From Polychytrium aggregatum (Eukaryota > Chytridiomycota > Chytridiomycetes > Polychytriales), in contig NW_026516287.1 in the NCBI RefSeq assembly GCF_025602895.1, positions 124,001 to 188,000 on the forward strand: a stretch of 64,000 nt of DNA, given 5' to 3'. Made by a program: the position numbers and the translations under genes. Positions 1 through 64,000 of the stretch are shown here, piece after piece. The notes under the pieces were generated by a model. That model did no database searches. It saw only the letters and a program-made list of their open reading frames with translations, and was not told the origin of the DNA. Position 1 is the stretch's first letter; each line of letters starts with the position of its first letter.

Positions 1-3000
1 GGAGTTCCTAAAGGCCAACGAGCCATCAGCCATCACGATAGCTGCATGAGCACACACGTAGCTCCGAGAGCCAGCCCTGCGCATCCAACCTTGAGCAGCT
101 TGTCCACAGTGAGAATGGAAATCATATTGTCTGTCTCCGACTTGTCGGCACTTGAGTTGGTGTCGGCAACGCTCTCGAGGGCGTCACCTCCGATGGTGTC
201 ATTATCGGGGTTCAGAAAAATCTCGATCATGTGGATGAGCGATCGCTCGCCCCATTCGGCGTCGCGTCTGCAGTAGTTGAACTCCTTGAGCGCCTCGTTG
301 GGGTTGTTTGAGTATCTGAATCCAGTCGAACAACGCCATGAACCCACAGCATCAGTCACTATTTCGACAGTAGAACAGGCTCCAGTGTATGCCTGTTACA
401 ATATGGATTGCAAATGACTGCAATAATCCAATCCAACCCAATCCAATTCATTTGGGTTCAGCGCCCACCTGTAGTATAGACCCCGGCAATAGTGGAATCC
501 ACAGTGCAGGCTCGCTTTACTGGAATGCTTCTGAACGAGCTCGAAAAATTGCTCGGCCTCGTCGAGCTTCCCGTTCCGCTTCATCATCTCGATGAGCTGC
601 AGTAAGGCAGAGTAGTTTGTGGGATTCTTCTCCAGCAACTGGCGAAAGTGGAAGACTGCTGAGCTGTACGAGTTCTTCTGCAGCATTATGTCCGCTATCA
701 TCATGGTTGCTTCTTCGTTGCCCACATCCATTCGGAGCATGTTTGAGCACTGGTTTTGGGCCGCGGTCAAATCCCCCTTGGAAATGTACAGCTTTGCGAG
801 GGCAAGCATCGCCTGCAGATGAGCGATTGTCGGGTTAGCAGCCACCCACAGTGCTGCTCGCATGTGGACAAACAGACCAGAGGGGTGTATCGAACGAAAA
901 CTGACAAAACAGCCACGTGTTTCCATATGCGATTTGATGCGGAGAGCATCCTTGCCTTTTTGTTTTCCTGATTGTGCTGGATAGCTTCGTGGAAATACGC
1001 TGAGGCACGCTCGCTGTTCTTGAGAAGCCGTGCGTATGTATCACCGAGCTCGAAGCAGATTTCGGACGCCGTCTGGCGCAGATCCTTGCTGCCCTGGGCT
1101 GAAACGTCCTTGGATATGATGCTATTCCACCAAGCATTCACGGATAGTAAGTACAGCCGCGCTATGGGTTATGTGCGCCTTCACAGCAGCTACCTCATCT
1201 GTAAATCGCGAGCACGGCTCAGTGCGCTGACGGCTTTGTTGGGGTCTTGCCCCTCCTTGTGGACTTTGCCAAGCATGGAGCAGAGTTTGACGTCCACCGA
1301 AGCAGAGCTAATCTCATCCACTATGAGCAGAGCACCGTTAGTGTTTGGCTCATCCGAATCTCTGATCCAGATCGCTCGGTTTTACATGCTTTGCTCGACC
1401 ATACGATAGCCTGCACGAAGCACAGAAGGCTGTTGCTCCCGTACAGCCAATGCGAGGGCGGCATGCAAATTTTTGTTGGATGCGCAAGCACTCGACAGGA
1501 ATTCCTTCGCACCCAGACATATTCATTGGCCGACCTTTTTGCCTGTCTAGGGCCTGGGCAATGATTCGCTCGGCATCTTTGTATTGGCGGAGCTTTGTGT
1601 ACAGACTTGCAAGCTCCAGCTGGATTCCAATTGCATCTGGGAGATTCTGAGCCAGCGCTGCTTCGTAGTACGATACGGCCTGAGAGAAAGTGATGGCAGC
1701 GACGTTTGGGATTGAACAGGCGGTCCAAAGATTGGCGGTGAACACCATTATTCCGTCTGTCGTTTGTCTGTAGCCGGCGCTTTCCTCGACGACCACTCCC
1801 TCCGGCCCTTGTCAAAGCAATGGCTTACCCGCGAATATTTATGCGTTGTGTACAGCGCCCTTCCGATTTTGCCAATCAAAGAGGCTGACTTTGGATTGGA
1901 TTCAAGGGCAGACTCGTACACGTCGATCGCTTGCTCCGGCTAAGTGCACAAGCAACAGGCAGCGAGATCAATGTCCTTGAACAGAATGGTCCGTAACTCG
2001 GGCGAGTCGGGGCGGTACCAACCTCCTGTATGTTCATATATGCGTCGCCAAGGAGCATGCAACTCTCGACAGTGGGGCTATGCTCGACGATTTCAGAGTA
2101 GCAGCGAGCGTATTGCTTCTTGTCGTTCTTGTACTTCAAGTAAATATCGGCCATGATGCCCCTAGCCTCGATGAAGTGACTACCGGATGATCGAGTCAGC
2201 CCAATGGAGGCGCTAGTGTCAACGCTGTATGTCCGATGCGTCGATTCAGTACCTCTGCTCGCTCGTGATAGTTGCAAGGATGCCTAGGGCAGAGTCGATC
2301 TCGCCGCGCTCAAGAGCAAATGTGGCGTTGGCAACAGTGATGGCCTCTTGCTCTGGCGTTCCCTTAAACAGGAACGAAGCATCGGACATGACTTTGGCCG
2401 CTTCGTGCTAGCAGTCATTCCAGGGCACGCATGGATGGAGAAGAACGACACCGAGATCAATCAGTCGCCGCTGCTCTCTATCGCAGCTACTGCCAATCAC
2501 AGACGTTCCGGGCAAGTACAGTGTCGCGCCGACTGGGTCCTCGCTGGCGTTGCCATGAGCACCATAATGGCTGGATCACGTACCATGTTCTTGAGCTTGA
2601 CATGGGTGTTGGCCAGCTCCAAATAGAGCGCCACCCGCTCGGCGGCTGTCGCTGTTGTGTCGGAGCCGCGTATTTGCGGTGTTGGCTTTCCACCTGGCGG
2701 CAGTAAGCATAGCCTTATATAAATATGACGCCGACATCAGGCGGCAGCAATACCCCATCCCACTTTCATGTACCTTTCTTTGAAAAGTCCTTGATGCCGG
2801 GAAGATTCATGGCAGCCTGCAGTACCGCCAGAGCTTCTTCGTACGAGCCCTGCATCTTGAGTGCCCTGGCCTTGAGAATATGGAACAGTGGTATGTGCCG
2901 CACCTCGAAGTTGTAGCTCAAGCCCATTTCGAGCGACTGCATGGCCAACTTTGGGTGGTTGTTGGAGAGCTGGATCTGGCCCATCAATATATGTGCCTGG

Positions 3001-5968
3001 AAACGCCGCGCCGCCGCCAGAATAAGATATTAGCAGTGCTCAGATACGGTACTATGCCTTACAGAGAATGCTCTCGACTCGAAAGAGCTCGATGGATCTG
3101 AGATTACAATCCAGTGCATGCAGCCGCCCTTGCCTTTGAATAGCCGTTATCGATTCTAAGGCAGTTTGACGCCGCCATCTGCGCACCCATTTTGTCTCCG
3201 GAGAGAAACTTGAGCTTGGACATGTAAAACATGGCATCGGTTGAGCCCGGAACAATCTTTGATACGATTTCGAGCAAACTGTGCACCGTTGACAATAGCT
3301 TATCAGGCTCTTCTCCTGTGCAGTGGTGCAGGAGAGATCGTGTCAGACGCTCGATAGAGCCGATCGTACTCTCAATGATAACGGGACATGCCCCCTCCTC
3401 TTCTATTGCGCCCATCCCTTGTCCCCACCTGGGGCTGCTGTCAACATACCTTCCCTCTTAGGCTCAGAGGGGCAATGTTCCATGTAGTCTCGTACAATCT
3501 CGAGAAGAAAATCCGGGTTCACGGTGTAAAAGTAGCTGAGACTGTCGGTCACCGGTAACGTTTAGCCGACGTCGCAATCTGCATCCATGATCTCAGACTC
3601 GGCGCCTGCCACCTGCCACCCACCCGCAACACTTCAGTCATACCTGAGGGTCTCGGACTGTATGCGCCGCATTTGCAGACTCACTGCCTCTTGGAGATAC
3701 TTGAGTCGTTTCTCGGCATCCCGTCTCGTGTACCACACATACACAGACGTCAAGTAGGCGACCTCTGGCGATCGCTCTAGCATTTCGATTGCGATTATGC
3801 AGTTAATCAATGCGGCACCAATGCAGTATGATCGAAGCAACGAGAATACTAAATAATGCAAAATAATGCAAAGTGATGTTATGAGAATGAACGGGAATGC
3901 AACAAGCAGCATCTCTCACCCATGGATGTCTGAATCTCGTTGAAGATCTCGAGCTGCTCCTGCGCCTGATCAAAATCGCCGCTGTAGAGCTGGAACCGGA
4001 TAAGCCCTGTCATGGATCAAGCTCTTGTATCAGCGGTACCGAACTATGCGAGATGACATCATTGTGCGACATTGAACGTGCCTTCTAATGCATGGATGTT
4101 GTGTGCGTCTAGTGACGAGGCTTGCTGATAGGACTGCTTCGCCTTTGCGAGGTTTCCTGGAGGGCAAAGGATGAGGATGAGGACGCAGCACATACTACTG
4201 TCGGTCTCGTTGTCGATCACATCTCGCGGCCCTCCACCCAGTGTGATTGTATCAACGACGAACAAAAGCGCCACCTGCCTTGCAGAAGCTGCGTGAATCC
4301 CAGCTCGGTGTAGCACTGACTGCTGGCGGGGTTCAGTGCAATGGCGCGCTCAAGAAGCGAAATACACTGCTCCAAGATACTGTCCAACCGAGGTTAGTGG
4401 ATAGGCGACATGGAAGCACCGGCACGCTCGGGAGTACTCACGCTGGAGTCCGGTTGGCCAGCCGCACAAACGAGCGTGCGATGGTGTAGTAGAGTTCGGA
4501 GTTGTAAGGCTCAGCGCCGAGCAGCGCCTGGAAATGGGAATTTCAGATCATGGTTGACGGGCAAGATCAGGCATGTTAGCACGGGTCAAGCCAAGGTGGG
4601 ATTTGGACCTGATCTCGGCATGGCTCGGTCGTGCTTGTTCGGGAGGGCATATTTGCTTTCTGGAGTTGCGGGCTATATGCAAACCAGCAGCAGCAGAAGT
4701 AGCAGCGGTGGCAGATCCAGGGCTACTGACCTTGTTGAGCGAGTTGATGTAAGGCACAACCATCTTGGAACCTCCCTCGCGGCACATCTCGTTGAGACAA
4801 ATCATGATCAAGCCATCAATGTTGTCTGGGCTCTGTGCAAGCAGCTTTTGAGAGGCTTCCACTGCCTGCTCCCATGCCGACATTTCCAAAAGCACGTACA
4901 TTCGTTCGACATGCGCCGGGACGAACGCCGGGTAGTGGACAATGATCTGCGAGGCTACTTCGAGTGCTCCTGAGGTTTGACATCCCTGGAGCCGGAGACA
5001 TCGGAGCCTTCCCACAAGCGCACCGAGGTCCTTGGGTGCGCGCGCCAGGACCTTGCCAAAGAGAGCCAGTGCCTTCTGCACATCTGGATCACTGTTGTTG
5101 ATTTCGTACATGCCGAGGCTCGCGAGGGCGGCATTTGAATTGGAGTTGAGCTCCTGAGCCTTGCTCAAGTGCAGCTTTGCCGTGTCTGGGGATCCAAGAT
5201 ACAGGTGGAAGAGACCGCTCTGGAGCAAGGCTCGCTCCGTGACCGCTCCGGACGAGCTGATGATGGTGATTCGCGCCTGAAGTTCCTCGACGGCCTCGTG
5301 GTCTGGTATCGGCAGAGTCAGCCCTTTGATCAGTGTCGTCATCGGATGGATCGCTTTGCAGAAAGCTGTGCAGAGATCCTTGGCAGACACAAAGGAACCA
5401 CAGCATACCGACGTGTTTGCACTGCTGATGAGCAAATATGATTGCGGCTGGGCATGCTAAAGCCAAGTCTCTCTTCTCCTGCAGAGTTTCAAGCTCTCGA
5501 ATGGCCTCTGTTGGTTTGCCTGTGGAACCATGAATGAGCGATACTCGAGTTACGGTAAATGACAGCAGATACCACAGCCTAGCCAGTATCTAGGTGGCAT
5601 TATTTCGGCCACTCTATTGCCCACAATCCCGTTCGATCTCGGGTTTACCATCCATCGTCAGCGCGACGCATCTCCAGAACCGGAGAACCGGATCACCGAC
5701 GCGCTTCTTGAGAGCGGTGTCGCATGCCGTCAGGATGTGGTGATACCACTTTCGCTGGGCAAAGTACTCAATCTGGAGGAACGAGGAATCATCGCAGGGA
5801 TTCAGCAATGAGCGCTCAGAGCAGCGAGTGGCAGCGAATTTCATGGAATGCCGGAGGCATTGATACGAGGGGGGGGGCAAGGTGCGGGAATCAGTCCCGG
5901 GCATATGAAAGCAGGATCAAGTCACAGAAGATTCGTTCCATTACCGTCGCAATGTCCTCGTCGCTCAT
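1..5968 (-). CDS. TTC21B: Intraflagellar transport protein IFT139 (TTC21B), 3' end off the left edge
   Basis: This is a TPR-superhelix subunit of the IFT-A complex, which drives retrograde transport in flagella. The start is ATG at 5968. Exon 1 (5945-5968) joins exon 2 (5649-5772) to give MSDEDIATIEYFAQRKWYHH, which aligns with the animal TTC21B N-terminus. Exon 3 begins at 5519. Further TPR-rich exons run leftwards at about 5300-4730, 4530-4440, 4390-4260, 4160-4060, 3830-3640, 3400-3140, 3000-2770, 2410-2280, 2180-2020, 1700-1500, 1140-970, 830-480 and 310-80. Recognisable family blocks include MADIYLKYKNDK and LLGDAYMNI (about 2160-2020), EEATMMIADIM (about 700) and GFHYCRGLYY (about 490). 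The block IEIFLNPDNDTIGG near 220 corresponds to the last quarter of the protein, so roughly 200 or more residues lie outside the window. Not every intron edge was resolved. Presence of the gene implies a flagellated life stage. Confidence 0.93.
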
Positions 5969-6487
5969 GGTGGGAAAGATGATGAACTCGAGGCGCGGTT
6001 GCTCGATCAATCGCTTTGATATGTGGCATGTGCTCTGAACGAAGGGAAACCGCGTTTTGCCTTCTTGCCGAGAGGAATCGCGCCATGCGCAGCAGCCCGC
6101 CTTCCATTCTTGGCGAAAACCGGGAGGAGAACCCATCCCTCCTGGCAAACAAATCCGTTGCAGCGCCTTCCTTTTCTGTGTCGACCTTGCGCCCAAGGCA
6201 CTGGCACTTTCAGTCCGCTCCTTGCCACCGTCGCACGATCCTCCTCGCCACCCTTGCCAACTGCCTCCAGTTTTCGGACGGCGACCTCCGCGGTGCTCCA
6301 AGGTCCGAAGTCCCATCGAAGGGCGGCGCGGAATCGGTCCAACCAAGATCTCGCTGCCTGAGATCACATCCGGCCGTTGGCCACGTCTTTGCCGAGTTCC
6401 CATCCTTCACGAGCGAGAGCCAACCTCTTCCTCGAGTGCCGATCACTTGCCCGTCCGATTCTCGCTGACCCACCGTGTGAGTCAAAG
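5969..6487. other. Intergenic, upstream of IFT139
   Basis: This is the 5' side of the IFT139 gene. Long overlapping ORFs occur on both strands but none has a recognisable domain; they look like chance ORFs in GC-rich DNA. No clear promoter motif was recognised. Confidence 0.4.
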
Positions 6488-6877
6488 ATGCCCGAGCCCA
6501 ACCGGAAGCGGCAAGCTGCGCGATACCTGTGCTGCTGCTCCAGATGTGTCGATAAGCCGGAGGCCGAGCGGCTCTACTGCCGAGCAACATTTTTCAGGCA
6601 CAAAAAATACGATCGGGACCTCCTCGATGGTCGCCGGGAAGATATCGAAACCCAGCATCCCCAAGCACACCCATCCGTGAATGCTTGTGCCTGTCCCACA
6701 GCGGTTGTTCGGGAGCCTCTATTGCTGATACCGCCAGACCCAGAGGTATCGACTCCTCGTATCGAAGAGCGCCCCAACACTCCGTCAATCCAGCAATCAG
6801 CCGTGTCCTCACCCTTCGGTTATGGGCCACGATCGCCAAGCAGCCATCTGGGGCAGAGCGAAGGTCCGTGCAAGTGA
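6488..6877 (+). CDS. Small Cys/His-rich ORF, possible transposase N-terminal relic
   Basis: This 129-residue ORF starts at the ATG at 6488. Residues about 13-40 read RYLCCCSRC, then a gap of about 10 residues, then YCRATFFRHKKYDRDL. That C-x-C-x2-C plus F-R-H-K spacing resembles the short zinc-binding leader seen at the N-terminus of some fungal KDZ or Plavaka-like transposases. The rest is Pro/Ser-rich and featureless. No catalytic transposase domain follows before the next gene. A further open stretch at 7071-7370 in the same orientation (ending DYPSTAQESYFLGE) could be another exon but cannot be joined with confidence. It may be a decayed element or a lineage-specific gene. Confidence 0.3.
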   Translation: MPEPNRKRQAARYLCCCSRCVDKPEAERLYCRATFFRHKKYDRDLLDGRREDIETQHPQAHPSVNACACPTAVVREPLLLIPPDPEVSTPRIEERPNTPSIQQSAVSSPFGYGPRSPSSHLGQSEGPCK

Positions 6878-7771
6878 TCACAAGTGATCGCAGGAGCAGC
6901 GCATTCAGACTGAATCCCATTTTGAGATCCATACGGATGGTGTCTCATGATCTTCCATCCTGGCACATTCTTGTGTCTCTTGAATTGATCATGCGAATAC
7001 TTTCCGATTCGATAACACAGAGCAGACACACAGCTCTCGGGAGGTCTTACCCAGAGCGAGCCTTTTTAGTTTGAGCCCGATAAAAGCCCAAAACGGGTTA
7101 CTGGAGGGCATGCCCTTTGACGGAGCTGTTTTTGACCTGGGAGGACATGGCTCTCGCCAACGCCATGAGAATATGTCGGCATGGGGCGATCCAGTTCCAG
7201 CCTATCAAGCCCGAACACTAAGCTGGATAGAACTCATCACCAATCCTGCGCCCATCTCGATCGACTCTGGTGGACCTCCTCCAAACGAGGTTCTAGATCT
7301 CAACCTGACGGAAAATGTAATGCTCGATTACCCCAGCACGGCTCAGGAAAGTTATTTCCTCGGTGAATAAGCCTGCCCACCGGAGATCTACGGATCAACG
7401 TCAGGGACACCCGGGGAAGCCTGGTCGAGAAATATTGACCTCGACATTCTGAGTCGTTATATTGCATGATCTGATCGATCCGTTTGTATTCAAAGTAGGT
7501 CGGGCGACTGAAGAGACGCTTCTCCCTCGGCTCGTGAATGCATCTGGAGCCTATCATATTTCAAGGTGTATTTCACGGACGCAGTTCGACAGAGGCGAAC
7601 TCGACAAACGAACTCGCCTTTCGGAAACAGTGAATCTTCTTCATCCCGCTCGCCCGCCCCGAATGCGCACCCTGTGGACAAGACGCCATAGACCCTCGCT
7701 CGACAGTCTCCATTGATACCGCCCTGGCGACCACTCTCTGGAAAACCAGGTGCCTCCTCGTGCTCCAGCAT
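6878..7771. other. Intergenic between the Cys/His ORF and the CFAP119-like gene
   Basis: The stretch holds one open frame (7071-7370, plus) without recognisable domain and the 3' flank of the minus-strand gene ending at 7772. No RNA gene or repeat was seen. Confidence 0.35.
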
Positions 7772-9458
7772 CTACTTCTTCTTGGCTGCCTTTGGATCTT
7801 TCTTTTTCTCCTCCTCTCTCTCCTCGATCTTCTTGATCTTCTGGTTGATCACGTCCTCTTGAGCCGTAAGCTTGCCCATCAGCACCGATTTCAGCTCGTC
7901 GATCTTGCCAGAGAGGATTGTCATGACGTGACTGCGGAGCTCTTCGGCGACGATCTCTTGCTGCGAGAGTATTGGCTTTTCGCCTGAACACGAATCAAAG
8001 GCAACACCATGGCGTGCTGATTAATGGCGTGAGACCACTATCGAAGGCGCTACCGGCATTACTTGCCTGCTTTGTCTTCCAATGGCGCCTCGACACTGCT
8101 ATCGCTTGGGAGCGCCTCTGGCTGGGCCTCGACGACCGGGGGAGGATTGGCTGCTGGGGGTGCCACCTGTGTTGCCTCCAGTACGTCGGCCACAAGCGGC
8201 ACGGCGGTCTGTGCTGGCTGCACAACAGTCGCCTGGAGCTCGGAGGGGTTTGCGGCAGACGTTTCTATCTTTTGAGTACTTTCGACCTATGGAAACGCGA
8301 TGAGAGTAGCGATCAGGATCGATAATTCACCGAGCTTGAGCGACTCCGCCGCCCAAACCACCGCCGTCTCAGAGAAGCACGTTCAACTCGAAACGCTACC
8401 TCTCCCTCGATCTTGCCGGGTAGACTCTCGGTAGACAGGGCGACGGGCGTGATATCGAGATTGTCGACGACGAGATCTAGCTTCAGTTTCTTGGTGAACG
8501 CGTATTTGTACATGAGGTAATGTCGAAAGTACCTGGTGGTGGCGGAGGATGTTGTGAATGGGATGATGGTTCGTGGTTCGTGGTAAGAATATGAGCATGC
8601 TCGCGACCAACCAGCAAGTTTTCAGCCTTGCGAGACTCGATTGCAGCTACAGACGTGTTGCGGGCATATTCCGAAATGATCTTCACGTCCTCAAGGGAAA
8701 ACACCTTCTGGCTATACGGTGGACGGTGAACAGAGTGCTTGAGAAGTAGACCCTTGAAGGCCTCGTAGTCTTTTTGCAGATTCAGAAAGGGCGAGGCTGT
8801 GGATAGGGCAGAGACGGCAGTGAGTGACCCTACGGCATGCGAGAGCGCGAGTCATACGCTCTACCGATGGTCTGCATCCTCACCGGTACAGCTGTTGTGT
8901 GTCTGCTTCATGATGGAAAAGAAGGCCGAGGTTTTATCTGGCGTGAACTTTTGATGTCTTGCAAAGCTGGCAGATCAACGCCGGAAGGGTTTGCATGCTT
9001 CAGTATCGATATGGTGATCCACGGGTCTCGTAGATGATAGCCACGCCAAGCAGTGACGATGAACGACGCGAGGCGGCTTATGGCTCAGCTGCAATCCATG
9101 ACTTCAATTGTTTGTCGAGCGCTGTGGCCTGTCGGTGGTACGGTACCTCAGATTGTAGTAGTAGAAATCCAGGAGTATGCCGCTCCGTTCGGACTCTTGG
9201 TCGATCTCAAAGACGGTGGCTAGGTATCTAGCATGTAGATCCAGATGTCATCGCCAACCAGAAGCAAGCGTGAGACACAGGCAATGCTGGTTTGCGGGCC
9301 CGATACGCTGGAGGGCGAGGCGCACCGCTCCAGACCCGCAAGTCCCGAGAGATGCATTCATCAAGCAGCCGAGGGACGTACTTGATGCCTTCATCGCTGC
9401 TGTTTGTGCCGTAAAAGTCATAAATCTGTCGCATCGATAGATCCTTCCTGAGATCCAT
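7772..9458 (-). CDS. CFAP119: CFAP119-like (CCDC189) axonemal central-pair protein
   Basis: Spliced minus-strand gene. The first recognised exon starts at ATG 9458 (MDLRKDLSMRQIYDFYG). The next gives FEIDQESERSGILLDFYYYN (about 9230-9150), then FTPDKTSAFFSIMKQTHNSC (about 8950-8890), then LLLKHSVHRPPYSQKVFSLE (about 8745-8690), then YFRHYLMYKYAFTKKLKLDL (about 8530-8470). This order, a LLDFYY(Y/F)NL block, a TSAFFSI..TH block, a HSV.RPP block and a FRH...YKY.FT block, is what I recall of the CFAP119/CCDC189 family, a C1a projection component of the central pair. The C-terminus (7985-7775) is a charged coiled coil ending EEREEEKKKDPKAAKKK, stop at 7772-7774. The middle is Ala/Pro/Val-rich linker. 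Exon edges are partly unresolved and the true start could lie further upstream. Confidence 0.65.
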
Positions 9459-10238
9459 GGAAATGGCAGTTATTGCAGTGCGCTCGGTCGATGCATTGCA
9501 TTACTCAAGGCCGCATTGGGAGGGACTGTTACCAAGTCAGAGCGTCGACCTTCGCGACGAACGTGTCCATGGTTCCAAGCGGACATCCAGGGCAAAGAAG
9601 AGAGAGTCAGCATCCAAGCTCACCGCACAAGCATCATGGCGGCTCGTGTTGCAGCGGTACCATCGTGCTTTGTTGCGATATGATCTTGGTTGCTGGTGAG
9701 TTTGGCGCGACAAAAGTGAAGTGACAGTGCAAGCCCGCTGGCTCAGAAAATGGTGCCTCCTGCTGAAAAGGAGGGCTGCTGGCTGGAAAGTCGTCGTGGT
9801 GGTGGGAGGGGGAGCCAAGTGGTATGTCGCGCACTTTCGAGTGTCCTGGGGCTGATTGGAGGGGCAGCGCGGGATTGGCGAGCATTCATGTGGGAGAACG
9901 ATCGAAATCCCCCATGTTTGGCCGGCCGGTTTCCCTCCATCCGCTTATCTCACTGAAACCGGAGCTCTGCGCCCAAGTTCGATGCTCTCTCGATGTGCGG
10001 CAGCCATCGCCTTCATCCTCGCTCAGCCCATCGGGCCACCCTCAATTTGCAAGACCCGCTGACTCCTTGATTGGAACCCAATGAGAGTGAAGCTGTGCGA
10101 GATGCTCCGGCGGCAAACCAAGTCTGCCTCTATTTTGTATATTCTCAAACATCACCGTGTCTCAATGTGTTCGTGCGAGGGATGTCGTTATCCTTACAAT
10201 GTAGCCAAGAGAAGGCCAACAGCGGCACACAGGGCAAA
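9459..10238. other. Intergenic between CFAP119-like start and ACR3-ArsC 3' end
   Basis: This contains the upstream flank of the CFAP119-like gene and the downstream flank of the arsenic gene. Short ORFs on both strands show no conserved domain. Nothing else was recognised. Confidence 0.4.
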
Positions 10239-12361
10239 TCAAGTGCTCTTTGGCCGAGGGCGGTATGCACAGCCATCGGCCTCGCTGTAGAGCGAGTAAG
10301 TTGGTGCACGGCCTTCGGAAATGGAGGCGATCAATTCTTGGCATCGCTCGTGAATCTGCTCAGATACTTCGACAAACTTTTCCTCAGGCTGCTCATCGGG
10401 ATCCTCAAGATTCCAATCTTCAAAGCGCTTTCCGATCTTCCATTCCTCGGGGACCGACGCTCCACAGCCACACATTGAAATCACAATATCGAAATCGGAA
10501 GGGCTAAATCGGTCGATTCCCTTGGAGAACTGTGAAGACAGATCAATGTCGCGATCTTTCATCACCTTGATTGCAACGGGATGGACTCTCGACTGCCCGA
10601 TCAGGCCAGCACTTTCGACTCGTCCAATGGTGCCGGCTGGGGCTTTCATCCGAAGTGTTTTGAGCCAACCTTCGGCCATTTGCGATCGGCACGAGTTCAT
10701 TCGGCAGACAAAGATGACGCTGCTGCCAGATGAGGCTTTCTCGTCGTTAGGCATGATGTTGACTGTGTCTTCCAAGTGAGTGAGATCACTAACTAAAACG
10801 GATTGACCGGATGCAGCTTGACCTTCAAGATCGCCATTCTTGGCCCGACGTTGACGAACGGATTCGTAGCGGTCTTTGATGAAGAGCGAGAGGTGCACAA
10901 GCCCCAGAAGGATTGGAACCTCGATCAACGGTCCGATCACAGTGGACAGTGCTTGCTGGGAATTGACTCCGTATGTTGCGATGGCGATGGCGATAGCAAG
11001 CTCAAAGTTGTTCCCGGCAGCGGTGAACGACTGAGTGGCAGCCAGTTCGTAGGGCACGCGTTGGAGAGCACACAGGGCAAATGTTGCCGTAAAAACCGTG
11101 CCAAAGTAGAGCACGAGCGGGACTGCGACCCTGGCAACGCTGCCGAAATCGTCGATGATTCTATTGCCCTGGGTGAGCAAAGTCAAACATAAGCCGAGAG
11201 ATCGCATTGCATCACAGCGCATTTCCAAAGGAGGCGGGACGAGACCCACCTGGAGGCTGAACATGACCACGATGGTGTACAGCAGGCCCAAGAGAGAGGT
11301 GGGGCCAATAACTGGAAGGAATTTCTCGTCGTACCACTTGGAGCCAAGGGTTGGGCGAAGGGAAAACCTTGTCACGATGCCCGCAAGGAGCGGAATGCCG
11401 AGGAACACGAGAACGCTTCGGGTGACTGATGGATTTGCAGTGTCAGCGACTTTCCGCCACTTGGCCCCAACGAAGCGCAACTTGCGTTCGAGAACTACAT
11501 ACCAAGCCAAAGGTCGATTGAGATGTTTGATCCGCCTCCGACGATGACACAAAAGAAGTATGCCGCAGGGCTGAATATCAGGACTTGGAGGATGGAATTG
11601 ACGGCGACAATGATGGCACACCACTCAGTGTCTCCTCCAGAGAGCTCGTTCCAGATCAAAACCTATTGCCAAAGAGTATCGGGAATGAGCTTCGTCCTTT
11701 GGACCCTTTTGATGGTGCACCGAGTTGGGAACCTACCATAGCGATGCATCGTGCAACGCCGACAAGGACAATGCCCTCACGGAAGCCCGGGAGATCGGGC
11801 AGGGTTGCCCAGGCGAACGCAGTCATGACGAATGGACAAAAGATCCAGTTGACCAGCAAGCTTGTCGTTATCGTTTTCACGGCGTGCTGTGACTTGAACA
11901 GCTGAGGGAGCTCTTCATATCGAACTTTGCTGCCGATTTGAACATGATGTTAGTCCCATGGGCATCACGAGATGCCTTTGGCTTTGATGATGCAGCACGA
12001 CCAAGTCTTCGTCAAGGACTCACCAAAGCACTGGATACATCATCCAAAGCAGTCCAACGGCAATTGGAACAGAGACATCGACGATGGTTGACTGGTTGAA
12101 TGCGGCCTGGACACTTGGGACAAATTTACCGAGCAAGATGCCGGTAACCATGGCTGCATTCCAGGGCCGATCACGTGGAATCAGACGCCGCACAAACCGA
12201 GCAAAATAGGGTTGATCGCGGGGTTAGGGCTTTGCGGCGGGCAAAGGGCGGACCAGCCAGGCTTGGGCATGCCTCTCTCTCTCGCTGCGAAACGTACCGA
12301 TCAAGATCCAGAGCGGGAGAAGCTTGTTGAGCCAAGAGAGAGACTTTTTGGATCCGCTCAT
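10239..12361 (-). CDS. ACR3: ACR3 arsenite efflux permease fused to thioredoxin-type arsenate reductase (ArsC)
   Basis: Six exons, 12298-12361, 12024-12153, 11737-11929, 11503-11662, 11250-11425 and 10239-11168, sum to 1653 nt in one frame (550 residues). Residues about 1-335 are an ACR3 arsenite/H+ antiporter of about ten membrane helices. It carries the diagnostic VARCIAM motif (functional Cys) and NFELAIAIA motif (functional Glu). After a linker of about 60 hydrophilic residues comes an ArsC domain of about 150 residues of the low-molecular-weight-phosphatase fold. Its P-loop VCRMNSCRSQMAEGW has the CX5R nucleophile loop, followed by a second Cys cluster SMCGCG and the block GKRFEDWNLEDP. 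Such reductases resolve an intramolecular disulphide with thioredoxin. Yeast instead uses a separate Cdc25-like Acr2. All introns fall in the permease; the ArsC part is intronless within the last exon. The protein should sit in the plasma or vacuolar membrane. Origin by fusion or transfer from bacteria is inference. Confidence 0.93.
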
Positions 12362-12627
12362 GGCGAGAGAGTTCGAGGGGCGAGGGGTTCGAGGGGCGAG
12401 GAGGGCAGGCGTCGTCTGCTGCCGGAAGTCGTCCGTCTGCTGGGTATGGCCCTGAAGCGAGGCGGGGAGATGGAGGGGAGTATTTATGGGGCTGTCGCCC
12501 GCCTTGCCGCTCGCCTCGCTGGGCTGGTTGTGGCAGGCCGGAGATGGTTCCTTGTCCTGCCCAATCCCGTGCACCCACTGCCCCTTTGGCGTTACAGTCA
12601 TCGTTCGTGCAAGGCCCATTTGGCGTT

Positions 12628-12743
12628 GTAGTCATCACCGCCTCGCACACAACTGCACGCCACCTGGAGAGACACGTGCACCGCACCACGTTCAGGCCCT
12701 GAGTAGTCATCAGCCGTTGTAGTCATCAGCCGTTGTAGTCATC
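12628..12743 (+). repeat. GTAGTCATC boxes, cluster 1
   Basis: Copies lie at 12628-12636, 12703-12711, 12719-12727 and 12735-12743. The last three are spaced exactly 16 bp and embedded in a GTAGTCATCAGCCGTT tandem repeat. Confidence 0.85.
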
Positions 12744-12843
12744 AGTACAGCGCTGTTATTGTCATTGCTTCTTTTTTTCTTGATTGTGCGCCGCCGTGAC
12801 GGAGCACCGGCCATCAGAACCCCATAGTCCCTTGCGTCTCGGT

Positions 12844-12876
12844 GTGGTCATCGGTGTAGTCATCGGTGTAGTCATC
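12844..12876 (+). repeat. GTAGTCATC boxes, cluster 2
   Basis: Copies lie at 12844-12852 (GTGGTCATC), 12856-12864 and 12868-12876, spaced exactly 12 bp. The 9-bp core is shared with cluster 1 but the spacer differs, so the core rather than the whole unit is conserved. Confidence 0.85.
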
Positions 12877-13131
12877 AGCCGACGTCCGGGATTGATCGAT
12901 CGACCACGTTCCTGGAGGATGCGCCTGCCCACCTCCCAGAGTTGCTGGATTGCCCACCACCTCCTCACCTGCGAACCATGAACCAATCAATTCCTGAGGG
13001 TCAGCATGGTTGGCCAAGAGTCCATCTGGAGATACGGTCCAATATGCGAAGCCGAGGCGGTTGGCACGGCCGTATTTAGAGGGGTGGTGGAGACTTCGTT
13101 CCGACTCGACGATATCCCTCCGGTTTGCTAG

Positions 13132-15180
<2,049 letters not shown>

Positions 15181-15746
15181 ATGTATAGTACGCCTCCCCA
15201 GCGCATATCTTGTTTGTCCAATACATAATCTCACTTGGTCAAAACTCCTCATCACACTCTATATATCTGCATCGCAACTATCGCCACGGTTTGATAAAGA
15301 ACATAGGTCATTTTTGTCCCCAGCGTGTCTAAACATGCCCTGGCATTCAGGAATCTCCGCCTGGTTTTGATGAGCATCTAAGGAACTCAATATCATGATA
15401 CTTTAGATCAGGCTTTCTAGCTGGACATTGGTAGAATGCATCCTCACCAAGTCCAAGCAGATGCACTCAGTATACTCCTCATATGGAGTGATCGTATTTT
15501 TGTAAAGGGAGACATTTGTATATTCAGGAGCGGCAGCAGATGGGCGCCTATTTGGGCCATTGATTGTCGCCCTTGCCGCGGCCATTGTGCATACCAGTGC
15601 TTCGTTTCATGCAGGCGAGACACTTGCCATTAGCTCCAAATGTTGAGCGATCTTTGGAGCTGGCACGGATTTGCTTTAGCGGTGCCCATTCCACTCGGAT
15701 CGCCGGCCATGGGACTCGCGGCCACCAAAGCTACGGATCTATGGAT
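15181..15746. other. Convergent intergenic region
   Basis: These 566 bp separate the 3' ends of the TRR1 gene and the RGS receptor gene. The DNA is AT-richer than its neighbours. No ORF or repeat of note was recognised. Confidence 0.4.
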
Positions 15747-17839
15747 TCATCCAAATCGCTTCTTGTATATCGGGAAGAGATTGTGGAGAATGTCCAAGTA
15801 AACTTCCCGATGGGCACTGTCAAAGACGCCGACAACCAGCTTGGAAGCCATTTTGACCTTGTCTTCGTCGGACTTTAAGCACTCGAACACAGCTAAAATA
15901 TCAGAGCGCACCGAGCTGGAGAGGTTGACTTCGTGGGCGCAGCCGCGCCGGATAAAGGTCTGGTACAGCCCTGCAAATCTCCCAAACAAAGGCTTGGGGA
16001 TCGGCCAGTCCCGTGGTACGTCATGGCTTGACAGGGCCGGATCTGTAGTAGTCGAGATGGTTCTGCTGGAAGCGGAGCGTATGATTGTTTTCGATTGATC
16101 GGACGAGACGGTCGCGCTCACAGACAGGGTTTCGCTTGGCCTCGTGGACATTACAATTGAGACCATATCCATGTTCGGATTCGCTTCCATATATGCTTTC
16201 CGAACATCGTTCTGAAGCGCTGTGTACTGCTCATGGAATGCTGTGCTTTCAGGACAGAACACTAGACCGCGGACATGTTGTCAATCAGGAGACCCAGAGG
16301 CAGGGGAGTCTGCTCACCGCTTGATTCTACGAACCAGCCCTGCGCTCCGTAATCAAGCCATCTAAACGATTGCACTCTCAGGCTTTGCGCAATCCATCTC
16401 CCTCACTCCTCGAGTCTTTGATGAGCTCGCTTGTCTCTCGGCCATTCCGAGTTCGCGTGATATACGAAGCACTTACGCTCAGCCGCGATTTGCTTCATAT
16501 GATCAAAGAGCTGCGGATTGGCCATGACCTTGGCGAACTTGCGCAGCTCTCGTTCAGAGCTTGAGTATCTGTCTCGCTTGATTTGGTACACCGGTGCCAT
16601 CACGGAGGAAACATGGATCACAACAAACGGAAGCACCAGCTATTGCAATGGTGTTCAGCAGAGCATAGATATGCAACCAGAGTCAGCTCGGCAGTTGGCC
16701 ATGCAACGGGGATTTTGGCCCCAGCTGTACAAGTGCTGATACATGCCGAGGATCGGGCTCAGCACAGCGATACACAGAAAGTTGCATATGTACCTCTATG
16801 CTCTGCAATATCCTGAACAGCATCAACTTCAGGCGGGTTCCAAAACACAGAATAAGGACAATGATGATCACATCGATCACAAAGGCAACGATCATAACCA
16901 CGAGCTCCAAGAGTATCCGATTGTGGCCACGATATGTTCGGTAGAGATGGATGATGAACGGCATCGTTACCGTGGAACAGAGGCCGATGAACACGGTGAG
17001 CGGAATCAACTCGATTTGATTTCGATCGGCGCAGGTCGAGTCGGAGCTGATGGGACCGGTTGCCGAATTCACTGCCCCGGATATGATAAGTGTGCAGATG
17101 GACAGAGCAACCGTGACGACCATAATCACGCCTTCGAGAGGGGTAAGCAAACTGAACAACAGCCCCTTGCGGCGGTGGCAGCCCGATGACTTGATCAGAT
17201 CCGATTTCGATGACTCTACTTCGGGGCAACTCTTTCGACACTTGACGCAGTACGACATTGCTCGAATGACGAGTGCATTGAGTGAAAGTATCTACCGAAC
17301 AAAAGTTGGCAGGCATAAGGACCCGTAAACGAGCATGCGTTGGAGCCTTGGGTTGGGGAGGGTGTTCGTCTGCGATTGGCATAGTACGCATGCCTGCCAA
17401 CCTACCACGCCGAAATTTGATGTCCACAGCTGGATGTTGCACGGCAAATCCAGAAAGCTCTGAGAAGCAAGGTTGCCTGCAGCGAGCGAGCGGTCAGCAA
17501 GCAAATGGGCGACCAAAGCCATAGCTATCAAAGCAAGCAGCAGCCAGACACAAGACAGACCTCCTATGGTGATGATTCCGCCGATGGCCCCAACCAAGAC
17601 GGTCGGTATCCCTTGGCTCTTTGCGACTGGATTTTCTCGGTAGAAGAGTAGTGCCAGGGTGCTGCGTTATGGAAGGTGGCGGTCTGAGGTGGGGTCCTGC
17701 TCAAGTTAAGCTTCCCGAGAAGCACGTTCTGAGATCCCGAGACCCGGACATACCTGGATATCCACAACAGCAACACAATTATCAATATGGGAAGAAATAT
17801 CAGTGAGACTCTCCCAATGGATGTGACAACGACAAGCAT
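15747..17839 (-). CDS. Seven-transmembrane receptor-like protein with C-terminal RGS domain
   Basis: Multi-exon gene, start ATG 17839, stop 15747. The first exon is mostly one hydrophobic helix (RVSLIFLPILIIVLLLWIS). The second gives a glycine-rich helix (VLVGAIGGIITIGG) and an extracellular-type segment DLPCNIQLWTSNFGV. The long exon near 17200-16760 encodes at least four helices, such as VIMVVTVALSICTLIISGAV, LIPLTVFIGLCSTVTMPFII and LLELVVMIVAFVIDVIIIVL. After a loop ending YSSSERELRKF comes an RGS fold split by an intron: NPQLFDHMKQIAAE (about 16500), then FCPESTAFHEQYTALQ and, after a long Ser/Thr-rich insertion, FGRFAGLYQTFIRRG to AHREVYLDILHNLFPIYKKR. RGS domains speed GTP hydrolysis by Galpha. 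The architecture resembles fungal GprK-type receptors. The insertion within the RGS domain is unusual. Internal exon edges are approximate. Confidence 0.75.
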
Positions 17840-18961
17840 GGCGCCGAGTCCACTTGATGAGGCTTGATGGAGCTTGATGGGGCTTGATTTGGATGCAGGT
17901 CGGTTGCAGAGATCGGTGATGTCGTCGAAAGAGGGATCAAGTGCGGGTGTGTGCAGAGTCCAAGAGCAAAATATACAGGAACGCTCGGGATATACGGATG
18001 GCGTCTACGAGCGGCTCTGGTTGACACGACATCATACTTTGTGAAGGGACGACGCCGAGCGAATTGCCATGCGATGTACGATTGCTTTGTGGAGAGCCAT
18101 GGTGCTTTGTGCTGGGGCCATCGGCTTTGTGGGCGAGCTGAATGGCACCCGAGTCTGTGCCTGCGGGCGCCTGCATGCCCTCTGGTCCGGCCATTGTCTC
18201 AGCGACAATCGCCTCGATCGTCGATCACCAGCACAGTCGCAGCCGGCGTTGCTGGATCGGTCTGTGGCTCGGTCTGTCTGCGACCCGTGCGCAGCGGTGG
18301 TTCAAACTCCGCCAGCCCAGCGATGAATTAATTTCATTTGTCCATTCCGGGACAGCATCGGTTTTTTTGGCCGCCGTCGGCCTGCTGGGCTGCTGGGTGA
18401 CAATCGACAGCTCCATTTCCGCAACGGGCCGCCGGAACACTACTCGACGACGACGCAAGGTAGGTGAGAAGACACACGCCGGCCGTCAAGATCGCTGGGG
18501 GGCGGTGGCTGGGATGCGTCGTGTGTCTGGCTGACGGCTTGGTCCGGTTTTTGTGCGCACTTGCCAGCGTGCTGTTCGCTTCCCCCAGATCTCACTCACA
18601 GCCCTTGACCGCCAAGGCCACCTCCACACGCCTCCCCCCAATTCGAGCCTGCCCAGAGCTCTCCGAGCCCAGGAGGCCGAGCCCACTCTGGATGGATAGT
18701 GTATGGCTCACTTGGCGCGCATGTAGCGGGTCGATCAGGGGATGGGGGCATTTGCTCGGCCATTCGCCTGCGGTGACAATTGAGGCGGCATCGTGCACAC
18801 GAGTCGAGGCCAGCCTCGCTCCAGAAATATTGGCCATTTTGGATTCCCTCCGCTGACTTGCATTCTCTCCGCTCCGTCCCCGATCTCGGTTCTATACCTG
18901 ATTCAGAGTCAGTTTTTAGCTATTCTCTCTTCCTCATCCGACCTCGATCTCCCTTGACGCT
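17840..18961. other. Divergent intergenic region between RGS receptor and GATA factor
   Basis: This 1.1-kb stretch holds the promoters of both genes. Near 17860-17893 there are three copies of a 10-bp GCTTGATGG-type unit. No RNA gene or conserved ORF was recognised. Confidence 0.4.
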
Positions 18962-21960
18962 ATGATCGATTCACAAACAATTGCAAATGATACCACAATC
19001 GACCCCTCCACCGAGTTCTCTGCTGCAGCAGAGTCGAGCCCGTTTTCTGGAGGTGCGTGGACCGCGCTGGTGCCTGCTTTTATTTCGATTGGATATCAAA
19101 TGGCGAGCTGTGCGTGCGTTGATGTGAGCGGATCGGCCCTCCGTCATCATTGGCCTTGCCTCGATGCGTCGGAGCCGCCAAGGCACAGGACAGACACCAC
19201 GGGCGTCAAAACCATCGAGGAAGTCTCTGCAGCAGAGCCACAAGCATACGTCGTCTTCAATCGTGCCCTGCCGGGCGAATCGACGCTAATGCGAGTGCCC
19301 TTTGCTCTGCAACCCGGCCCGATAGATCTGTGGACACAAGGAAATCTGGTGTTTTATCTCAAGTCGCTCGAGTCTTGTATCGCCGATGGCCTGGCCGACG
19401 CTGCCGAGCTGCAGACCCTCAAGCGATCGCTATTGGACTCGTTCATTCTGAACCGAAGCTCTCAAGGTAGATTTCGCTGACCGCCCGCCTACACATTCGC
19501 TGCCCGCGCGGAAGCGCAGACGTCTTCATCAACGGAGACTAAGATCAGTGCCAATCGGCTAGCTCGTTTGATGGAGGCTCAAGGGAGAGACACTTTCCAT
19601 CGTTTGGCTCTAGACTCTCACATAACTGACGCCTCGACGCATCGTCGTCCGTTCGATGATCCATGTCGCAACAGAGATCGAACACGACCTCCACGAAGCT
19701 CGCGAAATGGGCCTGATCACGGAGGGCGAATGCCAGGAATTTATCGAAAGGCGACAGCAGATCGATGGTAGGCATCGCAGCCAACCGCGCATTCATCATC
19801 TTTGATTTTGCGGCTGTCGTGACATAGCGAGCACTGACTTTGCTGCTCATCCACCCAGCTCTCTGTCAAAGCGGCATAGATCTTCAGCCCGTCGACACCG
19901 TCGTTGGATCGACGTGTGCGATCGACAGCACAGCGTTGTTTGCAAACCTCACGCTGGACAGCTCAAGTTTATCCGAGAACGCACCCAGCGGCATCAAAAA
20001 CGATCTTTCCAGTCTCTTTGGCGACCAGGCCTTCTTCGACAGCGCTTTGGGAGAGAACTTTGAATACTTTGACGATGCCGCCCTCGAAGAGTTCGATCGG
20101 ATGATGAGCAGTGATGTCTTGGCCAGCCCCGTGTCGCTGATATCCGACTGCTCCAGCCCCACGGCACAGCCATTTTCGTCGCAAGATCTATTGAGCGATC
20201 TGTTCAACGCAGCTATTGCTCTGCCTTCGCCGATAGGGTCGCCCTCGATGTGGACGGATGCAACTACGTCGGCCGAGGCGCCTGTCTCCCAAACGCCTGG
20301 TTTGCAGACGGACTCGGCGAATTCTGCAGTCTCAAAGGCGATCCTATCGATCGAAAGTAGCCCTGCAGATCCTGGCATGAGATTCCCTTCCGCCAGTGCC
20401 TCTGGGACGGACGGCGCTACCGGTGTCGGAGCAGGCAGCGGTGCGGGAATGCCTCCACAAACTCTTGTCAAGAATCCAAACTTTCTCAAAGTACCCAACA
20501 AAAACGTCAAGCTGGGTGCGATTCCCACCAAGTACTTGCTGCAGCAACAGATTCTGCTGATGGAAGAGTACTCGCTCAAAGAGATTGAAACCCAGAACCA
20601 CACCGACTCTGGCCGACCCAGCCGCAACCGCGGGTTTGGGGCGAGCGCTCGACCTTACAACCACGATCAAAAATACGAAATATCGGGTATGTCCACGTCG
20701 AGGCTGCTTCATCTCGTTCCTGCAGCGAGCGTCCACAAGCGCGGCTCTGTGCAGTGCACTGCGATGCCTGCGCTCGGCACATCTGCACTCAGCATGCTGC
20801 TCAACAAGTGGGCATTGGAAGCTCGTCTTGACTTTGACACCGTCTCTCGATCTGGCTCCATTACAACAGAGGACCGAAAACGGTGGCGCTGCCTTTGGTG
20901 CCTGCTCTCTGGGGCTTACACACCCGCTCGCCGAAAGGGCCCGCTCGGCTCCAAGGTAAGTAGTCGTCCGCCATGAGAGAGCAGGTAGTTGAGTATGTAA
21001 CATCGTGACTGCGACTGTGGCTGGCGATCCGACTGACTGTTTGGCTCTGTGCAGACGCTCTGTAACGCATGTGGAATGTGGTTTGCTCGACGAGGGTATT
21101 TGCCCCCGGAGCGCTTCCACGAGAACTCTGCGGCTTCCAAGAAGCAGGACAAGCGGCCTTTGGTCACCTTGGAGAAAGATCTGGCACAGATACTCTCGAC
21201 CATTTCGCCTGTCTCGGTGGCGACTAAGGCCGGTACGTCGACTACCGCCAGTACAGCCGCTGTCATCAAGCCTGCCGCCGTCAAACCTGCTGCCGCGACA
21301 ATACCCAAACGACCCCTTCCCCAGCTCACCGATAGTGCGATGAAACGGCACAAACTCGATCATACTCCGACCGCCCCGGCTGCCCCGGCTGCCCGGCTCT
21401 CCAAGTCGCTCGCAAAGGCCGGCACGAGCATGCCGAAGCATGCAAGCAGCGCCTCGGCGAAATCCGATCTGCTTAATCTTGGCGTTGTTCCGGCTCTGTT
21501 TCCATCAAGCTCGTCGCTGAATGTCACTGCGCTGCTTTCGCAGCTCTGCGGCTCTTCTCCAGCCGCAAGCTTGGCTGCCTTGATCCTCCTCTCCCGCACG
21601 ACCTTCCCTCCCCCGCCGCCGGGCATGGGCCTCTATGCCCTCGGATCGAACGGCAAATATGTCGACGCCTTTGCCATTGCGGAACAGGCAGCGGCACTGT
21701 TGGGGCTGAAGCCGCTGGCGACATCCCAGACTGCATCCGAAGCGACAACGCAAATTCCATCCCTGCCGGAGCTCCAGGCAGCGCTGCAGACAACTCTTGA
21801 GGCCGCTGTCGAAGCGGCTTCTAAAACGATAGCCACCGCAACCTCTCCGACAGTTGCCACTGCTGCAGCGAAGGAGCGGCCGAAACCGGCGCTGACACCC
21901 ACACCGACATTGACATCAGCATCTGGCGACAAACCGGCCAGCGAGCCTCCGTCTGAATGA
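18962..21960 (+). CDS. GATA-type zinc-finger transcription factor
   Basis: The start ATG is at 18962 and the stop at 21958-21960, with several introns. One zinc finger is encoded across an intron. The exon ending at 20955 gives CLWCLLSGAYTPARRKGPLG plus SK, and the exon from 21055 gives TLCNACGMWFARRG. The finger is therefore CX2C-X20-CX2C with the GATA hallmark TP.R.GP.G...LCNACG. The loop is two residues longer than the CX18 loop of WC/GLN3-type fingers and resembles the CX20 type. The N-terminal part includes an exon with TQGNLVFYLKSLESCIADG and probably one with REMGLITEGECQEFIERRQQ, possibly a small helical domain. The middle is acidic (LGENFEYFDDAALEEFDRMM), suggestive of activation. 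The C-terminus is a long Ala/Thr/Pro-rich low-complexity tail. The target pathway cannot be told. Exon edges in the first 900 bp are uncertain. Confidence 0.8.
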
Positions 21961-22689
21961 TGTCCATCCCTCTCGCATGCATTTGAACTTTCTCCTCCAA
22001 ACACATCAAGGGGATTTTTTGGCATAGAGCAGGCCCCAGGATGCATCCATTCGTCTATTCATTTCTCGCGCAGCTTGTGCTTTGGGCGAGCGATGCTGGA
22101 TTGGCGCTCAGGTCCACAATGTCGCCGGGAACCCTCTCCACACGTACCCTCATCACCTCCACTTCCACCCTCCCTCCCCTGCAGTCGCACTGCTTGGTCC
22201 CAGTTTGGCGGCGACCAGATCCGAGGGTTGGCCACCGCCGCCTCCGATGCGGCGAGTCCAATACAAACACTTCTCGTCCACCCTGATCGGCTGCGTGCGT
22301 GTGCGGACATCGGAAGCCCCCGGGTTGGCGGGAGAAGATCGAGACGAGGGTCATGGACACTATGAAAAAAATTCTTGTTAAAAAAATGAGCGAGAACGAC
22401 AAAACGCGCTCTCGGAGCCACCTCGGTCGGCGAGAAGAGCAGTCTCTGGCGAGAGACCCCCGAGGGAAGGCGAGAAGCCTCTCGCCGTCACACACACACA
22501 CTTTGCACACACACACACATCCGCACACACACACTTTGCACAAGGGAGTCAAACACCTCCCATCGACCATCCCAAGAGGGATGGCAACCCCGAAGTGGAC
22601 TGCCCAGAATATGGGCGACCCGGCATCCACTGTCGACATACTCAAGGAACAGTGCGAGATACTTACAGTCTATCCAGAAAGAAACGGGA
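21961..22689. other. Intergenic with CA microsatellite
   Basis: This is the 3' flank of the GATA gene and the distal end of the Fanzor remnant. The only clear structure is the CA repeat. The minus-strand open frame of the remnant stays open through it to 22488, but the sequence beyond about 22690 has no recognisable homology. Confidence 0.4.
22489..22542. repeat. CA/TG microsatellite, interrupted
   Basis: Three runs of (CA)n are separated by CTTTG and TCCG interruptions. Confidence 0.9.
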
Positions 22690-23645
22690 CAGTCACTTTC
22701 TGGCTTCAGAGGCCTGAACCCCGCTGACTGACTTGTAGGCCCAGCGGGCAGGCCATGGCATTGCACTCCTGTCTTCGTTGGCAATCGAGTGGTTTTGGTT
22801 GGTTTGGGAAGCACAGTCTTGAATACACCCGGTCGATCTCCTGTGGCGATGATCGACTGGCATACCGAGATCATATTCCTGGTTGCATTGATGTCTCGAT
22901 CCCACAGCGTATGGCAGCTTGCACAGCTCCGGACAAAGTGTAGTTTCTCGACATCAAGATGCTCGACCTTCTCGAGTCGCTTGGCTTCCCGGCAATGTGA
23001 GCACACCTGGGATGTGTTGAACTCGTTCACCGAGCACACATGGATCTTGGAGACGGATTGGTCTGGTGGTCGTCTCTGGTGGTCGTCTCTGGTGGTCGTC
23101 TCTGGTGGTGGTGGAACTGCTCAAAGTACTTGACGAACCTGAGTCTCCGTGGGCTGGATGCGTATCCCTTCCCTTGTTTCCACAAGGCATTCCCAAAGGC
23201 AATCACCACTTCGGTCTCCCTTGGTGCCTGGTCGATGACTTGCTTGCACATCTCGTGGACAGTGCGCTGTCGCTTGCTGTGGAGATCGAGTCGCTTGAAT
23301 CGCCGTCGCCGGGTCAGGCTGAAGTACAGCTGTTTGTCCAGCATGTCTCCATCGAACACATGCCGAATTATTGCAGGAATGAAGCCAACCCAGGGATCTT
23401 GGGACTTGGTGTGGTGCTCATCCATTCCTGCAGACCAAGGATCTTGTGGGTGCTCTGGATCCACTTGGTCGCCTGGGTGGTGTCTTTCTCTTGCGGGGAG
23501 CCATCTGGCGTGAAAATAGCGACGATGGCTGGTTCTGCCCTTGGGGAAGAAAAATTCTCCTCAAAACCAGCGCATTTTGGGCTGGCAGAGATACTGCACA
23601 GTGGCGTCCTTGATTCAGATCCAGAAACGCATCGCTCGCTCAATC
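22690..23645 (-). pseudogene. Fanzor / TnpB-like RNA-guided nuclease relic
   Basis: Three minus-strand reading-frame segments in order resemble the C-terminal half of a Fanzor (eukaryotic TnpB) protein. Segment a (about 23643-23390) has AEPAIVAIFTPDG, which could be the strand of the RuvC-I region, but its catalytic Asp is not evident (SSPR precedes it). Segment b (about 23430-23115) has SLTRRRRFKRLDLHSKRQ and TEVVIAFGNALWKQGKG. Segment c (from about 23070) has SVNEFNTSQVCSHC, then SCASCHTLWDRDINATRNM, which is the zinc ribbon and the RuvC-III Asp (DRDINATRN). In Fanzors the canonical RuvC-II Glu is reported lost and replaced by a Glu elsewhere, which the NEF motif could represent. Frame changes at about 23400 and at the 13-bp repeat make it non-functional unless introns rescue it. 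No terminal repeats, guide RNA or N-terminal half were identified. Confidence 0.75.
23062..23114. repeat. 13-bp tandem repeat inside the Fanzor relic
   Basis: TCTGGTGGTCGTC occurs three times in register (23062, 23075, 23088), followed by a partial copy. A 13-bp unit changes reading frame with each copy. It sits exactly between segments b and c of the Fanzor relic. Confidence 0.9.
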
Positions 23646-24267
23646 AGTCGTGGGAAGACATCTTGTCAAGGTGAGTCTTGCCTGATAGCCAAACGATCAT
23701 GTCATCTCGCTGACACACAGCCACGCTTGACTAGGTTTCCAACCAGAGAGATTCAGATGGTGGTGGTTCTTGTCCGCAATCGGAGTGGAGCTTCCAACAA
23801 TGATACAATTGGTCATTCCTCCACACCAATTGCCCACCACCACCGTCAATCGGCTCAAGGCGATACCAAATGCCGTCAACCGACCATGGCCGGATTCCAA
23901 TTTTGCTGCGCCTTGGTCTACAGCGTGTATTCATATTCGAGATGAGCAGCCGCGAGGGGGGCGGAAATAATTGATAGTGGGAGGGTCGGTTCCATGAGCC
24001 CATCTCGCTTGAGTCCTTGTTCTTCTCTGTTCTTCTCTGGTCTTCTCTGTTCTTCTCTGGCCCTCTCTGTTCTTCTCGGTTCTTCTCGGTTCTTCTCGGT
24101 TCTTCTCGGCTCTTCTCGGTTCTTCTCGGTTCTTCTCGGTTCTTCTCGGTTCCATGATAGTGCCAGTTCGCATCTTCGTCCAGATCGTGGGGTGCTTCAA
24201 AGTCTGTCCCTTCCCCAACCAGACACAACTCCATCTCTTGGCCGCAGCACAGCCGACTGCGCGAGCC
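23646..24267. other. Region between Fanzor relic and CHIP gene
   Basis: This holds the expected position of the Fanzor N-terminal half (no homology seen), the 10-bp minisatellite, and the immediate upstream region of the CHIP gene. Confidence 0.35.
24021..24150. repeat. 10-bp minisatellite upstream of CHIP
   Basis: Thirteen in-register decamers of the form TCTTCTCGGT / TCTTCTCTGT. Left units carry CTGT or CTGG and right units CGGT. One unit is CCCTCTCTGT. The last unit lies about 120 bp before the CHIP start codon. The tract is strictly pyrimidine-biased on the plus strand. Confidence 0.95.
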
Positions 24268-26509
24268 ATGACCCAGCTCGCCGAGCTCCGCAAGCAGGAA
24301 GGAAACCAGTTCTTCCAGGACCAGCTCTACGAGAAAGCGATTCAGGCGTACACCTCCGCCATTGCAAGTATCGCTTTGGCCATTGCGGGCGATGACAGCG
24401 ACGGACAGACACTCCGGGGACAGGCTCCTGCGGATGTGCTTGCCGCCTGTCCCGGCACGCTCGCTGCTCCATCGGCGCTAATTTGCATGAGGAATCTACG
24501 CTTCGGCACATCCAGATCCATGACAATGGCAATGCAGTCTACTACACCAACCGAGCACTGTGCCGCCTCAAGCTCTACGAATATACCAAAGCTCGCCAAG
24601 ACTGTGAGCGGGCTATTGAGCTGAACCCGAAAGCAGGTTGGAGCCATCGCCAAAGCACTGATATCGCACCAGACAGCAGAGCCGACGAGTGCGGCAGGCG
24701 ACACTTCAAAATGTGCCGAATCAGAAATCTGAACCCATTGGCCTGGCTCTGTCTCAGTTAAGGCTTGGTACTTTGTACGTATATGTATCTCTGCAGACGC
24801 AACCCCAGATGGCTCCATGCCTGCTGGTCAGCGATTCCAAGTCTGACCATCGACTGGTGGCTGATGCCGCGAACCATTGTGCAGCTCGGGCAGGCACTCT
24901 TGGAAGACGATGAGTCGATAGAACGGGCGGTCGTCTGTCTTGAGAAAGGTAAGCTCCTCACCCTCTCCAACGATTTGCTGTGTCGGGACCTGTTGCGATC
25001 TTGTGCACTTCATATTGGTGGCCCATCCGAGCGCCATCCAAGCATACTGCATGTTTCCTGATCCCTCGTTGCGTCCTGGACTTACTCCCGAACAGCACAC
25101 CAGCTTGCCATCGAAACCAAGAGTGAGTCTTGTGCGCCAGCGTTGCAATCGGCCCCGATGCGGAGAAATGGCAGTCGGCTCCCATTTGCATGCTTCTCCT
25201 GTGCACGGGTCGGCGGAAGTTGCCGTCGCTGGGCTCGCCCATGCTCCTTGCAGCTTCACCCATCCTCGCTTGTCGGCAGCATCACTTGTTGGACTTACAG
25301 AGCCGAACCTGCGGTTGCTTGTCATTTTTTCTTGCAGTGATTTCGTTTGTCAAATCGATCGACAAGACGTACCTCCAAGCGCGCAAGAAGAAATGGGAAC
25401 GTGCCGAACAGCGCCGCCGAGAGCGAGAGAACAGCTTGCTCCCGTTCCTGAAGCAGCTTATCGTACGCGAGCGAGATTCGAGGCAAGCCTGGACGCTGGG
25501 AAAGTGCCACTCGGGGAAAGTGAAAGAGCGGCGAGACATCCAAATTGACTGTGGACCCTCTCATCGGCATCGAGCAGGCTTCAATCCCATGTGGCCGACA
25601 CTACGAGCAGCGCGGAAGAACTTGTAAGCCCTCGCGGACGAGCGCCATCGACGCAGAGCCGGGTCTGGTTTGGTTCCACCTCAAGGGCTCTCCGCTGGGA
25701 CGGCCAGCGCATCAGTGGATCGATAAGATTGGGGCAATATCACGAACATCCCGGATCGTCTCCGCATCGATACACACGTGCTGACCGTATGTGCTCCCGC
25801 AGGACGAGCGGATTGCGCAAGTCGAGAGGCTGTTCAAGGACTTGGATGTGCTTCGCAAGCAGCAAGAGGAGGTATGCTGTCCTGTGAGGCAACATCGTCC
25901 CGCTGAAGCAAGCGGACCCATATCGCCGCTACATCGCCAGCCTCTGCGGCCACGACTGACACACATGCTCCGATGGTCCGGGCCGTGCGTGCGGCTCCAT
26001 CAGCGACGATTCGTGCCTGACTGCTTCCTGGGCAAGATTCACTTTGAAGTCATGACCGATCCAGTCGTCACCCCAGCGGGAATCACGTACGACCGCAGCG
26101 AGATCCTGGAGCATCTCGATCGCATTGGAGGCTACGATCCCGTCTCGCACACGCCGCTTGATGAGGCCGACTTGGTACCAAACCGGGCTCTCAAAGGTAA
26201 GGAGACGCATGCCAACAACTCTTATCGCTAGGATGCAGCGGGTCGCCAAGACAGCGTCAACACGATTCATGGTGTATGCGCTAGCAAGCCTCTGTCGGCG
26301 CCGTCTGACAACATGCCCGTCTTCATTTCCGATCATGACAGAGGCGATCGACGAATACCTCAACGGGTAAGATACCGACCCAGAAAGGCGCCGCCTATAC
26401 GTGGTCACTGAGACCTGGGGCCTTCGTGCGACATAAGTTGTTTCAAGCGCCAAATGGCTGATTCTTTTTGTTCTGTTCTCCTAGGCAAGGATGGGCTGTC
26501 GACTATTGA
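24268..26509 (+). CDS. STUB1: CHIP-type E3 ubiquitin ligase / Hsp70-Hsp90 co-chaperone (TPR + U-box)
   Basis: The start ATG is at 24268 (MTQLAELRKQEGNQFFQDQL) and the stop at 26507-26509. Exon 1 is 24268-24363, exon 2 24516-24636 (NGNAVYYTNRALCRLKLYEY, the TPR clamp), exon 3 about 24832-24948 (LGQALLEDDESIERAVVCLE), exon 4 25096-25122 (HQLAIETK). Exon 5 from 25338 gives the helical hairpin (QARKKKWERAEQRRRE). Later exons give DERIAQVERLFKDLDVLRKQ and the U-box GKIHFEVMTDPVVTPAGITY with YDPVSHTPLDEADLVPN. The last exon (26485-26509) ends the protein with EYLNGQGWAVDY, nearly the same as the animal CHIP end. CHIP binds the EEVD tails of Hsp70/Hsp90 and ubiquitinates clients. S. cerevisiae lacks it. 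Intron 1 appears to be GC-AG. The exon between the hairpin and DERIAQ is uncertain. Confidence 0.92.
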
Positions 26510-27092
26510 ATCGCCATCAGTATCGGATGAAGAAGAAGAGGCCTCTGACGGCGTGTGCGCCTCAGAAGTGGTCCTCTGCAGCGTGCTCGCTGGGTGGCTC
26601 ATCCGCATCTGCCCCGGGTCATGAATATAGACGTATACACCGAACGCATCCGGGTGCCCGCCACTGCTCCCGCCGGTCGACATGTTCGGAGGCTGCCACA
26701 ACAGCGCCATAATCTGGACGACTAATACCAGCGTTTTCTGGAACAGGAGTGCGACATGCAAATCGGTCATTGTCCGAAAGCGTTGGCGGAGCTTGGTGTC
26801 AGCAATCCAAACCTGCGCTCAAGCATCGGGGCACTTGCTGTACCAAAGGCTCAATCAAGCATCCTGCAGATGCTCCCCTCCAGCAGCTTCTGCAGCCGCC
26901 CTTGCAATATCGGCTGTCCCACTATTCTAGAGGACACTGCGCCTTCAAATAATGCTGCATTCAGCTCAGTTTGTCTCGTGCTTCAAGACTCTATACATCG
27001 GACATCGGTACACCGAGGCGACCGCCGTTCGGTCAGCAACAGAGGGCCGGCGACACGCACGGCAACATGACGGTCCGGCCGTTTCGATCCGG
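26510..27092. other. Convergent intergenic region
   Basis: These 583 bp lie between the ends of CHIP and the bZIP-like gene. Short ORFs are present but no conserved domain, RNA gene or notable repeat. Confidence 0.4.
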
Positions 27093-29074
27093 TCACTTCA
27101 GCTCCGGGTATCGCTCCAGGATATCCGGGGGGATCACCCAATCTTTTGGGTTCCAGGGATCACCGTAGCAGTACGCCCGCTCTTTCATATCCTCACAAAA
27201 CGTCTGGATGTCGATGCGGTGGCCGGAACGGAGGATCTTGTCGGCGAGTGCATAGCACGGCATAGTGTTGGCGCATTCCACAACATCGGTCAAGCTCGAT
27301 CGGGGCTGCGATGGCGACCCACAGCAGGAGCCACTGCTGGGAGGACATTGCGTCCCCGAGGCCGGAGGATATCGGCTCGTGGATGGGTGGTCTGAGGACG
27401 AGTGGCTTGAGCGAGTTGCGCGGAACTCCAAGTTGCTTGGCCTCGAGTTTGCCGGATACTGATCGTGCGGAGGAGGTGGGGCGGGTGGCCGTACAAATGT
27501 TCCCGAGGCATGGGCATCGGGCTGTCTGGGTGTGAACAGTGAGCGAGAGGGCGCCTCCGAGAAACCACCGAGGGGCGATTCCGACGATTGAAGTGGTAGC
27601 GGCAGCATGATTGGCGAGCCGCCTTGGTGGGGAAATCTATGCGACAGAGTGTTGCGCGCCGATGGAGCTGCATGCGGCTGGCGAGCCGAGAGCGTATATC
27701 CAGTGGGCGTTGGAGGGCAGCATGCTGTCGAAGCCGGAGAAAGCGACATCCGGCTGTCCGGAGATGTGTACGGATAGGCCGAGGCGAGATCTCGAGGCAT
27801 GGGGGTGCCCGACCGACAACAGCCCGATGCATTTTGTCTGGCTCGACTGGACTCGTAGCCATGGCTCGGGTGCTGGAACGAAGTGGTCGAGCAGCCCGAA
27901 GGTGACGAGGATGCCGAGGGATGGAATGCTGACAGGTCTGGTGACGGATGGATGTCGCTTGGCGAGCCACTTGACCGGCCGATGGTCGCAATCTGCAGCA
28001 GGCACGAGGCGGCCCGGGACGACGCTGGGTCCGATGGGTCATCGAGCGTCCGTCTCCGCAAGAACGGCGGTGGTCGTGGGTGGACTGGGTCGGCTTTGAA
28101 GGATCCGATTCCGGGGAATGAACGCTTCGCCGGCGCATGAGGCTGCGAGCGGCGCTCGTCGGGCTCGGAGGACCAGCTGCGGCCATCGTATTCGGCCATA
28201 TGGGGCTCCCCTCTTGAGTCGACAGGTAGGCCGCCACGAGATAGCCTTGGCGAACGAGGAGGCAGGATGGTGCCGGAATATGAGTCTCGGGGACTTGACG
28301 ACCCACTCGGCGGCAAGGCTCGGTTGGGCGATATCGGAGCGGCAGCAGTGAGAGTCAACTCTGGTGCCTGCACCAGTGTCGCTGAGGATGTCGGCAATGC
28401 TGCCGAGGTGGATGCCGAAGCCTCGGTGACCGATGCCGAGTTGGTCGCTGTTCCAGACAAACGAAGCGCAAAGTCTTTGTGGTCACTGAGAAGTCCCGCA
28501 GCCGCATTGGCGAGGCTCGTCCTCTGTTCAGACCAAGCGGGTGTCCGGCTGTCTCGAGCTTCCAGTGCAGGCTCCTCATCAAGGTGGTGAGCCACGTCCT
28601 GTATGAACTCGATGAGCTTGGCGAGCTGCTCTTCGTAGAGCACAATGTCTCGTCGGAGTCGGATATTATCGTGCTTTTCTTCGGTGCGCCGTGCTGGATT
28701 ATCGAAGACGGCAGTGGTACCGGCAAGTGGCAGAATATGGCAAAAGGAAAGAATGGCGTCGATATGTGAGCTGGGTGTGAGCTGGGTGTGAGCTGGGCGT
28801 GGATGCTGGGAACGAAATGGGATGAGGACCGCAGGCAATGTTCAAATCGACAGGGACTGGGTTCAAATGGAGCCGGATCCAGTGGAAGACCGGCAAAAGA
28901 CGAAGGCGGTGGATCCTGAAGGGTTTGCAAACGAAGCCATTGGGGCGACATCAAACGGGTGAAAACCAAGCGAGCGAATCGTGAGCAAGCGCCAGGCTCA
29001 CCTCGAAGCAGCCGCTGGGCCTCTCGGTTCCGCTCACGTCGATAGGCTGCGTAATCCTGGCTCTTGGACTTCAT
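27093..29074 (-). CDS. bZIP-like transcription factor with conserved C-terminal segment
   Basis: Two exons, 29002-29074 and 27093-28693, sum to 1674 nt (557 residues, intact frame). The spliced N-terminus reads YAAYRRERNREAQRLLR, then ARRTEEKHDN and IRLRRDIVLYEEQLAKLIEF. This has the bZIP signature N-x7-R (N...R in NREAQRLLR). Heptad positions after it are N, I, L, I, a short zipper of about four turns. The canonical Ala-Ala is Ala-Gln here. About 400 residues of Ser/Pro-rich disordered sequence follow, with many SP sites. The last 60 residues are ordered-looking, with conserved-looking Cys and aromatic residues (PCYALADKIL, DIQTFCEDMKERAYCYGDPW, ILERYPELK). The 308-bp intron splits the basic region. 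A nuclear role is inferred. Confidence 0.7.
28766..28798. repeat. 11-bp tandem repeat in the bZIP intron
   Basis: GTGAGCTGGGT occurs three times in register (last copy ends GGGC). Confidence 0.9.
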
Positions 29075-29992
29075 TGAATCGTTCCTTTTTGAAGGAGCAG
29101 ATGATGGATGGATGTCAGAGGTTTGGGGCAAGCAAGTGTACTGGGTTCGATTGGAGACGGCTGGTTTGATGAGAACGGGAGCTCTGGACACGAGCCGGGT
29201 GCTATCGGAGCCAACGGAGCCAACGAAGCCAACGAAGCCTCGCTGAGTGTCGCTGAGTCATCAGAGCGAATCCGCTGATGCCCACCTTCCCGGAGTTATC
29301 GCAGAGCGGGGCTGGTGTGGCGATTGCCGATCGATCGGCAAAGATTGGGCGAGTGATAGGATGCCACTGGACTGGCTCGGTCAGAGGGACGATCGATGGG
29401 TCGACGGCAGGTGGTCCAGGCGATGGGGCGACGGACGGATCGATTGTCGACGAGGCGGATCGAGCGGGCGGATGGATGGATAGATGGATGGAGGGAACGA
29501 CGGAAACGAGAGAGAAAATCGCCTGGTGGCGACGCAATGCCGCACAAGGCCGCCAACAAAAGCGCTCGACGATGGACATGCTGGCTGGGAGATGCTCCAT
29601 CACAGCGGCCATCTGCGCCAGCCGTCATAGGATATACATCAGACTGACGGCATCTGCATCAGCCGCTCGCCATGCCCAACGGCGAATCGGCCAACGCCGC
29701 TGTGCAGAAGACAGGCATGCGATCTCGGACTACGATCTGGCGGACTGCATGCAATTCCAGGAGAGAGCGAAATCAGGACACTCGCTCCTTCGAGAAGTGT
29801 GGGTCCGGTATTTCATTTTTTTTCTTTTCTGAGCTTACGGTAAAAAAAAACAAAAAGAACGAGGTCACCACAACAAAAGGACAAACAAGACAATATGCAT
29901 AAGGATTCACAGGAAAAGAAAAGAAGGGCGGTCAGCGGCACCGCAGCACTCCAGCGGAAGCCAGCGATGCTATGCCTCTAAAGCACACGCAT
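29075..29992. other. Intergenic, upstream of bZIP-like gene and downstream of cofilin
   Basis: Purine-rich DNA on the plus strand with GGATGGATGGAT-type simple sequence around 29470. No conserved ORF or RNA gene was recognised. Confidence 0.4.
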
Positions 29993-31578
29993 CTATTCTT
30001 CCTTGCGGGGGTTGACAATGGCACCCTTGGCGACCTTCTCCAGAACCTCCTCAAGGAACAGCTCCTCGGGGAGAGTGGCCTGGATCTCGGCGTGGATGCC
30101 GTCCAGTCGCTGGCGGAGCGAGGCCTTGGACGAGGCGTAGAGCATGCGGGAGCGGATCTTGGAGTTGTCGGGGGCCCTGCATCGCCATGATCAGCCAGGA
30201 TTGCGAGATGAAGAGGGGGCAATGGGCGCCCTGCTGTTAGCACGGATCTCGACTCGAGCAAATCAAGACACGCCAAGGCAGGACAGAGTGGATCCATGGG
30301 GGTGAATCGCCTCCACTCTGCCTACGATGCCGACGCAGTCTCGTCCAGACGGAATACGGACCACATGAAGAACAGAAGCTTGTTGCGGACACCGTCAGCG
30401 GGGGTCTCGTATTCGATATCGTAGACACCGAAGCGGCCCTCGTCAACGGGGAACTGCTGGATGAAGGTGTTGTAGGTCTCGACGGGGCAGGCGTTGGGGA
30501 TGTGCTCCTGGGCCTTCTCGATGATGATCGACTTGCCGTCGTTGGAAATCTTGTAGATGATGTAGACAAACTTGCGGCGAAGCTATGGCGCAGGAAGACC
30601 CCAGGAGGCTCGAGGTTAGGCATACGCGACGACGTCATGGTGCCATGGCACTGCCGAGCATCAGGAAGGTCGCCCCCGTCCTCGACGGGGACATGGTGAT
30701 CCGGATTGGATCGGAGGACGGCGTTACCTTCATCTCATCGTAGCTGGCGATGGCTTCGCTGCTGACACCGACACCGGAGGACTGCACAGGAACGGATCCG
30801 ATTCAGCAGATGCGATTGTGATGAAACGTGAGGCAGTGTGACGAGGGGGGAGGAGGCAAATGAGACCGGGGTTAGTATCCGGAATTGCAGACAGCGGACA
30901 GCGGCCTCTGGAGGCGTCAAGATGAGTCACAGCAAGAGGGTGGACGAGACGCTGCCGGGTTTGCAGGCCCAGGTCCGGAGCGATCGGTTCTGCACGATCG
31001 AGGCGCCCCAGGCGGAATCGGGAGAAGCCAAGCCAGAGGCGATCGCTTGGTAGCGAAGTATCGGATATCGCCGCCGCCAACAACAACAACGACAACGACG
31101 ACATGTCCCAACACGTAATCGCTGCGACCGCACGATTCCCAGCAACGCTGCGGCTCGGACATCGATGGCTCCAAATCGATGGTCGTGCGGCATTACTGGG
31201 CGAGGGTCGGCTGCGCCAAACTAGAGAGGGCTGCCCCTGCCCTGTACCGGGAAACACCAGAGAGAGAGAGAGGGAGACGTTCCAGCCAGACATTGGACCG
31301 GCGCAACGCATCTTCCCTCCCATGATGGCCCCAGATAGCGCAGAGGCATCGGTATGGCACACCAAACCGGCCGGAAACGCACAGCCGCGGCCCGCAAAAA
31401 GCGAGAAGACGAGCAACGGAAGCGGCAGGCCGGGACTCGCAATGCAAGGCAAGGCAAGGCAAAGATGCGAGACGAGATCGAGCGCCCGAACGAGACCCAG
31501 ACTGGACGCAGACCCCGCAGCGCCAGTCCCGCAGCGGCCTGCACAGCAGATCGCCAGAGGCAATCGACGACATACCAT
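29993..31578 (-). CDS. COF1: Cofilin / actin-depolymerizing factor
   Basis: Exons 30728-30781, 30362-30582 and 29993-30176, plus a proposed single-codon first exon (ATG at 31576-31578 followed by GTATGT), sum to 462 nt, an intact 153-residue frame. The protein starts MSSGVGVSSEAIASYDEMK, with the Ser after Met as in other cofilins. It contains RRKFVYIIYKISNDGKSI, FGVYDIEYETPADGVRNKLL and FFMWAPDNSKIRSRMLYASS, the actin-binding helix (R..RMLYASSK), and ends with VAKGAIVNPRKEE. It severs and depolymerises actin filaments in the cytoplasm. The lone ATG exon is inferred from the phase-0 junction and a fitting donor. The implied intron 1 is about 790 bp, far longer than its neighbours. The third exon's donor is GTCCGT. 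Confidence 0.92.
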
Positions 31579-32509
31579 TTTGGAAGTGGATCGACAGGGG
31601 GGAAAGACGGGCTGGGATGGGAGGAGATGGGTTTGTGGGCCAAGACCAGGACCAGCAGCGCTTTATACGACCTATGCGTGTGTGTGTGTGGCAGAGCACG
31701 GCCACAACCTCTCTCGGCGGGATCTCGGCGGGATCTCGGCGGGATCTCGCTGGCGTCTCGTCCTCGGACGGCCCAGCAGCCGCACCTGCCAGGCCCGGAC
31801 ATGTCTGGCGTGGCTGTCTGCGTCTCGTCTGCATTCGCAGACCAGCTGTCCACGGCCTGCCGTGCGTCTGCTCGTCGCCGGAACATGCGCTCTGCATATG
31901 CCCGTCGGTCGGCAGGAGCCAACCTCGCCTCGTCCTGGATCCTCGCGGGCTCGCCTGCGACACATCCACCCTCAGGCTCGGCCACAGCAAGGCTGCGGGG
32001 CTGGTCGGCGCCCGCGCCTTATTGGTCCGGCGGTGGCCCGAAAAGGAAGCTGACGGCGTTTCATTCCAGCAGAATGAATTTCATCAGCGCTCTCCACCCC
32101 CCACACCACATCGACAACGCCGAGGCGCCTGTGGGAAAGACCCGGGGCGGAGGCACTGCAGGAGCCGGGAACTGCGTCTGACACCGAACCGGAGATCGCC
32201 GAGCAGATCGCCGAGCAGAGGGGGTGAGAGAATGACGCCCAAGCGCCTGCACTGCATCATGGCTGTGGTCGCGGAGCCGCATCGTGTTCGGTCCAGATTT
32301 GCAGTGGCCATACAACCCGCAACATGAAAGCAGAGAATCAATAGATTCCCATAGATTAAGCGACCACGCAAAAACCACAGCCACTGTCCAGGAATGTCGG
32401 GGGTGTCTTGAAGAGGGAGGGGGGCATCTTGCAACGACATGTTCGTTCCACGGACAGAGTGTCGAGGCACTGTCGGAACGGCCGTTGGATTGGGGACTGA
32501 GCCTTAGCC
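31579..32509. other. Intergenic between cofilin start and SCAMP end
   Basis: GC-rich stretch with long overlapping ORFs on both strands, none with recognisable domains. It includes an 11-bp tandem repeat. It should hold the cofilin promoter. Confidence 0.4.
31714..31746. repeat. 11-bp tandem repeat upstream of cofilin
   Basis: TCGGCGGGATC occurs three times in register. Confidence 0.9.
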
Positions 32510-34482
32510 TTAGACCGAGAACTGGCCGTCGTCGCTGCGGATGTAGGTCGAACGGGCAGCCTCCTGCAGTACAGAGGGGACGCATGATTCATGAAACGGA
32601 TGAGCGGGCTGCAAGCGAGCAGGTCGTCACGATGACTCCTCATGCCCGCATCCCCATACCATTACTCTTGCAGCGCAGCGCATTCCCACGCCGACAGGCC
32701 TCACATCACGGCGCACCGCCTCAGAGCATCATTGCCCGACATGATCCACCGCATCCATATATCGGCCACACGGCGAACACTCACCTGGACGACGCCGCTG
32801 CGAACACCCATGCTGACGGCCTCGTTACGAGCACCTTCGAGCGTGTGGCCAGCAGCGCGGTTAAAGTCGTGGACCTGCTTCCAGAGGTACAGAGAGGCGA
32901 GGCCACCGCAGATCCAGCCAGACAGGGAGATGATGCAAAAGACTCCGGCGACGATCTTGCCGTCCGAAAGCGCCGCAAGCATGTTGATAAAGCCGGCCGA
33001 TCCAGCACCAGGGATGCCAACGCCCATGTAGAAGCAGAAGGCAATGTGTGCGCCGTTGAAGAGCAAGAAAATGTCTGAGTTGCGGTGCAGAAGGAGTGAA
33101 ACGATCAGCGACTGTTGGCACAGGTCGAGCAACGCCCCAGCGACAGTGAAATAGCATCGGGAGGATCGGGCTGGGCGCGCGGCGTCGGCCGAATCCGCCA
33201 GACTTACAAAAGTAGAGCGAGTTGTCTGTTTTGAAGGCGCTGTAGATGGGACGGTACCTGCGCGATCGACAAGGCAGCAAAGAACGCATCAATGAAACTG
33301 GACGCATCGGTGAAACCGGACGCAACAATCCAGGTGGGCGCGATGGTTGCTGTTTGGACCTTCTCCAACACGACCGTGGCGAATACTGCACTGGGTGGCT
33401 ATTCAGACAGGAGCGGCTATTCTGGTCCAGTGATTGCGCTTCTGCAGCCTGTGGCAAAATACGAACCAAAGGTAGAACGAGGCGGCGCTGATAAAGAACA
33501 CTGTGCAGGACGAAGCAGATGGACATGTCAGGGCACATCCACGGAACAACCGAGAATCCGTTGTCGCGACGCAGCCGGCAAGGGTTCCTCGATAAGGTGG
33601 CGCAAATGGAGAGCCGTTCCCATTGATGTGATTCTCTCCTCAGATGATCCAGTCGGTTCAGAAACGGTCTGCTCCCAACATCGATCTCGATCGATCGCTT
33701 CGGCTGCATCATCGACGGAACCGATCACTTACTGTACACGATGCTGACCTGGAGAAGAGGAGCGGGTTGGAGAGAGTGAGAGCAGTCCCATAGGTGAGTT
33801 GGCGAGCATTGTTCGAATCCAAACCGCTGCTCGGCTTCAACTCCGATTCTGTCGCGGCATCACGCTACAGGCCAGCTGCGGCAATGGGCAGACGAAACAC
33901 GGGCGATGGCGAGAAATCGGCGATGCTTACTCCAAAGTCCGTGGCAACAGCGGGCAGATTGCTGGGGTGCGAGAGCAGCAGCGTCAGGCACGAGAACATG
34001 TTGAAGATCAGGAAGGCCACGGTCGCCAGCCAGAAGCGATAGATGTTCCACATCAGCGGGCGGGACTTTTCGGGAACCTCGACGTCAATGTCGTGGTAGA
34101 TGTACGGATAAAAGGGCGGCCAGTTGGGTGGGTGCAATCCACTCCGTTCCAGCGCCTCGGTCTTTTGGCGGAGGGTTGCTTCCCGGGCGGCCAGCTCGCG
34201 CTCACGCCTCAGCAAGTCCTGTTCTTTGGCTGAGAGGGCGGCGTCGGTCTTGGACGGGATCGATGTCGGGAGCTGAGTCGAGGCCGAGGTGGAGCTCGAC
34301 GGCAGCTGGGAAGTCATTGGGATCGAGAAATCGGCGGCCGGATGCGAATGCAGGTCGTCGCTGGCGCGAGGGGCGCCAAGGGCCGCATAGGTCGATGTGC
34401 TCAGCGAGCTCTGGATGGACGGATCGGCGAAGGGGTTGGCGAGATCCTCCTCGATGCTGAAGGGGTTCTGTCCAGCGGCCAT
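32510..34482 (-). CDS. SCAMP: Secretory carrier-associated membrane protein (SCAMP)
   Basis: Six exons, 33931-34482, 33733-33748, 33467-33500, 33208-33257, 32785-33074 and 32510-32563, sum to 996 nt (331 residues). SCAMPs are four-helix proteins of the trans-Golgi, endosome and secretory vesicles. The N-terminus has two NPF motifs (QNPFSIEEDLANPF), which bind EH-domain endocytic proteins, then a coiled coil (SAKEQDLLRRERELAAREAT) and NWPPFYPYIYHDID before the first helix. Membrane part: MWNIYRFWLATVAFLIFNMF, then FFISAASFYLWYRPIYSAFK, whose (W)YRPIY-AF.TD signature is diagnostic, then IAFCFYMGVGIPGAGSAGFI and VAGVFCIISLSGWICGGLAS. The cytosolic tail ends STYIRSDDGQFSV. A 16-nt microexon and a 34-nt exon are needed to keep the frame. 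The third exon's donor is GTTCGT. Confidence 0.93.
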
Positions 34483-35300
34483 GGTGGGTTGCTTGTGGGC
34501 TGTTGGCTACGGTTCTGGAGGGCAAAGGAGAAGTGCAAGGATGGGATGGGAAGGGAAGCGAAAGCAAGCTCAGTCAGAAGGCAGCACGGGACTGGTGCTC
34601 GGTGTCGGGTCTGAAGGAAGAACGAAATAAAATGAGGTCTTGGGGACGGTCGAAGGGGAAGGGAGGGAGGGAGGGCTCTGAAACGGGCGGGTGGAGAGAT
34701 CGGGTGATGGGAAGAGAGGCAAGCGGGGAGGGGCAGGAGCGTCGGGGGGTGAGGGAAAGGAACGAATCCGGCGGCGGCTGCAACACAAGGCAAGGCGTTG
34801 GAGATGGTGCGAGACGAGAGGCAGCGGCGAGACATGGCGGGAACGGAAGGCACGCACCGAGGAGTTGACGGATGCAAAGAAGGCGCTGCCGAGGAGGGCG
34901 ATGAATGGCCGCGACGAATAATCAGCGGTCGATGGCAGGACAGACAAAGATGGATCGATGGCAGGATGGACAAAGATGGATCGCAGGAGAATCAACCGGC
35001 CGATGGCGATGCGACCGACCAGGGCGGCGAAGCGACACAATGGCGGTGGAGGGCACTGCCACAGGATGCGGCGCTGCAGCCCTCCGAGCGCCGGCCTGCC
35101 ACCTGCAGGGCGCTGATTGGCCAGCGAACAGGGGCACAAGGCCGCCCAGCCCTTGGCGATGCGGATTGCTCTGGTTAGGGGCGGCTGCGATTTGCTGACG
35201 GGTGGTTCAGGGAGATCGAGGGAGCATCCAGCGCCGAGATCGACACCGACGATGACGATGCCGAGAGAGCAGCAAAACGGTATCTGCTGGAAAGCAGCGC
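34483..35300. other. Intergenic, SCAMP upstream region
   Basis: Purine-rich on the plus strand (many GGGAGGG runs near 34660). Long ORFs exist on several frames without homology. No other element was recognised. Confidence 0.4.
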
Positions 35301-35304
35301 AAAA
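35301..35304 (-). terminator. RNA polymerase III terminator of tRNA-Lys
   Basis: A run of four T on the minus strand lies 7-10 nt beyond the tRNA 3' end, the usual pol III stop. Confidence 0.7.
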
Positions 35305-35310
35305 GATATC

Positions 35311-35382
35311 GCCCAACGTGGGGGTCGAACCCACAACCTTGAGATTAAGAGTCTCACGCTCTACCGATTGAGCTAGCCGGGC
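35311..35382 (-). tRNA. tRNA-Lys (anticodon CTT)
   Basis: The 72-nt intronless gene folds as a full cloverleaf. The acceptor GCCCGGC pairs with GTTGGGC (two G-U pairs). The D stem is GCTC/GAGC, the anticodon stem TGAGA/TCTCA with loop CTCTTAA (anticodon CTT, reading AAG), and the T arm GTGGG-TTCGACC-CCCAC. Internal pol III A box (TAGCTCAATCGG) and B box (GGTTCGACCCC) are present. No CCA is encoded, as usual in eukaryotes. Confidence 0.98.
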
Positions 35383-36877
35383 TGGTTGCCAGAGGTCAAC
35401 GGCGCACTGCTTTTGTCGCGGGTGCAGCGCTTCTCCTCCCCGCCATGCGACGCGGCCTCGGCGACGCCGTGCTGTCGAAGCCGATCCGGACACTGTTGGG
35501 AGCGAGCCTTTGGCAAGGACGAGCACGGACCAATGGTCACGGCATCGCTGAGCCGCCGATGCCAGCACGAGCGACTCGCCAAAGCAAGAGTGCAGTCAAA
35601 GCAGAGAGACTGTGCTGCCAGGGGGGAGGCTGACTCGCTCGGAGCAGCGATGGGAGGATGCAGTCGAGTCGCTGCGCTGGGACGCTGATGTCTTGGATCC
35701 GGCTGGGACGGCCAGACGGACGGCCAGACGGACAACCAGACGGACAACCAGATGGACAACCAGATGGACAACCAGATGGGGGCAGAGTTGGCTCGCATCG
35801 CCAGGGGCAAGCAAGCGCCAGGACCATGTGGATTGCTGCCGATCACGTGCGGCGTGTGGCGTGGGAACATGGGCCAGCATCGAGATTCGCTCTCTCGAGT
35901 GCTTTCTGGAGCTGGGCTGCAGCCGATACTCGGCTGGGACGGAGGAACAGCTGCATGATCACCAGTTGCAGCCACGGCTCGCAGTGCATCAGCATCGCTC
36001 CTTCGGTTGAGATCCAAGTCACATGCATTCTGGGCATTCTGTCCCAGGCAGCCATTGTGTCGATCCAGCAGCAGGACATGCCCTCGCCTTCACCCCGATC
36101 CGCCCTTGCAGATGCACTCTGTAGACTCCCGGGCATCCTCCGTCGAATTCGCTGCATCGATGCTGCTCCACGTGCCGCTGCCATGCTGCTGCCCGTGCTG
36201 GCCTGGGGTTTTGGCGCGAAAGCCAGGGTCGCCCCGGCGGAGCGAGCCCGCCATCGTCGGCCCATCGACCAGCACCCTCTGTCCTGCCCAAAGCGCTTCC
36301 TGCCCGGCACGAAGCCCTCGGCCGTTCGCAGCATCGATCTCGCCAACCGGCCGCTCTTTTCCGTCGACCCGGACCAATATAGGCCTGGCTTTGCAGCTCG
36401 TTCCCGCCCCGACTCGAGCAACCATCTCTCTCGCCTCGATCCACTTGCCCCCCGCAATTTTGCTTGTGTGGAGCGTCTGTCGACTCCCCGACCCCTGCTG
36501 CCTGGTCTTGCGCCGTTGCTGCTCTGACACCCCGACACCATCGGTGTGGGCATATAGCATTGTCGTCGATCCGCTCTCTGTGGTAGCGCCGCAGCCGATC
36601 CCTGGCACCACCCAACCTCAGCGAGTCCATCCGTCGTCCTGTTTGTTTCACACATCCACCATCCTCCCAAGCGGTCGCACATCCGTCCCACTTTCCGGAC
36701 AACCTTCAACCACCGACCGCCAGGAAGCTCTCAGGCTCGTCGACTCTCCCGGCGCACAGCCGTCAAGCTCCGCATCTCGTTCCTGACACAAGCAAATCTC
36801 GCTTCACCTTAAACAAGTGCGGCTCGATCATCTATTGATTCCCACGCTTCCCCAGCATCGTCTCGAGCAGTTCTGTC
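35383..36877. other. Intergenic between tRNA-Lys and F-box-like gene
   Basis: GC-rich stretch of 1.5 kb. ORFs of up to about 290 codons overlap on opposite strands and carry no recognisable domain, so I treat them as chance. It contains the 12-bp repeat and the promoter of the next gene. Confidence 0.4.
35707..35778. repeat. 12-bp tandem repeat, six units
   Basis: Six in-register units grade from GACGGCCAGACG (two copies) through GACAACCAGACG (one) to GACAACCAGATG (three). The ordered drift suggests stepwise expansion. Confidence 0.93.
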
Positions 36878-38407
36878 ATGGAGATGCACACCCGCCGCTG
36901 CGACCCTCCCAAGACACCGCCCAGGATCCTGCATCCTCTACCCATAGAACATACGCAAAGTCTACTCGCGACTCCGTCTTCGCACAGATATGCTGCCTTC
37001 AGCAATAGTCCCGCCCATGCTCGCAAGAGGCCGCGGTCGCCGTCGGCGGTGCCTGATCGAGATGTAAGCAGCAGCAGCAACAGCAACAGCAGTGGCGGTC
37101 TGTCGCTCGATGATGCTCGCTCTTGCCCAAACTTGTGGAAGACCCCGCAGAAGCCCCGACCCAACTTCAAACAGCTTTCCACGCCATTCCGGCAGCATCG
37201 CTCTCCAAAGTTCGCCGATACCGCCGAGGAGCTCGAGTTCTGGAGCACCCCGCAGACAAAGAGACTGGCCGTCATGGACTCTCCGTCGTCTGCATCTCCC
37301 TTCCCGCTACATGTGCACCACAACTATCATCAACAACACTCAGACAATAATCACCATCACTCCACCAACAATCAACACCATCACGACCACGACCCCGAGC
37401 AGCACTCGCTCGCTACTCTGCTGCCGCACGACAGCGCCCAGGCCAGCAGCCTCCGCCCGGTTCCAGCGACACCGATCCGCTCGTTCTTCCAGAGCAGTTC
37501 ATTCCAGTCCCTAGATTTGACTTCGCCAATCAAGCCCCCCTCCCTCTTTGCCTCGCCTCGAACCATGGCATCGGCGCCAAAGACCCCCAGTACGGCTCGG
37601 TCCCTGGCGTCCATCCACTCCCGTCTCTCGGCATCGAAGAGGCGACTGCCTGAGGCCGAGAACCCCCGCAAGCATGCCTCCGAAGAGGCCGTCCAAGTGC
37701 CCAACTTGACTCACTGCAGCAGCATGAGCACCACAAGCTCGACAGATGCACTTTCGCCAGCCAGCCGTGCCGAGGCTTCACTTTCGCCCTTTGATAATGA
37801 TCCCGACACCAGCCAAGCTCTTTCGGCACCAGCAACGACATGCAGCTTCCTCCACAATCTGCCCAAGCCCGACCAGCTGCCCTTTGTTCTCGCCCAGCAA
37901 ACGACTCCGACCAAGGGCCAAGCGATTGTCCGAGAGCCCGGCGGCAAGGTGCCTTACTCGCCATTCCATCGATCTGCCTCGCGGACGCCAACAAGTGCCT
38001 GCGTCAGTCCGAGCCCGCTCACTCGCTTTTTCACTCACCAGTCGGGCTCGCACAGTATGCTCCCGCCGCCGTCGCCATCAAAGAGGCAGAGCCTTCGACA
38101 ATGTCGAAACCCAAAGCTCGAGGCCCTCTCGAGCGCGACATCGAGGGATCTGTTCAAGAGCCAGAACTCACCACTCATACCACCGCGGACCCGTCCAGAT
38201 CCGGGCCACGATGCCGGCGCAGGCTCGGCAGCCGGTGAAATATCACGACATCGGATACAGAACAAGACTCATGACTGGGCTTCTCTCGATGCGGAACTTA
38301 TGTCAAAGATCGGGGCCTACCTTGATGATCCGTCAGCGCGGAGATGTCAGAGTGTATGCCGCCGCTGGGCAGAGGGCTTTAGAGCACAGCCGCCTTCACC
38401 CATCTGA
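36878..38407 (+). CDS. F-box-like protein with many proline-directed phosphorylation sites
   Basis: Single-exon ORF of 509 residues starting at ATG 36878. The first 450 residues are low complexity: Ser/Pro/Thr-rich with a His-rich patch (about 145-175). They carry many TP/SP sites in CDK-like settings (WKTPQKP, LSTPFRQHR, FWSTPQTKR, PATPIRS, LTSPIKPP, APKTPST). The extreme C-terminus, WASLDAELMSKIGAYLDDPS then ARRCQSVCRRWAEGF, fits the helical F-box pattern (L..EL..KI..YL......L..VCRRW). An F-box would link the protein to Skp1 of an SCF ubiquitin ligase. A C-terminal F-box after a long disordered, CDK-site-rich region is an uncommon layout. The family is otherwise unknown to me. Confidence 0.65.
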   Translation: MEMHTRRCDPPKTPPRILHPLPIEHTQSLLATPSSHRYAAFSNSPAHARKRPRSPSAVPDRDVSSSSNSNSSGGLSLDDARSCPNLWKTPQKPRPNFKQLSTPFRQHRSPKFADTAEELEFWSTPQTKRLAVMDSPSSASPFPLHVHHNYHQQHSDNNHHHSTNNQHHHDHDPEQHSLATLLPHDSAQASSLRPVPATPIRSFFQSSSFQSLDLTSPIKPPSLFASPRTMASAPKTPSTARSLASIHSRLSASKRRLPEAENPRKHASEEAVQVPNLTHCSSMSTTSSTDALSPASRAEASLSPFDNDPDTSQALSAPATTCSFLHNLPKPDQLPFVLAQQTTPTKGQAIVREPGGKVPYSPFHRSASRTPTSACVSPSPLTRFFTHQSGSHSMLPPPSPSKRQSLRQCRNPKLEALSSATSRDLFKSQNSPLIPPRTRPDPGHDAGAGSAAGEISRHRIQNKTHDWASLDAELMSKIGAYLDDPSARRCQSVCRRWAEGFRAQPPSPI

Positions 38408-39503
38408 ATACGCCGCGGTCTCGTAGTTTCTGCTGCTGACGCTACTCCGATATTGATGTCTGCTTCTAATCGCCTCTAATGTTGTCCTTTGTAAGCTTGT
38501 CTATAGTTTCCTCCCCTCCCCTTTTCCTGATATTTTCTTTGCACCTGGCTTTGAGCCGGGTGGCCAAAGCCCCGAGTGTCGTTGCTGGCTGCGCCAACAA
38601 CCGATCGCCTTCATGGGATCCATCGTATCGATATCCCGGCAGTAATAATCTGAATTGTGATGACTAAACGTGAGCTGAGGGACACCTGGCTCTTGATTTA
38701 TCGACGATTTCTCTCTCTCTCTGGATCTTGAATATACTCCCGCTAATTGATGAGTCTACCATCCGCCTGTGCATAACTGTACCGTCGAATCGGCCAGAGA
38801 CGGCAGATAATCACGGCAAACTTATTTGAAACGAGGCACCTTCACACACAGATCGGTTGATGTTGATCGATCTGGCTGGACGGCTTTGATCGGTACCCAA
38901 ACCAGCGATATTGCCCTTGCCCTGCGTCTTCCTCCCTCACAGGGAAATGACTTGGCCCACTTGACCGGGTGTGCGATATGATCCGACTATGTCGTGTTGG
39001 TCCGAATGAGACGATGTGTCTCGATGTTACTTCAACATGATGCACCACTCTATGGGAGCTTGTGATCCGCCCGCCGCTCGAGCTGCTTCGGTTTTGAATA
39101 GAGTATTTGCGATACGAGTCGCTCATCGGATAAACACAGACTCGGCTTGCGTCTCTCAATACACGGTTGGAAGGTATCGCTGGAGATGACCACCAGAGCC
39201 GTTCGCAGAGACGACGTCATCATACTGCCAGGCGAGCCGTGACATCAGGTTGGTCCTGTCTCTCCAATCACGGTACCGCGCCCGCTCAACGAATGCCCTT
39301 CCCATACATCAGTGTTCATTCTCGATCCATCAATTCGGGGCTCTCTTGGACGTTGCTCCAATATCTCCGTTTTCCGTGGGGGCAACCGGTCCCCTGCATA
39401 TAACGCCGCCATCCTGCCTTCCCGTTTCTGCTTGGCTCCACAGCCGAACTTTGCTCCTGGCTCCAGCAGCCCTCCACCATTGAAACGAGCGACCAGGCCG
39501 GCC
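38408..39503. other. Intergenic between F-box-like gene and receptor-like gene
   Basis: AT-richer 1.1-kb stretch. The only ORFs are short and without homology. It is the probable promoter of the downstream gene. Confidence 0.4.
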
Positions 39504-42500
39504 ATGGGGTCCAGCCTACTCCGTCGCTATCTGGCTACGTGTGCGGCCTTGTGGATGCTCCATGGGATATCGGAGCATTCCCGCTGCTCGGCCCAAAGCT
39601 TCAGCGCTCTTTATGAGTCCGACTGGACCAACCTCAACGCGTCGTATGCTTCGTTCTGCAACATGAGCCTTAACAACTCCTTTGGATGGGATGGGGTCGC
39701 GCCCAGACTCCAAGTAAGGATAGGAGGATGGTCCTCCAGGTTGCTTGGATCTCACGCACTTGGACCTGGGGCCTGTTCGATTTGCCATGCGGACATTGTA
39801 TGCAGCGTGAGGCACATCTCGGTTTCGTTGGATGCAGAGGCGGAGAGAGATCCTGATGGTGCATCTCTAACAGCGGATCTTTGAATCGCGGCCCCATAGG
39901 AGCCCCAGCGGACAATCATTCTCGAGAGCGGTGCATGGGACAGCGCGCGGTGAGTCCTCATGCTGCTGGACGATCGGTCTTTGAACCGAGTGCTCCTCTT
40001 CGCGAAATCGGTCATGAGACAGAATATTCCGTGCGCTGGCGCCACCAATGCCCCCTGCTAACACAGCCCCACCGATTCGCTGATGCCTCTTTCAATGCTG
40101 CGCCCGCCCAATATGACAGACTGTCGACCCATATCGTCGAGATCCTCATCAGAGAAGTACTGGGGTACAAAGTTATGGTCAAGGAGTATGTTGGCGGTCG
40201 GTAACATCGCTGGCAGACAATCCTCGCTCTGGGTTTGCTGAGCCGGTGCCAGTCACCACGTTGTCTTGTCTTCAAACGCCTCTCTGCCATAGGTGTGCCG
40301 GACTCCCATCCGACCGAGTGTTTAATGCTGTTTGTGCCCTCCACAATTACATCCTTCGCAGGAGTTACCACCGGCAATCGCGTCAAGTATCAGATCGTGG
40401 ACGCCGCTGTCGAACTGTGGACCTCCGACGGTCAGTTGATCCTGTGTTTTTGGTTCCAGGATGCAGCGGCGGGGCTGGCGACCATGCAACGGGAAACTGA
40501 GGCTACTTGGTCGGATGGTTGCAGCGAGCTACTACAACCAAATGGTGTTGTACGAGCACTCGATTCTCGATGCCGGCAAGAGTGGATATACGGGTCAGAT
40601 CGGATGGTGTGTCCCAAACTGGTGAGTGATTCTCTGGGGGTGGGCAGTATCAGCCCTTCGATATCCAAGATGCAAGCCGACATGGGAGAAGGGGCCGGCG
40701 TTCCGAGTGTGCCAAAGATCGATACGGGTCTAACGACCGCGATTGTGCATCTTCTCCTGGCGGCGATCCTCAGGGTTGTTCAGGCGTATTCAAACTATTA
40801 CATGGACTTTTGGAGGTCGCTGCGGATCCCGGCGGCGCTGTCGATCTATCCGCGCTCGGGAATGGGGGTGCACATGACGATCAACAATCCGCCCCAGCCG
40901 ACCTGCACTGGCATCACGGGTGGCTGTCAAAACGGAACTTGTGAGTGCCCCGCTTCATGTCGTCGGATATCGCCTGGTCTCGCGCATAATTGTGCGCCAG
41001 TGCAGTTGCAAAGTACACAGCCCGTTGCTGTTCGATCTGATCTGTCGTGTCTGGGTTTTGCGTGCCCCACAGATGTTCCTTCCCAGTGCATCAACAACAC
41101 CCACTGTGTCGGTAAGCGTCGGTCAGCACCGTGCAATCCATGAAATGCACCAATTTGGTCAGTGCTGAAACGACCAGAGGCTAATCCTGCTCTGCCTCCG
41201 ATCCAGAGTTTCTGTCCTATGGTAGGCACGCCGATACAGGCGGTGATATGCGGCATTTTGTGCCGAGCGGGCTCGATCCTCGATCCAGAGAGAGAGACAA
41301 TCCATCCGCAAGATTGATCCCTCCCATGGGTGCATTCGCTTATTGCTTTCGCTGAATATGTGAATTGCCCGGCGTGAATCTCAGGGCCAGGATACACACC
41401 CTTTTACAGCGAGCGCCTCATTGACGGACTGAAACTGAACATCACGGTCAACTACATGGTTCGTGACAATTCAAGCCTGGAATCCCTGGCTATTGGCTGC
41501 ATGTGTTCGGGATGATGTTTGGTGCGGTAGCAGTGCAGATATTGACAACACTCTGTTGACAACCGAACTACACATCGGCGAACCACACATCGATGAACCA
41601 CACATCGGCGAACCACATATCGTTGCTCTGCCTCAATGAACACTATGACCAACACCCAGGATCCCGCGAGAGCCGACGCATACATCATCAGTCAAATAGC
41701 CGCTCGGAATCCAATTCTGTTTTACTGCTGGAGTCCCACGGTCTTGGGCGCCACGTACGTTGCATCGCTGCCGAGATGGCAAAGGCGCTTCTGAGCCATG
41801 ATGAGTTTTTTGGCCGTGCTCTGACTGCTTTTGTGGCTTGCCATAGACAAAACATCACCCGCATACCATTTCCAGAAGATAATTCGGACTGCATCGCAAA
41901 TTTCTTGAACAGTACGTCGGAAAACATACACGGGGATGCTGTCGCAGAGGGCCGAAAATGGGGGGGGGACAGTCACTGCAGTTCCGTCGACAGCGAATCG
42001 CAGCAATCAGGACTGTCGAATGACGACCTTGCACATCGCTTCTCCTTCCCGTACTTAACGTTGCTTCCGTAATCAGATCGAGCGAACACTTCGGTAGCCT
42101 GCGATTACCCCGCTGATTTGCTGTTCAAGCTGACAACGACGTCTCTACCAACGACGTTTCCGTATGTGACCTCCCTGGTGAGTGCGATCGTCTCTGCGTG
42201 CCACTCTGTTCGCGCGGCGCCGGCTTGGCCGGGAGGTTTTGCAATATGCCGCTCTCACCGCCACACTGTCTATCAGCTGCAACGCTTCTCCATGACCAAC
42301 AGCGATGTCGACAGCATGCTGAGCGCTCTGTCCGGGGGTACAATGAGCTATGGCGATGTGGCATGTAACTGGCTGCATAACAACGAAATCGTCTGGAAAA
42401 CATGGATCCCGTCGCCGCCGGTGCTGGACGTGGGTGAGTAGATCTTTGGATGCAGGCTCGATATTTCACAGCGATCTAGCTCCTGAATGACATTGGAGTG

Positions 42501-44929
42501 CATCCGCGCTAAACGCTATCACCTGACAGCGTCCTGCGGCGTTGGCATGGGCAAGTATTCCATCGGGCTCATGACCGAGTGTCTATCCTGTCCGGTTGGG
42601 AGCTACAACTGGCAGGCCAACAACACTGGGACGTGCACCCTCTGCCCCACCAACGCCAACTGTGCCGGCGGCACGCTGGTTGTGCCGTCCGAAAACTACT
42701 GGCTCAACAGTCTCTCGACGACAGTGGCAGACATTTATGTAAGCGGCTGACCATCGGCGGTCGGGGAGGATACGGCGGCAGCGGCATCGAATCGGCAATT
42801 CTATCGCATCGGACCGCAACAGCGCCGTTGACAGGCGGTTTCATCGTTTCATTTGACAGGAATGTCCCGTCGATGGCGTGTGTTGCCCAGGTACGCACTG
42901 CAGATGCCTGGCTGGACCGAACGCTGGGATGTCATTTCATGTCGAATCGTGGCCCGCTGGAACATCGCAAACCGCACCCAGCTGCGTCGAATCGCAGCAA
43001 TCGGGCCTGTGCACAAACCGCTAATGCCGCTTTGCACACACCGCACCTCCCAGGCGGAGCTTGCAACATCACGAACCAATGCGCCCCGGGCTTTGCAGGG
43101 GTTTTATGCAGCGATTGCGCGAGTCCAGAACATTATATGTGGGGAGGTATGCGAGTTCTCCTGCTGCTTGCTTCGTTGCTGCCGCTCGGTCTCCATCGCC
43201 GCGAAACTCACACATCCGTCGCCTATCTTCACCATCTCCTCCTTGAACACAAGGCGAGTGCGTTACTTGCCCGAACAACATGCCCGGCCCCTCGTTTTAC
43301 AACGTGTTGCTTGGCACCCTTGCGTTTGTCGTTGTCTTGCTGCTTATCCCCAAAGGCGCAGGCCCGACGATTGAGATCCTGGTGAGCACCGGTGTCATAG
43401 CTGAGCCTTGCGCTCATAGTACATACCGAATGGATTCGATTCATCTGTCGCTTGTGACATCTGCTGATCGTGTGTCGGTCTGGCCACAAGACCTTCTATT
43501 TCCAAGTGGCGAGCCTGATCACCGACCGGTTCGGCATCCACCAAGTCCTGAGCGTGATCTCGCTGAACATGGACGTCCTGCCCAAGTGTCTGGTACCACT
43601 CAGCGGCATGTTCAAGATCCTGTTCATCTACGCATCGCCGGCGCTGATGTTTATGAACCTCTCATGGGTCCTGGGGCTCTGTTGGCTCTTTTCCAAGTTC
43701 GCGCCTATGCGTGCAGTCGAGGTTATCTCCAAGCGGGCGCCGGCCTATCTGAAACACCACTCACTCGCCGAAAATGCCATCCACACGAGCGTCGAGGTCG
43801 CCACGTTCTGCTTTCTGCCCATGATCGAGGCCGCGACGACGCTGCTGGACTGCAGGACGATCGCAGGGACAAACGTGCTCTACCAGGCAGCCTCGACGCC
43901 GTGCTGGAAGGGGATGCACCTTGGTGCCGGAATCTTTGCGATCATCGTGATCACGACCCTGCTGGGTGCCGTGCCTGTCTCGCTGCTGGTCTATCTTCGG
44001 TCGCTCAAGGTCAAGAGGCAGCTGGTCTATGTGACGCACGATACTACCTGGTAACTTCCGCACGGACGGCGCTTGTGTTGCTGCTCGTGCCCATGATTTA
44101 ATATGACCGTGCCGAAGGAGCCACGACAGCAGAAATATGCTGATGCTGATGCTGATGCTGATGCTGATGCTGATGCTGATGCTGATGCCTCCTCCTGCTC
44201 TCTACTTTCCGCTTCCATCGGCGGCTGCATCTTTGCGACCATGTCTGTCTTTGGAAACAGGCACCGCCTCTTGTACAAGCCCTTCAGGAAAAAGTACTAC
44301 TTTTGGCTGCCAGTGGCCCTCTTTGAGCGAGGCTTTGTCCTGCTGATCTTTGTGGCATTCTCGGGCACCGACAGTAAGCAATCGCTCTGGCTCTGGGTGG
44401 GAGAGAAGCAAATCGAGTGTGGACAAGTCCTTGTGTGTCTCACAAGCCAAAATTGCTGCCGTGGTCTCTGTCCTTGGCACATCAATAGCATCGCTGACCC
44501 GTTCTTGCTGACGCTTGCTCGCCGCATACATCCACAGAGTTCACCATGAACAACTCGCGAGTCTTCTTGTTCTTTGTCCTGAGCATCGTGCGGATGTACA
44601 TCCAGCCCTACCGCCAGCATGCCGAGAGTCGGCTCAACCAAGAGGCATGTCTCTGCTGGCTGGTGCTGTCGTCGCTCAACTATCTCTACCTCTTCAACTG
44701 GACGACAAACGGCGCCGTTGCTTTGCTTGACGCAGCCATGGTTGTGGTGCTGCTCCTGCCGATCGTCTCGTTTGTGTACTGGCGCAGCCACCGAGTCGTT
44801 CAGCGGATGAAGAGCAAGGGCCTTGCGGACGACCGATCAGCCGGCAGCCACAACTGCCTCTCGGACGACGCCATAGCCACGATCCCGTCCAAGGTGCGCA
44901 AGTCCCAGAACATCGAGGGCGAAGCCTAA
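39504..44929 (+). CDS. Receptor-like protein: solute-binding ectodomain, Cys-rich repeats, multi-TM C-terminus
   Basis: Many-exon gene; exon 1 is 39504-39713, stop at 44927-44929. The N-terminus is a signal peptide (RYLATCAALWMLHGIS). Next comes a domain like bacterial glycine-betaine-type substrate-binding proteins: RTIILESGAWDSAR (about 39915), VEILIREVLGYKVMVKEYVG (about 40140), YYNQMVLYEHSILDAGKSGY then TGQIGWCVPN (about 40535-40620), and the typical end FSMTNSDVDSMLSAL...ACNWLHNNEIVWKTW (about 42290-42405). A Cys-rich region follows: CLSCPVGSYNWQANNTGTCT (GCC2/GCC3-like), ECPVDGVC, and the EGF-like CAPGFAGVLCSDC. The C-terminal part has about seven hydrophobic helices, among them YNVLLGTLAFVVVLLLIP, MKIL-like 43560-43700, and LLDAAMVVVLLLPIVSFVYW. 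A short Ser-rich cytosolic tail ends the protein. A sensor for small osmolytes or amino acids is inferred. Several exon joins are approximate. Confidence 0.75.
41565..41622. repeat. 15-bp tandem repeat in a receptor-gene intron
   Basis: Four units of GAACCACACATCGGC with small changes, the last partial. Confidence 0.9.
44137..44188. repeat. TGATGC hexanucleotide microsatellite
   Basis: More than eight uninterrupted ATGCTG units. It lies in the apparent intron between the exon ending near 44050 and the exon starting near 44260 of the receptor-like gene. ORFs reading it as (ML)n or (DA)n are therefore probably not translated. Confidence 0.9.
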
Positions 44930-45357
44930 AGCCCCGGGTTGCCAAACAGAGACATACCGTAGCAGCCCCAGCAGTGCTTTGGCGAGCATTTGAATAGCAT
45001 TCATTGGTAACTGTGGTCTTTGGGCGTGTTGAAAACGGTGGGGGGGGGGAGTGACTTTCCAGTGCAATAGAGCTGCCGACGGCCATGGAAGCACGCTGTG
45101 CACAGCATTGTCAATACTGCTTCAGAATAAATATGTATTGGCTGCATATGCAGTGGCAATAGAGATGGCTGACAACGATCTTGACTCGCGCTGACGCTGA
45201 GGATGGGTTTTGGGCTGTATGCCAACCGCGATGCCCGACCCAGCCACAATCGGCCGTGACAACGGGTCGAGTGAGGGGCTTGTCTGGTGCGGCTCATTCC
45301 GCCGACACCATATATCTTGTTGTCGTTTCGTTAGGGGGGAGGTGCCTCCACCCTCCA
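44930..45357. other. Convergent intergenic region
   Basis: These 428 bp lie between the ends of the receptor-like gene and the SM-protein gene. No gene was recognised. Confidence 0.4.
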
Positions 45358-48300
45358 TCACTTTTCGGACTTGTCCTTCTTCTTGAAGACGCCGAGGACA
45401 CCCTTTTTCTTCTTTCCGGTCTCAGCAGCATGGCTCGGCTCTTCGTTCTCCTCGCTGAGGGCCATGTTGCTTCGCGAAGCCGGCACAGATGCCGTTCCGA
45501 TCGTCGATACATCACCAGTGGGTACTTCCTGAGGCTTGTGAAGCTCCTTGCACGCGTTCACAAACTGCGTTGGGTTCAAGATATGGGTTGAGCCTATTGT
45601 TGGCAACCGAGGCACACATGCGAAGGTAGATTAGCCGTATGCGTGCCAGTCCAATCTCAGCGATGATCGCCGGGCGGAAGGTCGGGTAGGAAAGGGGATT
45701 TGGGACTCGTCTGCTGGTTTCTCTGCCTCTCCCGCATCCCATAAATGAAGCAATCAGAGCCTGCCGACGGGTTCCGAAAGAACTCGCGCTCAGCTCAGCT
45801 ACGGACCCAGGACAATGTCACGGCCGTACTCCTTGACGAGCTCGTAGGTGCTCCTGATTTCCGAGAAGGTGATGCCGCCGAGAACAAACACAATGATTCG
45901 CGGGCCATTGTTGCGGAGGTCATAGTCGGGCGAGGCTCCGGAGGCGCCACCGCCGCTGGCGGAGCTGATTCCGCCAGCATCTTTGGCGCTGTCGAGGCCG
46001 GACTTTTTGTTGGCCCAGCTCGCCCTTGTGGTTCGCAGCGAATTTGGGTTTGGATTGGAGACGACAGGGGAGATGACTGCTGTTCTGTTCGTATTGGCAA
46101 GCTTGGTGTCGTCGTTTGGCTGTGATGTTGCCCATGGGAACGAAGTTGGATCGACGCAGCCCATGATTTGGTCCTGGCGGGAGAGAGCACATCGGCAGAC
46201 TATGAACGTGTGATCTGGGGCACGGTCATGCCATTTGGTCGGATTGCGCCGCTCGTCCGGAGTCAAAGCCGAAGGAGAAAGCGGGGCGAGCCTCATTCAT
46301 TGTTGCTCGCTGGTTCCCATCCCCCAGTCACAACCACGCACCTCCATAATGAGCTTGAGCAGAGGGACGTATCGGCTGAGCTCGTACGGCATCTGGTCGT
46401 CTGCCTTTCGCTTCTTCTTCTTCTTTTCCTTCTTTTGTACAAAGTAGACATATTTGCCCTGCTCTCGCCGCAGCAGTACCGGCGAGACAAAGATAGAATT
46501 GACGTTGGGTGCGCGAATCCAAATCAGCACAGAGAGCTCCCAAACCACCAAGGATGCGTGGGCAAGAGTGGAGGAGAATCAGCCGTTGTACCTTCTTGGC
46601 AGTGTCTGCAGCACTGGGCTTGTCAGAGTTTGCCGAGAGGCGGACACCCAGGTAGCTCAGGTTGGTGATTGCCTGTGACTCTTCGAGGCTGAGGCTGGCA
46701 TGCTCCAGCAACTTGCGCCTCTCCATGTCCTGGATTCCGCCCGAGGCGATGATGTATAACATCAGCACCCTCAGCTTGTCGTAGTTTCTGAATGAGCAGG
46801 GTTGATGCACAAGTCCAAGCGGAGAGGATGTTAGGGAATGGCTGTGGTGAGTCGAGCACAGGACGTCATCGGCAGTCGAGCAACCCCCATTCACGGCGTG
46901 GTCATCGTACGTTGGACCACCATTCTTGTCGAGCACAGGAACCAAATCGAGCATGATGTTCCGGGGCTTGTTTCCGTCTGCTGTCTCTCCACAAGCCAGA
47001 TCCTGTGTATGAAAAATAGCCCCCCCCATACACACATACACACATGCACACATACACGCATATACACATGCACACATCACCGCCAGCGAATTAGTCACAG
47101 TCGACAAGTAACAGCCACAAGTCACGGATCGCACAGACATGCTAGAGAGAGCCTCGTGTGGTATGCCGCCAAGGGAGTGCCATGAATATATAGACACAGC
47201 AACAACACGGTCGGCGAAGAAGCAAATGGATCAACAGCCGCCCAAACAGACCTGCTCAACGGCCGCCAGGCTTGCAAGCTTCCGGTTGCTGAACTCGCTT
47301 TGGCATTCTTGGCAGATATTGATGTGTGCCGAAAACTGAGCAAAGATGCGGTCAGCATAAGGCGATCCTCTCGGGCATGTGGACACGTTCCGATTCATGA
47401 CTGGCGCGGGTACTGGGCCAAAAAATGGCCGCCAGACCGCAAGGATGCTCACTTTGGACTTCATTTCCTGGAACTGTGGAAGAGCAGCAAGGGTGTCTTT
47501 CATATCCTTCAAGCTCTCGATGCCTTTTGGGCTCCTGCAGGATGAAGTCATGGGTGGATCGGTTGGGGCCAAGATTCAAGCATCGACAGTATACAGTCAC
47601 CACACTCGCAGCCACAGCTCCATCGAGCGACATGCTGCACGTCGGGCGAGCACGATGCAAGAGACAAGCGCGACGGGTGACTTACCCCTCGGCCGAATCC
47701 TTGTTGACAGCATTGGCTGCGGCCTTGTTCTCAGAAAGGAACTTGGAGAAGGATTCTCGAATATAGTCAACGGCCTCGGCAAAATGCCAGTGTCGGATGA
47801 GCATCTGATAAATGGCATAACAAATGGCGAGTCAGAGGGCCGAGAGCCGGATTGGACAAAGGGCAAATGCCCAAACTGTGAGTCACCACGCTGGAATGAT
47901 GGGTTCGACGGAACGAATCGGCTTTGATGTCTGTATCCGCTTCCTCGAGGACAGTGCTTTAGTCATGCGGGTCTGAGACGCCTCGGTCACGCAGACAGTG
48001 GCAGCATGGAGGATGGCATTCCTACCCAGATTGGGTCGCGGTCGTCCAACGAGGCTGTGTTAGCTTTCTCGCTGCTTTCGGCACGATATCTTGTCGATGC
48101 CAAGGGTGATGGAGCAAGTGGTGGAAAGTAATGGAGTGTGTGAATGCAATGGAATATCAGCATGCGCTGCCATCATACAGCAGAGTCAGCAATCGCCCCG
48201 GCCGTGACCAGAAGGGAGAAATCATGATGAGCAGCTGGCACGGCTGACCTGTACTTGCCGTCCTCGAGGGTGAGCAGGTCGTTCATCATGGCCTGATAAG

Positions 48301-50284
48301 TGAACTCGTGCAGGACCGGCGCCATGATATCCACAGAGCGATCCAGGATGATGAGGATGGGCTTCTTGAAGTTGTTCTGGGCGGGAAAGTCGGGGGTATT
48401 CTTGCAGGTCTCATCGAGTTCGTCCTTGAGGTAGCTGGCGAATTTGAAGGAAAGACTGCAGTTTGATCCAGAGGGATCGTGGTATCGTATGGATGGGTAG
48501 TCTCCGAGTGTGGTGAGGACCGAGGTCATCTGTGGGGTTGGGAGCAGCGTTAGCATCCCAGCATGGTCGTGGCGGTGGCAGTAACGATGGCGGTGATGGT
48601 GATGGTTCGGACAGCGATTGGCTGTGCGAGCGTCGTCGACGATTCGACACTTTGCCACGATGATCAAGCCAATGGCATTGTCGATGCCATCGACCGGCCA
48701 CACAAACAAGTATGGACGGGGCTTGCCGTACCCGCTTTGCAAGGAAGTGCAAATGGCTGTTGAGGTCCGGGATCGAAGGAGGGTTGTAGAGAGCATACAA
48801 GGAGCCCGGTAGATCCAGGGAAAAGATCTGTTGCTCGATTGCTGGGAGGCGAGTGCGAGGCAGGGACGGAATGGAACGGAATGGAATGGGACAAATGGAG
48901 TCCGGGACCGTTAGAACTGGGGAGCGGGGAAACGTGCTGAGGCCCCAGTCGCCGTCTCTGCTGAACGACCATGCCGGTCAGGAATGCCCGTCAGCCATCG
49001 GTGTGTGTCAATCGCTTGGGGGGGGGACAGGGTCGTCGACCACGGTTGTCAGCAGACCAAGGCATGGGTGGAGGGCTGGGGATGAGGCAAATTGGAGCAC
49101 GCTGGGGCGCATAACTCCAGGAAAGAAAGCGGAGCCGACAAAGCAGTGGGAAAGACCTCGTGATGGCAACGCATGGGGCAGGAGATCAGGAAAGGGTCGC
49201 AGGACTGGGGAAATGGGCAGCATCTGGATCCCACGGAGGCATATTCGTTCGATTGGAACGTCGGTCCCCCCCCCGCTCCCCATGGAATGGCTCGGGATCG
49301 AAGACCCGCACCCAAGCCGAGCGAGAAGAGAAGGGCCGCCTGCCCAAGGGAGAAGCACATGCACGGAGATGCCAACCCGGAGAGGGACACGACCAGAAAG
49401 AAGCGCGCAGTCATGATCCAGTCGAACCCCCCCCCATGTCCGAGCAGCGACCGCTGTTACCCAGAAAGTCGACGTTTGAGTCCTTGAGGTTCTTGAGATA
49501 CTGCCGAGCGGGCGACTTTGTCAGCCGATCGACGAGGGCATCGGATATGGCTGGCAACACAGGGCGGGGGGAGTCCGTGGTGAGGAAATGTCCAATGGAT
49601 GGGCGCCGAAGGTCCACACAGCAATATGGGTTGGCGCCCCCCATGGCCGGGGCTGTGGTCGGAACATGGAGCGGCGCATCGGCGTCTGGGCCAGTTGCGC
49701 TGACAGCCACGGTCCTTGGTCATGCCGGGCCCACCTACGTGAAGTGCAGAAGATGTGCGCAGCGGCATAGGACGGCTTTGGAGTAAAGTCGTCGATGATC
49801 TTGGAGACCACGGCGTCGGTCGGGGTGATGAAGTAGATGGCGTCATGTTCGGGATAGGGCGACCTCGATCTGTGGATGTCCTCGGTCACTACGGACCCCG
49901 CAGGAGCAGAACAAGGGAGGCACGAGAAGGGGTTGGTTGGTTGGTTGCGAGTCCGGCGGCGCGCGGCGGCACCAATCTGGCTGAAACGCTCGGGGGTGGA
50001 CTCGGTGCCGCCAACATGAGGCGCGCTGGAGTGGGGACGCAAAGACGCCATCGGAATTGAATGTCGACGGAAGGGGAGAGGGTCGTGACGGGAGCAACGC
50101 TGCATTCGAGCGACGCTGGAGGGGGGGGGCGGCAGCAGCCAAAGAGGCTTACGCATGACGTTTTCGTTTGTGAGCTCGTGTTGCTTGAGGATCCCGCTGA
50201 GAATCTTGAGCGAAACGGGATCGACTATGAGAATCTTGTATCGCTTTGGGGGCTGGACAAACCGGAGCATGTCCTGCAGCAGCT
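45358..50284 (-). CDS. SEC1: Sec1/Munc18 (SM) family protein, first exon not found
   Basis: SM proteins clasp syntaxin/SNARE bundles and drive vesicle fusion. The stop is at 45358. Minus-strand exons give, in order: LLQDMLRFVQPPKRYKILIV (about 50284-50170), YPEHDAIYFITPTDAVVSKI (about 49860), LTKSPARQYLKNLKDSNVDF (about 49510), YALYNPPSIPDLNSHL, LGDYPSIRYHDPSG (about 48510), PILIILDRSVDIMAPVLHEF then TYQAMMNDLL (about 48370-48260), FLSENKAAANAVNKDSAEG-like (about 47720), DTLAALPQFQEMKSK, SAHINICQECQSEF and KLASLAAVEQ (about 47300-47250), DLVPVLDKNG, LRVLMLYIIASGGIQDMERR, MPYELSRYVPLLKLIMEV, PRIIVFVLGGITFSEIRSTY and GSTHILNPTQFV. This is the full three-domain SM order. The basic C-terminus ends GVFKKKDKSEK. 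The exon at 50284 begins inside the first helix, so a short 5' exon lies further upstream. One donor (near 45806) is GTCCGT. Confidence 0.9.
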
Positions 50285-52136
50285 CTGGCCGGGGAAAGCA
50301 TGGGGCGCGGGAATGCGGGAAGATGCAGATGAGCATGTGGGAATGGCGCGGGGAGGGGAAACGCTCATGGGAGCGAGCCACATCCGTGGGGATACCATTG
50401 CACTTGTGCAGCGATGCGAGAGACGGTGTTGGCAACAACGAGCCAGGCAGACCAATTGCACTGGCGTCACGCCGCGGGAACCGAGGCCGAAATGCGGAAA
50501 GTTACGGCGAGTGGGCATCAGCAGCAAGCCGACATACTCCGGCGGACCATATCGCGTATCGACGACATGGCAGGCGGCGGCGACGGAAGGGTGGGCAAGA
50601 CCAGAGGATTCGATTGGATCTGGAGGGACCAGCGAGAGCCTGGAGCAACAACACCAGGGCCGGAGACGCAAAGGACGGCGCGGGCGAGGCGTGCTTGTGG
50701 ACGGCCGGTGGCGCGCGTGCTGCGCAGGAGACAAAAGCGCAAAGACCAGGGCTGTGCTGCGCTTACTGTCGCGGGCTGTGCGTGTGTGCGCTGTGCTGTG
50801 TCGCTGTGTTCTGTGCTTGTGCGGCAGTGTTCTGTGCTTGTGCTGCCTCTGTGTCGCGGCAGATCCACGCTCTGCCAACAGCGACTGCTTGCACAGTCGC
50901 TGTTGTCTTGCCCCGCACGCGCCACACAGAGCACATGCACAGACACGTGGTGCGGCGCCGCCCTCGCGTGACCGCCGGCGGCCTGTGCCTGTGACCGCTC
51001 TCTGTGCGCCCGTGCGAGCAAGGCGGGGCGCCGATCGCCCGATCGCCCGCCAATCGTCTGCCGCGCTGCCGTCCCACCCGCGTCTGGGGGGGGGCACCGC
51101 CGTTTGCCACACCCCTGGTGTGCCGCAGTCCGCGGCTTGTGGCTGACCGCGATCGAGTCTGCTGGGGGAGAAATCGCCGCGTATTCCTTCCTCGCGGTCC
51201 CTTTGGCTGCGTAGCATTCCTGTTGCCCATGTTGTTTATCCCTGTCGCCCATGGTGTTTATCCCTGTCGCCGCTGTTCGCGCTGTCGCCGACATCGGCTC
51301 TGTCAAATTGCGAGCACCGTCGTCGATGGAGCTGACCATGCGCGTCGATCCCATTCCGGTGCTTGCGCTGTCTGCATTCCGATGCTTGCGCCGTCTGGGT
51401 TCGTGTTGCCGCAATACCCAATCCGGTGCTTATTTTCCCCTGTGCCGGCGGCTTTTGAGCACCGACGCCTCCCCACTATTGTCTCAGCCAGCAACTCTGC
51501 TGCCTCAGCTGCTGGCCCCCAGCGAATCGCTTGCGCCGCCGATTTCATCTCCGGATGGAACAAACGCGCAACCGGTGTTGCTCGGCTGCCCACCGGACGA
51601 CGGCGGCAGCAGCGATAGGGATGGCAAGCACCCAGAGGCACCCGCGTAGGCCCGGCTGTAGTTCCTTGTGCATGACGGCTGCCTGGCCGATTGCGCCTAT
51701 CGACGGCCGTCCCACCCCGACCCGCTTCAACATCTTCCTGGGCAGACGCCTCCCGCCGGAAAATCCCGCCTTCCCCGCCTGCTCAGCTCTCCCCACTTTC
51801 TCGTTTGTTCCCTTCTTTCCCGCTGCCAGTCCACGACTGACCCGGCCAGGCACCCAGCACCTCGCGGCACAGCCGACGCAACCAGTCGCTGATGGCCTGC
51901 CATCAATATACCAGGCCGGTGTCGAGGTCACGCCTCCCCACGGCAAATCGCTCTCAAGGTGCATGTCGGTGCCTGTTGCAAAGGAATTGCCTGTATTTAA
52001 AGCCCTCGCTGTCCAGGCCGTCCCTTCGTCGCCGACCACCCGACCCGTCTGTCGCCGTCCCAGCAACCCGCTGCGAATCTCCCTCCCCTCTCACCCCTGC
52101 CTCACAACTTCCGTCTCTGTACCCCTCCCGCGCACC
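50285..52136. other. Divergent intergenic region, SM gene and first PX gene
   Basis: This 1.85-kb GC-rich stretch must hold the SM gene's first exon and both promoters. Very long ORFs on both strands overlap each other and show only low-complexity composition (Arg/Ala/Cys), so none is called. Poly-G runs occur near 50120 and 51090. Confidence 0.35.
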
Positions 52137-55088
52137 ATGGCATTCCCGATCCAGCTCTTCAGGGTCGCGCTGTCGACTGATGCCCGAACCAAAGCTTACG
52201 TCATCCAGTGCCTGTCGTCGACCAAGAAGCCTGCCGAGCGATACATCATCTATCGCGATCTCGACGAGGTCGTTAGGCTCGAGGCCAGCTTGCGCAAGAG
52301 CAAGATCCGGATGTTCTACTCGCTCAAGTCCCGACTCGTGGACCTGACCATTGCCGACATGGACATCTGTCCCGAGATCGAGTTCTACCTCAACAACCTG
52401 CTGAATATCCCGGCTATCAACAAGTGAGTGCCGTGCTGGTTGGGGGAGGGAGGCATCCCGGACGGAATCCCCTTCCCCCTGGGACATATTACGCGCCGCT
52501 CCTGTGTCTGCAACTAGGCACAACATATCCGCACATCCGCATATCCACACATCCGACCATCCATGCACATCCATGCGCTTGGCCGTCTTGGGCAAGCTCG
52601 TGGTCGTTTCGCTCGCTTCCCCGGCCCCTTTGCCGCTCTCGGCTTGCCTCGTGGTGCACAAACGGCCCCCCGCCATGCCGCCTGCCACACCATCAGCCCG
52701 CACCCATGGTCCCCTCCGCGTGTGGGCCATCAACCCAACTCTATCTGACGCCCATGGATTGCATGTATCGCCTCGCTGCTCTCCATCCTCGCCCTCCCTC
52801 CCACAGCAACTCCCACTTTGCAAGCTTTGTCAGCAACGATACACTGCCCGAGTTCATCCCGCTGCCCAGGAAATCGCGTCGAAGCACCGGGCTTGAATCC
52901 GGGGCCGACGCCACGGCCGAGGCTGATGCTTCCCCGGTTACCGAAGATGCTGGTCCATGTAAGTTGCCCTCTGGCCTCCTGCCCCTTCCTTCTCCTCCCA
53001 AGCTCTGGCGCGGGTGCAAGTAGCCTGCATATTTGCTGACAGCGACGACACCTCCGTGGTGGCGCCGACCGCCATCCGCAATTCCACTGACGAGCGTCCC
53101 CTCTCTTTCCTTTGCGATGGCCATGGGCCTGTCTGTATACGCCCGATAAACGTCCTTGGTGACTATCGTGGCTTTGCCCATGGTCTCCATGGTGCCCGCT
53201 CCTCCCACGCTGCCCGCCACATCCAACAGCCGCATCCACCGACCCCATTCCCCTTCGCCTGTCCCCCGAGCCCGAAGAGTCGCAACCCGAAGACAGCCTT
53301 CCTGAGGAGATTGCCCTCAGCCTCGACAACCTGGCCCGCCTCCCAACAGACGATTTGCTCTACGCCCAGAGCATCGCATCCAAGAACTCCATTAGACACA
53401 TCTCTCTCGATCTTGGCGAAGACGGCGGCGATGATGCGGCCGCTATTCCCTCCGGCTCGTCGTCGTCCTCGAATCTGGTTGCCCCAGGCTCTTCCACAAC
53501 CACCTTGGCCGAGCCGGCAGAGACCAGCCCCATGACTCCGACCCCGGCCCTTTCCGACCCAAAGTCGCTCCCCGCCAAACAGACCATCACCACCCTCAAG
53601 CGCAACCTGTCCAAGCTGCGCGAAAAGAACCCGATCCGACGGCTATCTCTCTACCGCCAGAAGAAAGACTTTGACGAGCTCGACGACGAGAGCCGCTACG
53701 TCAACGCCCGATATCCGAGCATGTACTTCAAGAACGAGAGCAGCCAGGAGCCCGAAGTGGCCTCGGTCATGAGTGTCTCGCACTGGGACGCCGACGCTGA
53801 CAGTATTGCCGACAGTATTGCCGACAGCATTGGTGATAGTATTGGTGATAGTATCGCTGATGACACTGCCGACAGTGAGCTCACGAAACCGGAAGCCGAT
53901 ACCGAGCAAGACCAAGACCAAGACCCCGGCTCGACCCCGGGATCGTTCGGCGAGCTCTCGAGCCTAGAAACGACACCCAGAGCCAGCGAAGATACCCAAC
54001 GAAACTCAAGCTCGGCAACACTGTCCAAGGATACTGGAATGATTCACCTAGAACATTCGGTGACAGCACCATCCCTCGCCGAGTCTGCCTTCCTCTCAAG
54101 AGACGCCATTGAAGTGCTTCCTGATAGATTTGCTGTGCCTGCTTCCTCGGGCATCACCTCCATCGCCGCAACTGCTGCTCCTGCGTCGGAACCCGCCATT
54201 GCGCTGGCTCGACAGAGCAGTGTCAACGACCAAGCCCATACTGCTTCCCACGCCCCCTCAACTGCCAAGCCAGACCCCAAGTCACCGACAGAGAGTTTCC
54301 GCGGCAGCATTGAAGTCCCTCGCCCAGTCTCCACCATCGGAGACCAGTCGCCGGCGATGGCGACCTCGCCCTCGTCCTCGTCGTCGTCGTCGATCTTGCG
54401 CACATCCGCAGTAATCAATACGAACTCTCTGCGATGGTCCGACTCGGTGCGTGAACGCGAACCCCGGCTATCCGTCTCGGCCTCCAGCATCACCAGCTCT
54501 ACCACCACCATCACGAACGAGCAGCCCAAGCCCCCCCAGCCCAGTGATGTGCTCGAGTCGATCCGGTCGACGCTCCAGCGCTCGACCTCACGATCCAGCT
54601 CTCGGCGCCGGAGTGTCTTGCGGGTGCAGCTGCCCGTTCCGGCGATCACCTCCAGCCCACTCCTCCCGGCCAGCCCGATCAGCCCCGAGTCGTTCTATCT
54701 CCCTATGGGCTCGCACTCCAGGATATTTCCTGCACCGGTGCTGGCGTCTGCAAGCTGCGGCCCGCTGATCTCCCTCGCCGGATTGCCGAGCCCGACTCTG
54801 CCTCTGAGCCCGAGCTTGCCTTCACCGCCTGAAGCTACTTTGAGTGACTCTGAGTCGGTTCCGACGGAGCGACCTCGCCGCGACTCACTCGACCTTGGAG
54901 CCATTGGAAACCTGCGCCGGTCACTCTCTGCCCGACGACAGTCTCGCCGCCAATCCTTGTCCGAGGCTGAGGATAGCGACAAGCCGATCGAGATTGGCTC
55001 TGTCCCCAACTATCACACCTGGGGCCGCAAGCCCAAGCAAACCCCGCAGCAACAACAACAGCAGCAGCAACCCGGGGCCGTATGCTGA
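52137..55088 (+). CDS. PX-domain protein 1 (tandem paralogue)
   Basis: The start ATG is at 52137. Exon 1 (52137-52423) encodes most of a PX-like phosphoinositide-binding fold: FRVALSTDARTKAYVIQCLS, RYIIYRDLDEVVRLEASLRK and EIEFYLNNLLNIPAIN. Exon 2 (from about 52807) completes it with HFASFVSNDTLPEFIPLPRK. The last long exon, open from about 53240 to the stop at 55086-55088, is a disordered Ser/Pro-rich tail. It has the basic segment TLKRNLSKLREKNPIRRLSL (about 53595), an acidic (DSIA/G)n repeat, and a poly-Gln run near the end (TPQQQQQQQQPGAVC). PX proteins usually act at endosomes or in polarity scaffolds. No catalytic domain is visible. The junction between exons 2 and 3 is approximate. Confidence 0.72.
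53799..53858 (+). repeat. 12-bp coding repeat, (D-S-I-A/G)n
   Basis: Five in-frame units of GACAGTATTGCC type encode DSIADSIADSIGDSIGDSIA. A sixth, diverged unit follows. Confidence 0.93.
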
Positions 55089-56126
55089 GACACAGTGGTT
55101 TCGCAGCCGCAGACAGGGGGGGGGGCTTACTCCTCTCCGCTCTGATTCGGCGCTGACAACACAGTGCCAGTTGCGCCAGCGCTTCCTCATCGGTGATTTC
55201 CGCTTGCTTGCATGCTTGCTGGCCTCGTTTCTCATCCGCCTCGACCGACCGGCTCTCGTTGTTCTGATACCGCTGGCGGCGTCTTTACGTCGCAACGGCT
55301 CTGCCTACTCCGCTGACCTCATCTTTTTGCCCGGCCATAATTGATGCCTCTGCGCTTCGTTGCTATGTGTTGCTTTCTTTCCGTTTTTCTTTCTTTCTAT
55401 CTTTCTTTCACCTCCTGTTTTCCGGGGCACTGCCTGGGGGAGAGTCGTCTCCACCGCTGCCCAATGTATCTTGGTCTGATCGCTGGTCCTCCTTTTGCTG
55501 GTCTGGAGCCGGCGGGAGACGGGCGAACGCTTGTCTGGCGAATGGATCCCAGGCCTCATTCGACCTCCAATCCGCCTCCCTGTCTGATAATATTGCCTCG
55601 CAACACGTCCTATGAGTCCCTTGAAGACGCGCGGGTTCGCTCACTCGCTCGCCTGGGGTGGGTGGGGTGGATGTCGGTGTCGGTGTCGGTGTCGACTTGG
55701 TGTGGATATCGATCTCGATATCGATCTGCAGTCGCTGTGTTCCCACAGCAGCAGCGAATTGTCCGAACGGTCCGGGCGCGTCGCTGCACGACGTGGCGGT
55801 GCCGGCCGGGTCGCACGGCGGACTGCCCCGCGCCAATGCCGCCGGCGGACCCCTCGTTGCTCCTTGTCTCGCGCCTTTGCTCTTTTCGGCTGCGCTTGTC
55901 CCTCCGCACCACACACACACACGCGCGCGCAAGGCCATGAAAACCCGCACATGGCGCCGTTGTTGCTTGCCATTGGAACAGCGGCTCGAACGTGCACCCG
56001 GGTGCGGTGTGGTGCCGAAGGACAGAGGTGAGCGAGGGCGATTGGGGAGCGAGAGAGACCAGGGCGCTGCGGGTTTAACAATGCCGATCGGATGTTAACA
56101 GCGCCGGGGGGTCGACGGCGGACGCC

Positions 56127-56175
56127 AACAGCAGGCGCTCTGGAATCAACAGCAGGCGCTCTGGAGTCAATAGCG
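56127..56175. repeat. 22-bp direct repeat
   Basis: AACAGCAGGCGCTCTGGA occurs twice 22 bp apart, followed by a degenerate third start (TCAATAGCGG). Confidence 0.85.
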
Positions 56176-56311
56176 GATAGTGCGTCGCCCTTGGGACAGC
56201 AGCGGCAATGTATCCGGGCACTGTCTCAGCGACTGTCGCCGATTGGGCATCGGCAGTCGTCTGCCCTTTATCACTCGCCGTCTGCCCTTAACGACTGATC
56301 CATCCACTTGC

Positions 56312-56410
56312 TCGTTCATTCATTCGTTCGTTCAATCATTCGTCCATTCGTTCAATCGTTCAATCGTTCGTTCGTTCATTCAATCGTTTGTCCATTCGTT
56401 CATTCGTTTG
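56312..56410. repeat. TCGTTCAT simple-sequence tract
   Basis: About 100 bp are built from CATTCGTT, CAATCGTT and CGTTCGTT blocks with scattered changes. It lies some 500 bp before the second PX gene. Confidence 0.85.
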
Positions 56411-56924
56411 TCCCTTCCGTTTCCGGCTCGTGTCCTCGGCTGTTTGCATCCGTGGTCCGCCGGCCTTCCAGCCCAGCACCGCCGCTCCTCCCATCGCCCC
56501 GATCCTCCTTTTGCCCATCCGGGTCGCCTGTTTCCCTCGCCGGTGGCCTCTCCCCTGTCCTCTCCGGCAAATATCTTCCCGCAGCTCGCCTTGCAGCCGG
56601 CGCAAGCAGCCCGCTTCATCCACAAGCTCGCAGCCCCCCGCCTCGCCTTGTCCCGCCGCCGGCTCCAGCTCCAGGCCTGACCTCGTCTGCTTGTCCTTGC
56701 CGCCAGAGCCCAGTCCGGATATTTTTCTTCTGGCTTGACGGCGGTGACCGGCAGTCCACGCCCTTCATCTGCCATCTCGGCCTGCTGAGCCTGCTCTTCC
56801 TGTCTGCAGCTGCCTCCCCCTCCTTCTTTCGGTCGCTGTTTCTCCTCTTCCCGCCTCTGCTCAGCTCGGCTCGGCTCAGCTCAGCTTGGCTCTGCTTTCC
56901 TCGACCCGCGCCCCAGATGCAAAC

Positions 56925-59870
56925 ATGAGGCCGCTCTACTTGTCATCGATCCGTGTCGAGATCTGCTCGCAGCAGTCTGCCCTCGGCGACTACCTTATCA
57001 CCTGCCATACCAACCCCATCCTCGCAACCGACTACTACGTCATCCACCGCTTCCACGACGACTTTTTGCGGCTCGAGGTCAGTCTCAAGGACGAAGTCCG
57101 GAAGAAGAACTTTGCTCCGAAGCGACAACTGGGCTGTCTGCCGGTCACCCTCCTGGCCGTCGAGAACCATGGCGAGCTCAAGATTGAGGTTCGCCGGGCT
57201 AACGTCGAGGCCTTTTGCAACGAGCTGCTGCTGGTTCCCGAGATTGAATAGTGAGTGTCTCCCATCGCCGTCTGTCGTCTCCCCCCACCACCCACTTCGC
57301 CTCGTGCTGGTGCACACGAGCCCGATATCGTTCTTGCGTCTGCTCGCTCAATGCTCGCTCAATGCTCGCTCAATGCTCGCTCACACATCCTCACATACCC
57401 TTCTATTCCCCTTTGCGTCCGCCTTTTCCCGTCTTATCGCAGCAACAAGCACTTTGTCCGTTTCTTCAGCATCTACGTCTCAAAAGACCTCCCGATCTTC
57501 CAAGTTCCCTCCGTCATCTTCGGCTCCCCACACGACATTACACAATCTCTATCCCAGAGCTTTGCGGACCTGTTCGATTTGCGGATGATGAGCCACAAGC
57601 GGCGCAACCAGTCGCAGCTCGTGCACTCTGTCCCCATCTCCATGTCCTCACCGACCAGCCCGTTGGCGTCAATCGAGTCTCCAGACAGCAGCCCTCAAAA
57701 CCGAATCAGAACCAGCCTACAGTCAAAGCTGTCGATCCTGCTGAGAGACACCCTGGATGCCGTCCAGTTCTATGAAGACTCGGAAGCGAGTCCAGGGTCG
57801 TGTGACCACGATATTGGCGAAGACGACGTATCTGGTGAGTGCTTTCGCTCCTCTGTGTGCCTGCATGTTGTGGCGAGTCTCGTCTGTCAGTTGCTGTCGG
57901 CCCCAGGCCTCTCGATCGGATGACGCTGCCCTTTGCCCATCTGTACCTTTGCCCATCTGCACCCTTCTCATTTGCACCCTTCTCGTCTGTCGCATCCTCC
58001 CCCACCATCCCTGCTTCGTCCAGCGCGCCTGTCCCTGCTGGAGGTGACCACGCCATTGAGCAATGATCAGCCGCCCACTGCCATCTACCGGAAGCACGAG
58101 TCCCACTTCACCAGCCTCCTCACGGCCACGACGGCAACTCTCACGGAGCTCCACCGACAGACTGAGCCGCTGCTCCAAAATTATCGCTCCGACTCGTCCG
58201 AGGCACCACTCCTCGACGCAGAGGATGATGCCCACGGACCCCATCCCGACGACTTGGAGGCCGGGCTTCCCTACCAAGCCCGCACTCAGTCCGATCCTTC
58301 GCAGCCCGAATACGTGCGGCTCCAGAGCGACACTTCTCGGGAGAGTCCCTTTGCCCACATGAACTCGCGCCTTGCCATCTTTGGATCGCAGACCCTGACC
58401 CGCTTCAAACGAAGCATCACGCAACTGCGACAAATGACAAGCGAGGCCATCTTTCTGGGTCGCAAGTATTCCGGCGATGATCTCAGGCCCGGGGCGCACG
58501 TCGATATCTATCAGCATCCAGATCTGCAGATGCAACGCCAGCCATCGATCCCGATGAAGCCCACCGTCGTCTTTCTCGATGATTTGCGGCCCGTGCCCAA
58601 CCCGGAGCTGAACGCCGCCGAAGCAGCAACGATTGCGATTGCCAAGCCCGGCGGAACCAAAGCGTCTGGAGGTCCCGCCGAGATCCAGGTGCTGACCAAA
58701 AAGTCCTCGGACGAGTCTTTCAGCGGCTACGGGTCTTCGGTTCGCGGGTCGGAGCGGATGGTGCCATCGCTGCTGATGAATGCTCCCCAGACATCCGATG
58801 ACCTTGATGCCGATGTCAATACCGATGCCGATGCCAATACCGATGCCGATGCCAATGCCGATGCAGACGATGATGCTGGTGCCAATGTCGATGCCGGCCG
58901 GGAGGAACTTCCGCTGCCTCCGCCTCCGCTGGACGTGGTCAGCATCCGTTCTCAAGCTCAAGCTCAAGCGCCCCTCCTTGCACGCGAACCATCCGACGAT
59001 GCCTATCCCAATGACGACATCCGTCCCGCCGACGACGATGCCTCCTATTCCGTCGATCTCCTGGCCATCCGCCGCTGTGGCAGTGCCGACTACATCGTCC
59101 CGGCTGCAGACCATGCCGCCGCCCTGCCGCGCAAGTTCACTTCCCTGCCGCGCCAGAAACGGGTCTCGGCATATGCAGCTGTTTTCCAGCGGCCACCTGC
59201 GGACTGGAGCGCTTCTTGGATTGTGCAGAATCGCTCCAGCACCCTCAACCCGCCAGAGCATGCCGGAACCGCCTCGCGCCGCAAGACCGAGCACTTTGAC
59301 ACGAACGAATCCTCTCGCTTCCCTTTCCAGATCCTCACCCATCGTGACAGCTTGGCGGCCCCTGGCGAAGGCTCGACCGGCAAGCGAAAGCGTGGCTGGC
59401 TACCCAAGAAGGACGAGCCCCTCAAACGGCGGGCCAGCCAAGAGGTTCCCACGGAACACAGGCTGAGCTTCAAGGGCGTCCATCACACCAGTCCGCTTGA
59501 CGATCTCGTCATCAACCGCCAACACCTGGAGTCGGCCTTGAGCCCGATTGCCAGCAAGGTCAACCGACCCATTCGCCGGTCTTCCAAGATTTACGTTCCC
59601 AAGCCAGATGTTCCGCTGGCGCCGAGCAGCTCATTACAGAGCCCGCCGTCGACGGCTTCGCTCGCCTCCGATGCCCACTTGGCTGTGGGGCCGACCGAGC
59701 TTGGCTCGGTATTGGCCCGCACCGAGGCTGGCTCAAGAGAATCAACCCTCACCATGGAGAAACTCTCGCGTTCGTCGTCGCTGAGCTATCGGAAGCCGCC
59801 CGCCCGGTCCTCCGGATTCCACATCAAAGGCTTCTCGCGACTGAAGAACATCCTGATTCCTCAAAAATAG
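56925..59870 (+). CDS. PX-domain protein 2 (tandem paralogue)
   Basis: Exon 1 is 56925-57250 (MRPLYLSSIRVEICSQQSAL, DYYVIHRFHDDFLRLEVSLK, NVEAFCNELLLVPEIE). Exon 2 starts near 57443 (NKHFVRFFSIYVSKDLPIF) and completes the PX-like fold. It also encodes FADLFDLRMMSHKRRN. Exon 3 (about 58022-59870) is a long disordered tail with RFKRSITQLRQMTSEAIFLG (similar to the basic segment of PX protein 1), an acidic (DADANT)n repeat and a basic C-terminal end FHIKGFSRLKNILIPQK. The exon 1/exon 2 border has the same fold position and phase 2 as in PX gene 1, which argues for tandem duplication. Function beyond lipid binding cannot be told. Confidence 0.75.
57341..57383. repeat. 11-bp tandem repeat in PX gene 2 intron 1
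   Basis: TGCTCGCTCAA occurs four times in register (last one base short). Confidence 0.92.
58806..58859 (+). repeat. 18-bp coding repeat, (D-A-D-A-N-T)n
   Basis: Three in-frame units of GATGCCGATGCCAATACC type, then a decayed continuation, encode an acidic low-complexity patch. Confidence 0.9.
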
Positions 59871-60630
59871 TCTTGCTCTCTCCTGGTTATAGTTTTTGCA
59901 TCGACCATCTCCCCCACCCACCACCGCCTCCCAATCGTATTCCTCGTAGACTTTCGAGTCGCCTTTTGTTTCAACCCCTTGATGCTCCGAGCAGAGGGCC
60001 TTCTTGGCACCCTATTGCCCTTTGCTTCTCCCCCTCTTCTTTCTCTCTATCTTTCTTCGCTTCCTTTACTTCCGGCACCCCCTTGCTCCTTCCTCTCTCA
60101 GTGCGTGGGTTGACCCGTCGACTGGGCCGGACGTGAGCATCCATTTATCGATTCAGCATAGACAGCCGCATCCCTCCTCCTTTTCCCGTGGCATCGTTGA
60201 TCGGCCTCGCTTTCAGTGCAGTAACCTGCTCGTCCTTCTTTTCTTCTTCTTCTTCTTCGTTGACATCGAACCATGTTGTGTTGCGTTCACTTCTCGGTTA
60301 TCTTGTTCCACTTCTCACTCGCTGCTAGTTCAGATCATTTTTTGCTCAGCTTGGCCTGTCCTTATGGCTCTTCGTTCGCTGAGATCAGGGAAACCCCTCG
60401 ATGCATCACAGAAAGCAACAAACGAAACCCCCAACTCATTGACCAATGGTGACGAGTGCTGCCACTTCACCCCTCAGCCCGGCTCTCTCAATCCGATCTC
60501 TCCCTCCCTCTCCCTCTCTCTCACGCTCACTCTCACTCGACGTACCAGTCGTTTAACCCCTCTCGCTTGATTTTCTCATATCATTTTTGATTCCCATTTA
60601 TTTTTCCTTCTTCCCTTCTCTCTCCCTCTC
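59871..60630. other. Intergenic, 3' flank of PX gene 2
   Basis: Pyrimidine-rich, AT-richer DNA (many CTTTCTTT and CTCTCTCT runs). No conserved ORF or RNA gene was recognised. Confidence 0.4.
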
Positions 60631-60921
60631 TCAGGAAAATACATTCATGACCAGGTGCGTTTTTGCTATTTCCTGGGGGCGGTGATCTTCATACCAACCA
60701 CTGCCTTCATTGTAGCAATGGGCAAGCTGTGTGATTGCATTCCAGTCTTCATTGGCGATCGAGTGGTGCATGCATTTGGCCCTTTGGACGGGGGTCAGTG
60801 CCAAGTGCGACCTCTCGACATCAAGGTCATCAGGCCGAACGAGTCCTCTTCTCCGTTGCCCATAAAGCTGGTCGCAAATCATGACGACAGGTGCGGCCTT
60901 GTCCGCTGATCCCATTTGCAC
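60631..60921 (-). pseudogene. Second relic of a Fanzor/TnpB-like zinc ribbon
   Basis: The minus-strand 96-residue frame contains DDLDVERSHLALTP, then KCMHHSIANEDWNAITQLAH. It parallels the zinc-ribbon part of the relic at 22.7-23.6 kb (HLDVEKLHFVRSC then WDRDINATRNM). The first Cys pair is reduced to CDQLY and the RuvC-III Asp region reads NEDWNAI. No upstream RuvC sequence is visible. The similarity is short, so the call is tentative. It may derive from a different Fanzor subfamily. Confidence 0.45.
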
Positions 60922-61120
60922 ATCGAAAGGAGAGTACCGCCTCCGAAGCGATGACTGGCGGTTGAACTGAGGGGGGATGGATGAACATGCTCTGTATTCT
61001 TGGAACTCCTCAAGCTAAATGCAAAGATCATCGCGTTCAGACATATGGGTGAGCCGTGGCCTGTCTCCTTGCCCAAAGTCTCCGGAGTCGATTTGTCCGC
61101 ACAGGCTGTTTGAAGAAGGC
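60922..61120. other. Short 3' flank of LTA4H gene
   Basis: Nothing was recognised in these 199 bp. Confidence 0.4.
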
Positions 61121-64000
61121 TCACAAACCCAGATCCTTGGCCACCATGGCGGCACAAATGGGATGATAGAAGCTGCGGTTGTCCAAGAAGGTCTTGCGGG
61201 CAAGAGGACCGCCGTTTGTGGTCTTGTCCCAGGCGCTGTGGTTGTTCGGTGGATAAGCAGTGGATAAGCAGTGGATAAGCAGTGGATGTGTGGTGAGTAG
61301 CAATAGCGAGCCATTTTAATGTGTCTCGCTCTGTGCTGACACGACGCAAGCTTACCGGTAGAGCGGACGCACGTATTTCATGCGGCCTGCCTCGACCAAA
61401 AAGGCAGCAACGGCAGGGAAGATGGCTTCGTAATCGGCCTTGAGACAGAGCCACTGCCATCGGAAGCGGATTTCGGCGTTGCGGACACTGGTCAGGCTGT
61501 AAACCTTGTCCATCTCGGCAAGCAACTTGTGGGGCAAGGGAGTCAGCTCCAAGAGCTTCTCCAGGAAGACCACTGGCAGCCGAGACGAGAGAGCGTGGGA
61601 GAGAAAGTGTGTGGGAGATAGAGAAAGTCAGCTTGTGTGTCTACTCAGCGACCATTTCGGATCGCTTTGCCGGGCGAGAAGACATCAAGTCAAGATCGTG
61701 TACCTGTCTGCGTAGAGGAGAAGTTGCGTATATCCTCGGGAGAAAAGTCAAGCTTGTCCGAGGCGCGGGCGCTGTCCCATCTACGGAGTGATTGTTGGCA
61801 TCCGCCACGAATGAGTGTCAGCGCGATGAAGGGCTGATATATCGAGATCGAATCACAACACTGCTCGGCGAGCCGGATAGTTCACCCTTGCGGAGGCACA
61901 GTGGCCACTCAGCCCCACATACCTTTTGGCCAGCTCGTCACAGGCCTTCGCGAGGGTCTGGTCAAACTCGTTCTTGACGGGCGGCTAGACAGAAAATTGA
62001 CACCGCGGCGAGTTAATGGGCGGTGATAGTCTCAAGCCCTGGCTCGGTGGCACGGAAGCAGTGCAAAGGTTTGTATGGGCAATATACAGCACGAAATCCA
62101 GGAACGGAAGCCTGTCGATCAGCAAGGATCCTTCCAGCGAGTTCGACTCACATATCCTTGACCGTGGAACCACGTATGCCAGTCAATGGCATCGAGGACC
62201 TTGATCTTGCTGTGATCGTGCTTGTTGAAGTACTCGTACAGGAAGCTCTTGAAGTCGGTGGTAGTGATGGACTTGTGGGAGAATCTCTCGACGTACGCTG
62301 GATCCAACAAAGCAACGCAACGGTCAGATCCCGCATACGTAGCAGAGATTTGGGCGGAGCATTGGTGCAGCACAGTGAAGCGAGGCTGGCGCGGTGCAAC
62401 TTCTGCTTGAAATCACAGCGATCGACTCACCCGTGACAAAGGGTTCTGAGAATTCCAGCCGTTGGACAAAGGCGCAACAGGGTGAGTGACGATGCACCAT
62501 ATTCTCCAGCAGCGCGCCCAAAAATACGTACCAAAGACCGAGGGCCCACCGAGCTGGACCTCGAGGTAGTAAAGCAGATTGAATCCCTTTTCATAAGGAA
62601 CACTCGAGAATCTGGGTGCCATATGCCGGTGGGGACGAGGAAAAGTCGGTCACGGAATGCCGGATCGCCGAGAGGAACGCAATGGCCGACGATATGCCAT
62701 CGAGCTGAGCATCGAATCCGTCCTCCTTCATCCCACACAGCGGGGGGGGGACGTGCTTACGAGTCATCGGGATCGACACCGCCGAGCTCCGGGACCAAGG
62801 CGGTATACTGCGGAGTCTTGATCTCATCATAGTGGTCGATGGATTCCTTCAGAGCCTTCAAGCCGACAATCGCCGAGAACTCGGCCTCTGCATTGCCACG
62901 GATGCGGCCTGGGTCCCAACGAGGGAATGCAGGTTAGCCAACGGAAGGCGCACAGAGTCAAGAGGCAAGTCAGACGGGAGGGAAGCTGGCCAAAGGCCAC
63001 TTGACAGCGCAAATGCAATTACCGATGATCTTGCGCTCCACAAACATGGTCCATCCCTCGTTGAGCCAAAAATGTTCCTACATGTCCGGTCGAGATTGGT
63101 CAGCTTCGCAGACGCCATCGATCGACCTTGTCAGCCATCGGACACCGACGCTTACCCAGTTCGAAGAGGTGACCAGGTTGCCCATCCAGCTGTGGGCAAG
63201 CTCGTGGGCGACAACGTCGACGAGGCTGCGGTCGCCAGCAAGCAGGGTGGGGGTGACAAATGTGAGGCAAGGATTCTCCATGCCACCGTACGGGAAGGAG
63301 CCAGGAAGCCTGTGGGAATATGGCGCCGTGTTAGAATGGCTCATCGCGCTCCTGAGCCAACCTGTCCAAAGATCATCGGGATATTGCGCTACTTACACCA
63401 GCAGATCGTAAACGCCCCAGCAGTAAGGAGTGAGCTGCCGAATTGAGAAATGACCGGAGGGATCAGCACGCGTAAACATCGAGGCTGGTAGCTCCATCCT
63501 GAACGAACTCGCGACAGCAATCTGCGCAGTAGTGCACGCATACCAGCTTCTCGCCAGTGGCGATAAAGTCCTCGGTTTCGACAAACTCCCAGGCAGAGGC
63601 TTCGACCATCTCGGGCTCGGACCAGACAGTGCTGCGGGGGCCGATCTTGCGCCCCTCGAGGTTTCCGACAGCCAGGGCGATCAAGTACGACTGATTATCG
63701 GGGGAAGTTAAATGATGAGCCCTCGATACAGAAACCACAGGCTTCCGCGATTGGCACCGGTTGCATGTACAACACATACATACCGGAATAGCAATGGCTT
63801 GGTCAAAGTTGTATTTCTTATGAGAGCCACTGACCACCTCGTCCTTGGGGACAGCGCTCATGAGCGCCCGAAGATGGGCGGGAGCAGTGACGTCGGCACT
63901 GTACTTGATCTTGATCGACGGGGTGTCCTGGTGAATATGGAGGCGAGAACGAATGAGGAATACACTTGGCCAAGCGATCGGGCTCGTGCACGGCCGTACT
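61121..64000 (-). CDS. LTA4H: Leukotriene A4 hydrolase / aminopeptidase, 5' end off the right edge
   Basis: M1-family zinc metallopeptidase, cytosolic. The stop is at 61121-61123. Exons from the right edge: [20 protein letters not shown] (about 63910), then [20 protein letters not shown] (about 63690), [30 protein letters not shown] and [20 protein letters not shown] (about 63300-63160). The zinc site is HELAH with the third ligand Glu in [16 protein letters not shown] (about 63075-63020), and the substrate-binding GGMEN is intact. Downstream are [38 protein letters not shown] (with the family Tyr proton donor), [71 protein letters not shown] and [15 protein letters not shown]. The C-terminal helical domain is therefore complete, which separates it from ordinary M1 peptidases. 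Only the N-terminal sheet domain start is missing. Fungal members act chiefly as aminopeptidases with epoxide hydrolase activity. Confidence 0.95.
61250..61288. repeat. 11-bp tandem repeat in the last LTA4H intron
   Basis: TGGATAAGCAG occurs three times in register plus a partial fourth. Confidence 0.92.

Follow-up and report, generated by a model that had tools for sequence, protein, structure and literature searches.

A putative single-chain ACR3-ArsC arsenate detoxification protein predicted in a zoosporic fungus

Introduction

The fungal arsenate reductase Acr2 is a separate, Cdc25-like protein. Reductases of bacterial type are also reported from fungi: the chytrid Batrachochytrium has one (PMC5005798), and some fungi, Penicillium chrysogenum included, have a transferred arsC (PMC3532085); the accessible text of these sources mentions no fusion to ACR3. 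Joined proteins have been described in bacteria. ACR3-ArsC fusions are reported from Mycobacterium (PMC6205960, PMC6514093), their ArsC being placed in the thioredoxin-dependent clade (PMC6514093), and examples are a 498-aa protein of M. tuberculosis and cluster C3 of PMC6514093. An aquaglyceroporin-ArsC fusion is reported from Salinispora (PMC6205960). The ArsC of Synechocystis is reported to work with glutathione/glutaredoxin (PMC4010505, PMC4307280) and beside an Acr3-type pump, and it is described as related to the thioredoxin-dependent enzymes (PMC4010505).

The locus presented here lies in a window of 64,000 nucleotides, by which we mean the whole stretch of DNA analysed. Its predicted six-exon frame encodes an ACR3 permease and an ArsC in one polypeptide. 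The gene product is probably a single-chain arsenate detoxification protein of a zoosporic fungus, composed of a fungal-type ACR3 and a captured, cyanobacterial-type ArsC that would be recycled by glutaredoxin. No ACR3-ArsC fusion in a fungus or other eukaryote was found in the accessible text of the open-access literature. Since bacterial fusions and fungal arsC transfers are in print, the new part would be the fusion in a fungus, unless relatives share it widely.

Gene structure and assembly copies

The fusion gene and its parts are located in the window as follows.

10239..12361, minus strand: predicted ACR3-ArsC fusion gene, six exons, 550 aa, with profile matches to TIGR00832, TIGR02689 and LMWPc
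12298..12361, minus strand: exon 1, start codon at 12361-12359
12024..12153, minus strand: exon 2
11737..11929, minus strand: exon 3, with Cys126 of the VARCIAM motif at 11746-11748
11503..11662, minus strand: exon 4
11250..11425, minus strand: exon 5
10239..11168, minus strand: exon 6, a single open frame from ACR3 residue 242 through the linker and the complete ArsC to a 25-residue tail
10890..12340, minus strand: ACR3 permease domain, residues 8-334, from TIGR00832 and the ACR3 trees
10920-10922, minus strand: Glu324, in exon 6
10719..10889, minus strand: linker, residues 335-391, stop-free, with an in-frame ATG (Met380, 10752-10754)
10329..10718, minus strand: ArsC domain, residues 392-521, nearest to the glutathione/glutaredoxin (Synechocystis) type
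10686..10706, minus strand: P-loop C396-X5-R402, from the alignment
10464..10472, minus strand: Cys474 and Cys476 of the CGCG motif, from the alignment

When the splice model was rebuilt from the sequence, the predicted product was 1653 nt long and translated to 550 aa plus a stop, in agreement with the six exons and 550 residues of the original prediction. All five introns have GT...AG borders and measure 144, 94, 74, 77 and 81 nt in gene order. As had been claimed, every one of them falls within the ACR3 span and the ArsC part is intronless; exon 6, 930 nt long, runs free of internal stops from the last part of ACR3 through the linker and ArsC. The motifs named for the two activities are likewise intact, with Cys126 and Glu324 in the permease and C396-RMNSC-R402 as the CX5R P-loop of the reductase. 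The proposed architecture of reduction and efflux in one protein is borne out by the presence of both domains in a single frame. This frame fits both families over almost their full length, so chance is excluded as an issue.

The gene is present twice in the 64.7-Mb assembly, on contig C403 (the window) and on contig C397. The two copies differ at a single position of the 2,123-bp gene span, where the frame of the second copy is intact, and at one more in the adjoining intergenic stretch; given these single-base differences, they look like two haplotypes. Assembly-wide profile searches, which were done exon by exon and therefore give lower bounds on locus counts, placed the SBF model (covering ACR3) at these two loci only and the LMWPc model at the same loci plus a weak 24.9-bit place on C375. 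That the contig is a bacterial contaminant is ruled out by the introns, the two collinear copies and a eukaryotic neighbour. GC3 is 0.56 in the ArsC part vs 0.65 in ACR3 and 0.89 in the last exon of the neighbouring gene; by composition, the ArsC part appears not clearly distinct from its surroundings.

The assembly also carries signals of its host. Chitin_synth_1N matched at 13 places, of which 10 form equal-scoring pairs on two contigs, as against 0 of 14 prokaryote controls, and the fungal host that had been assumed is thereby supported. A homologue of TTC21 (IFT139), an intraflagellar transport protein, lies at the left end of the window (exons 399-1040 and 4551-5456, minus strand; 115.5 and 96.4 bits). 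Taken together, Chitin_synth_1N and TTC21 indicate a flagellated, zoosporic fungus whose assembly contains two haplotypes, as judged from sequence.

The ACR3 half

Residues 8-334 matched TIGR00832 with 386.7 bits, above the curated cut-off of 282.8, and the Pfam model SBF also recognises this half. The conserved Cys of the R-C-I-AMV motif corresponds to Cys126, which is Cys in 55 of the 56 aligned ACR3 rows, and the Glu of a late transmembrane helix corresponds to Glu324, which is Glu in 54 of 56. Another cysteine, Cys65 of the PVLCKV motif, occurs in 2/56 rows only, the fungal ACR3 and the manually entered yeast Arr3. Both termini of ACR3 are cytosolic, so the attached ArsC would sit on the right side of the membrane. 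A crude hydropathy plot gave about nine separate peaks. ACR3 is described as having ten transmembrane helices, and a Cys and a Glu of this kind are reported as important for its transport (PMC12860867).

The ArsC half

The reductase had been called a thioredoxin-type ArsC, and this assignment did not hold. Pfam LMWPc matched the ArsC half with 79.4 bits (cut-off 23.2). The best NCBIfam model was TIGR02689, of the glutathione/glutaredoxin type, with 138.9 bits; since this lies below the curated cut-off of 157.6, the domain is described as a divergent relative and not as a certified member. The thioredoxin-type models reached 66.6 bits (TIGR02691, curated cut-off 174.3) and 64.2 bits. The closest sequences in the PDB are those of Synechocystis ArsC (2l17, 2l19 and 2myu), with 2l17 the best at 129.4 bits.

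The cysteine pattern points the same way. In an alignment of 88 rows, made up of the fungal sequence, 40 from cyanobacteria and 47 from other prokaryotes, Cys474 and Cys476 are both present in 40/40 cyanobacterial rows and 0/47 others. Moreover, the Cys that precedes the conserved Pro in non-cyanobacterial rows is missing in the fungal ArsC, as it is in the cyanobacterial rows. Residues 378-550 were modelled with the help of 16 fetched relatives, and the resulting structure (mean pLDDT 81.7) was compared with the PDB by Foldseek. By E-value, 2l17 (52% identity to the model), 2l19 and 2myu came first, before the ArsC of S. aureus and B. subtilis. TM-scores by target were 0.90 for 2cd7 (S. aureus ArsC), 0.87 for 2l17 and 0.91 for 2myu; TM-scores alone do not separate the ArsC classes, and the search with the predicted fold agrees by E-value only. 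On model scores, cysteine pattern and nearest solved sequences, the thioredoxin type is rejected, and the ArsC half appears nearest to the Synechocystis glutathione/glutaredoxin type, as a divergent relative. Glutaredoxin-family matches were found at 11 places in the genome.

Separate histories of the two halves

Separate trees of each half, as had been proposed and here drawn mostly against prokaryotic rows, gave different groupings. The ArsC relatives were the best 80 of 575 from a contig scan whose query alignment included cyanobacterial rows, so that cyanobacterial matches were favoured. Among these 80, the first 37 are without exception named as cyanobacteria, and so is the lower-ranking L106; rows shorter than 105 aa were excluded from trees and counts, and L106 is therefore absent there. 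A first, quick tree put the fungus beside the cyanobacteria (SH-aLRT 93). In the careful tree of 85 rows, which left out three long rows (L116, L122 and L126), the fungus and all 40 cyanobacterial rows lie on one side of a branch with 99/89, the bootstrap not having settled. The fungal ArsC branch is long (1.39) and the alignment is short (129 columns).

In the ACR3 tree of 56 rows, the fungal ACR3 groups with yeast Arr3 (100/99), a manually entered sequence with a long branch of 3.25, and then with eight actinobacterial plasmid rows (95/83). The cyanobacterial ACR3 rows stand in two other places. A second tree, purposely made without yeast Arr3 and L090, grouped the fungal ACR3 with actinobacteria at 91/63, which is not significant. 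The placement fits the reported distribution of homologues of algal pumps, for which close homologues are found in fungi and most bacterial ones in Terrabacteria, mainly Actinobacteria (PMC7826186).

In AU tests, whose groups were chosen after inspecting a first tree, the fungal ACR3 forced together with 12 rows of the nearer cyanobacterial ACR3 group was rejected (p-AU 0.003), and the ArsC constrained to group with five actinobacterial rows was not (p-AU 0.126). Because the latter grouping is not rejected, the ArsC tree alone is moderate evidence that this half is of cyanobacterial type; the CGCG count strengthens it. The discordance of the two trees favours a history in which a resident pump captured a reductase of foreign origin. 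The simplest reading of the sequences is that a resident fungal ACR3 acquired a cyanobacterial-type ArsC at its 3' end. This supports the first of two routes originally offered, the later capture of a bacterial domain.

Both the ACR3 tree and the frame test weigh against the second route, in which a complete fusion was transferred and gained its introns afterwards. None of the 99 fetched loci carried an uninterrupted ACR3-ArsC frame, in a test that used plus-strand matches above a length limit and had no known Mycobacterium fusion as positive control; 43 of the loci have both genes on the plus strand. A shared frame with a single stop was seen at six loci; in five of them ACR3 precedes ArsC, and in the sixth (L086) ArsC comes first. 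At L086, positions 583-2037 form a bacterial frame in which the stop falls near the end of the ACR3 match. Viral contigs scanned with each half gave no relative.

Comparison with known systems

Like the fungal protein, the Mycobacterium fusion unites ACR3 and an LMWP-type ArsC in one polypeptide, presumably in the same domain order. It is bacterial, whereas the fungal gene has five introns in the permease half. Its ArsC belongs to the thioredoxin-dependent clade, whereas the fungal ArsC is nearest to the glutathione/glutaredoxin class by model scores and the CGCG pair, and the ArsC tree agrees but leaves the actinobacterial grouping unrejected. The Salinispora fusion also joins a channel to an arsenate reductase, but the channel is an aquaglyceroporin and not ACR3, and the protein is bacterial. 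The ArsC of the Synechocystis arsBHC operon (2l17, 2myu) shares class, CGCG pair and fold with the fungal domain; it is free-standing and its pump is a separate gene, whereas the fungal ArsC is joined to the pump. In the ACR3 tree, the pump of Synechocystis salina (L036) is of a distant ACR3 type.

The fungal ACR3/ARR3 with Acr2 is similar in its pump, as the ACR3 half groups with the manually entered yeast Arr3. Acr2 is separate, whereas here a reductase from another superfamily is covalently joined to ACR3. The arsC genes of Batrachochytrium and Penicillium chrysogenum are likewise bacterial-type reductases in a fungus. ArsH was not found in a search of the assembly. A search for a yeast-type Acr2 was empty too, a blank that carries no weight as a sign of absence.

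The thioredoxin reductase neighbour and the intergenic repeats

Next to the fusion gene, two further features were recorded.

13141..15180, plus strand: thioredoxin reductase gene with introns, divergent neighbour, from profile matches
12362..13140, no strand: intergenic stretch of the two divergent genes, with six GTAGTCATC at 12628, 12703, 12719, 12735, 12856 and 12868

The thioredoxin reductase gene stands head to head with the start codon of the fusion gene, with 779 bp between them, and it is a possible functional partner. Crosstalk between thioredoxin reductase and glutaredoxin is reported from Synechocystis, so the neighbour could matter even for a glutaredoxin-type ArsC (PMC4307280).

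A block at 13137-15199 recurs at C3:112633-114697 and C246:339389-341453 with 99.4% identity, and it spans the thioredoxin reductase with its introns, its borders falling very close to the start and stop codons. Beyond this block, no similarity was found in the 30-40 kb compared. The four copies show 17 variable columns. Eight of these separate the two loci, which hints at some time apart; at 14595 and 14613 the C403 allele equals that of C246 and the C397 allele that of C3, which hints at exchange between the loci. Additionally, an intronless thioredoxin reductase was noted at C334:881424-882380 (minus strand; 369 bits, 512-codon frame); the gene may have come by transfer, or the contig may be a bacterial contaminant.

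The intergenic stretch holds a repeat array at 12596-12876, with sub-arrays of period 16 and 12. All six GTAGTCATC of the window lie here in one orientation, as against 0.27 expected and with 0 of 100 shuffles reaching six; the motif was picked after being seen, and the statistic is post hoc. A seventh AGTCATC stands at 12596. The core GATGACTAC is one that we take to resemble an AP-1/Yap-type site. Across the genome, there are 7 places where two GTAGTCATC stand at most 30 bases apart: each haplotype has three at this locus, and the seventh is on C70. A control pattern occurs nowhere, and the array is nearly unique to this locus. By eye, the C70 pair falls inside a deacetylase-like gene, and the search therefore revealed no regulon. 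AGTCATC is lacking close to the remaining copies of the thioredoxin reductase, the one match in each 30-kb stretch lying more than 15 kb away. The repeats could be candidate binding sites of a shared promoter; this function is a guess, as short tandem repeats also arise by slippage.

A wider reading would make the locus a unit of two lineages, in which ACR3, a captured glutaredoxin-dependent ArsC, a near-identical copy of thioredoxin reductase and a shared repeat-array promoter would let reduction, efflux and reducing power be inherited and switched together. We regard it as speculative and rather unlikely.

Proposed mechanism and alternatives

Arsenate would bind in the C396-X5-R402 loop of the C-terminal ArsC domain and be reduced through a cascade of Cys396, Cys474 and Cys476, and glutathione and glutaredoxin would then regenerate the domain in the manner of Synechocystis ArsC. 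The arsenite would then be set free beside the cytosolic mouth of the fused carrier and expelled by ACR3 through the Cys126/Glu324 site. By origin the protein would be a chimera, in which an intronless, cyanobacterial-type arsC was placed at the 3' end of a resident fungal-type ACR3 gene. The donor may have been a cyanobacterium or another carrier such as an alga, a possibility raised by arsBHC-like clusters reported in some green algae (PMC7826186).

Among the other explanations, the one to be taken most seriously is that the fusion is an ordinary, vertically inherited trait, shared by a set of zoosporic fungi or more broadly among eukaryotes. It concerns the spread of the fusion and is compatible with the proposed mechanism, and the long ArsC branch suggests an old acquisition; the reductase acquired horizontally by Batrachochytrium and the arsC transfers in other fungi (PMC5005798, PMC3532085) fit it as well, whereas the open-access literature searched yielded no eukaryotic ACR3-ArsC fusion. 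We hold this to be a real possibility, if on balance a doubtful one. An adjacent bacterial acr3-arsC operon pair might also have entered the fungus in one piece, with fusion there and intron gain at a later time. Among 41 cyanobacterial loci, of which 27 have an ACR3 in the fetched stretch, 7 have the nearer ACR3 type upstream of ArsC in the same orientation, at a distance below 200 nt, and in Elainella (L050) a single stop separates the two matches within one frame. These close pairs made an operon-type origin a fair rival until the ACR3 tree. The rejected grouping with cyanobacterial ACR3 speaks against a cyanobacterial pair, the CGCG pair is found in no non-cyanobacterial ArsC row, actinobacterial rows included, and five introns in ACR3 stand against none in ArsC; such a transfer now seems quite improbable.

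The capture of ArsC by a resident ACR3 gene thus remains the preferred origin, and two alternatives concern the product itself. It is improbable that the ArsC is coupled to thioredoxin and supplied by the neighbouring thioredoxin reductase. The divergent gene across the 779-bp intergenic stretch would suit such coupling, as would the thioredoxin reductase (ArsT) named in the legend of actinobacterial ars clusters (PMC6514093), but the model scores, the CGCG pair and the nearest solved sequences favour the glutaredoxin type, and the Cys before the conserved Pro is missing as in the cyanobacterial rows. It is highly improbable that ACR3 and ArsC are made separately, by an internal promoter or a start at Met380, with the fused frame unused: Met380 stands just ahead of ArsC and could start a separate ArsC, but the stretch between the domains is stop-free, and the end of ACR3 shares its exon with ArsC.

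If the single-chain reading is right, an enzyme that makes arsenite is joined to the pump that removes it, which would limit free arsenite in the cell. A fungal fusion whose reductase class differs from that of its bacterial counterparts would imply repeated origins of this solution. Furthermore, the discordant halves would offer a compact case of how a foreign domain is added to the 3' end of a eukaryotic gene. The predicted donor, glutaredoxin and not thioredoxin, is directly testable in yeast.

Other features of the window

An ORF at 22491-23120 (minus strand) carries a Cas12f1-like_TNB domain (PF07282, 38.8 bits) and possibly encodes a Fanzor/TnpB-like protein. A U-box domain exon lies at 25785-26228 (plus strand; 71.9 bits), and TPR-like stretches seen by eye upstream of it suggest a CHIP-like ubiquitin ligase.
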